From contig JARWKL010000004.1 of the NCBI GenBank assembly GCA_029961685.1, forward strand, positions 24,557,610 through 24,621,609: a DNA stretch of 64,000 nt, written 5' to 3'. The position numbers and the translations under genes are program-made. Each line of letters begins with the position of its first letter. Positions within the stretch are counted from its first letter, which is position 1. The notes under the pieces are model-generated. The model did not search any database. It saw nothing but the letters and a program-made list of their open reading frames with translations, and was not told the origin of the DNA. Source of the DNA: Aristolochia californica. Taxonomy: Eukaryota > Streptophyta > Magnoliopsida > Piperales > Aristolochiaceae. Below are positions 1 to 64,000 of the stretch, in pieces.

Positions 1-1554
1 AAATATTTGCTGGAGCAGTGACTCATGACTTCTCCTCAACAACAATGGATTTGTAAATTGATGGGATTCGACTTTACTATGGAATACCGTGCAAACAAGT
101 TAAACAAGGCAGCCAATGCCTTATCACGACGTTTGGAGACTCTGCCGCTTCTATATGCTATCAACCAACCTCGTTTTATTCTTTTAGACTTGGTCAAGGA
201 GGAAAATGCCAGCAATTCGGTTCTTCTCGATATGCACAAGAAATTTATAGAGGGGACCATGGACTCTAGATGGACCATTCAGGATTCTCTTATTTATTAC
301 AAATTTTTGTTTCAGCCATCATCTCTGCATACCATGACAACACTCATGAAGGCATCCAGAAAACATTGCATCACATTCGAGCGGATTTCTATTGGCAGGC
401 TATGAAGACCTCCATTGTAGCATATGTATGATCTTGTCTGGTGTGTCAATGTAACAAGGCCGAACACTTAAGTTCCACGGGTCTTCTACAGCCTTTGGCA
501 CTTCCTACACAGGTGTAGGCCGATATTTCTATGGACTTCGTCGAAGGTCTTCCACAATCTTTGGGCAAGTCAATTTTATTTGTGGATGTGGATCGGTTCT
601 CCATGTATGCTCACTTTATCCCCATGGCACACCCATATACAACATCTAGAGTGGCACAGATATTTCTCATGCATATTGTTCATTTACATGGTATTCCCGA
701 ATTGATTGTCAGTGATCCTAATGATGTCTTTACTAGCACTTTTTGTCGTGAATTGTTTCATCTATGCGACACCAAGTTGAAGTTCTCATCATCCTATCAT
801 CCTCAAACAGACAGCCAAACAGAGGTAGTTAACCGCACTGTGGAAATGTATTTCCGATGTCTAGTGGTGATCGTCCTAAAAATCGGGTTCAATGGCTACC
901 GTGGGTGGAATATTGTTACAACACTTCCTTCCACACCGCTTTATAGTCTACTCCCTTCAGCATTCTCTATGGCAGAGATCCTCCTTTGCTTCTCTCATAT
1001 ACTCTGGGCTCCACTCGCGTGGACTCTATTGATCAAACACTCATTGAACTAGACCAGGTTCTACAAAATATTTCGGATCGCCTCCTCAAATCACAAGTTC
1101 GTATGAAGGACTTCTACGACGAGGGACAACAAGATATCACATACAAAGAAGGTGACTATGTCCTATGACTCCATCCTTACCACCAAAACTCACTAGCGGG
1201 CCCATACCATCCTTACCACTTTCACTATTATTCCATGCATCGGGCCAGTCGCCTATCAATTGCAACTTCCCACAACGGCTAAACTCCATGATGTGTTCCA
1301 TGTCTCCTTACTTAAATCCTTTAAGGGTCTACCTCCTTCGTTGATCCCGTCCCTTTCTTCGGTGGACAATGGATGGGTTATTCTTACTCCAGCTACAGTA
1401 TTGTGTGCCAATCGTATTAATAACCAGTGGGAGATTCTAGTACAATGGAAGGACACCGGACAAGAGGCTGCTACATGGGAACAACTTGCCAACTTCAAAC
1501 TGGTCTACCCAACTTATGAGCTTGAGGACAAGCTCTTTCTCCAAGGAGGAGGCA

Positions 1555-1594
<40 letters not shown>

Positions 1595-1604
1595 GGGGGG
1601 GTGC
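1..1604 (+). pseudogene. Gypsy pol remnant: RNase H tail, integrase, chromodomain
   Basis: About 25-145 encodes the end of gypsy RNase H, with the typical run ending NALSR. About 300-470 holds the integrase zinc-binding region, whose Cys pair is visible as CLVC near 435-446 just after an in-frame stop. 531-900 is the integrase core: first Asp in MDFVEGLP, second in VSDPNDVFTS, Glu in QTEVVNRT, so the catalytic triad is preserved. 986-1168 continues in another frame. 1260-1550 is the C-terminal region and chromodomain (ILVQWKD, ATWEQLANF) ending in ELEDKLFLQGG, a tail that recurs in F1 and F2. At least three frameshifts or stops make it non-functional. The assignment is firm; exact domain edges are approximate. 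Confidence 0.88.
1555..1600 (+). repeat. Poly-G tract at the polypurine tract of element A
   Basis: About 39 consecutive G, one T, then seven more G lie between the last polyprotein codons and the 3' LTR. Sister elements have a short G-rich polypurine tract here, used to prime plus-strand DNA. This looks like an expanded one, or a sequencing or assembly artefact. Confidence 0.85.
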
Positions 1605-1607
1605 AGA

Positions 1608-2434
1608 TGTTGAAGACTCAATAGCTCATCGAGTCACCCAAAGGAAGCGGTAATGACTCACTGAGTTAATTACTTTTAAATTTCATAATTTATATTGTTT
1701 TAAGTATATTTTTTTCATTAAGTATGTAAGGATCCAGGTCGCATGGGCAAAATTATCAATTTAAGCCCTAAAACTCTAATGACGTTAAACCCTATTTAGA
1801 GGGTAGAGAAATAGAAGAAGATCAAGCATTGAATTAGATTAAATAGGATTTGGAGTTCTCCTTGAGGAGCTCTAGGGTTTTGGAGGTCTCCTTGACGAGC
1901 TCCAGGTATAGTTTCTCTCTTTATTTGGGTTTATTCTCTTCCTTTTTGAATTCTGTTTGCATTGATTTGGGAAAGGATTGTTGCTGTTTTCGAGTTGTTT
2001 CCAAGTTCACTTAGAGGCTGCCCTTCATCCACAGCAGCAACAGGGGCCTTCCCTCCTTCATTCCAAGCAAGGTTAGGGGTTTCCCCAATCCCCAACCCGA
2101 GAGTAACCTCTAAAGAGGTGCTTTAGCCTATACATGAACAAGGTAGGATTAGGAACACCTAATCCATCATACGTGAACATCAGTACCTGGCCAAGAGGGT
2201 CCTCAGCCTCTTAGAAGTGAGCAACCAAGGGTTCAACCCCTTACTGTCTGCGAGCAGCAAGGGTTCTCAACCCTTACCATGAAAAACAAAGAAAGGAGAC
2301 TCCTTTTCAGTCTTACCGAGAACACCAAAGAAAAGAGCCTTCTTTTCCTCCTTACTGAGAGCAGCAACTCTATGACAGTGCTAGATTCACAAATCCCATG
2401 CCGAGTTACTCGATCCATGGCTAGGGACCATAAC
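1608..2434 (+). repeat. 3' LTR of gypsy element A
   Basis: It begins TGTTGAAGACTCAATAG, close to the TGTTATGGACTCAATAG start of the other gypsy LTRs here, and ends in CCATAACA, as they do. At about 827 bp it is longer than the F and J LTRs. It contains AGTTCTCC...GAGCTC repeats shared with those LTRs. The boundary is inferred from the TG...CA ends only. Confidence 0.75.
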
Positions 2435-3265
2435 ATGTACCTGCTCCTGATGAAAGAGTACTAAGTTAAACTATTGATTACATAATTGCATGGCCTTCCA
2501 CCTTTTTCATATGACCTTCTCATGTATACATTGACAACAACATTATGTCCATTGCTTACAGCATGGTTTTTCTCCAGAAAAGTCTTTTCTAATTTCCATG
2601 TAAGAAGATCATCTATGGGATGGCTGTTTCCCAATTCCTGATAGTTCATGTGCCCTTAAGTCTATAGTGACAACATTTCCTTTGCCTTGTTTATTGTGAA
2701 GCTTTTTATGGTGAAGTGGCCACAAAAAAATCACATATTTTATAGCACCCTAATGTTTAGTGCCCTCTAAGAAGTAGGCAAATTCGTCTGAAATTTTTTC
2801 TTCCCTCGCATCCAAACTTCAGCAAGTTCCTCACCTTCACCAATGCCTCCTTTAACATGACCAAGCTTTCAATGGCATCTTCAAACTTGACGACACCAAC
2901 ACTCTAAAGACTCAATGAGGATCTTCTTAATTATCATCTGATAGCAGCCTCTCTTGAAGAATCTCTCTAGACAAAATTGTAATTTACATAGAAATTTTCA
3001 AGATTCTCTCATTTAATTTTGTAATATTTCCTTGATTGATTTGATTAGGGAGCCTAATTTATTGATAAGTTTCTCCTAAAAATGTAATGAAAAGAGTATA
3101 AATAGGGGTCTTGGTTGAAGGAAAAATCAATCAAGCCTATGCCCAAATCTCTTGCTCTCCTCTCTCTCCCCAAAAATTTGTCCTCACTCTTCTCTCTCCC
3201 TTTCTCTCCTTCTTTACTTTGTCCCTCTTCCTTTGTCCCTCTCTCCCCCTTTCCTAGAAGCCTTC
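2435..3265. other. Unassigned sequence, possibly the LTR of gypsy I
   Basis: I see no protein family here. A 62-codon minus-strand ORF at 2461-2649 has no recognisable motif. From about 2960 the sequence looks like an LTR: AT-rich, then a TATA box, then a C/T-rich transcribed leader up to the insertion point of element B at 3265. With 13802-14554 it may form the 5' end of older element I. That is inference from position. Confidence 0.4.
3097..3106 (+). promoter_or_regulatory. TATA box (TATAAATAGG)
   Basis: A canonical plant TATA box is followed after about 30 bp by a pyrimidine-rich leader, as in plant LTR promoters. The presumed LTR is interrupted by element B at 3266. Confidence 0.5.
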
Positions 3266-3387
3266 TGTTATGAACTCGATAACGAGCCGGGTAACTCAAT
3301 GGCACCGTGGGTCAGTCAATGGGTACTGCATCTTTTAATTATATTTATGTTTTTATGCTATTTCAGTTTAAATATACCTCAGGCGCA

Positions 3388-3396
3388 TTTTTATAA
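3388..3396. repeat. 9-bp TSD of the MULE (second copy 4978-4986)
   Basis: TTTTTATAA occurs immediately outside both inverted-repeat termini. Removing the element and one copy restores the LTR B sequence seen at 12970-12990 (TTTTTGTAATTTTC in the 3' LTR). Confidence 0.9.
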
Positions 3397-3514
3397 GGGA
3401 ATTTCACTTAAATACCCATTTAAAATAAAATATTTTTAAAAATACCGACGTCATCAAAATATTTCTAAAACTACCCAACTTTGACCGGTCAATTGCCTAT
3501 GTGTGGAGTCAAAA

Positions 3515-3547
3515 GCGACACATAAGCTTTGACTGCTTATGTGTCGC
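3515..3547. repeat. Perfect hairpin inside the MULE terminal repeat (partner 4827-4859)
   Basis: GCGACACATAAG, a 9-base spacer CTTTGACTG, then CTTATGTGTCGC form a perfect 12-bp stem. The other terminal repeat carries the same palindrome with one mismatch. Subterminal palindromes can be transposase-binding sites or fold-back structures; the function here is unknown. Confidence 0.8.
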
Positions 3548-3711
3548 CATGTCATCTGTGTAGTAAACATAGATCGACACGTCGTCTGCCACGTCATTAT
3601 TTTACCATGTCATCTACCACGTAAGCTGACACATCATTAAATAATCCTCCCTGTATTCCACCGCATTGTTTTTCAAAATAAGTTATTTTAAATGCCTTAT
3701 GTGTCCCCTCT

Positions 3712-4090
3712 CATCGTTCTCCTCTCCTCTCCTCTCCTCTCGCCCCCTCTCCTCTCGCCCTCTCGCCGCCGCTCGACCTCCTCTCCTCTCCTCTCGCCCC
3801 CTCTTCTCTCCTCTCACCCCCTCTCCTCTCGCCCTCTCTCCGCCGCTTTGCCTCGGCCTCCTCTGGCCTTGCCGTCTCTCCTCTCACTGTCGTCGCTTGG
3901 CCTCGACCTCCTCTCCTCTCCTCTTTCCCCCTCTCCTCTCGTCCTCTCACCGCCGCTTGCCCTCGGCCTCGCCCTCTTTCCTCTTGCTGTCGTCGCTCAG
4001 CCTCGACCTCCTCTCCTCTCCTCTCCTCTCCTCTCCCCCCCTCTCCCCTCTCCTCTCCTCTCCTCTCCTCTCCTCTCCTCTCCCCTCTCG
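3712..4090 (+). repeat. CCTCT/CTCTC low-complexity tract with a few embedded coding-like segments
   Basis: Irregular CCTCTCCTCT repeats are interrupted by GCCGCCGCT, GCCTCGGCCTC and TTGCTGTCGTCGCT blocks repeated about every 100 bases. The tract gives long Ser/Leu/Pro-rich or Arg/Glu/Gly-rich ORFs on both strands, which are composition artefacts. It contrasts sharply with the AT-rich rest of the MULE and may be captured 5'-UTR-like sequence that expanded. Confidence 0.8.
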
Positions 4091-4150
4091 TAGTGCCTGC
4101 TGCCGCCGCTCCCCACTACTCGGCCTCAGACTTCGCCCTCGACGCCCCCC

Positions 4151-4726
4151 GCTCAATTAAAAAATTAAAAAATATTTTAAATCTATAATAAAATATGTTA
4201 AATTAGTAAGAGTAAAAATTTTAAATTAATTATATATTTATTTTATTTTTAATTAGTTTAAATATAAGGTAATAATAAATTTAAAAAAACGTATTAATAA
4301 ATTTGATTTTTAAACTCAAAACTAAAATTTTCAAATTTTTTTATTAAAATAAAATTTAAATCGATAATAAAAAGGTGTTAAAATGGTAAGAGTAAGATTT
4401 TTTATAACTTATTATTCTAAATATAAGGTAATAAAAAGTGTACTGGTACATTTATTTTTTAAACACAAGTAAATATTTTATATTTTTTCAGTTAATAAAT
4501 ATTTTTAATTGATAATAAAAGGTGTTATAAGATTTTTAATTAACTAATATATATTTTTAATAATTTGTTATTTTGTAAATAATATGATAAAAATTATACG
4601 AATAAATTATATTTTTAAACTCTAAAATAATTTTTAGGCTTCGAGACATAACATTTATTACTTTTCCCAAAGATAAATGTCCATAGATATTAGGTAATAA
4701 AATATGTATCTGATTTTTAAAATTTT
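4151..4726. other. AT-rich interior of the MULE, no gene
   Basis: Nearly pure A/T with short ORFs only. No transposase motif, no tRNA and no promoter I would defend. Confidence 0.7.
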
Positions 4727-5629
4727 TTAAAAAAATTAATTTGTATTTAATGACGTGTCATATGACATGGTAAAATAATGACGTGGCAGACGACGTGTTG
4801 ATCTAGTTTACTACACAGATGATGTGGCAACACATAAGCAGTCAAAGCTTATGTGTCGCTTTTGACTGTACACATAGGCATTTGACCGGTCAAAGTTAGG
4901 TAGTTTTAGAAATATTTTGATGACGTTCTGTATTTTTAAAAATATTTTATTTAGATGGGTATTTAAGTGAAATTCCCTTTTTATAATTTTCACCCTAAAC
5001 TCGTGTTGGCGTGAACTATGTGTGAGGCAAAATGGAAATGAATCGTCAAGACTCATTTTATCTCCAAACAGGATCTGAGGTCTCCTTCTAGAGCTCAGGA
5101 TCGGGAGTTCCCCTTGAGCTCTAGTTATCCCCTCATAATCCTATCTCATTGTCTTAAATCATAAGGTTTCCTACAGATCTAAGCACTGAACAGCAGCCGA
5201 AGCTTCTCTGGTTTTAGCTGCTGTTGTTCGTGGTGTTTCACGGCAGAATCCAGGCTCGGGAAGACGAAGCGACACTCGGGGAGCTGCTGCTGAGGTGATC
5301 GGAGAAAAGCCGGTAGGTTGCTTCCTACAACAGGGCAGAAGTGTACTTGTGTGTTGAGAAGGTCCCCGAGCACGACGACCGCAGAGGAGTGCTGTCGGAT
5401 TTCCGCCAGAACAGCAGGGCTCTGTTCAGACGTTGAGCCACCGGCGGCCCCTTGCTGTCCGGCCACCGAGCACGACCATGGTGGAGTTCCCTTTTCCCGG
5501 TGATGGCAGGGAGGTAGCCATCCGATCAGGCCAACATCCAGAGATCTGCCCCGTCCATATCGACGAGCTACGGTGATAACAAAGTTTATTGTTTCATTAA
5601 GCAACAGCAGCAAGCGGCTGTCCCTACCT

Positions 5630-5850
5630 CCCCAGATCTGTGGGCCCTCTCTCAGACACTGTTGCTGTCCAGATCCTGTCAAGATCTGTGGGCCAGACCA
5701 GTCCAGATCTGTGGGGCCTCTCTCTCTCAGACACTATGCTGTCCAGATCCAGCTCAGCCCAGATCTGTGGGCCGTCTCTCTCTCTAGCAATGTTGCTGTC
5801 CAGATCCAGTCCAGATCTGTGGGCCACACCAGTTCAGATCTGTGGGTCCA
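5630..5850 (+). repeat. CCAGATCTGTGGGCC minisatellite in LTR B
   Basis: About six copies of an AGATCTGTGGGCC core, separated by CTCTCTCAGACACT...TGCTGTCCAGATCC spacers, occur in the 5' LTR. The 3' LTR (13614-13740) has about three. Copy number has therefore changed since insertion. Confidence 0.85.
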
Positions 5851-5911
5851 CTCCATCTGGATCCATCCGTCCCTCGCTGAGTTATGCGATCCATGACTCG
5901 GGACCCTAACA

Positions 5912-5930
5912 TCTTGGTATCAAATCAAGG
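5912..5930 (+). promoter_or_regulatory. Primer-binding site of gypsy B (degenerate Met-type)
   Basis: Directly after the LTR end CCCTAACA comes TCTTGGTATCAAATC. Intact relatives have TTGGTATCAGAGC, complementary to the 3' end of initiator tRNA-Met. Its position fixes the LTR end at 5911. Confidence 0.75.
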
Positions 5931-5934
5931 TAAC

Positions 5935-6652
5935 ATGGGGGATCGTCTCATAGTGAAGAGCTAAGAAACCTTGACAAAGAACTGCAAACAGAAAATTAAG
6001 CTCGAATGGCAAAGATGATGGAACAAATCAATAGCAGAGTTTCTGAGATTGTGGCGGGATTAAACTGACCCTTGACACTACACGAAGAATGGAAGAACAC
6101 TCTTATAGCAGAGGGGGAGAGCAATATTTTGGGCGCAATGGCCATCTGGCACATGGTAGAGGGTTCGTACCTAGGTACACAAAAATTGATTTTACCACCT
6201 ACACCGGATCAGTCAACCCCTTAATTTGGCTACACAAATGCGAAATTTTTTTGCCCACCAAGGCACATCTGACATGGACAGGGTGAGTTTAGCTGTCTTC
6301 CACTTGATGGATGAAGCTCAACTCTGGTTCCATCAAGTGGAATTGGACCGCTTGGTCATTGATTGGGAAGAGTTTAAAGAGCTATGCACGATACGGTTCA
6401 GACTGCCAGCTTACAACAACCCTTTGGGGGACTAGGTCTTGTTACGACAAACCGAATAAGTGGAAACATACCAGACTCAATTTCAAGAAAAATTAGTGCG
6501 ATCACACCACCTAGTTCAACGAGACCAACATGTAAATTTGTTTACAGCAGGGCTTACTAATTCCTTGGAACTGGAGGTGGAACTCCATGCGCCTACTGAT
6601 TAGGGCGACCGATGAATTTAGCTCGGACAATGGAAACAAAACAGCAGATTCA
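5935..6652 (+). pseudogene. Gypsy B gag, N-terminal and central part
   Basis: Gag would start at ATG 5935 (MGDR), matching MGDT of J, MGDS of F2 and MGNS of E in the same place after the primer site. A frame with stops follows. 6089-6435 reads well: a FTTYTGSVNPLIWLHKCE segment and FHLMDEAQLWFHQVELDRL, the typical capsid region of plant chromovirus gag. Its counterpart in J is at 56440-56690. The reading stops at the copia L insertion near 6652 and resumes at 11683. Several frameshifts are present. Confidence 0.8.
6574..6652 (+). repeat. 79-bp direct duplication flanking copia L (second copy 11683-11762)
   Basis: The segment from GAGGTGGAACTCCATGC to AACA(G/C)CAGATTCA occurs on both sides of copia L with about seven differences. 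It is gag sequence (element J encodes LEVALLAPTNLARAMNF here). LTR retrotransposons normally duplicate 4-6 bp, so this length needs another explanation. Confidence 0.85.
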
Positions 6653-7299
6653 AATCATCGTGGAGTTGCAGAACTCTATTTTTTCTGCAACTTCGTATTC
6701 CAGTGATCCTGAAGATGACCGCCGATGACCTTACCCCCTGCTTGTTATTGCCGCTGATCATCGCTGTCACCGAGGGAAGCCGACTTGCAGACAGAGAACA
6801 AAGTTCTGCGACGATGGTCCTGTAGGCAAAACCACGTCGCCGACGAGTACCGACGATTGCTGACGAGCGCCGACAACGGCACCACCACCCCGTTGTCAAA
6901 GGAAGCCGAAGCTCCGTTGCCGCTGCCGAAGAAGAAAGGTGATTTGTTTTTTTTTTTTGAAACTTAGGAACTACTGTTCCTTTATTTTTTCTGCCGACTT
7001 AACCGACCCAAATAGGTGGGTCAACCGAATCGGACTAAAATTGAACCGGACCAGCACCGGACTATAACCGGACCGGACCAACACTGGACCGGACTAGAAT
7101 TGAACCTGACCAGATCGCACCGAACCGGACCAGATCGAACCGAGCTGGACCAGACTGAACCAAACCGGACCGGATTAGACAAGACCAGACCAAATTTTCA
7201 GATCGATGACCACCACTACAGGCACATCCACCGAACTTATCCCATCACCACAGATTATAGTCCACCAAGACAATTCTACATTTCCAACTGGAATCATCC
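6653..7299 (+). other. Leader of copia L, no gene; GC-rich with a T tract
   Basis: A GC-rich stretch (6690-6940) with CGCCGACGA motifs, a T13 run near 6946 and a GGACC-rich repeat. I see no LTR copy and no primer site. Short ORFs on either strand look random. Confidence 0.6.
7013..7195 (+). repeat. Degenerate AACCGGACCAGACC array
   Basis: About fifteen imperfect copies of a 10-15-base motif, AACCGGACC(A)GA(C), run through this segment (CCGGACCAGCACCGGAC and similar). It encodes Thr/Glu/Pro-rich peptide only by composition. Confidence 0.8.
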
Positions 7300-8092
7300 T
7301 CGATGAGACCAATTATTCATTATGGTCCCAACTCATGGAGATGTGAATTGGCGCACGCAACAAAGCTAGATACCTCACCAGCGAAACAAAAAAACCAACA
7401 TCTGGTGATGTCCATCTTGGAGCATGGATTACTGAAAATCAAAGAGTTAAAAGTTGGCTTATTGACTCTATGAGTCCATTGCTAATGTAGCGATTTATTC
7501 GCCTCTCCACTGCCAAGGAGATATGGGAAGCAGTATAAAAAACGTTCTATGATAGATGAAACTTGTATATTTGAGCTGAACCAGAGATATTTTTCTACCA
7601 AACAAAATGGTAGACCGTTATCCACGTACTACAATGAACTGCTTGCTATTTTCCAGGAGATTGATCATAGGACTATATCTTAGGAAGGAACAGTAGAAGG
7701 GCTAATCCAGTTGCACTCTGTAATGGCTAGGCTTCGGGTTCATATTTTCCTCAGTGGGCTTGACTCCGAGTTTGATCAAGTTCGTGGAGAAATTTTGCTA
7801 AAAGACCCCAAACTTGGAAAGTACATATATATATGTTAGACACAAATATCAATAGAGACAGACAATGGGGAGCTATCATCTAGTATCAGAGAACTCGGCG
7901 ATGTTGGTCAACCAAAACTGACAAGGATCATCAAGCAGTCGGAACCCTCAATCCTCTGGAAAAGGTAACAACCGTGTATATATTTACTGCGGAGAAAAAG
8001 TACATTCACAACAACGATGTTATGAGATTATTGGCTATCCAGAGTGGTGGGATTTCTCAAAAAAACCCCGTAAAAAGATTGTTGGGAAAGCT
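7300..8092 (+). pseudogene. Copia L gag
   Basis: Read across several stops, the segment gives a copia gag: DETNYSLWSQLMEMRI near 7300, SWLIDSMSPLL near 7453, a YYNELLAIFQEID segment near 7630 and a degraded zinc-knuckle area near 7975-8030. The role in the family is formation of the virus-like particle. At least six stops and frameshifts are present. Confidence 0.75.
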
Positions 8093-9690
8093 ATGGTGAC
8101 ATCCATGGAAGGTAATCAGGAGCTACCTACGACAAATGTTGGCCATTCAGGTATTCTCGATAATCCATCAGTATTCTCTGTACATTCTAAGAATAGACCT
8201 TGGATTATTGATACAAGTGCATCCGATCACATGACAAGGGATCCCAGTCAGTTACAATCCATCCTACCTTCTCCACAATCTGTTATTTCAATAGCCAATG
8301 GTAGTACCTCTCCTATTACTGGGGAAGGATCGGTTATATTATCCAATAATCTTACATTAGACACTGTCCTTGTGGTTCCCTCTCTTGAATATAATCTTTT
8401 GCCTATTAGCCAAATTACTTTCACTCTTGCTTGTACTGTAACTTTTTGGCCCTCATTTTGTGTCTTTCAGGACATTCTAACCCGGAAGATTCTTGGTTAT
8501 GGTGTTAGACGGGGCAAACTCTACTATTTGGAGTTGACAGAGAACGGGGGATCGAAAATCAGTCAGACAAATCAAGCTGGCAGTGAAGATAATGCTCAAA
8601 CAACTGTATGGTTATGGCACCGACGATTAGGCCACCTTTCCTTTGGTTATCTTAAGAAATTGAGACCTCAAATTTTTTCAGGTTTGAATGATGTGCATTT
8701 TCATTGTGACACATGTGAATTGGCTAAGAGCCACCGTATTGCTTATTTACTGAATTTGAATAAAAGTTTTGAACCTTTTGAGGTTATTCATTCCGATATT
8801 TGGGGTCCAGCTAAGGTTCCCTCTATTTCTAGAGCTCGTTACTTTGTGAAATTTATTGATGAATGCACTAAAATGACTTGGGTATCTTTGCTTATACAAA
8901 AGAGTGATGCGTGTCTAGCATTTTAGAAATTCCATACAATGATACATACTCAATACCAAAAGCAAATTTGTGTTTTGTAATCTCACAATGGTACTGAGTT
9001 TGTTAATGCTTAACTCAAAAATTTTCTGACCAATCATGGAGTTCCTTATCAGACTTCTTGCACCTATACTCCCCAACAAAATGGATTGGCAGAAAGAAAG
9101 AATAGACAAATTTTGGAAGTAGTGCATGCCTCTCTCTTTGGCATGAACATGCCTCGATTTTATTGGGGCGAAGCTGTCAAATCTACTGCCTACCTCATCA
9201 ATCGAACACCTTCTAGAGTACTAGATTTTCAAACTCCTCTATGCAAGCTGCAATCCCTGATTTCAATTCCCCATCTTTCGAACCTTGAACCCCGAATTTT
9301 TGGGTGTACCGCATATGTTCATATCCCAAAGATCTTTCGAAATAAATTTGATCCATGTGCCAAGCGATGTGTATTTGTTGGCTACTCTGAATTTCAAAAA
9401 GGATATCGGTGTTATGATCCACACACCAACAAGCTCCATGTGACTCTAGATGTCTCCTTCCATGAATCAGTACTTTATTATTCAGGGGGAGTTTCTTGAA
9501 CATCTCTACAGGGGGAGAGTTCAAGTGAAGAGAATGTTCCACATGAAAATAACGGAGGTATTGAGTTTATTGAGTTACAAGCACTGCATAAATTTTTCAA
9601 GTGTCATGATGTGCAACAAGACTGTGATTCAGTAATTTCTCTTGAAGAACCCCCAGAGTTGCCCCCCGTCTGCACCAACAACTGAAGAAT
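8093..9690 (+). pseudogene. Copia L protease and integrase
   Basis: 8093-8925 is one 277-codon ORF. Its protease has WIIDTSASDHM (family DSGAS, so Ser-Gly has become Thr-Ser), followed by the pre-integrase domain with HRRLGH and a CDTCELAK zinc finger. The integrase core begins with HSDIWGP (first Asp). After a stop at 8926 it continues as SHNGTEF, where the second Asp is replaced by His, and AERKNRQ (Glu) in 9086-9499, ending in the copia FGCTAYVHIP and FVGYSEFQKGYRCY motifs. The triad is thus broken as well as the frame. Confidence 0.85.
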
Positions 9691-9899
9691 CAACCCGGAA
9701 TGTTCCTCCTTAGGTAAATAAGAATCATGTGTTTGATGAGTCTAATGAAACATGTCTTCCTACAGAAAATATACCCCCTAGATATCCACAAAGATTGAAT
9801 AAGGGAGTTCCAAAAAAACTCTATGAACCTGATCTTGAAGCCAAGACCAAATACTCAATCAATAACTATGTGTCCTCCCATAGGTTGACTAAATCGTAT

Positions 9900-11452
9900 G
9901 CATAGGTTTATATTCCTAGTTAATGTGCAGGATGTATTAGCTGATCCAAAATGAAAAAAGGCGATGAACGAAGAGATGGAGGCTCTACAAAAAAATGCAA
10001 CTTGGGAACTTGTTCCCCAACCTAGAGTAAAAAAAATTGCATGTCGATGGGTGTTCACATTGAAACTCAAACAGAATGGAAGTATTGACAGATATAAAGC
10101 TCAACTAGTTGCAAAGGGATATACGCAAAGGTATGGGATAGACTATCAGGATACTTTTGCACCAGTAGCTAAGATAAATACAATTCACATTCTTATATCT
10201 ATAGTAGCAAATTGAGACTAGCCCCTACAACAATTTGACGTTAAAAATGCCTTCCTCAATGGAGACTTAGAAGAAGAAGTCTACATGGAGCCTACCACCC
10301 AGTGTAAAAAGTAGTTCTTTGTGTCAAGGTGACGTTTGTAAATCGAAGAAGTCATTGTATGGGCTGAAACATTCACCTAGGGCATAGTTTGGGAGATTCT
10401 CAGCTACAATGAAGGAGTTTGGTTATAAACAAAGTAACTCAGATCATACTTTGTTTATAAAACACAAAGAAGGAAAGGTAACAACTTTAATTGTATATGT
10501 TGATGATATGGTCGTGACAGGAGATGACCCAGGTGAAATGCAAGCTTTACAGGAGTATTTAGCCACTAAATTCGAAATGAAGGATCTCAGACAACTTAAA
10601 TAGTTTTTGGGAATTGAGGTTGCAAGATCAAAACATGGAGTTTTCCTTTCACAGCGAAAATATGTGTTGGATCTTCTAGCCGAAACAGGAATACTTGACA
10701 GTAAACAAATAGAGACGCCCATGGAAACGCATCATAAACTCGAAATTCTTCCAAATCAAATCCTAGCAGACAAAGGGGGTTATCAGCGATTAGTTGGAAG
10801 ATTAATCTACCTATCACACATGAGGTCCGATGTAGCATATGCAGTAAGCGTTGTGAGTCAGTTCATGCATGCACCAAGTGAAGAACATATAGAAGCAGTC
10901 TATCGGATCTTGAGATACTTAAAGAATGCTCCAGGAAAAGGTTTGTTATTCTAAAAAAATGGTATCTTTAATATTGAAGGATATACAAATTATGATTGGG
11001 CAGGTGATCAGAAAACCAAAAGATCCACGTCGGGTTACTTTACTTTTGTGGAAGGGAATCTGGTCACTTCGAAAAGCAAAAAACAGAAGGTAGTATCAAG
11101 ATCAAGTGTTGAAGCTGAATTTCGAGGCATAGCTCATGGTGTATGCGAGTTGTTATGGATAAAGAATACACTGAGGGACTTAGGGATTGAATATGCCAAA
11201 TTGATGATTCTTCACTGTGATAACAAGGCAGCCATCGCAATTGCACAGAATCCGGTTCAACATGATCGCACTAAACATATTGAAGTTGATCGTCATTTAA
11301 TCAAGGAGAACTTCGATGCAAAGATCATACAATTCCGCTTCATTCAATCTGAGAGTCAGCTAGCTGATAAGCTCACGAAGGTAGTATCAGGGAAGGCATT
11401 TCATGGTATAATTGGCAAGTTGGGCATGACCGATATCTATGCACCAACTTGA
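9900..11452 (+). pseudogene. Copia L reverse transcriptase and RNase H
   Basis: RT starts about 9960 ([16 protein letters not shown]), continues with [18 protein letters not shown] and VAKGYTQ, then [18 protein letters not shown] after a stop. The catalytic YVDD box is intact in LIVYVDDMVVTGDD (about 10490-10530). The thumb follows in 10607-10954 (TPMETHHKLE, LVGRLIYLSHMRSDVAYAV). RNase H lies in 11000-11452 (SRSSVEAEFRGIA, HCDNKAAIAIAQNP, KHIEVDRHLI) and ends with a stop just before the polypurine tract. Stops at 10212 and 10601 and frameshifts near 10300-10400 disable it. Confidence 0.87.
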
Positions 11453-11459
11453 GGGGGAG

Positions 11460-11680
11460 TGTTTGCAAGTCTATAATGAGCTAGTTGTAAATTGATTAAT
11501 GTGATTGTAGGAAATGGATTGTTTCCTTAATCCTGTAATTTTATTCCTTGATTTTAGGATCTAAATTGATCCTAAAATCAACATGTAATGTATTATAAAT
11601 TTCCTCCATCTTGGAGAAGAATACATCATTGGAAAATCATTCTTTGAGTCCCTATTATTGTTTTCGGTTTTTCTGTTTCA
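11460..11680 (+). repeat. 3' LTR of copia L (221 bp)
   Basis: It begins TGTTTGCAAG directly after the GAGGGGGAG polypurine tract and ends TTTCTGTTTCA. It contains a direct/inverted AGGATC...GATCCT palindrome near 11555-11575 and an AT-rich promoter-like stretch. No second copy is found in the window. Confidence 0.8.
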
Positions 11681-11682
11681 TA

Positions 11683-12505
11683 GAGGTGGAACTCCATGCA
11701 CCTACTGATTAGGGACGAGCAATGAATTTAGCTCGGTCAATGGAAGCAAAACACCAGATTCAGCATAAGAGGAAGGGCTGGCTAGGGGGAGTATTAGTGC
11801 CCCAGGGTGGCAAGAGGGGAGGACTTATTAGCCTCCGGTGACAGGGCCACTAGTGCCACCACCCAAATATATGCTTGGACATCCTGTGACAGCATCCCCT
11901 AAAAGCAGCAACCCCCACCCCCATATATCAGAAAACTAGCAGGGTTGGAAACGGCTTACAAACGACCAAAGAACCTCTGCTATCATTGTGACGAACTTTA
12001 CTGAGTGGGCCACCAATATAAACGATTTTTTTGGTTGGAATTGGAAGCATAAACTGAGGAAGAAGAACCACCAACAGATACTCTAGAGGAGGTCGAACCA
12101 GAAATTTCCTTACATGCCATTACCGGACAGAAGTCGGCCAACACCATGCAAGTCAGAGCCAAGGTTATTGACTAGGAACTAGTGGGATTAGTGGACTCAG
12201 GCAGCACACATAACATCCTCAGCATGACCGCTGTGAAACACCCCCGAGTTGGGATCCAACGTCACCCCATTGCCACAGTTTCAGTCGCCAATGGTGAGAA
12301 GGTTCCGAGCTATGGGGTCAGCCAAGAGGTACACTTTTCCATTTGTAACACTTCCTTTACCACTACATTTTTTGTCATCCCTCTCTCCGAATTTGATATG
12401 GTGCTCAGGGTTAAATGGTTGCAAACTTTAGGCCCTATTTTGTGGGACTTCTCAGCGTTAACAATGAGTTTTGTATTGGAAGGCCACCCAGTACTGTTAA
12501 GGGGC
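11683..12505 (+). pseudogene. Gypsy B gag C-terminus and protease
   Basis: After copia L the gag of B resumes with the duplicated ~80 bp. A zinc knuckle of the CYHCDE...VGHQ type is visible near 11975-12015, its last Cys changed to Tyr. The aspartic protease is 12160-12480, with the active-site motif LVDSGSTHNILS intact and the FDMVLRVKWLQTLGPI motif typical of chromoviruses. J has the same segment at 57200-57620. The reading jumps near 12505 to RT thumb sequence, so over a kilobase of pol is deleted. Confidence 0.85.
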
Positions 12506-12509
12506 AGTT

Positions 12510-12869
12510 ATGCTACCGCCGGGCCCCCTATCCATCTCTCTTGACAACATCAATTCAGCAGAAGGCATCACAGTGGACCCATCACAACTTGCAGTAATCA
12601 CCACCTGGCCTCCACAACACACCATTTTGGCTTTACGAGGATTTTTGGGGCTATCGGGCTATTATCAAAAATTTATACAGAATTACAGTCCACTGACCAG
12701 TCCATTTATCAATCTTCTCCAACGCCACGCCTTCATTTGGGCGGATGCAGCCACGAAATCCTTCATGACCCTCATGCAGGCTTTTGTTTCCACTCTAGCC
12801 CTACAATTACCGGACTTAATGCTCTATTTATTAAGCTTGGGGATCACTCTTTCTCAAGGGGGAGAGTGA
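12510..12869 (+). pseudogene. Gypsy B RT thumb / RNase H start fragment
   Basis: This stretch encodes the chromovirus RT C-terminus: VDPSQLAVITTWPPQ, then LRGFLGLSGYYQKFIQNY, then the RNase H start ALQLPDL. Normal elements have about 400 more codons on either side. It joins directly to the GGGGGAGAG polypurine tract and the 3' LTR, showing a second deletion that removed RNase H, integrase and chromodomain. Confidence 0.85.
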
Positions 12870-13801
12870 TGTTATGAATTTGATAGCGAGCCAGGTGCGG
12901 CACCGTGGGTACTGCAACTTTTAATTACATTTATGTTTTTATGCTATTGTGGTTTAAATATGCTTCAGAGGTATTTTTGTAATTTTCGCACTAATTCATG
13001 TTCGCGTGAACTATTTGTAAGGCAGAAATGGAAATGAATCGTCAAGACTCATTTTATCTCCAAACAGGATCTGAGGTCTCCTTCTAGTGCTCAGGGTCGG
13101 GAGTTCCCCTTGAGCTCTAGTTATCCCCCCATAATCCTATCTCATTGTGTTAAATCATAAGGTTTCCTATCGATCTAAGCACTGAACAGAAGCCGAAGCT
13201 TCTCTGGTTTTAGTTGCTGCTGTTCGTGGTGTTTCATGGCAGAAACCAGGCTCGGGAAGACGAAGCGACATCTCGGGGAGCTGCTGCTGAGGTGGTCGGA
13301 GAAAAGCCGGTAGGTAGCTTCCTACAGCAGGCAGAAGTGTAGTTGTGTGTTGAGAAGGTCCCTGAGCACGACGACAGCAGAGGAGTGCTGTCGGATTTCC
13401 ACCAGAACAGCAGGGCTCCGTTGAGACATTGAGCCACTGGCGGCCCCTTGCTGTCCGGCCAGCGAGCACGACCAAGGTGGAGTTCCCGTTTCCCAGTGAC
13501 GGCAGGAAGGTAGCCATCCGATCCGGCCAACCTCCAGCGAGCTGCCCTGTCCATATCGACGAGCTACGGTGATAACAAAATTTCACGTTTCATTAAGCGA
13601 CGGCAGCAAGCGACTGATCTGTGGGCCTTCTCTCTCTCAGATACTGTGCTGTCCAGATCCAGCTCAGCCCAGATCTGTGGGCCCTCTCTCTGACACTGTT
13701 GATGTCCAGATCCAGTCCAGATCTGTGGGCCCACTCCCTCACAGCACTGGATCCATACGTCCCTCGCCGTGATACGCGATCCATGACTCTGGACCCTAAC
13801 A
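12870..13801 (+). repeat. 3' LTR of gypsy B
   Basis: It starts TGTTATGAATTTGATAGCG and ends GGACCCTAACA. It matches 3266-5911 along its length once the MULE is ignored, including the empty insertion site (TTTTTGTAATTTTCGC at about 12973). The GC-rich block at 13190-13560 gives long ORFs on the minus strand that also occur in the 5' LTR and are not genes. Confidence 0.87.
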
Positions 13802-14554
13802 CTTTCTTGCTTCCTTCTTCCAAAATCCCCATGTGGTCCCTTTTGCCCCTCAAGAGCCCCTAGCCTACTCTCATTTTCCCCTTCATCATCCAATCAAGCC
13901 TCCTGCATCAAAACACTCCATTCATACACAAATTCCAACCTTCCAAGACTTCCAACCCTAGTTCCCTTATTAAAAGCTGAAAAGTTAGGAACTTGAAGAA
14001 GTTTCTATAAAAAAAAGGTATGAGAGTAGGACCTTTCCTTCATCAACGTTGTTAATACATGAAGAATGGAGCTCCAATTACAAGGGTGGTTGCAGCCCAA
14101 GAGTCCAACCATGAAAACTCGAGTGATGAAATCTCAATTTTGAAAAATACAAAAATTGACCATCATGTATCATTACTTTTTAGATGAGAGAATTGGAAGA
14201 CCTTCTTCCCCTCCTCAACAAGCTATAGATCATTAAGCTTCAACCAAACCTATTTTTGGTAAGTTATCTTCCGTTCTACCACCAATCCTTGTTACCCATT
14301 CTCTTTGAAATATTCCCCTTCATCACAAATCTTCTACCTTTCATCATCCTCCCCATTACATGACCACTCCAACCACACCCTTACCTTCTTATGCCAGACA
14401 CTATATCCCACTTCCTAGCTCTTGACCACCCTCATGCTATACAATCTATGTCCCATAAACACTTCACCCATTTCCCCAACTTACCTTCCTTTGACCACAA
14501 CTCTCCTCCATGTGAAACAATGAACACAAGAGGAGGATCCATACAAGCCCGCAA
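13802..14554 (+). other. 5' leader of older gypsy element I
   Basis: C/T-rich then mixed sequence between element B and element D. A putative gag start, ATGAACACAAGAGG, lies at 14522. Removing D joins this to 43871-43960, where gypsy gag codons continue. I found no complete gene, RNA or LTR end in it. The link to element I rests on the D insertion junctions and is inference. Confidence 0.45.
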
Positions 14555-14579
14555 TGTTAGGAATTAGATGCTCTAATTC

Positions 14580-14969
14580 TATTGGAAGATAAGTTCAAGC
14601 CCACACGACTAAGGAAGGCTCACAAGATGAGCCCAAGCCCATAAGAAATAGGACCCATAATGAATACCATGAGCTCACATCCTTATCACATCAGTTGGAA
14701 GATCAAGGACTCACAAAAGTATCTTATATTTTGGTCATGTCAAAGAAGAGTTTTAGTTTGAGTTATATTTGTCTTTTATCTATATTGAGTTATTTAATTA
14801 TGTTAGGACTTATCTTTAAGTATTAGAGTTTGGGTGTAATTGGGATAAATGTAGTTTTATTGTAATTGGACTATACTATCTTCCTCTATTATAAATAGAG
14901 GTTCATGTACTCTGATTACAACAAGTTATTGAAGTTAATGAAGTATTTCACTTTTTCATAAATTCAACA
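14580..14969 (+). repeat. 5' LTR of C1
   Basis: It runs from TATTGGAAGATAAG (the start TG is mutated to TA) to CATAAATTCAACA. A TATA box TATAAATA lies at 14890-14897, with the transcript start expected about 30 bp on. Confidence 0.88.
14890..14897 (+). promoter_or_regulatory. TATA box in the C1 LTR
   Basis: TATAAATA in the sequence CTATTATAAATAGAGG, conserved in all C LTRs (the same motif is at 17273-17283 and reversed at 46153 and 48629) and in K (26379). Confidence 0.7.
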
Positions 14970-14982
14970 TGGTATTAGAGCA
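14970..14982 (+). promoter_or_regulatory. Primer-binding site of C1
   Basis: TGGTATTAGAGCA abuts the LTR end and differs by one base from the initiator tRNA-Met complement TGGTATCAGAGC. Confidence 0.85.
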
Positions 14983-15199
14983 AGTTCTGTGATTTGACTT
15001 GGTCAACTCATGGAGGTAATGTGATCCTTTTCTCTAAACCCTGAACCCTAAGTCTAGGTTCGTAGTTATTTTTTTCAGTCCCTATACTTATAGTTTTCTT
15101 TGCATTGTTTTTCCTCCATACATATTTTTTTCATATTACAGATTATATATTGACGGAAATATATTTGAGTCTACTTTCCAAAGCAAAATGATTTGTTCC

Positions 15200-15800
15200 A
15201 ATCAGAGTTATCTACATAGAGATATTGATATTTTAATGAGCGAAGGTCAAATTGCAAAAAGGTTCGAGCAGTAGCAGCAATCTTAAGATTCTGAGGTATT
15301 TTTTGCTATCAAGAACTAGACTTTAAATGGAGAAATATATATCAAAATAAATATATGTAATTCTATTAATTTACCTATTCAAACAATTTTTTATCTGAGT
15401 TATCTACAAAGAGAAATTGATATTTGAAGCAGCAAAGGTCAGATTGAAAAAGAGGTTCAAGTGGTAGCAAAAAACCTCAACTTCTGAGGTATTTTATGCT
15501 ATCAATAAAGAGATTTTATATGAAGAATTATAAATCAAAAGAAATATACTTAAGTCTAGTTTCTTACCTATTTAACTAATTCTTGTTATTATTTTTTTAT
15601 AAGGAGATATTGTTCTTGGAAGTATCAATGGTCATTCAGGAAAAAAACGAGAAACAATACTTAGATCGGCCAGATGACAGAGACCAAAATCTATCAGATT
15701 ATTTATCTTCTGATAATTATATTTTATGGAGAGAACTTATACTTGGATGAAATTTATTTAAGTCTAATTTCATAATGAGAAAATTTCATATTAATATGAT
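15200..15800 (+). repeat. Degenerate ~200-bp tandem repeat in the C1 interior
   Basis: The phrase (C/G)AGTTATCTACA(T/A)AGAGA(T/A)ATTGATATT, then GGTCA(A/G)ATT, then CTGAGGTATTTT(T/A)TGCTATCAA, occurs near 15206 and again near 15399, with a weaker third copy near 15590. C2 has the reverse complement at 47790-48360. No coding potential. Confidence 0.7.
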
Positions 15801-16319
15801 CTATATTTAAAGAAATATTCTCATTGGAAAAATCAAAGGTCATGTTGGTATTCTATTACATTGACAATCCGAATTTAAGCCAATTGTTTTGTGTCACTTT
15901 TTGAGTTGATATCAGGAAAATATCTCACTTCTCCCTGGTTTGAGGACTTATTTATATATATCTTTTATTTGGGCTTAGTGCTACATCTATGATATTTGGT
16001 CAAGCTGGGATCACTACCGTTACTTCCCAGCTTGAGGGGGAGAAGTAGAAGTACAAGAAAGGGGTATTTTATTCCTTATGTTGTGGATAAGTTTATGTTA
16101 CCAAAATATTCAAGAAAAGGGTGCACAAAAGATGAAGCTTGTGCATCTAAGAAGAAATTTTTATATCGGATTATTTCATGGGTTCTTTTACAAAGTTTAT
16201 TATTTGGTTTGTGTTATATGTGTTGGAAGATGGTTGTGTTATATACAATTGTTGCTATTATGTCTCTTTAGGGACATTATTATTGAAGAAGAGGTGGCCT
16301 CATATCATCATTTATTTTA

Positions 16320-16531
16320 CCTCGTAAAAAAATCACTATTGGGAAACCATGATGGAGGATACCCTATCAAAAAATATCACGGTTGGGAAACCATGATGGG
16401 CCTTGTAAAAAAAAATCACAATTGGGAAACCATGATGGGGGATACCCTGTCAAAAAAAATCACGATTGGGAAACTATGACGGAGGATACCCTGTCAAAAA
16501 ATATCACGGTTGGGAAACCATGACGGAGGAA
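16320..16531 (+). repeat. Minisatellite in the C1 interior (~40-45-bp unit)
   Basis: Five units of the form ATCACGGTTGGGAAACCATGATGG followed by AGGATACCCTGTCAAAAAAT or a shorter linker. C2 and C3 carry related arrays with different unit length and copy number. Confidence 0.85.
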
Positions 16532-16913
16532 CTTATTATTACATATATGTTATCCCCCCCTGTAATGGTTTTTATGACTCCTACCATTTGAGAGTCGTTG
16601 TCCTGTGGAGGGACATGGTAGTGGACACTTCAGAGTAATGCCGATAGACACACTACCGATAGAAGATGGAGTGTGCCCTACATCCAACATTAGGATTGGA
16701 GTATGAAGCAATGGCCTACCGGCTAGGAGTGATTTTTACTCTCACGTATATTATTCCAATAGGGCCTCATGGAAGGACGCAATAGCGTGAGGGGGAATGT
16801 TGGAGGATGAAAGTATATTGGAAGATGTGATATTTTATACAAAAATATTCTATACATTATTTTCAGTAAGTTGGGAGTTCATGTTGTTCTCTCACCCCCA
16901 GCTTGAGGGGAAG

Positions 16914-17354
16914 TGTTGGAATATAAGCTCAAGTCCACACGACCAAGGAAGACCGACATATGAAAGATTATGATAAGATGGGCCACACGACCAAGGAAGG
17001 CCCACTAGATGGGCCCAAGCCCATAAGAAGTAGGACCCACAATGATTACATTGAGCTAGCATCCTTACCACATCAGTTGGAAGATCAAGAAGGAGTCACA
17101 AAAGTATCTTATATTATGGTCATGTCAAAGAAGAGTTTTAGTTTGAGTTATCTTTGTCTTTTACCTACATTGAGTTATTTAATTATGTTAGGACTTATCT
17201 TTAAGTGTTAGAGTTTGGGTGTAATTGGGACAAGAGTAGTTTTATTGTAATTGGACTCCACGACCTTCCTCTATTATAAATTGAGGTCCATGTACTCTGA
17301 TTACAACAAGTTATTGAAGTCAATGAAGTATTTCTATTTTCCATAAATTCAACA
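16914..17354 (+). repeat. 3' LTR of C1
   Basis: It starts TGTTGGAATATAAG after GAGGGGAAG and ends CATAAATTCAACA. It carries the same TATA region and end as the 5' copy, plus about 50 bp of extra GACCAAGGAAG... sequence. Confidence 0.88.
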
Positions 17355-17849
17355 AATTCAAAACTAACAAAAGGAATAATAATAAATGTAGAAGAAAGAA
17401 AATTAAGCAATGAAAAATAACAACAAGATTTATATAAGTTCGCCTCAAGGTGAGACTATGTCTTGTCTTCTTTTGTAGGAGTAATCCACTATGAAGATGA
17501 AATAGTTTACAAAGAGAAACCACACACACTTACAAGTGCTTTTTCTTTAACCTCTCAGGTTGCAAATCCATATACTCCTTGAGATGATGATACTCATCAA
17601 GGTGATAAAACCCTAACAATGATGGCCCCATATATAAAGAGAAAATTAAGACAACCCGATTACAAGTGTGAAATCCCCACACTACACTTAATGACACAAC
17701 AATTAATATATCGTGGACCCACCAGGGTCTCCACCTCCAAACTGCCTGGAGGTGGTCTTCTTGCCCCCTTCCAACCCCAACAGTGACCTTACCGCAAAGG
17801 TCGATTCGATTATGAGGGTAAGATGTTAATTAGGTTCCACAACTTTACA

Positions 17850-18350
17850 ATCTCCCACTTTGAGAGAAGTCCAATTGAAGTTGAACAAAACTTCAGTTTC
17901 TCAATCATAATAGTCTTTGTCAACATATCAGTCGGATTCTGACTTTCTTGAATCTTCTCAAGTTCTAGGACTCCATCCTTCAAAGTCGATATGATAAAGT
18001 GATAACACACCTGTATGTGCTTTTTATTGACATAATAAACAGGATTTTTTGCTAAATGAATAGCACTCTGACTGTCACCATGCAACACATTCTTCCCATG
18101 CTTGAGATCCAATTCTTCCCAGAAGGACTGCAGCCATACCATCTCTTTGTTGGCTTCAGTCACGGTGACATAGTTTTCTTCAGTAGTGGAAAGAGCAACT
18201 ATCTTTTCCAACATAGAGACCCGACTAACTGTTGTATGACCCACTGTGTATACATATCCAGTGGTACTCTTCCTGTCATTAATGTCTCCAACCATGTCAG
18301 CATCTACATAGCCTTGTAATTCCAAGTCTGTCTTTTTGAAACATAAGGCT
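17850..18350 (-). pseudogene. Copia D RNase H (Tnt1-like)
   Basis: The minus strand gives a nearly continuous RNase H: GYVDADMVGDINDRKSTTGY at the start (first catalytic Asp region), VALSTTEENYV (family TEAEY), DSQSAIHLAKNP and a TDMLTK end. This wording is typical of Tnt1-like copia elements rather than of the G/K type, so D and G belong to different lineages. It is cut at 18350 by the G1 insertion, and the upstream RT continues at 24191. It reads on into the LTR without its usual stop. Confidence 0.88.
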
Positions 18351-18741
18351 TGTCGAATTTAGGATCTCATGAAAGGAACTTTAGATCAACGAGGAAGAAG
18401 AAGAAGAAGAAGAGAGAAGGAGAGGCGAAGAAGAAGAAAATGGAAGGAGAGAGTTTGGATTAAGGGAGAAGAGGTTTGCGTCAAAGTGAAAATTAGGGCT
18501 GGACAAATTTGTGGAAAGAGAGGAGAGTGCTTCAATGCTCTACCTCTTAGCCGATGCCTTTATTTATAGTCTTTACAATGCCCTTAGGGCTACAACTTGA
18601 TGAAATAAAAGACATAAAAAGAACACATATTTACACCTCTATGCCATCTTTAAGTGAAGTATCATAATTCACACATGTGCAACTCCTTTGTCGTGTGAGT
18701 TTTTTGCCTTGAGTTTGTGGGCTTGAGCTCATCTTCCAACA
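18351..18741 (-). repeat. 3' LTR of G1
   Basis: In plus coordinates it runs TGTCGAATTTAGGATC...CTTCCAACA. It contains a GAAGAAGAAG-rich leader (18400-18440) and CTTTATTTATAG, a TATAAATAAAG box on the minus strand near 18558-18569. Confidence 0.9.
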
Positions 18742-19349
18742 CTCCCCCTCAAACTAGAGGAGAAAAGACATCATAAATACCCAGCTTGCCACATATAAAT
18801 GATAGGATTTTAGATGTAACGGGTTTAGTGAGAATATCAACTACTTGCTCTTACACATGTTTGAGAGAGATTATTCCTACTTGAAACTTCTCCTGTATAA
18901 AATGACAATCCGCCTCAATATGTTTAGTTCTTTCATGAAAAACTGGATTTGAAATAATATGAATGGCTGCTTGATTATCACAATACAGACCCATGGACCC
19001 TTTTTTATAAAAACCTAATTTGGTAAGAAGGTATGGGCCATAGCTTTGTATTCTGCTTCGACGCTAGATCTTGCAACCACATTTTGCATCTTACTTTTCC
19101 ATGTAACCAAGTTTCCTCTAACTAGAGTACAATATCATGATGTAGATTTTCTATCATCAGGTGATCCAGCCCAATCTGCATCTGAGAACCCTTATATGTT
19201 GAAGTGCCTATGTTTTTTATACATCAATCCTCTTCCTGGAGCTCCTTTTAGGTAACATAATATTCTCTCTAAAGCCTGCTAGTGTATAATTTGTGGTTTG
19301 TGCATGAATTGACTCACCATACTTACAACATATGATATGTCTGACCTAG
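18742..19349 (-). pseudogene. G1 RNase H
   Basis: Read on the minus strand with frame changes: SDADWAGSPDD-like near 19160, a [13 protein letters not shown] motif near 18970, [10 protein letters not shown] near 18920 and the terminal KLGIYDVFSPL near 18770 just before the polypurine tract. The same terminal codons occur in K and, as relics, in C and H. A stop in the ISLKHV region near 18865 and frameshifts break it. Confidence 0.82.
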
Positions 19350-20105
19350 TTATCGTGAGTTAAATCTATTTCCCACGAGTCTTTGATATTTGCTAATATC
19401 AATATCTTCTTCATTTGTGGCACATAATTTTACATTTGTATCCATAGGTGTGTTGACTGGTCTACAAACCTTCATTCTTGTTTCTTCAAGGAGATCCAAG
19501 ATATAATTCCTTTGAGACAATATTATCCCATGTTTGGATTGAAGAACTTCTATACCCAAAAAATATTTAAGCATACCAAGATCTTTAGTCTTGAATTTCT
19601 GACATAACATCTTTTTCACCTCTTATATGCTAAGAGAATCATCACCGGTTAAGATAATATCATCCACATATACGGCCAATAATATGTTCCTTTGACAGTA
19701 TCTTTATAATATACGGAATGATCTATCGAGCACCGATGAAAACCAAACTGTAGAAGTGTTTGACTAAATTTATCAAACCAAGCCCAAGGGGATAGCTTAA
19801 ACCCATATAAAGATTTTTTTAACCGGCATACTGACTCCCCTTCAACCACATAACCAAATGGTTGAACCATATAAATTTCCTCACTTATATCACCATTTAA
19901 AAAAAATATTTTTAACATCCAATTGATAGACAGGCCATGATGAGTTAGCAGCAATAGATAAGATGATGCGTACTGAATTCAATTTTGAAAAAGGAGAGAA
20001 GGTCTCCTCATAATCTATCCCATACCATTGTGTATAGCCCTTAGCAATGAGTCAAGCTTTAAGACGAGCAATCGATCCATCCGGATTATGTTTTACCGAA
20101 AAAAC
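19350..20105 (-). pseudogene. G1 reverse transcriptase
   Basis: It shows FFLNGDISEEIYMVQP, then [12 protein letters not shown], then the YVDD catalytic box (AVYVDDIILTGDD, about 19640-19680, reached by a frameshift) and FKTKDLGMLKYFLGIEVLQ. Thumb residues TPMDTNVKL and KYQRLVG end the readable part near 19370. Upstream, 19955-20105 contains the RT N-terminal KGYTQWYGIDYEETFS-like segment with frame breaks. RT copies element RNA into DNA in the particle. Confidence 0.85.
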
Positions 20106-21060
20106 CCATGTACAAGCGGACAAGGAGTGGTAGAAGGACAAGTCCATCCTGGAGGAGCATCATGGGAGGAGTAGAAGGATGTGTCCTCAAAGAAAGTCAC
20201 ATCCCTAGAGATAAGCATCCTCTAAAGGGTAGGATTGTAACAGACATAACCTTTCTTGGTGCGAGAGTATCCCAAAAAAATGCACCTCATACACCGTGGA
20301 TCAAGTTTATTTTTATGTGGAGATGTAACATGAACAAAACACGTACATCCAAATACTTTCAAAGGAAGCAAAAATGGATTTTCACCATTAAATAACTAAG
20401 AGTAAGGTGTTTTATGATGAAGAACTGATGAAGGTAACCTATTAATAAGAAAACATGTTGTAAGTATAGCATGAGGCCAATAGAAATAGGGTACCTTCAT
20501 GGAGTAGAGGAGGCCCTGAGCAACTTCAAGAAGATGACGATTCTTCCTTTCAACAACACCATTTTGTTGAGGAGTATAGGCACATGATGTTTGATGAATA
20601 AGCCCATTACTCTCACAAAATGATTTGAATTCATTAGACATGTATTCCTTAGCATTATCAGATCTAAGGATATGAATTTTCTTCCCAAATAGTGTCAAGA
20701 CCATAGCATGAAAATTTTTAAACAAAGGAAGAATTTCTGAACACTCTTTAAATAAATATAACCAAGTCACACAGGTAAAATCATCAACAAAAATGACAAA
20801 GTATTTAACTTGGGAAATATTTGAGACACATAAAGGTCTCCATAAATCAGAATGTATTAGCTCAAAAGGAGCAGTACTTGTAGTTGTAAGATGAGGAGAA
20901 TATGTACTCCTAATATGTTTACTTCATCGACAAACCTCACAACTGAAATTAGAAAGTTCTTTTAAGGACGGAAGCAAAGAACAAAGTGAATGGGTAGACG
21001 GATAACAAATCGATTGTGCCAAAGTTGGGTTCAGATGTAATGGATGATAATGCAGCTAAT
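20106..21060 (-). pseudogene. G1 integrase
   Basis: 20396-20770 is a 124-codon ORF with RSDNAKEY (second Asp) and NGVVERKNRHLLEVAQ (Glu). The first Asp is in HSDLWRP near 20845, in a separate frame. The pre-integrase HNRLGHP-like and CEVC zinc finger lie near 20930-21010. The C-terminal FGCTCFVH...FLGY motifs are near 20290-20350. All three catalytic acids remain although the frame is broken. Confidence 0.85.
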
Positions 21061-21099
21061 GGTGGAAGAGTGAAGTAGTAAAAACCCTCCTTTTCATGG

Positions 21100-21560
21100 T
21101 TACCACCAATCACCTGCTTCGTAGTGAGATCCTAAAATACACAAGAAGACGGTGAGAAGGTGATAGAGCAATTTAATTGTTTGGTTAATTTACTAACCGA
21201 GAGCAAATTTAAAGAAAATTGAGGGACAAACAAAACATCTTGAAGGGGAATAGATGAGGTAAGAGAGGAGGAACCTTTGCCAAGGACCTTGGTTTGGGTG
21301 CCATTAGCAATAGTAACGAATTTTTGAGGATAACAAGGAGATAAGGACTGCAACAAGTGTTTGTTACCTGATAGATGTTTGGAGGCCCCAGAGTCGATGA
21401 TCCAAGAGGAAGAGGAAGAAGAGGAAGAAGAGGAAGAAAGCATACCCGATGCAATACTAGTAGCAACAGTAGATGATGAGGGAATAGAGGATTCCATGAA
21501 GGACTTCATTTTCTAAAATGCAACATAGTCTTCAGCAGAAAGAGTCACATTTTCGAAGGA
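21100..21560 (-). pseudogene. G1 protease
   Basis: A 125-codon ORF (21132-21509) with a serine run, then SWIIDSGASKHLSG, the intact copia aspartic protease motif, and ANGTQTKVLGKGSSSL and VLFVPQFSLNLLSVSKLT downstream. It cleaves the polyprotein in the family. A zinc-knuckle region between gag and protease lies near 21600-21700 in broken frame. Confidence 0.85.
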
Positions 21561-21814
21561 TGATTCAGCCCTATCTTCATGTTTCTCAATGCTAATAGAG
21601 ACTGGGTTAGTCATGGCCCAATCAGGCTGGCCATGAAGTTTCCAACATGTTGTGGTTCTGACCACCACAATAAGTGCAAAGTCGAGGCTCAATACGGGAA
21701 TTATTCAGACCCGTTCGACCACCTCTATTTTAGCCCCTCTCATAGTTCGACCCCCTCTCATATTTCTGCCCCGTCCTCGATATGATGAAGATGTACCCTG
21801 ATTGTCGGAGAACA

Positions 21815-22474
21815 TCACTGATGGGCATCAATAGGAGAAGGAGGGGATGGATCAGGTCTCCAAAGTAATGTAGTACTAATGTCATCGAAGGATGGAAGAG
21901 CGGAAGAACTTAGAAGCTGAGTTTTTACAACCTCAAGGAAAGGTTTAATATTCGATAAGCAAATGACTGCTACCAAAGCTTCTCGTTGTAATTCTTGAAC
22001 AGAAATATCAGTGGAGTATGGCTGAGCTATTTTCCATTCTTGGAGAAGGCCTCGAAACCGGGCCAAAAATTCATGAATATTGTCTCCATGTTTGATATCC
22101 AGCATATTTTGTAAGACATCATATATTTTTTGTAATGAGGCAGTACTTGAGTAAAGCTTAGCACAAGTGTCCCATATGTTCTTAGTAGTTTCAAAGTGGA
22201 CCACATTGTTGGCCACATGCTCTTCCATGCTATTGATGAACCAACTTATCACCATGTTATCATTTTTAACCCACTTGTGGTAGGACTCATCTTCTTCATC
22301 AATCGAAGGAGAAAATTTAATAACATGGCTTAAGAGGTCATGAGTAATAAGAACCCTCTGGACCGATTGTGACCAGCTCATGTAATTGGAGAGACCTCTT
22401 AGTGGAATCATAGTAATACAAAGTATATCACTCTTATTACTGTTGTGTCCTCTCTCCATGATGCGGCAAGTCAA
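21815..22474 (-). pseudogene. G1 gag
   Basis: A 219-codon gag ORF: ITMIPLRGLSNYMSWSQSVQ, YHKWVKNDNMVISWFINSM, IWDTCAKLYSSTASLQKIYD and FLARFRGLLQEW are the standard copia gag landmarks. The start at 22474 is followed after 20 bp by a second, duplicated gag N-terminus. It forms the capsid in the family. The zinc knuckle lies outside this ORF. Confidence 0.82.
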
Positions 22475-22995
22475 ATGTAGAGGTCAAGGGAAGGGGCCTT
22501 CTTCAAATAACAATTACTCAATGTAATTTGAAGAACCCGTGGTCCAAAGCATATTTTGTAAGACATCATATTTTTTTTGTAATGAGGCAGTACTTGAGTA
22601 AAGCTTAGCACAAGTGTCCCATATGTCCTTGGGGGTTTCCAAGTGGACCACATTGTTGACCACATGCTCTTCCATGCTATTAATGAGCCAACTTATCACC
22701 ATGTTATCATTTTTAACCCACTTGTGGTAGGTCTCATCTTCTTCATCAACGGAGGAGGAAATTTAATAACGTGGCTTAAGAGGTCACGACTAATAACAAC
22801 CCTCCGGACCGATTGTGACCAGCTCATGTAATTGGAGAGACCTCTTAGTGGAATCGTAGTAATACGGAGTATATCACTCTTATTACTTTTGTGTCCACTA
22901 TTCATGATGAGGCAAGTCAAATGTGGAGGTCAAGGGAAGGGGCCTTCTTCAAATAACAATTACTCAATGTAATTTGAAAAACCCGTGGACCAAAT
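22085..22995 (-). repeat. ~450-bp partial tandem duplication of G1 gag
   Basis: 22098-22540 and about 22545-22995 encode the same gag N-terminal segment (SNYMSWSQSV...SLQK(I/K)YDVLQNML) and the same leader. The copies differ by roughly 5-8 percent and by small indels, so the duplication is old. G2 and K have a single copy. Confidence 0.85.
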
Positions 22996-23802
22996 CAGTC
23001 ACCAAAAAAAAGAACAAGAACCAATTTCTTTCACGAGAGCAAACACCAAACTATCAACAAATTTGTGCCTTTAGCAAGTGAGAATAAAATCCAGTCATCA
23101 CTCAACTCCTCTTGTATTCTTTAAAACAAAAAGAAGAAGGTAGATGCAACCGATTAGGCCTTAATCCAAACTCCAATACAAACCGAGAGATAGAAAAAAA
23201 TATTTAGAGAATATTTAAAATAAAATCAAGATACTTGGAAAAAATTTATCTTCAGCTCATGGGATACTTCAACATAAAAAAAAATTCAATTGTTGAAGTT
23301 CAAAAGAAACTACAAAGGGTAAATGACTGCTGGAATTTCACCAAACATATAATGGGCATCCAACAACATAACACAAGCCCATGAACAACATTAAGTACGA
23401 GAAGTTGCAGCAACATGTGCTGGAATTCTACCTCAAATGAGATTGATCCAAGTTACATAAAGGTAATTGAATCTCACTCATCAATCTTAATAAGACGCAA
23501 ACAACAAATGATCTTGATCACACTTGTAATTGATTTACTAGAAGATCAAGATTATAACATCAATTTAGTCATAAAAATAAATCTTCACAACATATAAAGA
23601 TTTATCTTGACTTGATGTGATTCAAAGTTCAAGAAGTAGAAAAATAGTAAAGAGGAGTATGTAAATAAGGAAGGGAAACAAAATGTAAATAAGAAGAGAA
23701 TGAACTTATCTCTTCATGACTGAACTCCTTCTTTTACAACTTCTTGAACAGATTCATAATAACTTCATCAAGAGGGATCCTAAACTCCTTGCTTTGATAC
23801 TA
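22996..23802 (-). other. G1 untranslated leader
   Basis: A noncoding leader between gag and the 5' LTR, matched by 35617-36499 in G2. The primer site reads TAGTATCAAAGC on the minus strand next to the LTR (23791-23802). Nothing else is seen. Confidence 0.7.
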
Positions 23803-24190
23803 TGTAGAATTTAGGATCTCATGAAAGAAAGTTTAGATCAACGAGGAAGAAGAAGAAGAAGAGAGAAGGAGAGGCGAAGAAGAAGAATGTGGAAGGAGAG
23901 AGTTTTGATTAAGGGAGAAGAGGTTTACGACAAAGTGAAAATGAGGGCTGGACGAATTTGTGGAAAGAGAGGAGAGTGCTTCAATGCTCTACCTCTTAGC
24001 CAATGCCTTTATTTATAGTCTTTACAATGCCCTTAGGGCTACAACTTGATGAAAGAAAAGACATAAAAAGAACACATATTTACACTTCTATGCCATCTTT
24101 AAGTGAAGTATCATAATTCACACATGTGCAACTCCTTTGTAGTGTGAGTTTCTTGCCTTGAGCTTGTGGGCTTGAGCCCATCCTCCAACA
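23803..24190 (-). repeat. 5' LTR of G1
   Basis: TGTAGAATTTAGGATC...CCTCCAACA in plus coordinates. It is nearly identical in length (388 bp) and sequence to 18351-18741, suggesting a fairly recent insertion. Confidence 0.9.
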
Positions 24191-25784
24191 AGGCTGAGTC
24201 TGTAGTGCCTCTCAATTACCTAAGAATCCACTTCACTGCTTCCCAATGTTGCTTACTAGGTTGCTCATATATCTGCTCACAACTCCCACTGCATGAGCTA
24301 TGTCTAGTCTAATGCACACCATGGCATACATGAGATTGCCAATAGCAGAAGCATAAGGAACATTGGTCATGTTGGCTCACTCCTTAGATTTCCTAAAGTA
24401 TTTTTCCAAATGAGTACTTATTGGTTTTGCATCTTTCATGCTGAATCTGCTCAACACATCCTTCACATATTATTATTTTGATAGTTTCAAGACATCAATG
24501 TCCCTAATAATTCTCATCCCAAGGATTTGTTTTGCAGCACCCAAATCCTTCATTTTTGGACAACTCCCTTTTCAAAACTTATATTTCTTGTTTGCAAACA
24601 CCTGTTGTCAACATGTCATCAACATATAATAGTAGAATGATATAGGAGTCATAAAGCTTCTTCAAATAACAACAATGATTTGCCTGGCACCTCAAGAAAC
24701 CATTACTACTCATAAAGGTGTCAAACTTCTTATACCACTATCTTGGAGCTTTTTTAAGACCATACATGCTCTTTTGAAGTTTGCACACCATTTTCTCCTT
24801 TCCTTGTGCTTTGAAACCATGTGGCTGCATCATGTAACTTTCTTCCTCGAAATCACCTTGAAGAACGGTTGTCTTTACATCCAACTGCTATAAGTACAAG
24901 TCTTCATTTTCCACTAGTTCAAGCACCATTCTAATAGTAATCAAATTTTACTACTGGAGAGAAAATTTGAGTGTATTCAATGCCTTCTTTTTTTGAAAGC
25001 CTTTTACCACCAATCTTGCCTTGTACCACTTGCTACCATCATGTTCATCTGTTATTCGATAAACCCATTTATTTTTCAAGGCCTTCATCCCTTTTGGTAA
25101 CTTGGTTTGTTGTCATGTCTGGTTGGATAACATTGAATCCATCTCATCCTTCATGGCCAACTCCCACTTGGTTGATTCATCAACTTGCACGGTTTCCTCA
25201 TAACTCTCTAGTTCACCTTTATCAATCAACAAAATATAATTCAGTGTAGGGAGTACCTTTGTGGTGGTATGCTAGTTCTATCAGATTTATTGAATTCAGA
25301 CATAGGAATGTCTTGATTTACTTCTAGGGGTATGTTTTCCCTAGTTCTATCAGATCTCTTGAATTCAGACACAGGAATGTCTTGATTTACTTATAGGGGT
25401 ATGTTTTCTTTGTCTTCTTGAGAGACATTCTCCATCTCAATAACTAGAAGATCTCTCAAGTGAATCACTTTTGACTTCTTGGCTTCATCACTTGTGCTCT
25501 CAGACTTTGTTCTCAATCTCTCCTTATACATGGCACCTTCATTGAATTTCACGTCCTGGCTTCTGAAAACCTTACGGCTTTGGTCATCCCAGAAGCGATA
25601 ACCAAACTTGGTACCACTATAGCCAATAAAGAAACATATCTTAGATTTAGCAACAAGTTTATTTCTAACAACAGAATCAATATGAATATAAGAGACACAA
25701 CCAAAAACTTTCTAGAAAAAAAGACTTACCTCTTTGCTACTCCAGACCTCTTATGGTATTTTGCAATCCAATGGTATTGAGGGA
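24191..25784 (-). pseudogene. Copia D integrase C-terminus and reverse transcriptase
   Basis: With many stops, the minus strand reads a Tnt1-like RT. From right to left: FIGYSGTKFGYRFWDD (integrase tail, about 25560-25620), a linker rich in SEFKRSDRT-type repeats, a RT start near 25000-25150, KGFEAQGKE-like text near 24790, the YVDD region near 24620 (LYVDDMLT) and MKDLGAAKQILGM near 24520-24560, then MYAMVCIRLDIAHAVGVVSR near 24290-24350. It continues across G1 into RNase H at 18350. Heavily degraded. Confidence 0.78.
25272..25409. repeat. 69-bp tandem duplication in D
   Basis: CTAGTTCTATCAGAT(T/C)T...GGGGTATGTTTTC is repeated twice in the linker between integrase and RT, with a few differences. 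Confidence 0.85.
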
Positions 25785-25985
25785 TGTAGAGTTTAGGATC
25801 CCATGTGAAGGACTTTAGATCAACAAAGAAGAAGAAGAAAAAGAAGAAGAAGAGAGAAATGAAAGGAGAAGGAGAAGGAAAAGGAGAAGAAACTAGATGG
25901 AGAGAGTTTGGATTAAGAAGAGAAGAGGGAGTGTCGACCAAGGAGGGAGCCTGGCCAAATTTCTGGAAAAAGAGGGAAGAGCTTC

Positions 25986-26576
25986 TGTTACAACCTTGGT
26001 GCACGATCTGGTGGGACCCACCATGAGGACGTGGCATGCCAAGAAGAGTCCTCACCCCATCTAGCATGAGTTAAGAAGATAAGAAGCACAAGCTGAAATG
26101 AGTTATAAGACTTGAAGATCAAATGTGACCCACAAAGATACCACAAGCTGGAATCTTATCATTATGATCTGGAAGACCACATGGGACCCACAAGGATAAG
26201 GCCACAAGCTCACCTCCTCCCTTATTTCCACGTTATTGAAGAAGAGTTATAGTTCAACTTATATTAGAACTCTATTAGATTTTGTTATCCTTTCAAGATT
26301 GACTTATCTTAGAGAGTTAGAGTTGGAATGTAATTAGGAGATTTAAAGGTTGTATAAGGACTCTATCACTTCCTCTACTATAAATAGAGGTGCATTAATT
26401 CAAAATTTATCAAGTTCTACAATTCTCTCTTGAGTAAATCTCTTTCTCTTTGTTTGGTGCACACCTTGTTCCTCTTCTCTTCTTCTCTCTACCCGAGAAC
26501 CTTCTTCCCCTTTTCTCCTTTTTTCTTTCTCTCTTCCCTTTCTTAGAATATTGGAAATGGGATCCTAAATTCAACA
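25986..26576 (+). repeat. 5' LTR of K
   Basis: TGTTACAACCTTGG...CCTAAATTCAACA, 591 bp. The promoter is marked by TATAAATAG (26379-26387), followed by a C/T-rich leader. Confidence 0.9.
26379..26387 (+). promoter_or_regulatory. TATA box in the K LTR
   Basis: TATAAATAG in CTACTATAAATAGAGG. The 3' LTR has the same motif at 31137-31145. Confidence 0.7.
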
Positions 26577-26590
26577 TGGTATCAAAGCAT
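26577..26590 (+). promoter_or_regulatory. Primer-binding site of K
   Basis: TGGTATCAAAGCAT directly after the LTR, one base from the initiator tRNA-Met complement. Confidence 0.85.
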
Positions 26591-27058
26591 TAATATGATC
26601 AACACCACTCATAGAAAGCTACTTGTGAAGGAAGATCAAAAAGCTTGAGATAAGTTCCTTCATTATTTTTTTTTATTACTTCATGTTACTAGTTTCTAGA
26701 TTTAGAAGATGATTTAAAGATGAGTATGTGAATGATTTTCATTTGATGAGATTGTGGATATGAATGCCTCTCAATCTAGAAGAAGCTATCAAAGCAGTTT
26801 TGTCAGTTTGGAATTTTTGTTAACTGAGACCAGTCCATGATCAGATTGTTGAAAAACAATTCGTTGGAAAAAGATTCCATTGATATAGAAGATTGATATT
26901 GAGTCTATTATGAGTGGTTATTTACTCAGAAAAAAATCAGAATAATGATCATTTAACATCAATGCTAAATTCCTCCAGGCCCCAAGTTGTTTGAAGAATA
27001 CTACTTGGATATTTTGATTAGAATTTTTTGGAGAATTATTTTTGTTGAAGTGCCAATT
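26591..27058 (+). other. K untranslated leader, no gene seen
   Basis: AT-rich leader between the primer site and gag. No conserved motif found. Confidence 0.7.
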
Positions 27059-27430
27059 ATGGCTAAAGAAAATGTGAGTAGCAAAGGTGGTATACTCAGA
27101 ATTACCATAATACCCTTAAGAAGGGTATCGAATTTTATGAGTTGGTCCACATCGGTTCAAAGGTTTCTTATAACAAAGGACCTACTTGGTCATCTCACCA
27201 ACCGTGGACCACCTATTGATCAAGAAGATATTTTTTATAACAAATGGTTAAAAAATTATACCATTGTGATTAGTTAGCTAATCAAAAGCATGGAAAAATT
27301 GTGGAAAGAATGCACTCATTGTGGGAGATATGGCCACACTATAGATACATGCTATTACAAGGAAAGGAGTTACTGTGGAAAAAATGGTCACTATGGAGAA
27401 ATACGTTATAATGTCGATGACTACTTAGAC
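27059..27430 (+). pseudogene. K gag with zinc knuckle, internally deleted
   Basis: The ORF from ATG 27059 gives ITIIPLRRVSNFMSWSTSVQ and FYNKWLKNYTIVIS, then a stop near 27274. About 130 central gag codons present in G1 (IWDTCAKLY and so on) are missing, because the sequence goes straight to the CCHC knuckle CTHCGRYGHTIDTC near 27308-27350. A second CGKNGHYG follows. Without the capsid core this gag cannot build a particle. Confidence 0.8.
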
Positions 27431-28990
27431 TTGACAAAGGCTAATCAAGCTTTGGTAGGTGATACAAAGGAGGATCAACCCACAAAAATAACTGAAAAGA
27501 AAATTTTTACTGATGAAGAATATGAGTTGTTTCAGAAAATGATGGGTTCTTCTCAAAGTTCCTCATTAAATACCGCTGCCACCACTGCTTCAGGTATGCT
27601 ATCTGCTTCATCTTCATCCTGGATAATTGACACAAGAGCCTCCGAGCATCATACAGGTAACAAAAATTTATTACATTCTGTATCTCGATGTCTTTCACAT
27701 AAGTTTGTTACCATAGCTGACTGTTCTCAAACCAAGGTTCAAGGGAAAGGATCCACTTCCATTACACCATCAGTTCTGCTCACTGATATTCTATTTGTTC
27801 CTACCTTCCCTTTGAATCTGTTATTTGTTAGTCAGCTGACAAAGTATTTTAATTGCTTTGTCACCTTCTCACCCACTTTGTTTGTATTTCATGATCTTAT
27901 AATGAAGCAAGTGATTGGTGGAGGTCGTGAACAAGGGGGGCTATAATTCCTGGATGTGCCAAAACTAAATATTGTTTCCAGTAGTGAAATGAGACAAGGC
28001 TATCGGCTCGGACATCCATCTTTCCATCTTCACAATCTCTTCATTATATGTTTCCTACTCTTAAAGTCAAGTCCGAGTTTCATTGTGAAGTTTGTCAACT
28101 AAGTAAGCATCAAAGGAGTACATACTCACCTCGACCAGAAGTCAAAAGTATTACTCTATTTTCAATAATTCATACTGTTGTATGGGGACCCTTGAGCATC
28201 TCAAATATTTCTAAAGTCAGGTATTTTATTACATTAATTGATGACTTCACTTGTATCACTTGGTTGTTTCTATTTATGGAGCGTCTGAGATACCATTGAT
28301 TTTTAAGACTTTTCATGCTATGGTACTCACTCAGTTTGGTCAAAACATAAAAATACTTTGGTCTGATAATGCCAAAGAATACATTTCCAAAGAAGTTGGT
28401 CTTTTTGTAAAAAAATGACATTATCCATCAAACATCATGTGCCTACACTCCTCAAAAAAATGGTCTAGCCAAATAGAAAATTGTCATATTCTTGAGGTTG
28501 CTCGAGGTTTATTATATGCCATGAAAGTCCAATACTTTTATTAGCCTCATGTAATCCTTACCACATGTTTTCTTATTAATCGTCTACTATCTTCCGTTCT
28601 TGGTAATAAATCTCCTTACTCTATATTGTTACCAAATGATGATCCGTTTTCACTGCCCTTGAAAATCTCCAGGTGTCAATGTTTTGTCCATATTTCCTCC
28701 CCAAAACATAGTAAATTTGATCCTAAATCTATCTAGTGTATCTTTCTAGGACACTCTCATACACAAAAGGGTTATGTTTGTTATAATCCCACTCTTCAGC
28801 GTTTACTAGTGTCCAGGGATATCACATTTTTTGAAGACTCTTCATACTATTTTGACAATGCACCTCCAGGTTTATCTTCAATACCAGGTTCCCCTCGACC
28901 GGTTGTGCCCCTTGCTACATAAAATTTTCAGCCCCTAGAAACACCGGCTGACACCACACCTGCTAAGTTTACAAATCCCACCTAGGTAAG
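27430..28990 (+). pseudogene. K protease and integrase
   Basis: Protease is in the 218-codon ORF ending at 27946, with SWIIDTRASEHHTG (family DSGAS, the Gly replaced by Arg). The pre-integrase CEVCQLSKHQRS is at about 28085-28120. The integrase core reads HTVVWGP, so the first Asp is lost, then WSDNAKEY near 28362 (second Asp kept), then NGLAK followed by a stop where the Glu should be. The C-terminal FLGHSHTQKGYVCYNP equivalent is near 28745-28790. Two of three catalytic acids are gone. Confidence 0.83.
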
Positions 28991-29090
28991 TCCATCTTAT
29001 CCAGTTGTTTTTTTCCCACAATATGATACTCATCCTAACGCACAAAGAAAAGAACCCATATCATGCACCATACCCTCTACGTTTCATCCC

Positions 29091-30699
29091 ATGTCAAATT
29101 TTGTGTCTCATCATCGTCTCTCCCCTGCATGTTGTCAATTTCTTTCTGTTATTTCTTCCATATCTGTACCACAGTCCTATCAGGAGGCTCTCAAACATCT
29201 AGGGTGGAAGGCAGCAATGGATGAAGAAATGCAGGCCCTTTATGAAAATCAGACATGGGCTCTAGTCCCACTTCCATCATATAAGAAACCCGTTGGTTGC
29301 AAATGAGTGTTTATTGTGAAACACAATCTGGATGGGTCTATGGCTCGACTGAAGGCTCGCCCCGTGGCCACGGGCTATACACAATGTTATGGGATTGATT
29401 ATGAGGAAACCTTCTCTCGAGTGGCAAAAATGAACTCGATATGTGTGTTATTATCTCTGGCAGCTAACTCTTCCTAGCAGGTATATCAACTTGATGTGAA
29501 AAATGCCTTTCTGAATGGGGACATCAAAGAAGAAATTTATATGCAACAACCACATGGGTATGTGGTTGAGGGGGAGTCAGTATGTCGACTAAAAAAATCT
29601 CTGTATGGTCTAAAATAGCCCCCTCGTGCATGGTTTGAGAAATTTAGTCAAGTCCCTCATACGGGTAGGATTTTACAAATGCTCTAGAGATCACTCAGTT
29701 TTTATTAAAAACACACCTAGAGGCAAGGTAATTATGGCAGTATATGTTGATGATATCATTGTCATTGGTAGTAATTCTGAGGGCATCCAGGAAACAAAAG
29801 AAAAAATATGTGCTGAATTCAAGACAAAGGATCTTTGACTACTCAAATATTTTCTGGTTATTGAAGTATTATAATCCAGGCATGGGATTGTGCTATCCCA
29901 AAGGAAGTATGCCTTTGATCTACTAGAGGAGACATGAATGATGGGATGCAAACCAGCAGACACTCCTATGGACTCAAATACAAAATTATGTGGAGGCACT
30001 AGAGAAGATGTAGATATGGGGAAATATCAAAGACTAGTGGGAAGACTTATTTACTTGTGTGTAACAAGGCCGGATATATCATATGCAGTACGTGTGGTAA
30101 GTCAATACATGCACAAGCCACAACTTAGTCATTGGCAAGCACCTAAAAGGATACTACGATATCTAAAAGGAGCTCCAGGAAGAGGGCTTCTATATAAAAA
30201 CCATGGTCACTTCAACATCGAAGGATTCTTAGATGCAGACTGAGCCGGATCCCTGGATGGTAAAAAATCTACTTCGGGATTTTGTACAGTGGTTGGAGGG
30301 AATTTGGTTACATGAAAAAGCAAAAAGCAAAATGTAGTAGCACAGTCTAGGGCAGAAGCATTATATAGAGCCATGGCCCACATTGTTAGTGAAATCCTAT
30401 GGATAAGATCTTTTCTCACTGAGTTGGGATTATACAAAGAAGCTGCGATAGATCTATATTGTGATAATCAAGCAGCAATACACATTATATCAAATCCAAA
30501 CTTCTATGAAAGAATAAAGCATATTGAAATGGACTACCATTTTATACGAGAAAAGTTCCTAGCGAGTCTTTTATCTCTAAAGCATATATCATCACAAAGT
30601 CAAGTTGCAGATATTCTCACCAAGTCGGTCCCTCACAAGAATATGTCTACCATCTGCAACAAGCTAGGCATCTATGATGTTTTCTCACCCCTAGCTTGA
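29091..30699 (+). pseudogene. K reverse transcriptase and RNase H
   Basis: RT starts near 29170 (SYQEALKHLGWKAAMDEEMQ), then [51 protein letters not shown] and an intact YVDDIIVIGSN box near 29740-29770. Thumb and connection are in 29938-30243 (TPMDSNTKLCGG, YQRLVGRLIYLCVTRPDISY). RNase H spans 30220-30699 ([40 protein letters not shown]) and ends ICNKLGIYDVFSPLA with a stop before the polypurine tract. Stops at 29305, 29476, 29617 and 30241 disable it. Confidence 0.86.
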
Positions 30700-30706
30700 G
30701 GGGGAG

Positions 30707-31334
30707 TGTTACAATGTGGGACCCACCATGAGGACGTGGGATGCCAAGAAGAGTCCTCACCCAAGCTAGCATGAGTTAAGAAGATAAGAAGCACAAGATG
30801 AAATGAGTTAGAAGACTTGAAGATTAAGTGGGACCCAAAAGATACCACGAGCTGGAAGATCACGTGGGACCCAAAAGATACCACGAGCTGGAAGATCACG
30901 TGGGACCCAAAAGATACCACGAGCTGGAAGATCACGTGGGACCCGCAAGGAAAGGCCACAAGCTCACCTCCTCCCTTATTTCCACGTTATTGAAGAAGAG
31001 TTATAGTTCAACTTAAATTAGAACTCAATTAGATTGTGTTATCCTTTCAAGATAGACTTATCTTAGAGAGTTAGATTTGGAATGTAATTAGGAGATTTAA
31101 AGGTTAATTGTAAAAGGACTCTATCACTTCCTCCACTATAAATAGAGGTGCTGAAATTCAGAATTAATCAAGTTCTACAATTCTCTCTTGAGTAAATCTC
31201 TTTCTCTTTCCTTGGCGCACACCTTGTTCCTCTTCTCTTCTTCTCTCTACCCGAGAGCCTTCTTCCCCTTTTCTCTTTTTTTCTTTCTCTCTTCCCTTGC
31301 TCGGAATATTGTAAAAGGGATCATAAATTCAATA
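30707..31334 (+). repeat. 3' LTR of K
   Basis: TGTTACAATGTGGG...CATAAATTCAATA, 628 bp. It matches 25986-26576 but carries a 36-bp triplication. Confidence 0.88.
30829..30936 (+). repeat. 36-bp unit repeated three times in the K 3' LTR
   Basis: TGGGACCCAAAAGATACCAC followed by GAGCTGGAAGATCACG starts at 30829, 30865 and 30901 with no spacer and no differences; a partial fourth follows. The 5' LTR has only diverged versions. Confidence 0.9.
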
Positions 31335-31535
31335 ACTTCAATGCTCTACCTCTTAGCCAATGCCTTTATTTATAGCTTTACAATACCCTTAGGGCTACAA
31401 CTTGATAAAAGAAGAGACATAAAAGGAACATGTATTTACATATTTATGTAAAGCATTCTATTTTACTTATATGCCACCACTTATAAGTGTTGGCTTACTA
31501 GCCTTGAGCTTGTGGGCTTGAGCCCATCTTCCAAC

Positions 31536-32060
31536 TCTCCCATCAAGTTGGAGGACATGATTTTAGATTTAAACTGTTTAGTGAGGATATCAACCACTGG
31601 CTCTTGAGATGAAACATGCTTGAGGGAGATTATTCCTGCTTGAAACTTCTCCCGTATAAAGTGACCAATCCACCTCAATGTGTTTAGTCCTTTCATTGAT
31701 GATTGGATTGGAAGTAATATGAATGGCTGCTTGATTATCACAATGTAGACCCATAGGACCTCTTTTATAAAATCCTAATTCGGTAAGAAGGGTCTTGATC
31801 CTTAAGAGTTCACTAACTATGTGGGCCATACCTCTATATTCTGCTTCGGCGCTAGATCTTGCAACCACATTTCGCTTCTTACTTTTAGATGTAACCAAGT
31901 TCCCTCCAACAAGTGTGCAATATCCATACCTAGATTTCCAATCATTAGGTGATCCAGCCCAATCTGCATATGAGGAGCCTTCAATGTTGAAGAGCCCATA
32001 TTTTTTATAAACCAATCCTCTTCCCGGAGCTCCATTTAGGTATCGTAATATTCTCTATAA
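31536..32060 (-). pseudogene. G2 RNase H
   Basis: 31590-32015 on the minus strand encodes [54 protein letters not shown] and KHIEVDW. The last ~50 codons lie in another frame (31541-31680, [20 protein letters not shown]). It is the best-kept RNase H in the window but is frameshifted. Confidence 0.85.
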
Positions 32061-32990
32061 GCCCTGCCAGTGGGTAATTTGTGGCTTTTACATGAATTTA
32101 CTCACCACGCTTACGACATATGATATGTCTGGCCTAGTTATCATGAGATAGATTAGTTTTCCCACAAGTCTTTGATATTAGCCAATATCAATATCTTCTC
32201 CAATCATTGCACATAATTTTACATTTGTATCCATAGGTGTGTCAACTAGTTGACATCCCTTCATTCCTATTTATTTCAGGAGGTCCAAGATATGTTTCTG
32301 CTGAGACAATATTATCCCATGTTTGGATTGAAGAACTTCTATACCCAAAAAATACTTAAGCACTCCCATATCTTTAGTTTTGAATTCATGACATATCATA
32401 TTTTTCACTTCCTGTATGATATGGGCATCATCGGATCATCACCAGTTAAGATAATATCATCAACATATACAACTAATAATATTTTTCCTTTGATAGTAAC
32501 TTTAAAATATACCAAATGATCTACCGAGCACCGATGAAAACCAAACCGTAGAAGGATTTGGCTAAAAGCTCGAGGGGACTATTTAAGCCCATATAAGGAT
32601 TTTTGTAACCGACATACCGACTCCCACTCAACCACATAACCTAGTGTTTGAACCATATAAATTTCCTCATGTACATCACCATTTAAGAAGGCATTCTTTA
32701 CATCGAGTTGATATACGGGCCATGATGAGTATAGCAGGAAGAGAAAAGATGATACGTACCAAATTTAATTTGGCAATAGAAGAGAAGGTATCCGCATAAT
32801 CTATCCCATAGCACTGAGTGTAACCTTTATCAATGATTTGGGATTTAAGGCTAGCAACGGACCCATCCAGGTGATGTTTCACTAAAAAAACCCATTTAAC
32901 TGACCAATCTTTTTCCTTTTGGGAGCAATTCTAAGTACTAGGTTTGATTCTCATATAAGGTGTGCATTTTTTCATCCATAGCTAATTTCC
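32061..32990 (-). pseudogene. G2 reverse transcriptase
   Basis: Broken minus-strand frames give HHLDGSVASLKSQIIDKGYT and QCYGIDYADTFSSIAKLN (32760-32880), [16 protein letters not shown] near 32650-32700, VCRLQKSLYGLK-like text near 32590-32620, the VYVDDIILTGDD box near 32440-32475 and the thumb RLVGKLIYLMITRPDIS-like text near 32110-32160. Several stops. Confidence 0.8.
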
Positions 32991-33057
32991 ATACTGGATG
33001 CTTCAAGGCCTCTTGATAGGGTTGTAGAATGGAATCAGAAGAAAGATATGAAATGAA

Positions 33058-34330
33058 CTAAGAGCAATTGGAAGACAAGTGATGGTGAGAAATAAAGCTG
33101 GAGATAAGATGAGAAGTAGTACATGAATGATATTCCTTTCTTAAAGCTAGTTGAGTATCAAATTTTGGCCCAAATATAGGTGGAGAAAGACTTACCTCTG
33201 GTAGATCCGACAACTCCATAGGTAAGTTGACAATCGGTGCTTCAGGGGGTTGAGTAATATCAACATTGAAAGGCACAAGTGGACAAGGAGTGGTAGGAGA
33301 AAATGTCAACCCTAGAGGAGCATCATGTGAGGAGTAGAAGGAGGTGTCCTCAAAGAAGGTGACATCCTGAGATACAAGCATCCTCCAAATGGAAGGATTG
33401 TAACAGGAATATCCTTTCTGGGTGTGAGAGTACCCAAAAAAATACACCTCAAAGAACGAGGATCAAGTTTAATCTTTTGTGCTGAAGTGACATGAACAAA
33501 ACATGTACATCCAAAAACTTTAAGAGGAAGAGAAAAGGGATCTTCACCATGAAATAAAACAGAGCAAGGAGTTTTACTACTAAGAATAGATGAAGATAAC
33601 CTATTGATAAGAAAACAGGTTGTAAGTATAGCAGGATGCCAATAAAAGTAGGGTACCGTCATGGAGTAGAGGAGGCCCTGAGCAACTTCAAGAAGGTGAT
33701 GATTCTTTTTTTCATAAAAACCATTTTTTTGAGGGGTATAGGCACATGATGTTTGATGGATAAGCCCATTACCCTCACAAAATGATTTGAACTCATTAGA
33801 TAAATACTCTTTATCATTATCAGACCTTAGGATTTGAATTTTCTTTAAAATTGAGTCAACACCATAACAAGAAAGGTTTTAAAGATAGGAAGAATTTATG
33901 ATCATTCTTTAAATAAATATAACCAAGTGACTCGGGAAAATTCATTAACAAAAGTAACAAAGTATTTAACTTGAGAAATATTAGAGACACACGAAAGTCC
34001 CCATACATCAGAGTGTATTAAAGCAAAAGGAGAAATACTTGTAGTTGTAAGGCGAGGAGAATATGAACTCCTATGGTGTTTACTTTTTGACAAACCTCAC
34101 AATTGAAAGTAGAAAGTGGTTTTAATGAAGGAAGTAAATAACGAAGTGAAGAGGTTGACGGATGGCCAAGCCTGTTGTGCCAAAGTTGTGCCTCAGATGT
34201 AGTGGATGATAAGGCTGCTAATGGTGGAAGAAAGAAGTAGTACACGCCCCCTTTTTCATGGCCGCCAGCAATCACCCATTTCGTAGTTAGATACTGAAAT
34301 GTACAAGAAGAGGGTGAGAAGGTGATAGAG
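33058..34330 (-). pseudogene. G2 integrase
   Basis: The pre-integrase domain is in 34018-34338 (LWHNRLGHPSTSSLRYLLPS, CEVC). The first Asp is in HSDVWGLSCVSNIS (33902-34093). The second is in RSDNDKEY near 33820, out of frame. The region of the third acid reads NGFYEKKNHHLLEVAQ near 33715. The C-terminus, FGCTCFVHVTS and the KIKLDPRSLRCIFLG stretch, lies in 33312-33662, and 33058-33447 carries the proline-rich linker. Confidence 0.82.
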
Positions 34331-34334
34331 CAAT

Positions 34335-34700
34335 TCAATTTTTTGTTATTTGACTAACCGAAAGCAAATTTAAAGGATATTGAGGGACAAACAAAACATT
34401 TTGAAGTGGAATAGAAGATGTAAGAGAGGAAGAACCCTTGTGAAGTACCTTGGTTTGGGTACCATTAGCAATAGTAATAAATTTTTGAGGAAGACACGGA
34501 GATAAGGAATGAAGCAAGTGTTTGTTACCTGACAGATGTTCGGAGGCCCCGAAGTTGATGATCCAAAAGGAAGAGGATGAAGAGGAAGAAAGCATAACTA
34601 AGGTAATGGTGGTAGCAGTAGTAGGTAGCGGAGGAACGGAGGACTCCATTAGAGACTTCATCTTCTGAAATGTGGCATAGTCTTCAGCAGTGAGAGTCAC
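34335..34700 (-). pseudogene. G2 protease
   Basis: A 121-codon ORF with SFWIINFGASEHLSG, where the active-site Asp-Ser of WIIDSGAS has become Asn-Phe, so the protease is inactive even in this open frame. Downstream ANGTQTKVLHKGSSSL and VLFVPQYPLNLLSVSQI match G1. Confidence 0.85.
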
Positions 34701-35616
34701 ATTTCCCGAGTGGGAGTCAACCTTTTCTTCCCGTTTATCAACATTAACAAAAGTTGGGTTAATCGTGGCCCAATTAGGCTTGCCATGAATTTTCTAGCCA
34801 GTTCCCACCAGATGGTTTTGACCACCACAGTAAATGCAAAGATAAGGCTCAGTGCGGGGATGGGTTGGACATGTTTGACAGGCTCTATTATAAACCCCTC
34901 TCATATTGTTGTCGCGTCCTCGGTATGAGGATGATGTACCCCTATTGCTGGAGTTTATAGCAGATGGAGCATCAATGGGGGAAGTAGGAGATGGATCAGG
35001 GATCCATAACAACGTTGCATTGATGTCATTGAAGGATGGAAGAGTAGAGGAGCTAAGAAGCTGGGTCTTAGACACCTCAAGGTAAGGCTTGATATTTCTC
35101 AAGCAAATAGCTGCTACCAAGGCCTCTCGTTGCCTTTCTTGAATTTCAATGTCTATGGAATATGGCTGAGCTATTTTCCATTCTTAGAGGAGGCCCCAAA
35201 ACCAAGCCAAAAACTCATGAATGTTATATCCTTGTTTAGTATTCAACATACTTTGTAAGATATTGAATAATTTTTTTAAGGAGGTAGTACTGGAGTATAG
35301 CTTAGCACGTGTCCCAAATGTGTTTGGCTGTTTCCAAGTTGATCACATTGTTTGCTACATGTTCTTCCAAGCTATTTATGATCCAACTAATAACCATGTT
35401 ATCATTTTTAATCCACTTGTGGTAAGCCATATTTTCTTCATCAATCGGAGGAGGGAGTTTGATAACGTGATTGAGCAGGTCAAGAGTAATGAGAACCCAT
35501 CGTACCGATTGTGACCAGCTAAGGTAATTGGAAAGACCTCTTAATGGAATTGTAGTAATGTGGAGTATGTCACTCTTTTTACTTGTATGTCCACTCTTCT
35601 TCATGAGGCAATTCAA
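34701..35616 (-). pseudogene. G2 gag
   Basis: Two minus-strand ORFs: 35302-35616 (IPLRGLSNYLSWSQSVRWV, WIINSLEEHVANNVINLETA) and 34794-35120 (ICLRNIKPYLEVSKTQLLSS, then a knuckle region ending CIYCGGQNHLVGTG). The stretch between them, 35121-35301, has the FLAWFWGLL-like part out of frame. There is no internal duplication, in contrast to G1. Confidence 0.82.
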
Positions 35617-36499
35617 ATGTTGAGGTCAATTGCAAGGGCCTTTTTCAAATAAAAATTACTGAATACAATTTGAAGAAATTGTGGACCAAATTAGTCACCA
35701 ACAATAGAGGGAATAGACATTTTTCAAAAGAGCAAGCACCAAATCATCAAGGAATTTGTGCTTTTGTCAAATGGGGGCAACATCCAACCATCACTCAATT
35801 CCTCTTATATTCTTATAGAAAAAAAAAAAGAGGAGAGTATACATGCAAACTCTAATGTCTTAATCCAAACTCCAACACAAAACGAGAGAAAACATTTTAG
35901 AGAAACTTAGAGGCAAATCAGGACTCTTGGAAACAAATTTTCCTCAGCTCATGGGAACACTCCAACATAAAAAAAGTGGCAATCGTTGAAGTTCAAGAGC
36001 AGAAAAGTAATAGAGATACGTAAGTGCTGAAATTTTAACCATATAATGGTCATCCAACAACATAAGAAGATCCCAAAAGCATTGTCAAGTGAGAGAATTT
36101 ACAGCAACATGTGCTGAAATTAGTTCTCAAAGAAAATTTATCCAAGTGACATAAAGGTAACCAAATCGCAAATCATCAATTTATCAATCTTGATAAGACA
36201 CTTGCAGCAACTAATCTTGATCAAACTTTTAATTTAGCGACAAGAAGATCAAGACTATAACATCATCTTAGTCATAAGAGATAAATATTTACAACCTCTC
36301 ATATGATGATTATCTTGACTTTATGTGATTCAAAAATCAAGAGTTCAACAATTAAAGAAAGAGTATGTAAATAGAGGCCATAATTGACTTATCTCTTCAT
36401 AGCTGGACTCCTTTCATGAACAAATTATTGGACAGACTTCATAAATACTTCTTTGTATACTTCATCAAGGGGGACCCTAAACTCCTTGCTCTAATACCA
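35617..36499 (-). other. G2 untranslated leader and primer site
   Basis: Noncoding, similar to 22996-23802. Next to the LTR the minus strand reads TGGTATTAGAGCAAGG (36484-36499), a Met-type primer site. No gene. Confidence 0.75.
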
Positions 36500-37342
36500 T
36501 GTAGAATTTAGGATCTCATGTGAAGGACTTTAGATCAAAGAAGAAGAAGAGAGAAAGGAGAGGAGAAGGAGAAGGAGAAAGAGAAGGAGAAGAACATAGA
36601 TGGAGAGAGTTTGGATTTGTTGATTTTCAGGGCTACATGAATTTAGCTCATGGAAAAAAGGAAAAAGAAACCCATTGGGATAAAACTGGAGAAAGAAGGG
36701 TTATGGAATTGATTCTTCCTAACCCTCCCCCTGAAGCTCTATTTATAGATTTATGAAACTACAATATTATAATAATACCCCTGAACTAAGGGTTTAAGGG
36801 TTAGGGTTTTAACCTTGGAACTTTAACATAATTACATCAATGCCATCCCTATGAGATGACCCTTTATTTACCATCCTGCCATCAATGTATGTGGGCCTAT
36901 GGACCTTCTCCTTGATATATGGGCCTTGAGCCCATCTTGAATCTCTCTTGGATTCATGGGTCTTCCTTAGTCTTATGGGCTTGGGCCCATCTTCTTATAC
37001 ACTTTGATATGTGGGCCTTCCTTGGTCGTGTGGGCTCTGGCCCTGTATTCCAACAGGATTAAGGAGAGAATAGGGACCACTGACCAAGGAGGACGGAGGC
37101 TAGATGAATTTCTGGAAAAAAAGGGGAGAGCTTCAATGCTCTACCTCTTAGCCAATACCTTTATTTATAGCTTTACAATGCCCTTAGGACAGTAAAATGA
37201 TAAAAGAGGAGACATAAAAGGAACACATATTTACATTTTTACGCCATCTTTATGAAAAACATCCTATTTTACCCATATGCCACCGCTTAGACGTGTGGGC
37301 TTACTTGCTTTGAGCTTGTGGGATTGAGCCCATCTTCCAACA
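36500..37342 (-). repeat. 5' LTR of G2, split by a solo LTR
   Basis: 36500-36617 and 37056-37342 join to a 405-bp LTR, TGTAGAATTTAGG...CTTCCAACA, like the LTRs of G1. Confidence 0.9.
36618..37055 (-). mobile_element. Solo LTR of the H family
   Basis: In plus coordinates TGTTGATTTTCAGGGC...GTATTCCAACA, 438 bp, with a perfect TSD GGATT (36613-36617, 37056-37060). There is no internal sequence, so it arose by LTR-LTR recombination. It matches the H LTRs at 43961, 50495 and 54952 in the reverse sense. Confidence 0.9.
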
Positions 37343-38392
37343 AGGGACATTTGTTGATCAAATAGGCAATGGTGCTAATAGCTTTAGAACAAAACATCTT
37401 TGGGAATCCCAAATGTAATCTCATGCTCCTAGCACTCTCGTTCAGAGTTCTGTTCATCCTCTTACCCACACCATTCTTTTGAGTTTTTCCAGGAATGTTC
37501 TTCTTCGTCTTGGTATCATTGTCGACATAATACCATTTGAAATCATCATCTATGTATTCTTCCCCATTATCTGACTGCAGATACTTCACCTTCAAATATG
37601 TCTCATTCTCAATCATTGCTCTCAATCTCTTGAAGGTATCAAAGACATCAGATTTATTTTTTAGGAAATAAACCCATGCCTTTCTACTTGCATCATTAAT
37701 AAATGTCACATAGTAGTGAAAACCACCAAGGGAAGTAACAATTAAAGGCCCCCATACATCTGTGTGAACCAACTCCAACTTTACTGTCTTTTGCTCATTT
37801 CTAGACTTAGAAAAGCTAACCCTTTTCTACTTGCCAAAATACAACCTTCAGAAATACTGTTATTTACAGTTTTCAACCTTGGTAGCTTCCCTTTGGACTG
37901 AAGCACTTTCATTCCCTTCTCACTCATGTGATCGAGCCTATCATGGCACAAGTTAGAATTAGTAACAGCATTAGCAACTGCAACCGTGTCTCTGCAATTG
38001 GAAGTTATGTAAAGAGTTCCAGTTTTAACTCCTCGTACAACAACCATGACTTCCTTAGTGGCTTTCCAAGCAACACCATTAAAATTCACATTATGACCTT
38101 CATCATCAAGTTGCCCTTACTGAAATCAGTTTATGCATAAGTTTTGGCACATGTCTCACCTTGTGAATTTTCCACACTATCCCATTTCACATCCTCAAAC
38201 TGACATTACCAATACCAACAATATCCAAAGGTTTTCAATTAGCAAGATATAACTTCCCGTGATCTCCAACAACATAATTCTCCATGATCTCACAATGTGT
38301 GGTGGTGTGAAAAGAAACTCCTGAATCAAACACCCAAGAGTCAATAGGGCTATCAACCAGCAAGAATAAAGCATCTTGTACTTATTTAGTTA
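37343..38392 (-). pseudogene. Copia D protease and integrase
   Basis: Protease is near 38300-38360 (SWVFDSGVSFHTT), its DSG intact. A stop-ridden pre-integrase domain follows (HDRLDHMSEKGMKVL, 37900-37960). 37343-37778 is an open integrase core: HTDVWGPL (first Asp), YLQSDNGEEYI (second), then NGVGKRMNRTLNESAR, where the Glu of the family AERMNRT is Lys. It ends YLINKCP at the G2 insertion. Confidence 0.85.
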
Positions 38393-38638
38393 TCAAATTT
38401 GCAGCATTTTTTTTCTTTTCATCTTCTTTGGTACTCTGCAGTTTTTCTTTATGTCACTTAACTTGCTAAAATTCCAGCACTCCACATTCCTTCTAAATTT
38501 GGACTTTCTTCTTCCATTCCTTAATTTCCTGCTACTATTGTCCTTGTTGGAATTTCTCTCGAAGTTCATACCCCTAGTATCGACACTTAAGGCAAAATTA
38601 GATGTCAACGATTCTTCGGAGTCCTTTCTACGAACTTC
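38393..38638 (-). pseudogene. Copia D gag C-terminus (zinc knuckle)
   Basis: It continues from 42866 across F1: RRKDSEESLTSNFALSVDTR, then a basic stretch and a degraded knuckle CWNFSKLSDIKKNC (family CxxCxxxGHxxxxC). The smooth join DTIFVGEV | RRKDSEES with one copy of ACTTC proves F1 is an insertion. Confidence 0.83.
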
Positions 38639-39050
38639 TATTATGAACTCAATAGTAGGCCGAGTCATGCAGAGTCCCCATGGCTGAGTCAAATACTTCG
38701 GCTGAGTCAGTTACTTAGTCATTAAGTTACTTAGTTTTTAAGTTATGTAGTTAGTAGATTAAATCAATTACTTAGTCATTAAGTTTATTTACATTAAATG
38801 CCATGGAGGGGCAAATCTATAATTTTCTCTTGAACCTTATTGATGTGATCCTTATTTAGGGGTGCAAGAAATGGAAAAGAGACATGTATGAGTTTAGGTT
38901 AAACAAAGGGTTTTGATTTCTCCTAAACGAGCTCAGGGGTGTGCGTTCTCTTTAACGAATCTAGGGTTTTCAAGCTTCCCTTTGGCTTGATTTTATTTTC
39001 TTCTCTTCTTCTTCCCTATGAATCGCTTTGTTAGATTCAGGATCTTAACA
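38639..39050 (+). repeat. 5' LTR of F1
   Basis: TATTATGAACTCAATAG (TG mutated to TA) to GGATCTTAACA, 412 bp. It includes the GCTGAGTCA repeats (GGCTGAGTCAGTTACTTAGTCATTAAG) that mark this LTR clan. Confidence 0.9.
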
Positions 39051-39053
39051 ATA

Positions 39054-39065
39054 TGGTATCAGAGT
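39054..39065 (+). promoter_or_regulatory. Primer-binding site of F1
   Basis: TGGTATCAGAGT, eleven of twelve bases of the initiator tRNA-Met complement, three bases after the LTR. Confidence 0.88.
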
Positions 39066-39071
39066 GGGAAC

Positions 39072-39662
39072 ACAATGAGTGATGCTTTGTCCCAAGAAAA
39101 AATGGCTTGCCATACTCGATCTATCGGGAGAAATACACACATGGGTTTTAGCATTGCGTAATGGAATGTGTGAGTCTTGCACTATAATGTCTGAGACATT
39201 GCTATAAATTGAGAAACATCACGTTATGGCCTCAGAGGGGAAGTCGCCGCTCTAGAATATGAACAGTTGATGCCCATCATTCGAGCTCAAATTGTGTCAG
39301 AACAGCCAGATTTGAGTTCGACCTCAAATCTCCCCTGTTCATGAAAACCTAACCTTCTTCCAGAAATTGAGACTAGAAATTTCCGAGCAGAGGAACCCCA
39401 TGCTAAATTTTGGCCACGATTTGTTGCTGCTAACTGTCGAAAATAGGCCAGGCTCTCCTTCGTCATGAGGCATAAATATCTTCTACCCAGCATTTTTTAT
39501 TGTCCTTCGTTAGAGGTTTATGCGAACAAGAAGGTAAAAAAATCCAGAGATTTTCATTTCGAAGTGGAAATTGTTACCGTGGCAGAAGGAGAGTCTGAAG
39601 CAAGCTTGAGAGCAAGAGCACATGCGAAGAGCCTCAGGACTCGAGACTTTCCTTGGGGTTGA
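39072..39662 (+). pseudogene. Shared gag-leader segment of F1
   Basis: An ATG soon after the primer site (39078) and broken frames follow. Three blocks match F2 on its own strand: EVAALEYEQLMPII with EQPDL (39240-39310), LPEIETRNFRAEEPH (39355-39405) and VKKSRDFHFEVEIV (39535-39576). F2 has KVAAPNDDQLLPII, ELEKENFRVEKPH and VKKSRDFDFKVEIV at 54020-53690. J carries a full gag at this position, so I read it as gag-derived plus a segment acquired before the family diverged. The function is unknown. Confidence 0.7.
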
Positions 39663-40078
39663 TTGATTTTGTTACCCATGGAGACCGTCATGTCCTTGAT
39701 GTCGGCACACCCGATTTGTTCAGAAAATACAAGCTCAACAGGCTCATCAGCCAGGGACCCTTCACCTAGGTTTACTATGCCAAGTCCGTCGTTGATGGCT
39801 CAATGTTTGTCGTCAAGGTCATCGGATGGAAGAGCTTGGATGAGATCACCATGGTTCCAAGAATCCTCTGTGAGGTCTCTGTCATTCAGGACTGGGATAT
39901 TGACTTTGCTTTCCAAAATAATCAGAGATTGAATTTCAAAAGCCCTATTGGCTTCAAGGGTACCTCATATCGCGACTTATATGAAGCAATAGTGAAGCTC
40001 CTTCCCAAACTTCTAGGACACCCGCCGGTTTCTCTTATTCCAGCTGACTGTAGAGTGGATAAAAAATTGGAGAAATGA
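39663..40078 (+). pseudogene. Captured protein-kinase N-lobe, CIPK-like
   Basis: From about 39710 the frame reads DLFRKYKLNRLISQGPFT, a stop, then VYYAKSVVDGSMFVVKVIG and an EPRI.CEVS-like VPRILCEVSVI. This is the glycine-rich loop, the Val before the ATP-binding Lys, and the Lys of the VKVI strand. The wording is closest to CBL-interacting (SnRK3) kinases. Catalytic loop and activation loop are absent. The following 39895-40078 (DWDIDFAFQNNQRL...) belongs to something I cannot name. The kinase call is moderately sure, the subfamily less so. Confidence 0.55.
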
Positions 40079-40440
40079 TGTCGATAGTAGGATGAACAGC
40101 CAAGAATTAAAGAATTCCATAAAATTACAAATTGCATTTGGGTTTCTGGCGGTGAATGTTTTCTCAAAGGTAAAATCTGATTCAGTTATCGGCTATGTGT
40201 GGGTCTTTGGATTAGGACTCCTGGGAAGCTTTCTATTTCAATTTTTTTTTTTTTTTTTTTTTGACAATACATGCTTCTCAAGAGACTGGGTTTTAGTGAT
40301 GGAGAATATCCCTGGTTTTTCTGTATATCGAGGTCTATACGAGTTTGCACAATATGCCTTTTACTGGAAATTTTGTTGGAATTTCTGGAATGTGTTGGAG
40401 GGATCTGAATGACGTTGATAATGGGATCAAAGAAGTTTTA
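40079..40440 (+). other. F1 segment of unknown origin with a T19 run
   Basis: A partly open frame (40092-40410) with hydrophobic stretches and a poly-T run at 40242-40260. I recognise no family. It may be captured coding sequence or UTR. Confidence 0.5.
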
Positions 40441-40449
40441 ACTATTATG

Positions 40450-40584
40450 TTTGATGTGGGTTCTTGGATTAGGAGGATTGCAGGGTATGCTTAGAACAAG
40501 CAAAGAGGCTTATGGCTAGTTGAAGGTGTTAAGCTAGATGGGGTTGTAGTTGTTTCAGTCCTCTCAACTTGTGCCCAATTAAAG
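40450..40584 (+). pseudogene. Captured PPR-repeat fragment
   Basis: Around a stop at 40492 the frame reads RRIAGYA, stop, NKQRGLW, then [21 protein letters not shown]. This matches the AGYAQN...GV.PD..T..SVLSACAQL pattern of plant PPR proteins of the PLS class, which bind organellar RNA. It is about 40 codons and runs in frame into the H+-PPase segment. Short, but the pattern is distinctive. Confidence 0.6.
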
Positions 40585-41289
40585 GTGTACATACTTGTTA
40601 ATTGTTTCAATGAGGCTATTGCTGTCAGCAATTTTGTCAGATTTAGCCTTGCTGCCATGTATGGCATTGCAGTGGCAGCTTTTGGAATGTTGTACACCAT
40701 TGCTACTGGTGTGGCCATTGATGCATATTGTCCCATTAGTAACAACGCCGGAGGTATTGCTGAGATGGCTGACATGAGTCACAGGATATGCGAAATAATT
40801 GATGCCCTTGAGGCCGCTGGAACCACTACTACAGCTATTGGAAGAGGGTTTGCCTTTGGTTCAGCCGCCTTGGTGTCTTTGGCTCTCTTTGGTGCCTTTG
40901 TGAGCCAAATAACTGATGCCCTTGAGGCCACTGGAACCACTACTGCTGCTATTGGAAGGGGGTTTGCCATTGGTTCAGCCACCCTGGTGTGTTTGACTCT
41001 CTTTGGTGCCTTTGTGAGCTGTGCGGAAATTTCCACAGTGGATGTTTTGACACCTAAAGTTTTCATTGGGTTGATTGTGGGTGCAATGCTTCCATACTGG
41101 TTCTTTGCCATGACCATGAAGAGTGTGGGAAATTCAATTCTTATTCTCTGGAATTTCACTTCCCTTTCTAAGACACTAGAGAAGCTACAGGAAAGAAGGA
41201 AAAGCGAGCTAAAACTAATGGTGTTCGAAGATTCTATGAAGCAAAAATTGCAAGAGCTGCAGAAACGGCTAGGGAAGAAACATACGTAG
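40495..41289 (+). CDS. Chimeric ORF: PPR fragment + H+-PPase + AIP2 start
   Basis: An open frame of about 264 codons between stops at 40492 and 41287. It passes from PPR-like sequence (to about 40584) through a H+-pyrophosphatase segment (about 40610-41137) into the N-terminal part of AIP2 (about 41155-41286). The first ATG in frame is at 40657, inside the H+-PPase part (AAMYGIAV). If made, the product would have several membrane segments fused to a coiled-coil-like charged tail ([15 protein letters not shown]). I see no dedicated promoter; transcription would come from the F1 LTR. Whether it is expressed is unknown. Confidence 0.5.
40610..41137 (+). pseudogene. Captured vacuolar H+-pyrophosphatase fragment
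   Basis: The frame gives [86 protein letters not shown] and AMTMKSVG. This is the central to C-terminal membrane core of plant type I H+-PPases, which pump protons into the vacuole using pyrophosphate. Only ~140 distinct codons of about 765 are present, and the pyrophosphate-binding motifs are missing. A 114-bp in-frame tandem duplication repeats the DALEA...GAFVS segment. No intron-like interruption is seen. Confidence 0.85.
40801..41028 (+). repeat. 114-bp in-frame tandem duplication in the H+-PPase segment
   Basis: GATGCCCTTGAGGCC... begins at 40801 and again at 40915. The copies differ at about ten bases, so the duplication is not recent. Thirty-eight codons are repeated without frame change. 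Confidence 0.9.
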
Positions 41290-42236
41290 CCGTGTCTTTG
41301 ATCCAATCCATTCTTCTTGAAACCTATTCTTATGCTTCTTCCTCACTTTGTAAATGCATTTATTCTATAATTTTTTGGGCTGCAACGATCTTGCAGACTA
41401 GATATATAGCACCAGGATTCTGGCATGCAGGTTTGAGGCTTTTTGAAGATGCATAACGCATTTTTGTTGAGTCTTCACTGAAGGAGCACCTAGGAGCATG
41501 CACTGCTAGGGCTCTTGAACATTTAGATGAGGTAGAGAATGGACCCCGGGCCTCAGACTCCACCAAATACCCCGTACAAAGATTCTAGATTTCTATTTGA
41601 AGGACATTTAACAGTTGGACCTGAGCCCCGGCCACCTGCATGGCTTGTGGCATAGAATTTACTTACAACTCTTGGTACCACACAAGAGCAGGTTAGTGCT
41701 TCTAAGTCTTCTCAATCCCATGGGGAGAGTAATAGAACAAACAATTTTGGTCCTGATGCTGCTTCTGCAATGCTGGAAAAGTTGGTAAATACTAAGCTAG
41801 AAATCAGTGGTTTGCAGGACCTTGATTCTGTCATTGAAGCTTCACTACAGGAAATTGGTGTTGACAAAAGAAGCCACCTCCAGCCTCAAAAGAGATGGTT
41901 GCAAGGCTTCCAATCATCACAATCACACATGAAATCTGGGTGAAGCTAGGGAGAGAGACAAAATGTGCAGTTTGTAGGGAGAACTTGGTTATAGATGACA
42001 AGATGCAGGAGTTGCCTTGCAAGCTTTTATTTCACCCAAATTGCCTCAAGCCATGGCTGGATGAGCATAATTCGTGCCCGATCTGTAGGCATGAGCAACA
42101 AATAGATGACCATGCATATGAGAGCTGGAAAGAACGTGAAAAGGAGGCTGAAGCAGAAAGGAAAGGTGCAACAAATGCACTCCGAGGTGGAGAATATATG
42201 TTGAATACTATTGGTGCTTCTACCATAGTAGAGTAG
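41150..42236 (+). pseudogene. AIP2-like: Captured AIP2-type RING-H2 E3 ubiquitin ligase
   Basis: Nearly the whole protein is represented. N-terminal [20 protein letters not shown] continues the chimeric ORF to 41289. 41290-41890 follows with stops (APGFWHAGLRLFEDA, SLKEHLGACTARALEHLDEV). 41895-42236 is an open C-terminal ORF with RLPIITITHEI, the RING-H2 finger and HAYESWKEREKEAEAERKGA. In the RING the ligands are CAVC, PC, then L where the family has H (PCKHTFH has become PCKLLFH), H, C and CPIC, so one zinc ligand is lost. AIP2 targets the transcription factor ABI3 in Arabidopsis. This copy should be inactive as a ligase. Confidence 0.88.
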
Positions 42237-42299
42237 TTGGATAAAAAAATTGTTAATTTTCAGAGGAAACTTTTTGCCAATTGGGGGAAAGTGTGGAGG

Positions 42300-42477
42300 A
42301 TTTCAGATACCGAAATCTCTCCTTCCGGGGTGTTACATTGCAGCGATTACACCGCTTGTGTTATCCAGTGGGTTGACGTGGATGCCACAGATGCTACTTG
42401 GGGAGATATGGCAACGTTTTGGCAAGCATCCCTACCTTCAAGCTTGAGGACAAGCTCTTTCTCCAGGAGGGGTGTAA
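42300..42477 (+). pseudogene. F1 chromodomain remnant and polyprotein tail
   Basis: Frames near 42340-42478 read CVIQWVDVDATDATWGDMAT and then, in another frame, FKLEDKLFLQEG, matching the end of element A (ATWEQLANF...ELEDKLFLQGG). It shows that F1 descends from a chromovirus and kept only the final pol codons and the polypurine tract. Confidence 0.8.
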
Positions 42478-42860
42478 TGTTAGCAGGCCGAGTCATTTAA
42501 AGACGCCATGGCTGAGTCAATTACTTTGGCTGAGTCAATTACTTAGTCATTAAGTTACTTAGTTAGTAAGTTAAGTCAATTACTTAGTCATTAAGTTTAT
42601 TTACATTAAATTCCGTGGAGGGGCAATCTGTAATTTTCTCTTGAACATTGTTGACATGATCACTATTTAGGGTGTAAGGAATGGAAAAGAGACAAGTCTG
42701 AATTTAGGTTAAGCAGAGGGTTTTGAGTTCTCCTAAACGAGCTCAGGGGTGTGCGTTCTCCTTAACGAACCGAGGGTTTTCAAGCTTCCCTTTGGCTTGA
42801 TTTTCTTTTCTTTTCTTCTTCTTCCCTACTAATCGTTGTGTTAGATCCGGGATCATAACA
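42478..42860 (+). repeat. 3' LTR of F1
   Basis: It starts TGTTAGCAGGCCGAGTC and ends GGATCATAACA, 383 bp. It lacks ~12 bp near its start compared with the F2 LTR (TGTTATGGACTCAATAGCAGG). Confidence 0.9.
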
Positions 42861-42865
42861 ACTTC

Positions 42866-43453
42866 CCCCACAAAAATGGTATCCCGAACATCATTAAAGA
42901 TCAATTTCCCATTGCCTACATAGTTGCTAACAGCAACCCTCATAAGCTCCCAACAATTTGGCAAAGACGCCAAAAGAATTAATGCATGAACCTCATCATC
43001 AAATTTAATTTGAACGGATGTCAATTGATTGACAATTATGCTAAATTCATTCAAATGTTATGCTACTGATGTTTTCTCTATCATCTTTAAATTGAAGATT
43101 TTTTTTTGTGAGATGTACCTTATTATTTGTGGAAGGTTGCTTATACATGTCAAACAGAATCTTCATCATCCCCGCTGTAGTTTTCTCTGACCCCATGTTG
43201 TGAGCAACGTTCTTTAACAATGTTAATGAGAATACTCCCAACACCTATCTATTGATGAGATTCCACTCATCATCCTTTATACCTTTTGTTTTCATATCCA
43301 AAAGTGGTGCGTTCAGCTTTTTACGGTATATATAATCTTTGATCTGCATCCTCCTGAACTCAAAATCCATACCATCAAACTTGTTGATTCCAAGTGTCAA
43401 TCCTTCTCCGCCAGCCATTTCTTTCAATCACAAACCAAAACTCTCATACCAAT
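42866..43453 (-). pseudogene. Copia D gag
   Basis: Three minus-strand pieces. 43245-43427: start MKEMAGGEGLTLGINKFDG, near the Tnt1-type gag beginning. 43047-43244: LKNVAHNMGSEKTTAGMMKI, then YKQPSTNNKVHLTKKNLQ. About 42866-43054: FNELVRQLTSVQIKFDDEVHA-like text, then LLASLPNCWE and DTIFVGEV. Frames are separated by single stops or shifts. It continues beyond F1 at 38638. A primer-site-like TTGGTATGAGAG (minus) lies at about 43442-43453. Confidence 0.83.
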
Positions 43454-43870
43454 TATTAGGAATTAGATGCTCTAATTTCAAACTAATGAGATCAATAATA
43501 ATAAACATGAAATAAATAAAAGCAAGCAACAAAAAATAACAACAAGATTTATATAGGTTCGCCTTGAGGTTAGACTACATCCTTGCTTCCCCCGCTACAA
43601 TAATCTACTATGAAGATGAAATAGTTTACAAAGAGAAACCACACACACTTACAGGTGCTTTTCTCTAACATCTGGGGCTACAACTCCAAATGCTCCTCAG
43701 GATGATGATACTCATCAAAATGATAAAACCCTAACAACGGTGCCCCCATAAATAAAAATAAAATAAGGGAATTGGATTACAAGTGTGAAATCCCCACACT
43801 ACCCTTAATGACACATCAATCAATATATCGTGTCAGAGGGTAAGATTTAATTAGGCTCCACAACTTAACA
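43454..43870 (-). repeat. 5' LTR of copia D
   Basis: Minus orientation TGTTAAGTTGTGGAGCC...CATCTAATTCCTAATA, 417 bp. It matches 14555-17849 outside C1. Confidence 0.88.
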
Positions 43871-43960
43871 TGCAGGTCATGAAAGATTCTTCAAAATATA
43901 GGCCTAGAGATGACCCGATGGAGTGGGAGCTTATATGTCTAATTTTTTTTCCTTTTCAAC
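43871..43960 (+). pseudogene. Gypsy I gag fragment, left of H
   Basis: The frame RPRDDPMEWELICLIFFPFQ equals the GDDP..W......F.FQ block of gypsy gag. It breaks at the H insertion and continues after 55273 as QTDENQKRLLASFHLKG. Confidence 0.72.
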
Positions 43961-44300
43961 TGTCAAAAGATGGGTCCAAACCCACGCGACCAAGGAAGGC
44001 CCACACATCCAAAACATGTGGAAGATGGCTCAAGGCCCATAGACCAAGGAGAAGGCCCACAGACCCATAAAATGTTGGAAGGATGGTAAATAAAGAGTCG
44101 TCTCTTAGAGATGGAACTGGTGTAATTAGTTTAAGTACTAGGGACATAATTGTAATAATGTAGGATTATTAATCTATAAATTGAAATTTAGGGGAAGGGT
44201 TAGGAGACAAGTCCATAACCTCTTCTTCCTCCTATTTTCTCCAATTACGCGTCTCTCCTTTTCTCCATGAGCTAAATCTATGGAGTCCTGAAAATAAACA
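43961..44300 (+). repeat. First LTR of H
   Basis: TGTCAAAAGATGGGTCC...CCTGAAAATAAACA, followed directly by the primer site TGGTATCAAAACA (44301-44313). Confidence 0.82.
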
Positions 44301-46079
44301 TGGTATCAAAACATGATTTTTAGGACTCGTATTTGTAGTTTTTAGAATTCTCGATTTATTTGGGTGCGTGATTCTGTGTCTTCTCCTTTTTTTATTTTAA
44401 AATTTCTCGATCTTATTTACTCTATGGGTTTTTTCCCTTACATGATTGTTCAAAGTCTGTTGTTGTTTGTCTTTACTGCTAATAATTCTCTGCCTTGATC
44501 CTATTTAGGCAAGGTTCATATTTTTATTTGTGTGATTTAATATTGGATATCTCTTGGCTCCTTTCCATTGTTTTTCGCCGGTTACCGGTTGCTTGGTAAC
44601 ATAAATATTTTTGAGTCTTTGTTAATCGACGTAACCACTTCAACTGGAAGCTAGAGAATCGTTGTGCTACAATATTGGGCCTCCACATGATGCAGATAGG
44701 ATTGATGGTTTTTGGGAATCCTTGGCAGTCGTTGTTTCTAATTATTGGCTCCTAAGAATCCTTACTGATTCTGGTTGCTGATTTTGTTATTCTGTGCATC
44801 TGTCATTGGATACCAGTAGAGTAAGAGAATGTTTCTAAAGTAGTTAGTCTCCACGTATTCATCTGCTGCTGATTATATTGTGAAATGCTTGTCTGCATTA
44901 GAGTGTGTATGGTACTCGTTATTCATCTGCTGCTGTAGTCTCCATGTAACAAAGCAGAGGGAGCAGTAATCTCGGTAGAGGGAGCATTAATTTTTTTGTA
45001 GTCTGGTATGTGGTGGTCTTGATGTAATCAGAGCAAAGGAAGCATTGAATCATCATCATTGAAGTCATTCCTTGCTGCTGCAAAGGCAAGAATGGAAGTG
45101 GCAAGCTCAGACGCATCTGTCTCTGAGGAAACTTGCCCACATTGGTGAAGCAATTAGCGACCCATTCGGATTCCATATCACAATCTCTGGTCTGTGTCAT
45201 TGCTTTTGTTTAAGGATTGTTACAACAAAGAATTTCGGTTTGGAATTTCTATTTTAGGGGTGTTCCAGATTTTCCGCTGGTATTTCTGTTTGGACATCTC
45301 ATTAACAGAAAATATGCATCCTTTTAAGAAGCATAATTTTTGGTTTGGATTTCTGTTTGGATAACTGCATCTCATTAGCAGGAGATACGAAGCCCTTCAG
45401 CAACAGATCAAGGCTTTGTCATCTCCTTCAGCTCTATGATTATTTTAGTTTTTTGGCTTTCTTTGCATCATTCCTGAGAGGAGAGTCTCCACCATCTGAG
45501 TGTTGAATCCTTTTCCTTCCGACATCACTTGGCTCTAGATCAGTCATTAGTCGCTAGCCATATAGTGATAGTTTTATTACTGAAAAGAGTAGTACCAATG
45601 TCAAAAAATGAAGAGATGTTTGTGATGCCGAGAAGACTAAAAAGAAACTTTTATTGTGGTCTTTATATCAGAGTCGTATATGGTATTACTATTACACCTT
45701 TGGTCCCTATCGAGAAGCAATATCTGATCTATGATAGGGATATGGAGTGCGAGGAGGCGATGAAGAAGGTAGGGAAGGAGGTGCAAGTGTTGTACATCCT
45801 TCATCTTGGGCACTGATTCTACATGAAATAAATTGCCGTCATCTCTGTCCCCATCCAGTCCACATCCACATGCATTTTCCACCACGCTTGTCAATTCATC
45901 TAAACTAGAGTATTTGGCTCAGAAAAGGAGAAAGTAGAAATCTTCGTCGCCGAAAAGTAGAAGAAGAGGGATGCCATGGCGTTTGCAACAGCTGCGATTC
46001 AAGCACCAGTGATGGAGGCGATGAATAGCAGACTCTACTTGTTTAGTTGTTGTCCTGTTGCATGCTTTCCTCATATAGC
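44301..46079 (+). other. H first interior, left part; no gene
   Basis: It starts with the degenerate Met-type primer site. The rest is noncoding and AT-rich; ORFs of up to 95 codons on both strands show no motif. It is interrupted by C2 and resumes at 48996. Confidence 0.65.
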
Positions 46080-46517
46080 TGTTGAATTTATAGAAAAGTG
46101 AAATACTTCATTGATATCAATAACTTGTTGTAATCATAGTACATGAACTTCTATTTATAATAGTAGAAGGTAGTAGAGTCCAATTACAATAAAACTACCC
46201 TCGTCCCAATTACACCCAAACTCTAACACTTAAAGATAAATCCTAACATAATTAAATAACTCAATATTTATAAAAGACAAACATAACTCAAACTAAAACT
46301 CTTCTTGGTCGTGACCCTAAGATAAAGATACTTTTGTGAGTCCTTCTTGATCTTCCAACTGATGTGATATGGATGCCAACTCTTGGTAATCATTGTGGGT
46401 CCTACTTCTTATGGGTTTGCGCCTATCTTGTGGGCCTTCCTTGGCCATGTGGCCCATCTTATAATAATCTTACATATGTGGTCCTTGGTCGTTTGGGCTT
46501 TGTATTATCTTCCAACA
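46080..46517 (-). repeat. 3' LTR of C2
   Basis: In plus coordinates TGTTGAATTTATAG...ATCTTCCAACA; reversed TATA box near 46153-46163. Confidence 0.87.
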
Positions 46518-46870
46518 CTCTCCCTCAAGCTGGGGGTGAGAGAACAACATGAACTCCCTGCTTGCTGCAAATGATGTATATAATATTTTTGTATAAAATG
46601 GCACATCTTCCAATATGCCTTTATCTTCCAACATTCCCCCTCACGCTGTTGCGTCCTTCCATGAGGCCCTGCGGCATTATAAGTGAGAGTAAAAATCACT
46701 CCTAGCCAGTCTTAATGCTGGATGTAGGGCACACTCCACTGTTACCGGTAGTGTGTCTCTCGGCATTGCTCTGAAGTGTCCACCACCGTGTCCCTACACA
46801 GGACAACGACTCTCTAGTGGTAGGAGACATAAAAGCCATTACAAGGGGGGATAACATAGATGTAGTCATA

Positions 46871-47209
46871 AGTTCTTCCGTCATGGACTTCCAACCACAA
46901 ATAGTTTTCATCTTTTTGACGGGGATGAAGTTCCTCCATTGTGGACTCCCAACCACAAATAATTTTCATCTTTTTGAAGTTCCTCCATCGTGGACTCCCA
47001 ACCACAAATAATTTTCATCTTTTTGACAGGGATGAAGTTCCTCCGTCATGGACTTCCAACCACAAATAATTTTCATCTTTTTGATGGGGATGAAGTGCCT
47101 CTGTCATGGACTCCCAACCACAAATAATTTTCATCTTTTTGACGGGGATGAAGTTCCTCCGTCATGGAGTCCCAACCACAAAAAAAATTGATCTTTTTGA
47201 TGGGGTAAA
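46871..47209 (-). repeat. Six-unit ~58-bp minisatellite in C2
   Basis: Units of GTTCCTCCGTCATGGACTCC then CAACCACAAATAATTTTCAT then CTTTTTGACGGGGATGAA, one of them shortened to 49 bp. Related to the arrays of C1 and C3 but with a longer unit. Confidence 0.9.
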
Positions 47210-48540
47210 ATAAATGATGACATGAAGCCACCTCTTATTCAATAATAATGTCCCCAAAGAGATATAATAGCTGCAGCTAAATATAACATGACCATCTTCC
47301 AACACATATAACACGAACCAAATAGTAAACTTTGTCAAAGAACCCATGAAATAATCCGATATAAAAATTTCTTCTTTGATGCACAAGCTTCATCTTTCGT
47401 GCTCTCCCTTTCTTGAATATTTTGGTCACATAAACTTATCCACAACATAAGGAATAAAATACATCTTTCTTATTCTTCTTCTACTTCTCCCCCTCAAGCT
47501 GGAAGGTAATGGCAATGATCCCAGCTTGAAACCAATATCATAGATGTAGCAATAAACCAAAATAACAGATATGTATAAATAAGCCCTCAAACCAGAGAGA
47601 AGTGAGATATTTTCCTGATAAACTCAAAAAGTGACGCAAAACCATTGGCATAAATTCGGATTTTTCAATCCAACAGAATACCAACATGACCTTTGATTCT
47701 TTCAATTCGAATATATCTTTCAATATAGATCTGATTGACATGAAATTTTTTCCTTCTGAAAGTAGACTTAAATAAATTTCATCCAAGTATAACATCTCTT
47801 CTTAAAATATAATTATCAGAAGATAAATAATCTGATAGGTTTCGGTCTCTGTCATCTGGCCGAACTAAGTTCTGTTTCTCCTATTTTTCTAGAACGACCA
47901 TTGACTCTTCCAAGATCAGTATCTCCTTATAAAAAATCATACCGATAATTGGTTTAATAGGTCAGAAAATATACTTACATACCTTTCTCTTTATATATAA
48001 TTATCCATATAAAGTCTCTTTCTTGATAGTTTAAATACCTCAGAAGTTGAGGCTTTTTGCTGCCGCTCGAACCTCTTTTTCAATCTGACGTTTGCTGCTT
48101 CAAATATCGATTTCTCTTTATAAATAAATCAGATAAAAAATTGGTTGAATAGGTAAAAGAATAGACTTAAATATATTTCGTTTGATATATATTTCTCCAT
48201 ATAAAGTCTAGTTCTTGATAGCAAAAAATACCTCAGAATCTGAAGATTGTTGCTGCTACTCGAACCTTTTTTCAATCTGACCTTTGCTCATTCAAACATC
48301 GATATCTCTCTGTAGATAACTCCGATTGGAACAAATAATTCTTCTTTGGAAATTAGACTAAAATATCTTTCCGTCAATATATATCTTGAAATATGAAAAC
48401 TAATTATAAAGGTGAAAATCGCAATGAAAACTACAATTGTAGGGACTGAAAAAAAAACTTCGACCCTAGACCTAGGGTTTAGGGTTTAGAGAAAAAGATC
48501 ACATTACCTCCATGAGTTGACCAAGTCAACTCATAGAACC

Positions 48541-48995
48541 TGCTCTGATACCATGTTGAATTTATGGAAAAGTGAAATACTTCATTGATATCAATAACTT
48601 GTTGTAATCTGAGTACATGAACTTCTATTTATAATAGTAGAAGGTAGTAGAGTCCAATTACAATAAAACTACCCTTGTCCCAATTACACCCAAACTCTAA
48701 CAGTTAAAGATAAGTCCCAAAATAATTAAATAACTCAATATTCATAAAAGACAAACATAACTCAAACTAAAACTCTTCTTGGTCGTGACCCTATGATAAA
48801 GATACTTTTGTGAGTCCTTCTTGATCTTCCAACTGATGTGATATGGATGCCAACTCTTGGTAATCATTGTGGGTCCTACTTCTTATGGGTTTGCGCCCAT
48901 CTTGTGGACCTTCCTTGGTCATGTGGTCCATCTTATAATAATCTTACATATGTGGGCCTTCCTTGGTCGTTTGGGCTTGATCTTATCTTCCAACA
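48541..48995 (-). repeat. 5' LTR and primer site of C2
   Basis: LTR 48554-48995 (442 bp), then on the minus strand a perfect TGGTATCAGAGC primer site at 48542-48553, the best preserved in the window. Confidence 0.88.
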
Positions 48996-50494
48996 AAAGC
49001 AACTGCCTTTGTCATCGTATCACGTGACACCAGTTGTCAACTGAACAACTATTCTGCACTAGATTATTTTTCTCTATCATAAAATTAAGTTTATGCCGAG
49101 AATACATTTTCTCTTGATGCTATTTGCTTTTTTGAAAAATTCCTTGGCTCATCTCCTTGTTCCAAGTCCATTGCCATTTACATAGACTCATCAGTTTTTG
49201 TTGTTATATCTATTTTTTGGAATGTCTCGTGACTGTATTCCGTTGTGTTGCCATTTCTGGATGACAACTCTACTGATTTCAGAATCTCCTTGTTGGTCCT
49301 CTCCTATTTAAGTAACTTTTGAAGATATAGTTTTTTTTTGCTAGCCTTTCCCGCTTCAGCTTGGTTTCCATTTGGGAGGACGAAGACGATTGCCAGATTG
49401 ATTTCACCATCAAGTCTCGTAGGTATCTCGCCATATGATATACCGAGCTTCAAGCACGGTTTGAAGATTTTCCAGGCTATTTCAGGGAGACGACTGTTTC
49501 TTTGTGATTTTTAGGGACGATGACTTCTTGAAAAATTAAATGATTACTAAGTTAGGACACTATTTTTCATCCAGCGCCGATTCAGCTTCTAGCCCAACTC
49601 AGACCAGACCATGTTAGGTCAACCCACCAACCGGAGACTCATTGTGTGCTGCTCAGTTTAACCTAGTGGGTCGGGTCAACTTAGAGTGAGTCAACTCAGT
49701 TCAGATCAACCTGACTTGGCCCATTTGTTTTCCTGCCTTGATTATACAGGTCTGGGTCCTAAGTGTTATACCTATTTCTTTCATGCTTCAACTACGTTGG
49801 TCTACTACTTAACTCAACTTGACTAGGTCCCTTGGCTCTAGCATGATATTATGTGGAATTAATTGACAACTTATTCCTTGATCAACATATTATTTGGTGC
49901 TCAACCTTCTGATGGTCTCGTAACGGATTATTTTATGGGTCCTTGGATTTTCATAATTTGGTACACGTTATTGGGCCCATGCCCATTTCATCTGCTACTA
50001 TTGTATCTCTTTGGCTGAGACATTATTATTGAAAGACTTGTCAATTGTTGATTGTTGTCAGTATTGGTTATTTGATAAAATAGAAAGCATATGGTGGCCC
50101 CAAAATATAATCTTCTAGGTGATTACCTATTACACCCCTTAATTGGCATTTATTACTCTTGCCATTTGAGAGTTAGTGTCCTATGGAGGGACACATTGAT
50201 GGAGGAGTTTGATTACACTTCTATGCAATGCCTATGAACCCACTACCTACAGAAGATAGGAGTTTGCCCAACATCCAACATGAGCCAACTGGAGTATGGA
50301 GCGATGTCTTATGGCTAGGAGTAATTTTACTCTCACTTATACTATGCCAATTGGGCCTCTTGGAAGAGACCATCGGCTTGAGGGGGAGTGTTGGAGGATA
50401 TGGTAGACTACCATTTTATATGAGAAGATCCTATACACCATTTGCAGCAAGCTAGGCATTCATGATGTTCTCTCACCCCCAACTTGAGTGGGAG
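48996..50494 (+). other. H first interior, right part, ending in an RNase H relic
   Basis: No open gene. 49560-49760 is rich in GGGTCAACT motifs. The last ~110 bp read like the end of G/K copia RNase H: TAGACTACCATTTTATATGA (DYHFI), then a jump to ACCATTTGCAGCAAGCTAGG and GATGTTCTCTCACCCC, the KLGI.DVLSP tail, then a polypurine tract. A first tract, CTTGAGGGGGAGTGTTGG, lies 105 bp earlier. Confidence 0.7.
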
Positions 50495-50873
50495 AGTTGG
50501 AAGATGGGCCCAAGCCCACACATCCAAGTGTGTTAGAAGATGGGCTCAAGCCCATAAGACCAAGGAAGACCCACCCAATCAAGAGATGTGGAAGATGAGC
50601 TCAAAGCTCCTAGACCAAGGAGAAGGTCCATAGGCCTATATAGTGATGACAAGATGGTAAATAAAGAGTCATCTAATAGAGATGGCATTGATGGAATTAG
50701 GTTAAGTTTTAGGGGCATAATTGTAATATCATAGTTTCACTAATTGATAAATTGAGCTTCAGGGAAAGGGTTAGGACACACATCCATAACCCCTTTCTTG
50801 CTCCTAGTTTCTCCCAATATGTCATCTCTCCTTTTCTCCATGAGCTAAATCCATGGAGTCCTAAAAATCAACA
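50495..50873 (+). repeat. Middle LTR of H
   Basis: It starts AGTTGGAAGATGGGCCC (TG mutated), ends CTAAAAATCAACA, and is followed by AGGTGCTGCAGAG, a damaged primer site. It contains a short internal duplication of its first 45 bp. Confidence 0.78.
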
Positions 50874-51580
50874 AGGTGCTGCAGAGATTTTATTCTGCCG
50901 AGTGACCCAAACTGGGTTTGTTTTGTTCCAATTGGTAAACCCAACGAGGGAGTGTCAGACCCATTTTGTTCTGCTTGGGTCAACTCAGTGGGTTGGGTCA
51001 ACTTGAACTGGGTCAACTAGGTCCGGGTCAACTCGACTTGGCCCACTTGTTTATTTTCCTATGTTATATGTGTTCGGGTCATGAGTTCTCTATTGATTAC
51101 TCTTGCGACTTAGTAATATTGGTTTGATATCCGACTCGGCTCAACTTGGTTCCTTGTCTTTGGCTGGATTATTATTTTCAAGTATTGGCAGCTTATTCCT
51201 TAGTAAGCATATTATTTTGTGCACAGACTCGCAACGGATTATTTTAAGGATCATTTTTTAAGCATTTTTTATATATGGTACGTGTTATTAGGCCCAAGCC
51301 CATTTTCATCTGATGTTATTATGTCTCTTTGGCTCACATGGTGGCCCCAAAAATATTATTTTCTGGGTGATTACTCGTTTCCCCTCCTTACTTGGCCTTT
51401 ATTATTCATACCATTTGAGAGTCGGTGTTTTGTGGAGGGATACGGTGATTGAAGAGTTTTATTACACTTCAGAGCAATGCCTATAGACCCACTACCTACA
51501 AAAGATAGGAGTGTACCCAACATCCAACATGAGTTATTTGACTGGAGTATGGAGCGATGTCTTATAGCTAGGAGTGATTT
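50874..51580 (+). other. H second interior, up to F2; no gene
   Basis: Homologous to 49550-50350 (GGGTCAACT-rich block, then the CACGTTATTGGGCCCA and ACATCCAACATGAG blocks) but lacking the part that would correspond to 44301-49500. Cut at GGAGTGATTT by F2; it continues at 54681. Confidence 0.7.
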
Positions 51581-51959
51581 TGTTACGGTCCCAGATCTCA
51601 CAAAGCGATTCATAGGGGAGAAGATGAAGGAAGAAGAAAATAAAGTCGAAGGGAAGCTTGAGACCCTAGGTTCATTGACGAGACCGCACATCCCTCAGCT
51701 CATTTAGGAGAAACTCAAAAATCCTTTGTTTAACCTAAAATCAAGACTTCTCTTTCCCATTCCTTTCACCCTTAAGTAGGGTTCAAGAGTACAAAATTAA
51801 AAATATGCCCCTCCACGACATTCAACTTGAAAAGTAAATAAAATTAATGACTTAAATTAATAACTAAGTAACTTAACAACTAAGTAACTGACTCAGCCAA
51901 AGTAATTGACTCAGCCACGTCGCCTCTGAATGACTCGGCCTGCTATTGAGTCCATAACA
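51581..51959 (-). repeat. 3' LTR of F2
   Basis: 379 bp; minus orientation TGTTATGGACTCAATAGCAGG...GGGACCGTAACA. Confidence 0.92.
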
Positions 51960-52156
51960 TTACTCCCTCCCTGGAGAAATAGCTTGTGCTCAAGTTCAAT
52001 GGTAGGGTAGGCTTGGCGGAGGGTCTCCACATCCTCCTCTAGTCCAGCTGTGTCATCTGTGTCATCTGCTGGGAGATTTTGTTCCTCATCTTGTTTGATG
52101 TTGTGAATATTATGATGTTGCTCGTCTGCAGAAAGTTGGTGGATGTCATCTTCCAC
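51960..52156 (-). pseudogene. F2 polyprotein tail
   Basis: The minus frame ends AYPTIELEHKLFLQGGSNV and runs into the LTR. It matches the last codons of A and F1. Upstream, an acidic segment (DTDDTAGLEEDVETL) joins it to the captured PPR sequence. Confidence 0.8.
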
Positions 52157-52198
52157 AGCTTGGGAAAACCATTTTTACATGCTTCCATGCTTGTTGGA

Positions 52199-52540
52199 CT
52201 ATGTAGCAGCATGTGGGTCAAGATTAGCATAAAGATTAGCCATGCACCAAAAGTGTGCAAACGTGGGACTTATGTCAGATATAGTCAACATTTCATTACA
52301 ATACTTGTGGCCCTTTGATATTAATCCAGCATGAATATAAGCACAAAACATACCAATAAAGGTAATTTCCTCGATCAACACGTTTTCTTTTGATGTTGCC
52401 CTGTCACCCATTTTGTTACTAGAACTTTGTCCCACCATTGTTGCAAGACATCCATGAATACAGTGTTCCAACATCATTGTATTCCAAAAATTTAAATTCC
52501 TCTGTGAGATTTGGTAAAAAACTCTTCTAGTATCATCCAC
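52199..52540 (-). pseudogene. Captured PPR C-terminal segment
   Basis: 113 codons: DDTRRVFYQISQRNLNFWNT, MLEHCIHG, then ITFIGMFCAYIHAGLISKGH and SPTFAHFWCMANLYANL. These are successive PPR motifs and the start of an E-type domain of a plant PLS-class PPR protein (organellar RNA editing or processing). Upstream 52541-52827 continues the same protein with stops (FETAQRLVCRVYDVATQFHD). Confidence 0.82.
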
Positions 52541-52827
52541 CTAAAGTGCCTTGACAGGCATGTCATGAAACTGGGTAGCAACATCATACACCCTACATAC
52601 CAGTCGTTGGGCAGTTTCAAATTCAGACACCAGTCCAATTTTTGAAATCCAAATAGGATTCAACTAATTCATAATTACTTCTGTCTGCCCTAGTTCTTCC
52701 AGTGTAGCATCTCTTTGTTTTACATAAACTACTGCCCTAGGATCCTCCAATTTGCATTACCATAGGTGTTCCATGGCGGTAGAACTTTCTGGTCCATGCT
52801 ATCAAGTACAAAATGAACAATCTTGAT

Positions 52828-53253
52828 TTATCCACATTTGGCATACATGTCAATAAGACATGTTACATCAAACACCTCATATAACAAACCAGTCCGTATA
52901 GTTCTTCCAGGAATTACCATTCCTTGTTGCATAGATCCTACATGGGATAAAGCAGGGAGAAGGCTTATATTAGTACCCTGATCTACTAGTATGCCACCAG
53001 ACTTACCCAGAACATGGAAATGCTTAATTGCCTCATCAGGAAGCCTATTTCGTGCAAAATCAGTGAGGATAGTGTTCCATGAAATCACATATTTTTGGCA
53101 GAATCCGACTATCATGGTGTGCCAAGTACCCACATCTCGAAATTGCATTTCATCAATTGTTTGGTAAGCACCAGGAATATCCCCGAACTTAGAATACATA
53201 TGCATCAAAGAAGTGCCCACGAACACATCTCCACACATTTCATAATCGTCCAC
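52828..53253 (-). pseudogene. Captured PPR-repeat segment
   Basis: 141 codons of recognisable PPR repeats: DVFVGTSLMHMYSKFGDIPG, MIVGFCQKYVISWNTIL, PDEAIKHFHVLGKSGG and FDVTCLIDMYAKCG. The tandem ~35-residue pattern gives four repeat units. One unit is irregular (DVGTWHTMIVGFCQKYVISW), as if two repeats were fused by deletion. Confidence 0.87.
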
Positions 53254-53280
53254 AATAGAATTCCCAGAACCCCCACCTGG

Positions 53281-53607
53281 TCAAAGAATTTCTACAAACA
53301 GTGTTCGAGCGGACACTACAACTCCACAGGCTGAATACATGTGACCCGAAATATCCCCATCGCGAATTTCTAACACTAGAGCCAGAACTCCTTCCAAATC
53401 ACCAGCGGAAGCCAATATATCAACAAACAACACATAATGTTCTAGCTTATGCGAGTAACCTTTCTGGTTCACAGTGCAACTAAACACCCTCAACACCATT
53501 GTAGAGTTTTTTCTTACAAAGTCGAGGGACATGAGAATGGACAAAACAAAATTCGGAGAAAATCTGCTAAAAAACTGACCACAAAATTCGATCAAGTCGG
53601 TTTCCAA
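53281..53607 (-). pseudogene. Captured segment with PPR-like features
   Basis: 108 codons; MVLRVFSCTVNQKGYSHKLE and YVLFVDILASAGDLEGVLAL look like the start of a P-class PPR protein, distinct from the segments downstream. The end, around ARTLFVEIL, stop, PGGGSGN, resembles MSFLQPGVSSGN in element E. A second PPR source gene is possible. Confidence 0.6.
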
Positions 53608-53639
53608 CTTGGAGGTGGAGACCGAGAGTGAGAGGCTGA

Positions 53640-54258
53640 AACACGATGGTCACAATTTCAGATTGAAATCCACTAGTCCAGACTTCTCATCTTCTGCCAA
53701 GGCAACTATTTCCACTTTGAAATCAAAATCTCTAGATTTTTTTACCTTTCTTTTTGCATAAACCGCTAACAGAGGAAAATTGAAGCTGCTGGGTAGAAAA
53801 TTTTTATGCCCGATGATGAAGTAGAGCCTGACCTATTGCCGATGGTGAACAGCAGCAACATGGGGCTTCTCCACTCGAAAATTTTCCTTCTCCAATTCTG
53901 GGAGAAGTTTTGGTTGCTGTGAACAGGGGAGATTTGAGGTCAAACCCAAATCTGGCTGTTTTGATGCGATTTGAGGTCAAATGATGGGCAGCAACTGGTC
54001 ATCGTTTGGAGCGGCAACCTTCCCCTCTAACTCAACACGATGCTTCTCGGTTTCGGCCAATCTCAAGTCTTCCATCCTTCAATCTAGGGGTGGATTTCTT
54101 CCAAACATCATATCCCACATCCTACTGATTTGTTGGTCAATTCTTTTCATTCATGCCCCACTTTTTGTCAGCGTTGTTGCATTTTCTGCCCCCATTGCTG
54201 CCAATCGTACCTCTCTAGCAATTGGTTGCAGCTTGTCACTCCTGGACGAATCACCCAT
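53640..54258 (-). pseudogene. Shared gag-leader segment of F2
   Basis: It starts at ATG 54258 (MGDSS), just after the LTR and primer region, like MGDT of J. A gag-like helical segment follows (RIDQQISRMWDMMFGR), then KVAAPNDDQLLPII, ELEKENFRVEKPH and VKKSRDFDFKVEIV shared with F1. Confidence 0.72.
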
Positions 54259-54270
54259 GTTCAAGATTTT

Positions 54271-54675
54271 ATACCAAGTTGTTATGATTCCAGATCTCAC
54301 ATGGCGATTCACAAGGGGAGAAGATGAAGGAAGAAGAAAATCAAGACAAAGGGAAGCTTGAGACCCTAGGTTCGTTGGGGAGAACGCACACCCTTAAGCT
54401 CATTTAGGAGAACTCAAAAATCCTTTGTTTAACCTAGAATCAAGACTTCTCTTTCCCATTAATTTAACCCCTTAAGTAGGGTTCAAGAGTACAAAATTAT
54501 AGAACTGCCCCTCCATGGCATTCAATTTGAAAAGTAAACAAACTTAATGACTTAACTTAATAACTAAGTAACTGAAAAACTAAGTAACTTAACGACTAAG
54601 TAACTGACTCAGCCAAAGTAATTGACATTGCCACATCGCCTTTGAATGACTCAACCAGCTATTGAGTTCATAATA
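54271..54675 (-). repeat. 5' LTR and primer-site remnant of F2
   Basis: LTR 54280-54675 (396 bp; outer TG mutated to TA). Next to it the minus strand reads AACTTGGTAT and then diverges, so the primer site is partly deleted. Confidence 0.9.
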
Positions 54676-54680
54676 GATTT

Positions 54681-54951
54681 TAGTCTCACTTATATTATGA
54701 TAGTTGGGCCTCTTGGAAGAGACGACAAGCTTGAGGGGGAGTGTTGGAAGATATGGTGGACTGCCATTTTATATAGAAGATCCCATGCACCATTTACTAT
54801 AAGTTGGGATTTCATTATGTTCTCTCACCCCCAACATGAGGGGGAGTGTTTGAAGATATGGTGGACTGCTATTTTATACAAAAGATCCCATGCACCATTT
54901 ACTATAAGTTGGGATTTCATTATGTTCTCTCACCCCCAACATGAGGGGGAG
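54681..54951 (+). repeat. H second interior, right end, with a 105-bp duplication
   Basis: The segment GAAGATATGGTGGACTGC(C/T)...CAACATGAGGGGGAGTGTT is present twice (54747 and 54852) at a 105-bp period, each ending in a polypurine tract. A third start at 54957 is the LTR itself. Confidence 0.85.
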
Positions 54952-55272
54952 TGTTGGAAGATGGGCCCAAACCACACATCCAAGAGATGTGGAAGATGGG
55001 CTCAAGGCCAGTAGACCAAGGATAAGGCCCACAAGCCCACACAGTGATGGTAGGATGGTAAATAAAGAGGCATCTCATAGAGATGGCACTAATATAATTA
55101 GTTTAAGTACCAGGGGCATAATTATAATATTATAGGATTATTAATCTATAGGTTGAGCTTCAGGGGAAGGGTTAGGATACAAGTCCATAACCTCTTCTTC
55201 CTCCTACTTTCTCCACTATGTCATCTCTCGTTTTCTCCATGAGCTAAATCTATGGAGTCCTGAAAATCAACA
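54952..55272 (+). repeat. Third LTR of H
   Basis: TGTTGGAAGATGGGCCC...CCTGAAAATCAACA, 321 bp. Its end borders gypsy I gag. Confidence 0.85.
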
Positions 55273-55670
55273 TCAATAAACTGATGAAAACCAAAAAAGG
55301 CTTCTAGCTTCTTTCCATCTAAAAGGGGATATGTGTGTTGTTCCAATAGCACAACCACACCGGCCCTCTTATCACTTGGCATGTGTTTGTACAAGATCTA
55401 TGCATATGGTTTGGGCCAACCAATATCAAGATTATGATTCTCTTCTCATAAAGCTCAAGCAAAGTGGCTCCATCAAAGAGTACCAAACAAAGTTTGAATG
55501 CATAGTCAACTGAGTCCATTGGTTCAAGTTGGTAGCTTCATTGGAGGCCTTAAACAAGAAATACCAAGTGAGGTAAGGTTATACCATCCTAGAATCCTTG
55601 TTGGAGAAATTTAATAAGCTCACATACAAGAAGAAACATTACCCCTCCTATGTTTCAAACTTAAGGATTT
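55273..55670 (+). pseudogene. Gypsy I gag fragment, right of H
   Basis: In shifting frames it reads QTDENQKRLLASFHLKGD, then YDSLLIKLKQSGSIKEYQTK and a GG.K.EIP.EVR.Y.P equivalent, the Ty3/gypsy retrotrans_gag domain. It joins 43871-43960 when H is removed and is cut at 55670 by J. Confidence 0.78.
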
Positions 55671-56125
55671 TTTTATGGACTCAAGAGTAGGCCGAGTCAT
55701 TCAAAGGCGCTGCGGTTGAGTCATTTAGTTATTCAGTTTATTGTTTTTTTTTCATTTTCCTTTTACTTCATTTTATTTCAATTGAAGAGTTTATATGCCA
55801 TAGGGGCATTATTGTAATTCTTTCTCTTGAACTCTTGTTAGCGCCAACCCTACTTAGGGGGGAAAGAGGAATGGGAAAAGACAATTCTGATTTTAGCCTA
55901 AATAGGGATTTAGAGTTCTCCTCAACGAGCTCTAGGGTTGGAGTTATCCTCAATGAACCCAAAGGTTCAGGTTCCCTTACGAATTTTATTTTCTTCTCTT
56001 TTCTTCTTGCTCTTTTCCCTTTTCCAAAACCAAGAGTTACCTTAGCAGTGCAGAACTCGTCCCCAAAACTCTGGATTACCCTTTCCAGTGCCATGTTACA
56101 AGATCCATGACCCAGGAACATAACA
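55671..56125 (+). repeat. 5' LTR of J
   Basis: TTTTATGGACTCAAGAGTAGG (TG mutated to TT) to CCCAGGAACATAACA, 455 bp. Confidence 0.87.
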
Positions 56126-56128
56126 ACT

Positions 56129-56140
56129 TGGTATTAGAGC
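56129..56140 (+). promoter_or_regulatory. Primer-binding site of J
   Basis: TGGTATTAGAGC, one base from the initiator tRNA-Met complement. Confidence 0.88.
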
Positions 56141-56149
56141 AGGGTAACA

Positions 56150-56681
56150 TGGGTGATACGTCCAGCAATGAAGAGCTGAGAGCCATAGTCATAAAGGCGC
56201 AGGACGCACAGGCCGAACAAGAGGTGAGAATGACAAATTTCTGCCAGTGGTTGGAACAAATTCCAAGTATTATCCTGCAACTCGAGAGACTCTCAGGTAT
56301 GGTTTCAGATCTTTTGGCTGCTAGAAACCCAACCCCAGGCCAAAGGGGGGAGGACAAATCGCACAGTAGAAGGGTGGAGCAGCTTGTAAAGCGTACTGGT
56401 GTCCATTCACAATAGGGTGGAGGTACAGTACCCAAGTATACAAAATTGGATTTTCCCACTTTTACTACGTCTGACAACCCCTTAATTCGGTTGCATAGAT
56501 GTGAGAATTTATTTCCAATCAAAGGATACCTGAATTTGAGAAGGTGGGACTGGCCGCCTTCCACATGCTTGATGAAGTGCATCTATGGTTTCATCAAGTA
56601 AAATTTGAGAGATTGGTGCTAGATTGGGAAGAATTTAAAGAGCTATGTACTATGAGATTCAGCCCTCTAGCAAACAGCAAC

Positions 56682-56718
<37 letters not shown>

Positions 56719-57176
56719 TGTTGGTCCTATTAAGACAAACCGTGTCTGTGGATAAATAATAAAAAACAATTCCAAGAAAAATTGGGTCAAGCAAGCAGGA
56801 TGGTTAGAGTCGACCAACAGGTAAATTTGTTTACAGTAGGCCTTAATGAGTCTTTGAGGTTAGAGGTAGCACTCCTTGCACCTACTAATTTGGCACGAGC
56901 AATGAATTTCGCTCGAGCACTGGAAGCAAGACAGAAAGTTCAAATTAAGAGGACTGGTTGGTAAGGGGGGAGGAACTATACGCCTTAGGTGACCTTGCCA
57001 ATAGTGTGGCCACCCAAAACTACACCGATTAATACTGTGGCAGCAGATACAAGGACAAGCAACCCACCACCCCAATATATATGAACATTAACTGGTTTAG
57101 ACATGGCTGACCACAAGGCAAAAAACCTATGTTATAACTGTGATGAACCTTATAGAGCAGGCCACCAATGTTAAAG
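56150..57176 (+). pseudogene. J gag with zinc knuckle
   Basis: From ATG 56150: MGDTSSNEELRAIVIKAQDA, then a helical segment (FCQWLEQIPSIILQLERLSG), a stop at 56413, KLDFPTFTTSDNPLIRLHRC, then FHMLDEVHLWFHQVKFERLV and FKELCTMRF, an expanded poly-G, then VNLFTVGLNESLRLEVALLA and ARAMNFARALEARQKVQIK. The CCHC knuckle CYNCDEPYRAGHQC is at 57130-57171. It is the best gag of this clan here and defines what B, E, F1 and F2 have lost. Confidence 0.85.
56687..56717 (+). repeat. Poly-G tract in J gag (31 G)
   Basis: An uninterrupted G run inside coding sequence (after NSNPLG). Relatives have GGGGGACTAGG here (6426). Expansion or artefact. Confidence 0.88.
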
Positions 57177-57846
57177 ATTGTTGAGGTTGGAGTTAGATGC
57201 ATTTGGAGAAGAAGAACCGAAAGAAGGTCCTCAAGAGGAGGACGAACCAGAAATTTCTTTGAATGCAATTACTAGATAGAAGTCAGCCAAAACTATGCAA
57301 GTACGGGCAAGGGTTCTAGACCAAGAACTTGTGGGGTTAGTGGACTCTGAAAGTACCCACAATTTCTTAAGCTTAATGGCTGCTAAACATCTTCAACTTG
57401 GGATCCAGCCTCACCCAATTGCCATGGTTTCAGTTGCCAATGGTGAGAAAGTCCCTAGCTATGGGGTCAGCAAGGCGGTAAAGTTTTCTATTGGTAACAC
57501 TCATTTTACCATTGAATTTTTTGTCATACCATTAGCTGGATTTGATATGGTACATGGAATCAAATGGTTACAAACCTTGGGCCCAATTTTGTGGGATTTC
57601 TCTGCTTTAACAATGAGTTTTTAGTCGAAAGGAAGCCAAGTAATGCTAAAGGGCAGTCAAGCTGAAGCGGCACATCATATCCACCTACTACACAAACAGG
57701 AACCACCGGGCAGCACGTTAGAAAAGTTACTGGAAGAGTTCATAGACTTGTTTTAGGAGCTTTCAGGGCTGCCTCCATTGAGGCACTGTGATCATAGAAT
57801 TTGTTTAAACTCCGGATTAGATGTGGTGGTTATTAGACCATACAGG
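57177..57846 (+). pseudogene. J protease and start of RT
   Basis: 57295-57621 is open: QELVGLVDSESTHNFLS (the family DSGS changed to DSES, so the active-site Gly is lost), VSVANGEKVPSYGVSKAV and FDMVHGIKWLQTLGPI. After a stop it continues with the RT N-terminal LFQEL.GLPP.R.CDHRI equivalent and ends VVIRPYRC at C3. Confidence 0.85.
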
Positions 57847-58277
57847 TGTTGAATTTATGGGAAAGAGAAAACCTATATTGAAGTATTATCATCAAAGTAC
57901 ATGAACCTCTATTTATAATAGAGGAAGGTAGTAGAGTCCAATTACAATAAAACTACCTTTGTCCCAATTACACCCAAACTCATACGCTTAAAGATAAGTC
58001 CTAGCATAATTTAATAACTTAATATAGATAAAAGGCAAACATAACTCAAACTAAAACTCTTCTAGGATGTAACCATTAGATAAAGATACTTTCTTGAGTC
58101 CTTGATCTTCCAATTGATGTGATAAGGATGCCAGCTCATGGTAATCATTGTGGGTCCCACTTCTTATGGGCTTGGGTTCATCTTGTGGGCCTTCTTTGGT
58201 TGTTTGGTTCATCTTATAAGACTCTTAGATATGTGGGCCTTCCTTGTTCATGTGGGCTTGAGCCCTATCTTCAAACA
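57847..58277 (-). repeat. 3' LTR of C3
   Basis: 431 bp, matching the C1 and C2 LTRs; reversed TATA box near 57911-57921. Confidence 0.85.
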
Positions 58278-58428
58278 CTCCCCCTCAAGTTGGGGGGAGA
58301 GAACATCAAGATCTCCCAGTATGCTGCAAATGACGTATAAGATTTTTTTGTATAAAATGGTAGTCCTCCAATCTTCTAGCACTCCCCTCACATTGGTGCT
58401 CTCTTCCTTGAGACCCAATTGGCCAATT

Positions 58429-58650
58429 CAGGGGGGGGGGGGGTGGGGTGGGGGGGTAAAACATAGATGCAATAATAAGTTCCTCCGTCATGGTTTTCCA
58501 ACCATGATATTTTTTGACAGGGCCCATCATGGTTTCCCAACTTTGATATTTTTTGACAGGGTATCCCTCATCATGGTTTCCCAACCGTGATATTTTTTTA
58601 CAGGGTATCCCCCATCAATGTTTCCCAACCGTGATGTTTTTTTTTACGGG
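58429..58650 (-). repeat. G-rich stretch and minisatellite in C3
   Basis: 58431-58456 is a G run broken by two T. About four units of TTTCCAACC(A/G)TGATATTTTTTGACAGGG plus a linker follow at 58492-58650, the C3 version of the C-family array. Confidence 0.8.
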
Positions 58651-59329
58651 GTAAAATAAATGATGATATGAGGCCACTTCTTCTTCAATAATAATGTCCC
58701 CAAAGAGACATAATAGCTGCAACTGAATATAATACGACCATCTTACAACACATATAACATGAACCAAAATAATAAACCTTGTAGAAGGACCCATGAAATA
58801 ATCATAATCTGATATAAATATTTTTTCTTAGATGCAGAAGCTTCATCTTTTGTGTTCCCCTTTTCTTGAATATTTTGGTCACATTAACTCATCCACAACA
58901 TATGGAATAAAATACCTCTTTCTTGTACTTCTCCCCCTCAAGCTGGGAGGTAATGGCAGTGATCCCAGCTTGAACCAAATATCATAGATGTAGAAATAAG
59001 CCCATATAACAGAGATGCATAGATAATCCCTCAAACCAGGGAGAAGTGAGATATTTTTCTTATATATCAACTCAAAAAGTGACTCAAAACAATGGGCATA
59101 AATTCGGATTTTTCAATACAATAGAATACCATCACGATCTTTGATTCTTCCAATGTGAATATTTCTTTAAACATAGACTAGATTGACATGAAATCTCTCC
59201 TTATGATAGTAGACTTAAATACCTTTCATCCAAGTATAACTTAACTTCATAAAATATGATTGTTGTATATTTGGCATGCCTGGCAACCACTGTGACAATT
59301 AAATTGCTACTCATAGGAATATGGTTTGT

Positions 59330-60368
59330 ATGAACCAAGTCAAGAATCTACAGACCACTCTCGGAGTCCTTCAATTGGGCAGAAGTGGAGAGGAAAAAAG
59401 AATAGCAATACCCTCAAGATTAACACCTACAAACCTCATATTTTTGAAGAACGCAAAAGCCTCATCAGCTGGCATATGCTGGGACTAACCTGCTCTGAGA
59501 ACAACCACCCAGCAGGATTTTTTTTCAGTATTTGGAAGCAGTCCAAACATTTCTAGTGAAGCTCTGCATAACCCATGTGCTGCAAAACCAGAAGCTTCCT
59601 CTATGGATCCATTATTATCCAAACCCAAAACCAAGGTTGCAGCAAGATCCCAAATTACATTTATTGGTCTCCCGGTGTAGAAAGAATCAGCAACATCCTG
59701 CACAGGACTATATGCATTGCCCACTACTATAGATAATTTTGCTGCATAAGTCCTACATTTGAGATTTGCACCCCTTGCCACTATTGCATCTAAACTCAGG
59801 ACTATCACTGTCTCCTCATTCTACATACATAATGTATAAACAATATCCTCTAGGAAGCCCCGGTCGCCTCTAGAGTTGGTAGCATCAATATTGTTGTAAT
59901 TCGACTGAGAGGACTCACGAAGAGCAATTAGTGCGCTTTGGTGAATTACTGTAGCAGCAATAGTGAAGTTGGCACTCACAGCCTAGGCAAGTGGAAGCCT
60001 TACCATTGAAATAGAGTGAAATTTTTTCTTTGCACCTCCCATCTCAATTTGCAGCACTATTTTCTACACTACCATTATTTTCTGCATTACCACAACAACA
60101 CTGTTTTCTTGGCTGTCTGGCAGCACTGTTTTTTGCATTGGCACAATAGACATCATTTTGTTGAAGGACCCATAAGCCTCTTCAAGTGGCCTGTTATGTG
60201 CATACCCGGCTGTACTGAGAATAGCCACCCTGCAGTCACAGTTTTCACTCGTTGGAGCCAGTCCAAGTTCCTCACACTGGCCAGCACCCAGATTATGTAT
60301 TTTGATAGCGGATGGTACAAAAGATAATTTGTTATGTATTTTGATAGCAGATGGTACAAAAGATAATT
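59330..60368 (-). pseudogene. E captured segment, PPR-like
   Basis: Minus frames give AGYAHNRPLEEAYGSFNKM (near 60150-60210), and SQHMPADEAFAFFKNMRFVG with GVNLEGIAIL (near 59410-59490), matching the AGY.QNG.P.EAL.LF..M pattern of PPR proteins. Between them 59485-59808 encodes LSLDAIVARGANLKCRTYAA and a GSIEEASGF stretch, PPR-like in rhythm but not certain. A 31-bp unit (TTATGTATTTTGATAGC(G/A)GATGGTACAAAAGA) is duplicated at 60293-60363. Confidence 0.45.
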
Positions 60369-60789
60369 TTTTATGGACCAAATAGTGAGCCGAGTCAGGC
60401 TAAGACACCATGGCTGAGTCAGTTAAGTAGTTATTTAGTTTATTTTCTATTTTATGCTATTTGGGTTTAAATATGCCTCAGGGGCTTTTTTGTAATTTTT
60501 GCCTAAACTCTTGTTGGCGTGAACTATTTGTATGCAACGTATGGTAATGAATGGGGAAATAAAAATTTAATCTAAAACAGGATTTGAGGTCTCCTCTTTG
60601 AGCTTAGGGTCAGTGTTCCCCTGGAACCCTAGGTTGCGGTCTCCCTCAGGGCCGTAGGTTACGGACTCCCTCAGAGGCGGGTTATCCCTCTCCGTTCTTC
60701 TCAATGATTTTGTCCCCTTTCACTCCCTTCTTCTTCATTATCACCTCGTCCTCCCCGGTGAATCTTCGTGTTGATCTGGGACCATAATA
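60369..60789 (+). mobile_element. Solo LTR of a gypsy B-type element
   Basis: TTTTATGGACCAAATAGTGAG to CTGGGACCATAATA, 421 bp, with a perfect TSD TAATT (60364-60368, 60790-60794). It shares TTTATTTTCTATTTTATGCTATTTGGGTTTAAATATGCC-type text with LTR B. No interior remains. Confidence 0.9.
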
Positions 60790-61648
60790 TAATTCTAGTT
60801 GTATTTCCAATGCAGCAGGCTCGACATTTGAAGGCCCTTCTTCTTGGATTGATGATTCATTTTCCTGTGACACCTCAATTATGTCAATGCCATTTATTGA
60901 AGGTTTTTGGTTATGGCTTGGAAGCATATTACAGGAATCATCGGGCACTTCATTAGTGTGAGAAGTTACAACAATCGATTCATTGCAAGCATTGGCCTTA
61001 ACTTCTGCAAATACAGTTTGTGGGGTGACCACGAAAGACTCCTTAATATGACAATCTGCTGGATGTGTCCATTGGAAATAGTGTCCACACCCTTTGACTC
61101 CTTTTTTTTATCACTTGGAATAGTGTCCAAAACTATAGCACCTATACTTTGTCCAGTCTCCACTCAGAATTTGAATTTTTTACCCTCAACAGTAATAAAA
61201 ATCACCCCCCATAGCATATTCTCCACCATTTCCAGAAAAACCCAAATTACTAAGCATAGAAAATCCAGTTCTCCACCTTTCTTGCAGGCATTTCAACAAA
61301 CAGCTGCCCATCATCTTCCATTTTCCTTCTCTCCTCTGGATTAGATCCAACCAGTCTATCTACTTGAGCCCCTTTTTGCACTGCAATAGCAGCAGCAAGT
61401 TGAAAATTCGTCAGATTGTTCAACCCACCAGTCTCTCCAGTTTTTCCCACTTTTTCTACCTTCTCATTTCCTGAACTCACACCTGGTTGAAGAAATGACA
61501 TGAACAATGGCCGATCAGCATACATATCACAAGAAACTTTAAGCACAACATTTTCAATTTGACAAAGAACAGATATACTGGTGCTATTCTCATCAATAGA
61601 AAAATAAATTACCCAATGAAATTTTTCTACCATTCCCAGCATACGCAA
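60790..61648 (-). pseudogene. E captured segments, unidentified
   Basis: 61250-61648 is a 132-codon minus ORF (SVLCQIENVVLKVSCDMYAD, LQPGVSSGNEKVEKVGKTGE, TNFQLAAAIAVQKGAQVDRL, PEERRKMEDDGQLFVEMPAR). It looks like genuine protein, ending KVENWIFYA. 60790-61163 encodes a separate acidic stretch (DIIEVSQENESSIQEEGPSN). I do not recognise either family. The opposite-strand ORFs are shadows. Confidence 0.5.
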
Positions 61649-61813
61649 AAAATTTCATCTCGAATTGCAAACAAAAAAACCTAAATTCCATCAAAATTGC
61701 TCTGCTTCATGGAACAGAAAACCCCCATCCCCAAAATCAGCCCATTTGAGCCCCATCAACCCTATGGAAGAATTGTTTTGACATAAAATTGAGGGTGTTT
61801 CAGAAACTTACCC

Positions 61814-62381
61814 CTAAATACGTTGAAGATTTTTTTCCGCTAGGCTGTCAAGGGCGAGATTGAGAGGGAGAGTCCTAAAGCCAAAGCCCACCAGACCTTT
61901 TTTTGATGGTGAACAGCACCCCTTTGGGGCTTCCTCGCTTGGAGATTTTTCGAGATAGAGGTCTCTCGGATTTTTTGCGTCTCCTATTCTGGGAGACATT
62001 TTGCATCCCGTGAGAAGGGGGTTGTTGAATACCCCTCCAATTTTGGAATTTATGTGTCCCTGATGGCTGATTTCCATGCTCGGCATATTTTCTCTTTGAA
62101 TTTATTTGGCCCATGGCCTTTCTTCCCATCTGAAACAGTGTCTGTTCGACCATTGTGTGCTATAAATTTTTCTTGCTCACTGAGTTTAGGTTGTATGGTC
62201 TTCTTTTCTGCAGTAACGATTTCCCTTTCAAGTCTATCGAGTTTCTGGTTTAGCATTGGGATTTGATCCAACTGTTGCATGATCTGAGCGAACCTTGTCT
62301 CATTTTCTGCCTGTGGCTCTACGAGCATATTCTGCTTCTAATCAGCAACTCTCTTAACTCTCCATTGTTGGAATTCCCCAT
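61814..62381 (-). pseudogene. E gag and shared leader
   Basis: MGNSNNGELRELLIRSRICS then a stop; then FAQIMQQLDQIPMLNQKLDR (62050-62328), matching the gag helix of J (FCQWLEQIPSIILQLERLSG). After a frame change LPRTGD-like, YLEKSPSEEAPKGCCSPSKK and VGFGF (61860-61990) correspond to the LPE.E..NFR.E.PH leader of F1 and F2. No capsid core or knuckle. Confidence 0.7.
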
Positions 62382-62385
62382 GTTA

Positions 62386-62722
62386 ACTATGATACCAATT
62401 GTTATGGTCACAGATCTAACACAGCGATTCGTATGAAAGAAGAATAGAAAAACGAAAGTCAACCCGAAGGGAAGCTTGAAAACCCTACATTCATTAAGGA
62501 GAACGCACACCCCTGATCTCGTTGAGGAGAACTCAAAACCCTTGTTTAACCTAAATCAATGCTTCCTTTTCTCATTACTCTTACCCCCTAAATAGGGTTC
62601 ACCCTTACAAGGTTCAAGATAAAATATTACAAAAATGTTCTTGTGGCCAATTAATTCTTTAACTGTAATAAAATAAAGAAAGTAAAGAAAAACAATTAAT
62701 TAAACTCTAAATAACTTAGCAA
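62386..62722 (-). repeat. Primer site and partial 5' LTR of E
   Basis: LTR end TGTTATGGTCACAGATC (plus coordinates, from 62400) with the clan features AAGCTTGAAAACCCTA and GAGGAGAACTCAAAACCC. It fades into satellite near 62722, about 60-100 bp short of a full LTR. Confidence 0.75.
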
Positions 62723-64000
62723 TGTTATTACGTGCATAAAAGAAATACATTTCCAAATTTCCTAAAAAAGGCAGTAATAAGGCCTTAATAATGTAAAAAG
62801 TTATTTGTTTTAGAATAAAATATTCTTACACCAAAATTTTCTTGGTAAGAATTTTCAACAAGAAAAGTGATTCCTGGAAACATGAGGGACTAATGGTCCC
62901 TTGACACATATTTTTACTAGAAATACTTTTCCAATGTTTCCAAAAAAAAAGACAGTAACAAGGCTTTATAGTATTAAAATGTAACTTTTCCATAAAAAAT
63001 TGCCTTATTACAAAATTTTCCTAGAAAGAATTTTCAGCTTGAAAAGTGTTTCATTGAAATATGAGGCACTGATGGTCCATGGAGATGTATTTCTATTAAA
63101 AATAAATTTCCAATATTTCCGTAAAAAATACACTAAATAGGCGTTATAGTTGTAGAAAGCAGTTTGTTTCTTCAAAAATTGATTTAAAAAAAATATTCTA
63201 AGTAAGAATTTTCAGGTAGAAAAGTGTTTCCAAAAAATATGAGGCAGTAATGGTCCTTGGAGACGTATTGTTATTTGTAATATTTTTCCAACATTTCCTG
63301 AAAAAAACACTAACAAAACCTTATAGTGATACAAAATAATTTGTTTCAACAAAGTTTTCCAAGTAAGAATTTTCTGTTTGATAAGTGTTTTCTAGGAAAC
63401 ATGAGGCACTAATGGTCCATGAAGCCAAATTTTTTACTAGAAATACTTTCCCAATGTTTCTTGAAAATGCACTAACAAGTTCATATAGTAGTAGAATGTA
63501 ATTTGTTTCACAAAAAAATTTGTAGTAAGAATTTTCTGCTTGAAAAGTGTTTCCAGGAAACATGAGGCACTAATATTCCCTAGAGACATATTTTTACTAG
63601 AAATACATTTACAAAATTTTGGAAAAAAAATGAACAACATGCCATATAGTTTCAAAAAGTAATTTGTTTCATAAAAAATATCCTTACCACATAATTTCCA
63701 TGGAAAGAATTTTAAGCATGGAAAATGTTTCCAGGAAACATGAGACAGTAATGGTCCCAAGGGTTGTATTTTTATAAGAAATACTTTGTTAAAATTTCCT
63801 AAAAAATTCAATAACAAGGACTTATAGTTGTAGAAAGTAATTTAATTCAGCAAAAATTACTGTAACACAATAGTTTCCTGGTAAGAATTTTTAGCTAGAA
63901 ATATTATTTTAGGAACTATGAGGCACTAAAGGTCCCTCGCGACATATATTTACTAGAAATATTTTTCAAACATTTTTGGAAAAAATGCGCAAACAAGGCC
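62723..64000. repeat. Tandem satellite array, ~178-bp and ~161-bp units
   Basis: The marker ATGAGGCACTAATGGTCC recurs near 62882, 63061, 63239, 63401, 63562, 63740 and 63918, giving spacings of 179, 178, 162, 161, 178 and 178 bp. Units contain TAAGAATTTTCAGCTTGAAAAGTGTTTCC, TACTAGAAATA(C/T)(A/T)TTTCCAA and AACAAGGCCTTATAGT parts. The array runs off the right edge. Units differ by perhaps 15-20 percent, so it is an old or peripheral array. It codes for nothing; ORFs on the minus strand are incidental. Confidence 0.9.

Follow-up and report, generated by a model that had tools for sequence, protein, structure and literature searches.

Bs1 of maize is an LTR element that carries pieces of three host genes, coding for an H+-ATPase, a xylan endohydrolase and a beta-1,3-glucanase, according to the available part of the source (PMC13317346). 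A survey of maize counted 425 gene-carrying LTR elements, derived from at least 189 captures, and its accessible sections report, for the conditions used, not a single element that combined fragments of two or more nuclear genes (Baucom 2009; PMC2774510). LTR-driven retroduplication in pepper, potato and rice involves the capture of spliced mRNA, mostly by non-autonomous elements in the case of pepper NLRs; some of these LTR elements hold two or three annotated genes, one of which was picked as the retrogene, and mosaics are not described in the portion of that paper at hand (PMC5664825). Veju and BARE-2 are chimeric LTR elements that have been explained by template switching, again in the available text (PMC13317346). 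Most described cases have a single donor, as far as the accessible sections go, so host-gene capture by LTR elements has been argued from few junctions (PMC2774510). In the genome studied here, donor genes and exact splice junctions can be set beside junctions that recur and pieces that occur in other combinations, which allows template switching, transduction and DNA capture to be separated by counting.

The stretch of DNA analysed here (the window) comprises 64,000 nucleotides of the Aristolochia californica genome, and all positions refer to that whole stretch. The element F1 spans 4.2 kb at 38639–42860 on the plus strand, as do all of its parts described below, between two copies of the target-site duplication ACTTC (38634–38638 on the left and 42861–42865 on the right); re-analysis returned exactly the coordinates, the two LTRs and the perfect duplication of the initial annotation. 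The 412 bp 5' LTR (38639–39050) is 86% identical to the 383 bp 3' LTR (42478–42860), with a K2P distance of 0.120. Directly 3' of the 5' LTR lies TGGTATCAGAGT (39054–39065), which we take to be a primer-binding site of the initiator-Met-tRNA type; F1 thus has the two LTRs, the duplication and, on this assumption, the primer-binding site of an LTR retrotransposon. The family leader that follows (39066–39600), possibly the remains of gag, has no long open frame, and its segment 39234–39597 is 77% identical to 54028–53679 of a sister element. On the other side, a family 3' tail with a polypurine tract (42284–42477), presumably gypsy-pol-like, occurs in 9 of the 9 dispersed AIP2 loci read. A Pfam search of this tail gave no match, and the chromodomain initially proposed here found no Pfam recognition in hopped readings up to E 10. 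Reverse transcriptase, RNase H and integrase profiles had no match among the 10 ORFs of F1 scanned, so the gag-pol coding of an autonomous element is lacking. In structure F1 is a complete LTR retrotransposon; it is non-autonomous and now dead. TRIMs have very short LTRs and a total length of about 1 kb or less; with LTRs of 383–412 bp and 4.2 kb in all, F1 is not a TRIM. No RNA families reached gathering level within the 64-kb window. When the flanks of F1 are joined, the restored empty site gives a single 145-aa frame across the junction, which belongs to a copia gag (Pfam PF14223, E 3.9e-12); F1 is a single insertion into this gag with a 5-bp duplication.

The cargo was identified by protein searches, which replaced the blastx first envisaged. 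Its donors had been listed as a CIPK-like kinase, a PPR gene, a vacuolar H+-pyrophosphatase (V-PPase) and AIP2; kinase, V-PPase and AIP2 stand, and an ABCA7 transporter had been missed. The kinase N-lobe (39722–39886) matches residues 11–65 of CIPK23 weakly (E 0.0023) and stays under the Pfam cut-off for Pkinase (E 0.2). Its paralogue in locus L028 matches PLK4 (E 2.3e-6) and CIPK23 (E 8e-6), and is likewise under the Pkinase cut-off (E 0.0058). On these similarities a CIPK identity is plausible, without assignment to one donor gene. The adjoining stretch (39887–40117), which also occurs in L028 and L046, had zero accepted homologues in Pfam, NCBIfam and PDB searches. It is followed by ABCA7 cDNA (40119–40453; donor codons about 441–549, E 2.1e-43), whose donor gene was located in A. 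californica. A T-run at about 40239–40261 looks like slippage, since it sits within codons of ABCA7 and L028 has a short version of it. The ABCA7 piece of L028 holds an extra 297-bp stretch, which is no intron: it is a small insert that has end repeats and a CAGGA duplication of its own. The weak PPR-like stretch at 40490–40614, present too in L046 and in the A. californica gene model P0130, is taken as PPR on motif resemblance; its 43 aa gave no match in a Pfam search.

The V-PPase segment reported before holds as cDNA at 40615–41129 (Pfam PF03030, E 1.2e-52; PDB match at E 2.5e-67), and its closest donor gene, on contig C511, is 91.0 and 93.6% identical over two exon parts. Within it lies a 114-nt tandem duplication of two units (40790–41017); two units are found in 16 of 16 duplicate loci (L009–L024) and one in L028. 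The next 68 nt (41130–41197) are common to gene model P0035 and L028 and showed no match when compared with the AIP2 donor. AIP2 cDNA occupies 41198–42201 and goes further than the "most of AIP2" initially read, from about 20 nt of 5' UTR through codons 1–331 of 333, with frameshifts; it matches A. californica P0001 (E 5.4e-175, 85%). The piece stops two codons short of the stop codon, and there is no poly(A) at its 3' end. A spacer (42202–42283) between AIP2 and the family tail is present in F1, L025, L027, L036 and L039, partial in L034, L035, L037 and L038, and absent in L026.

The cargo carries frameshifts and stops, and its RING reads CKLLFH where the donor P0001 has CKHLFH, the replaced H presumably being one RING-H2 ligand position. 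AIP2 substitutions in F1 are even over codon positions (18, 21 and 21), and their non/syn ratio is 2.33 against 2.5 expected at random. In its relatives the ratio is 2.1 (L028), 1.82 (L025), 1.8 (L027) and 1.3 (L026) against an expected 2.5–2.57, values that include the donor's own constrained branch and, for L026, come from 23 substitutions. The relatives show the neutral pattern less clearly than F1. The F1 cargo is decayed and, as judged from its AIP2 substitutions, gives no sign of coding constraint.

The comparison of donor introns with capture edges proposed at the outset was run for the three located donors, ABCA7, V-PPase and AIP2, which sit on three contigs (C24, C111 and C511). All seven donor introns inside the captured stretches (two of ABCA7, one of V-PPase and four of AIP2) are exactly absent from F1; these pieces therefore came from spliced mRNA. 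The edges of the ABCA7 and V-PPase pieces fall within donor exons, and the four supported donors (kinase, ABCA7, V-PPase and AIP2) are all in element sense. Of the marks of retroduplication by an LTR element, intron loss is present and a 3' poly(A) is absent. A resident gene is ruled out, since unrelated genes on separate contigs supplied the pieces. That one LTR element joins pieces from several plant genes unrelated to each other, the core idea of the initial annotation, is confirmed, with three donors established by exact splice junctions; its reading of details is partly supported, and the mosaic is larger than noted. Distances between F1 and its donors are 0.173 (0.125–0.225) for ABCA7, 0.079–0.082 for V-PPase and 0.064 (0.047–0.078) for AIP2. 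The 5' half of the cargo was probably put together first; the age gap of ABCA7 could instead stem from a faster donor or from a different paralogue having been the donor. F1 and L028 are equally far apart across ABCA7, V-PPase and AIP2 (0.094, 0.097 and 0.090) and further apart (0.165) over the kinase and its adjoining stretch, possibly due to CpG richness.

The blastn search for sister copies, also suggested initially, found 15 other full copies of F1 (L009–L023) and dispersed fragments. All 15 share the flanks of F1 over about 9.3–9.9 kb, which rules them out as transpositions, and two copies on contig C500 are collinear, in pieces, with the window at 26.6–54.5 kb; as judged from the flanks, the known full copies are segmental duplicates of one insertion. 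Rather than standing alone, F1 is one insertion, segmentally multiplied, of a dispersed family with reshuffled modules. LTR context was read for 9 of the 42 dispersed AIP2 loci tallied, 2 of 32 ABCA7 loci and 0 of 52 V-PPase loci; C329:28803117, probably the detached end of duplicate L024, was left out of the AIP2 tally. In all nine AIP2 loci read, the fragment is followed by the same tail and an LTR of the family, the tail being truncated in L037. L025 has its own target-site duplication (ATACC), and the content upstream of its AIP2 3' end is unlike that of F1; for L026 and L027 a 5' LTR was not found within the sequence examined. L046 is 78.6% identical to the kinase-ABCA7-PPR half of F1 (39598–40614), carries other cargo downstream and diverges from F1 at 40614/40615, where V-PPase starts; its left flank is unlike that of F1, and it is an independent insertion. 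The pattern of a template-switch mosaic, the same edges beside different neighbours in independent copies, is seen in L046 against F1 and in the AIP2 of L025. The sister element (51581–54675, minus strand; target-site duplication AAATC, LTR K2P 0.118) carries PPR gene pieces in sense (Pfam PPR E 3e-12). On this evidence the family did transpose, with modules common to its members in reshuffled combinations. None of the F1 cargo junctions was shown with microhomology, and template switching was not seen directly.

Very probably, gag-pol in F1 gave way to a mosaic of host mRNAs in spliced form, built by repeated switches of template among packaged mRNAs and element RNA; splicing and the recombination of modules are observed, and the switching itself is what we infer. 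Host mRNAs would have been packaged with element RNA in particles from an autonomous relative, reverse transcriptase would have switched template repeatedly in minus-strand synthesis, and later family copies would have exchanged modules likewise. Sense orientation and spliced junctions would equally result from serial read-through transduction, in which members beside or inside genes give spliced read-through transcripts that are packaged, and Bs1 is described in the accessible text as three transductions (PMC13317346). This course is nevertheless unlikely for F1, with donors on three contigs, ABCA7 and V-PPase edges in mid-exon rather than at splice sites, and an AIP2 piece running from the 5' UTR to just before the stop, which fits the copying of a free mRNA better.

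LINE-made processed copies inserted successively into an LTR element would also be spliced, and the T-run could be seen as their trace; we consider this very improbable, as that run lies in ABCA7 codons, is short in L028 and looks like slippage, the cargo edges show no poly(A) or duplication (by eye only) and every recognised piece runs in sense. Helitrons and Pack-type elements often carry several gene fragments, a point in favour of capture at the DNA level by one of these, or by nested insertion, with LTR framing later. The exact absence of seven introns contradicts this for ABCA7, V-PPase and AIP2, the order of cargo, tail and LTR repeats at other insertions, and such an origin is barely conceivable. 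That F1 is a working chimeric gene, a claim made for Bs1, would be suggested by the open RING ORF (41865–42236), by NCBI-predicted proteins on related copies (P0020, P0130 and P0035) and by amino-acid changes below random in the AIP2 of L026 (non/syn 1.3); against it stand the frameshifts, the stops, the RING-H2 change of H to L and the near-random substitutions of F1, where no open constrained frame was found, and we would regard it as extremely improbable.

We suggest tentatively that this lineage of non-autonomous LTR elements may copy host mRNA habitually in A. californica, with modules being gained, retained at constant junctions and exchanged among members by template switching; this would have produced dozens of dispersed mosaics and a large share of the intronless fragments of AIP2, ABCA7 and V-PPase in the genome. 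Caution is due with A. californica gene models, the AIP2-like and V-PPase-like ones among them, since they can be cargo of retroelements.

Gene capture as in maize Bs1 is already known; the donor number, the reshuffled modules and the genomic scale of F1 look unusual. F1 resembles Bs1, as described in the available text, in holding pieces of several cellular genes in one LTR element, and differs from it by having four supported donors and, in addition, a PPR-like stretch, by modules reshuffled in independent insertions and by a cargo without sign of function. Like the maize gene-carrying elements it holds host gene fragments, but unlike them, within the accessible part of the survey, it joins several nuclear genes in one element (PMC2774510). 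It shares spliced mRNA within an LTR element with the cases of pepper, potato and rice, as far as these are set out in the portion at hand, and differs from them in being a mosaic (PMC5664825). Finally, F1 is chimeric, with template switching as the probable explanation; Veju and BARE-2 are chimeras explained in this way too, and their partner, in the available text, is another element or unidentified DNA, whereas that of F1 is several host mRNAs (PMC13317346).

The non-autonomous LTR retrotransposon F1 occupies 38639-42860 on the plus strand of the window and is bounded by ACTTC copies at 38634-38638 and 42861-42865, exactly where the initial annotation had placed the element, with the target site duplication (TSD) that it named. 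Its LTRs (412 and 383 bp) are separated by a K2P distance of 0.120, and if the flanks are fused and only one ACTTC is kept, an uninterrupted 145-aa reading frame runs through the insertion site; it belongs to a copia gag (PF14223, E = 3.9e-12 for the reading that contains the frame). The TSD, the LTR pair and the restored frame thus establish F1 as a real, single insertion. At a rate of 1.3e-8, as in PMC5664825 and not calibrated for A. californica, the LTR distance would mean about 4.6 million years. LTR-like stretches of the family also lie elsewhere in the window at 55673-56008 (plus) and 62706-62386 (minus).

All cargo pieces lie on the plus strand, that is, in element sense, as the initial annotation stated. 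The CIPK-like kinase N-lobe that it proposed (39722-39886) is weak in F1 (CIPK23, E = 0.0023) and firmer in the paralogue L028 (PLK4, E = 2.3e-6; CIPK23, E = 8e-6), although below the Pfam kinase cut-off there. A stretch without assigned origin follows up to 40117. The V-PPase (40615-41129, Pfam E = 1.2e-52) and AIP2 (41198-42201) pieces of the earlier donor list were confirmed, whereas an ABCA7 piece at 40119-40453 (best match an A. californica ABCA7-like protein, E = 2.1e-43) had been overlooked; the ABC domain PF00005 is present in 9/9 proteins matching the 5′ part of F1. Between ABCA7 and V-PPase, about 40 codons resemble PPR sequence and correspond to the supposed PPR fragment, but they match no Pfam profile. 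The V-PPase stretch contains a 114-nt tandem duplication, and the closest AIP2 relatives are A. californica proteins. The leader (the element's own 5′ internal sequence) and kinase stretch (39051-40110) is CpG-richer, with about 0.03 per base; for the ABCA7, V-PPase and AIP2 pieces the value is 0.013-0.014. A T-run at 40239-40261 within the ABCA7 codons is much shorter in L028.

Three donors were located. The ABCA7 gene on contig C24 has two introns within the captured stretch, and its exons are joined exactly at both in F1; the five exons of the AIP2 gene (C111) translate, when spliced, to the AIP2 protein P0001, and all four introns are gone from F1 at exact splice points; the single V-PPase intron is likewise exactly missing. 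The closest of the four V-PPase genes compared is on C511 (91.0 and 93.6% for two exon parts), followed by C489 (84.5 and 90.6%). Because 7/7 donor introns within the captured stretches are exactly absent, the source of these pieces is spliced mRNA. The ABCA7 and V-PPase capture edges fall inside exons; the AIP2 piece starts in the 5′ UTR and ends two codons short of the gene's end.

A function of the F1 cargo is unlikely, judging from its sequence, since AIP2 substitutions are spread evenly over codon positions (non/syn 2.33 vs 2.5 expected), reading frames are broken and a position that we take to be a RING-H2 ligand is altered. Ratios are lower in relatives of F1 (2.1, 1.82, 1.8 and, in L026, 1.3), but these counts take in the donor's own constrained branch and are therefore read neither as selection nor as evidence of neutrality. 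Three NCBI predicted proteins of A. californica, AIP2-like or V-PPase-like by name (P0020, P0130 and P0035), match F1-family cargo, and P0020 extends into the family tail (the 3′ internal sequence) and LTR.

A search of the A. californica genome with the cargo (659,574,684 bases, 521 contigs; the 531 scaffolds of the published haplotype 1 total 661.6 Mb, PMC11334207) returned 16 full-length matches, F1 among them, plus the nearly full L024. The 15 others (L009-L023) could have been separate transpositions, which is ruled out by their flanks: their collinearity with the window takes in F1 and the sequence on either side of it, spanning about 9.3-9.9 kb (as two blocks in L019), and for two C500 copies it covers 26.6-54.5 kb of the window piecewise. 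They thus go back to a single insertion multiplied by segmental duplication and lie on C329, C500 and the small C237; re-transposition of F1 itself is without support. An older duplicate, L028, shares the insertion site. In a tree of the 16 copies, 14 fall in seven cross-contig pairs with very short branches (six C329-C500, one C329-C237), which look like allelic copies assigned to two scaffolds or like recent duplication between scaffolds. The ABCA7 piece of L028 is interrupted (4210-4507) by a 297-bp insertion that has short repeats at its ends and a CAGGA duplication, and similar sequence occurs within the LTRs of the family locus L025. The AIP2 piece of L024 seems, from match rows, to be in two parts with about 5.4 kb of other sequence between them (C329:28803117-28808797).

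F1's family, on the other hand, did transpose. At least 42 AIP2 loci lie outside the F1 duplicates on 14 contigs (121/401 candidates scored; 125 rows), after removal of duplicate-block rows, two multi-exon AIP2 genes, two rows at 37-40% identity and a C329 row that is probably part of L024. Each of the 42 spans one or more donor intron positions without the intron, and none starts before codon 116. Nine were read (L025-L027 and six 0.9-kb AIP2 3′-end pieces, L034-L039), and in 9/9 the family tail and LTR stand downstream of AIP2 (in truncated form in L037), with 3′ flanks that are different on visual inspection. A separate TSD (ATACC) borders L025, whose upstream cargo differs from that of F1 and includes a PPR-like part (PPR_2, E = 4.1e-5, not reaching the Pfam cut-off). 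In the window, a sister element at 54675-51581 (minus; TSD AAATC) has an LTR divergence of 0.118, about that of F1, and carries PPR pieces (Pfam, E = 3e-12).

Modules are also shared between family members. A further 32 loci, spread over 14 contigs, carry ABCA7 pieces (59 rows minus the C24 gene cluster and F1 duplicates); at 16 of them the piece runs through a donor intron position with the intron missing, and F1's ABCA7 edges (codons 441 and 548-549) recur at C2:19593466, C329:35108707 and C329:10415128. Two of the 32 were read (C2:19593466 and C329:35108707). L046 (C329, 35.1 Mb) matches F1 39598-40614 at 78.6%, covering kinase, unassigned stretch, ABCA7 and PPR-like sequence; beyond it the cargo differs, the divergence point being the start of F1's V-PPase, and its LTR start lies in flank that does not match F1's. 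L045 (C2) has the LTR, the leader and F1's ABCA7 piece without the kinase, with a V-PPase piece about 1.9 kb further on. V-PPase match rows mark 52 further loci on 14 contigs (92 rows minus four multi-exon genes, F1 duplicates and additional rows for a single locus), 46 of them spanning an intron position without the intron as judged from exon rows. At 10/32 dispersed ABCA7 loci (e.g., C68:12111108-12111929 and C46:23324159-23324812) a piece that ends near codon 680 is paired with another whose start lies near 742-745, as though a single version with a deletion had multiplied.

F1 differs from its donors by 0.173 in ABCA7, by 0.079-0.082 in V-PPase and by 0.064 in AIP2. Most simply, the capture of ABCA7 would have preceded that of V-PPase and AIP2. 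The same pieces are equally distant between F1 and L028 (0.094, 0.097 and 0.090), and a rate effect within the element therefore does not account for the contrast; the larger ABCA7 distance may nevertheless reflect a faster-evolving donor or another paralogue as donor. F1-L028 differences are larger in the kinase/unassigned stretch (0.165) and leader (0.130), both CpG-richer. The AIP2 distance is about half of that between the LTRs, a value to be expected had AIP2 been captured not long before insertion; in other family members the AIP2 distance ranges from 0.042 (L026) to 0.097 (L027).

The insertion, the spliced sources, the sense orientation, the fixed junctions and the sharing of modules are thus established from the sequences. 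Host mRNAs were probably co-packaged and joined by serial template switching during copying, with proteins that a putative autonomous relative would have supplied. The literature search (titles and abstract openings, few subscription papers) returned no description of such mosaics for Aristolochia, and the A. fimbriata genome paper (PMC8445822), checked for a few terms, gave nothing on captured genes. A paper on additional ORFs (PMC7264820), checked likewise, reports that genes transduced by such elements mostly have sense orientation. Captured genes number 672 in rice and 1,343 in sorghum (PMC3726574). A maize survey of 425 gene-carrying elements recovered more than one nuclear gene in none, under the conditions employed (PMC2774510), maize Bs1 carries pieces of three genes (PMC13317346), and among the retroduplicated genes of pepper and other plants some elements hold two or three annotated genes (PMC5664825).
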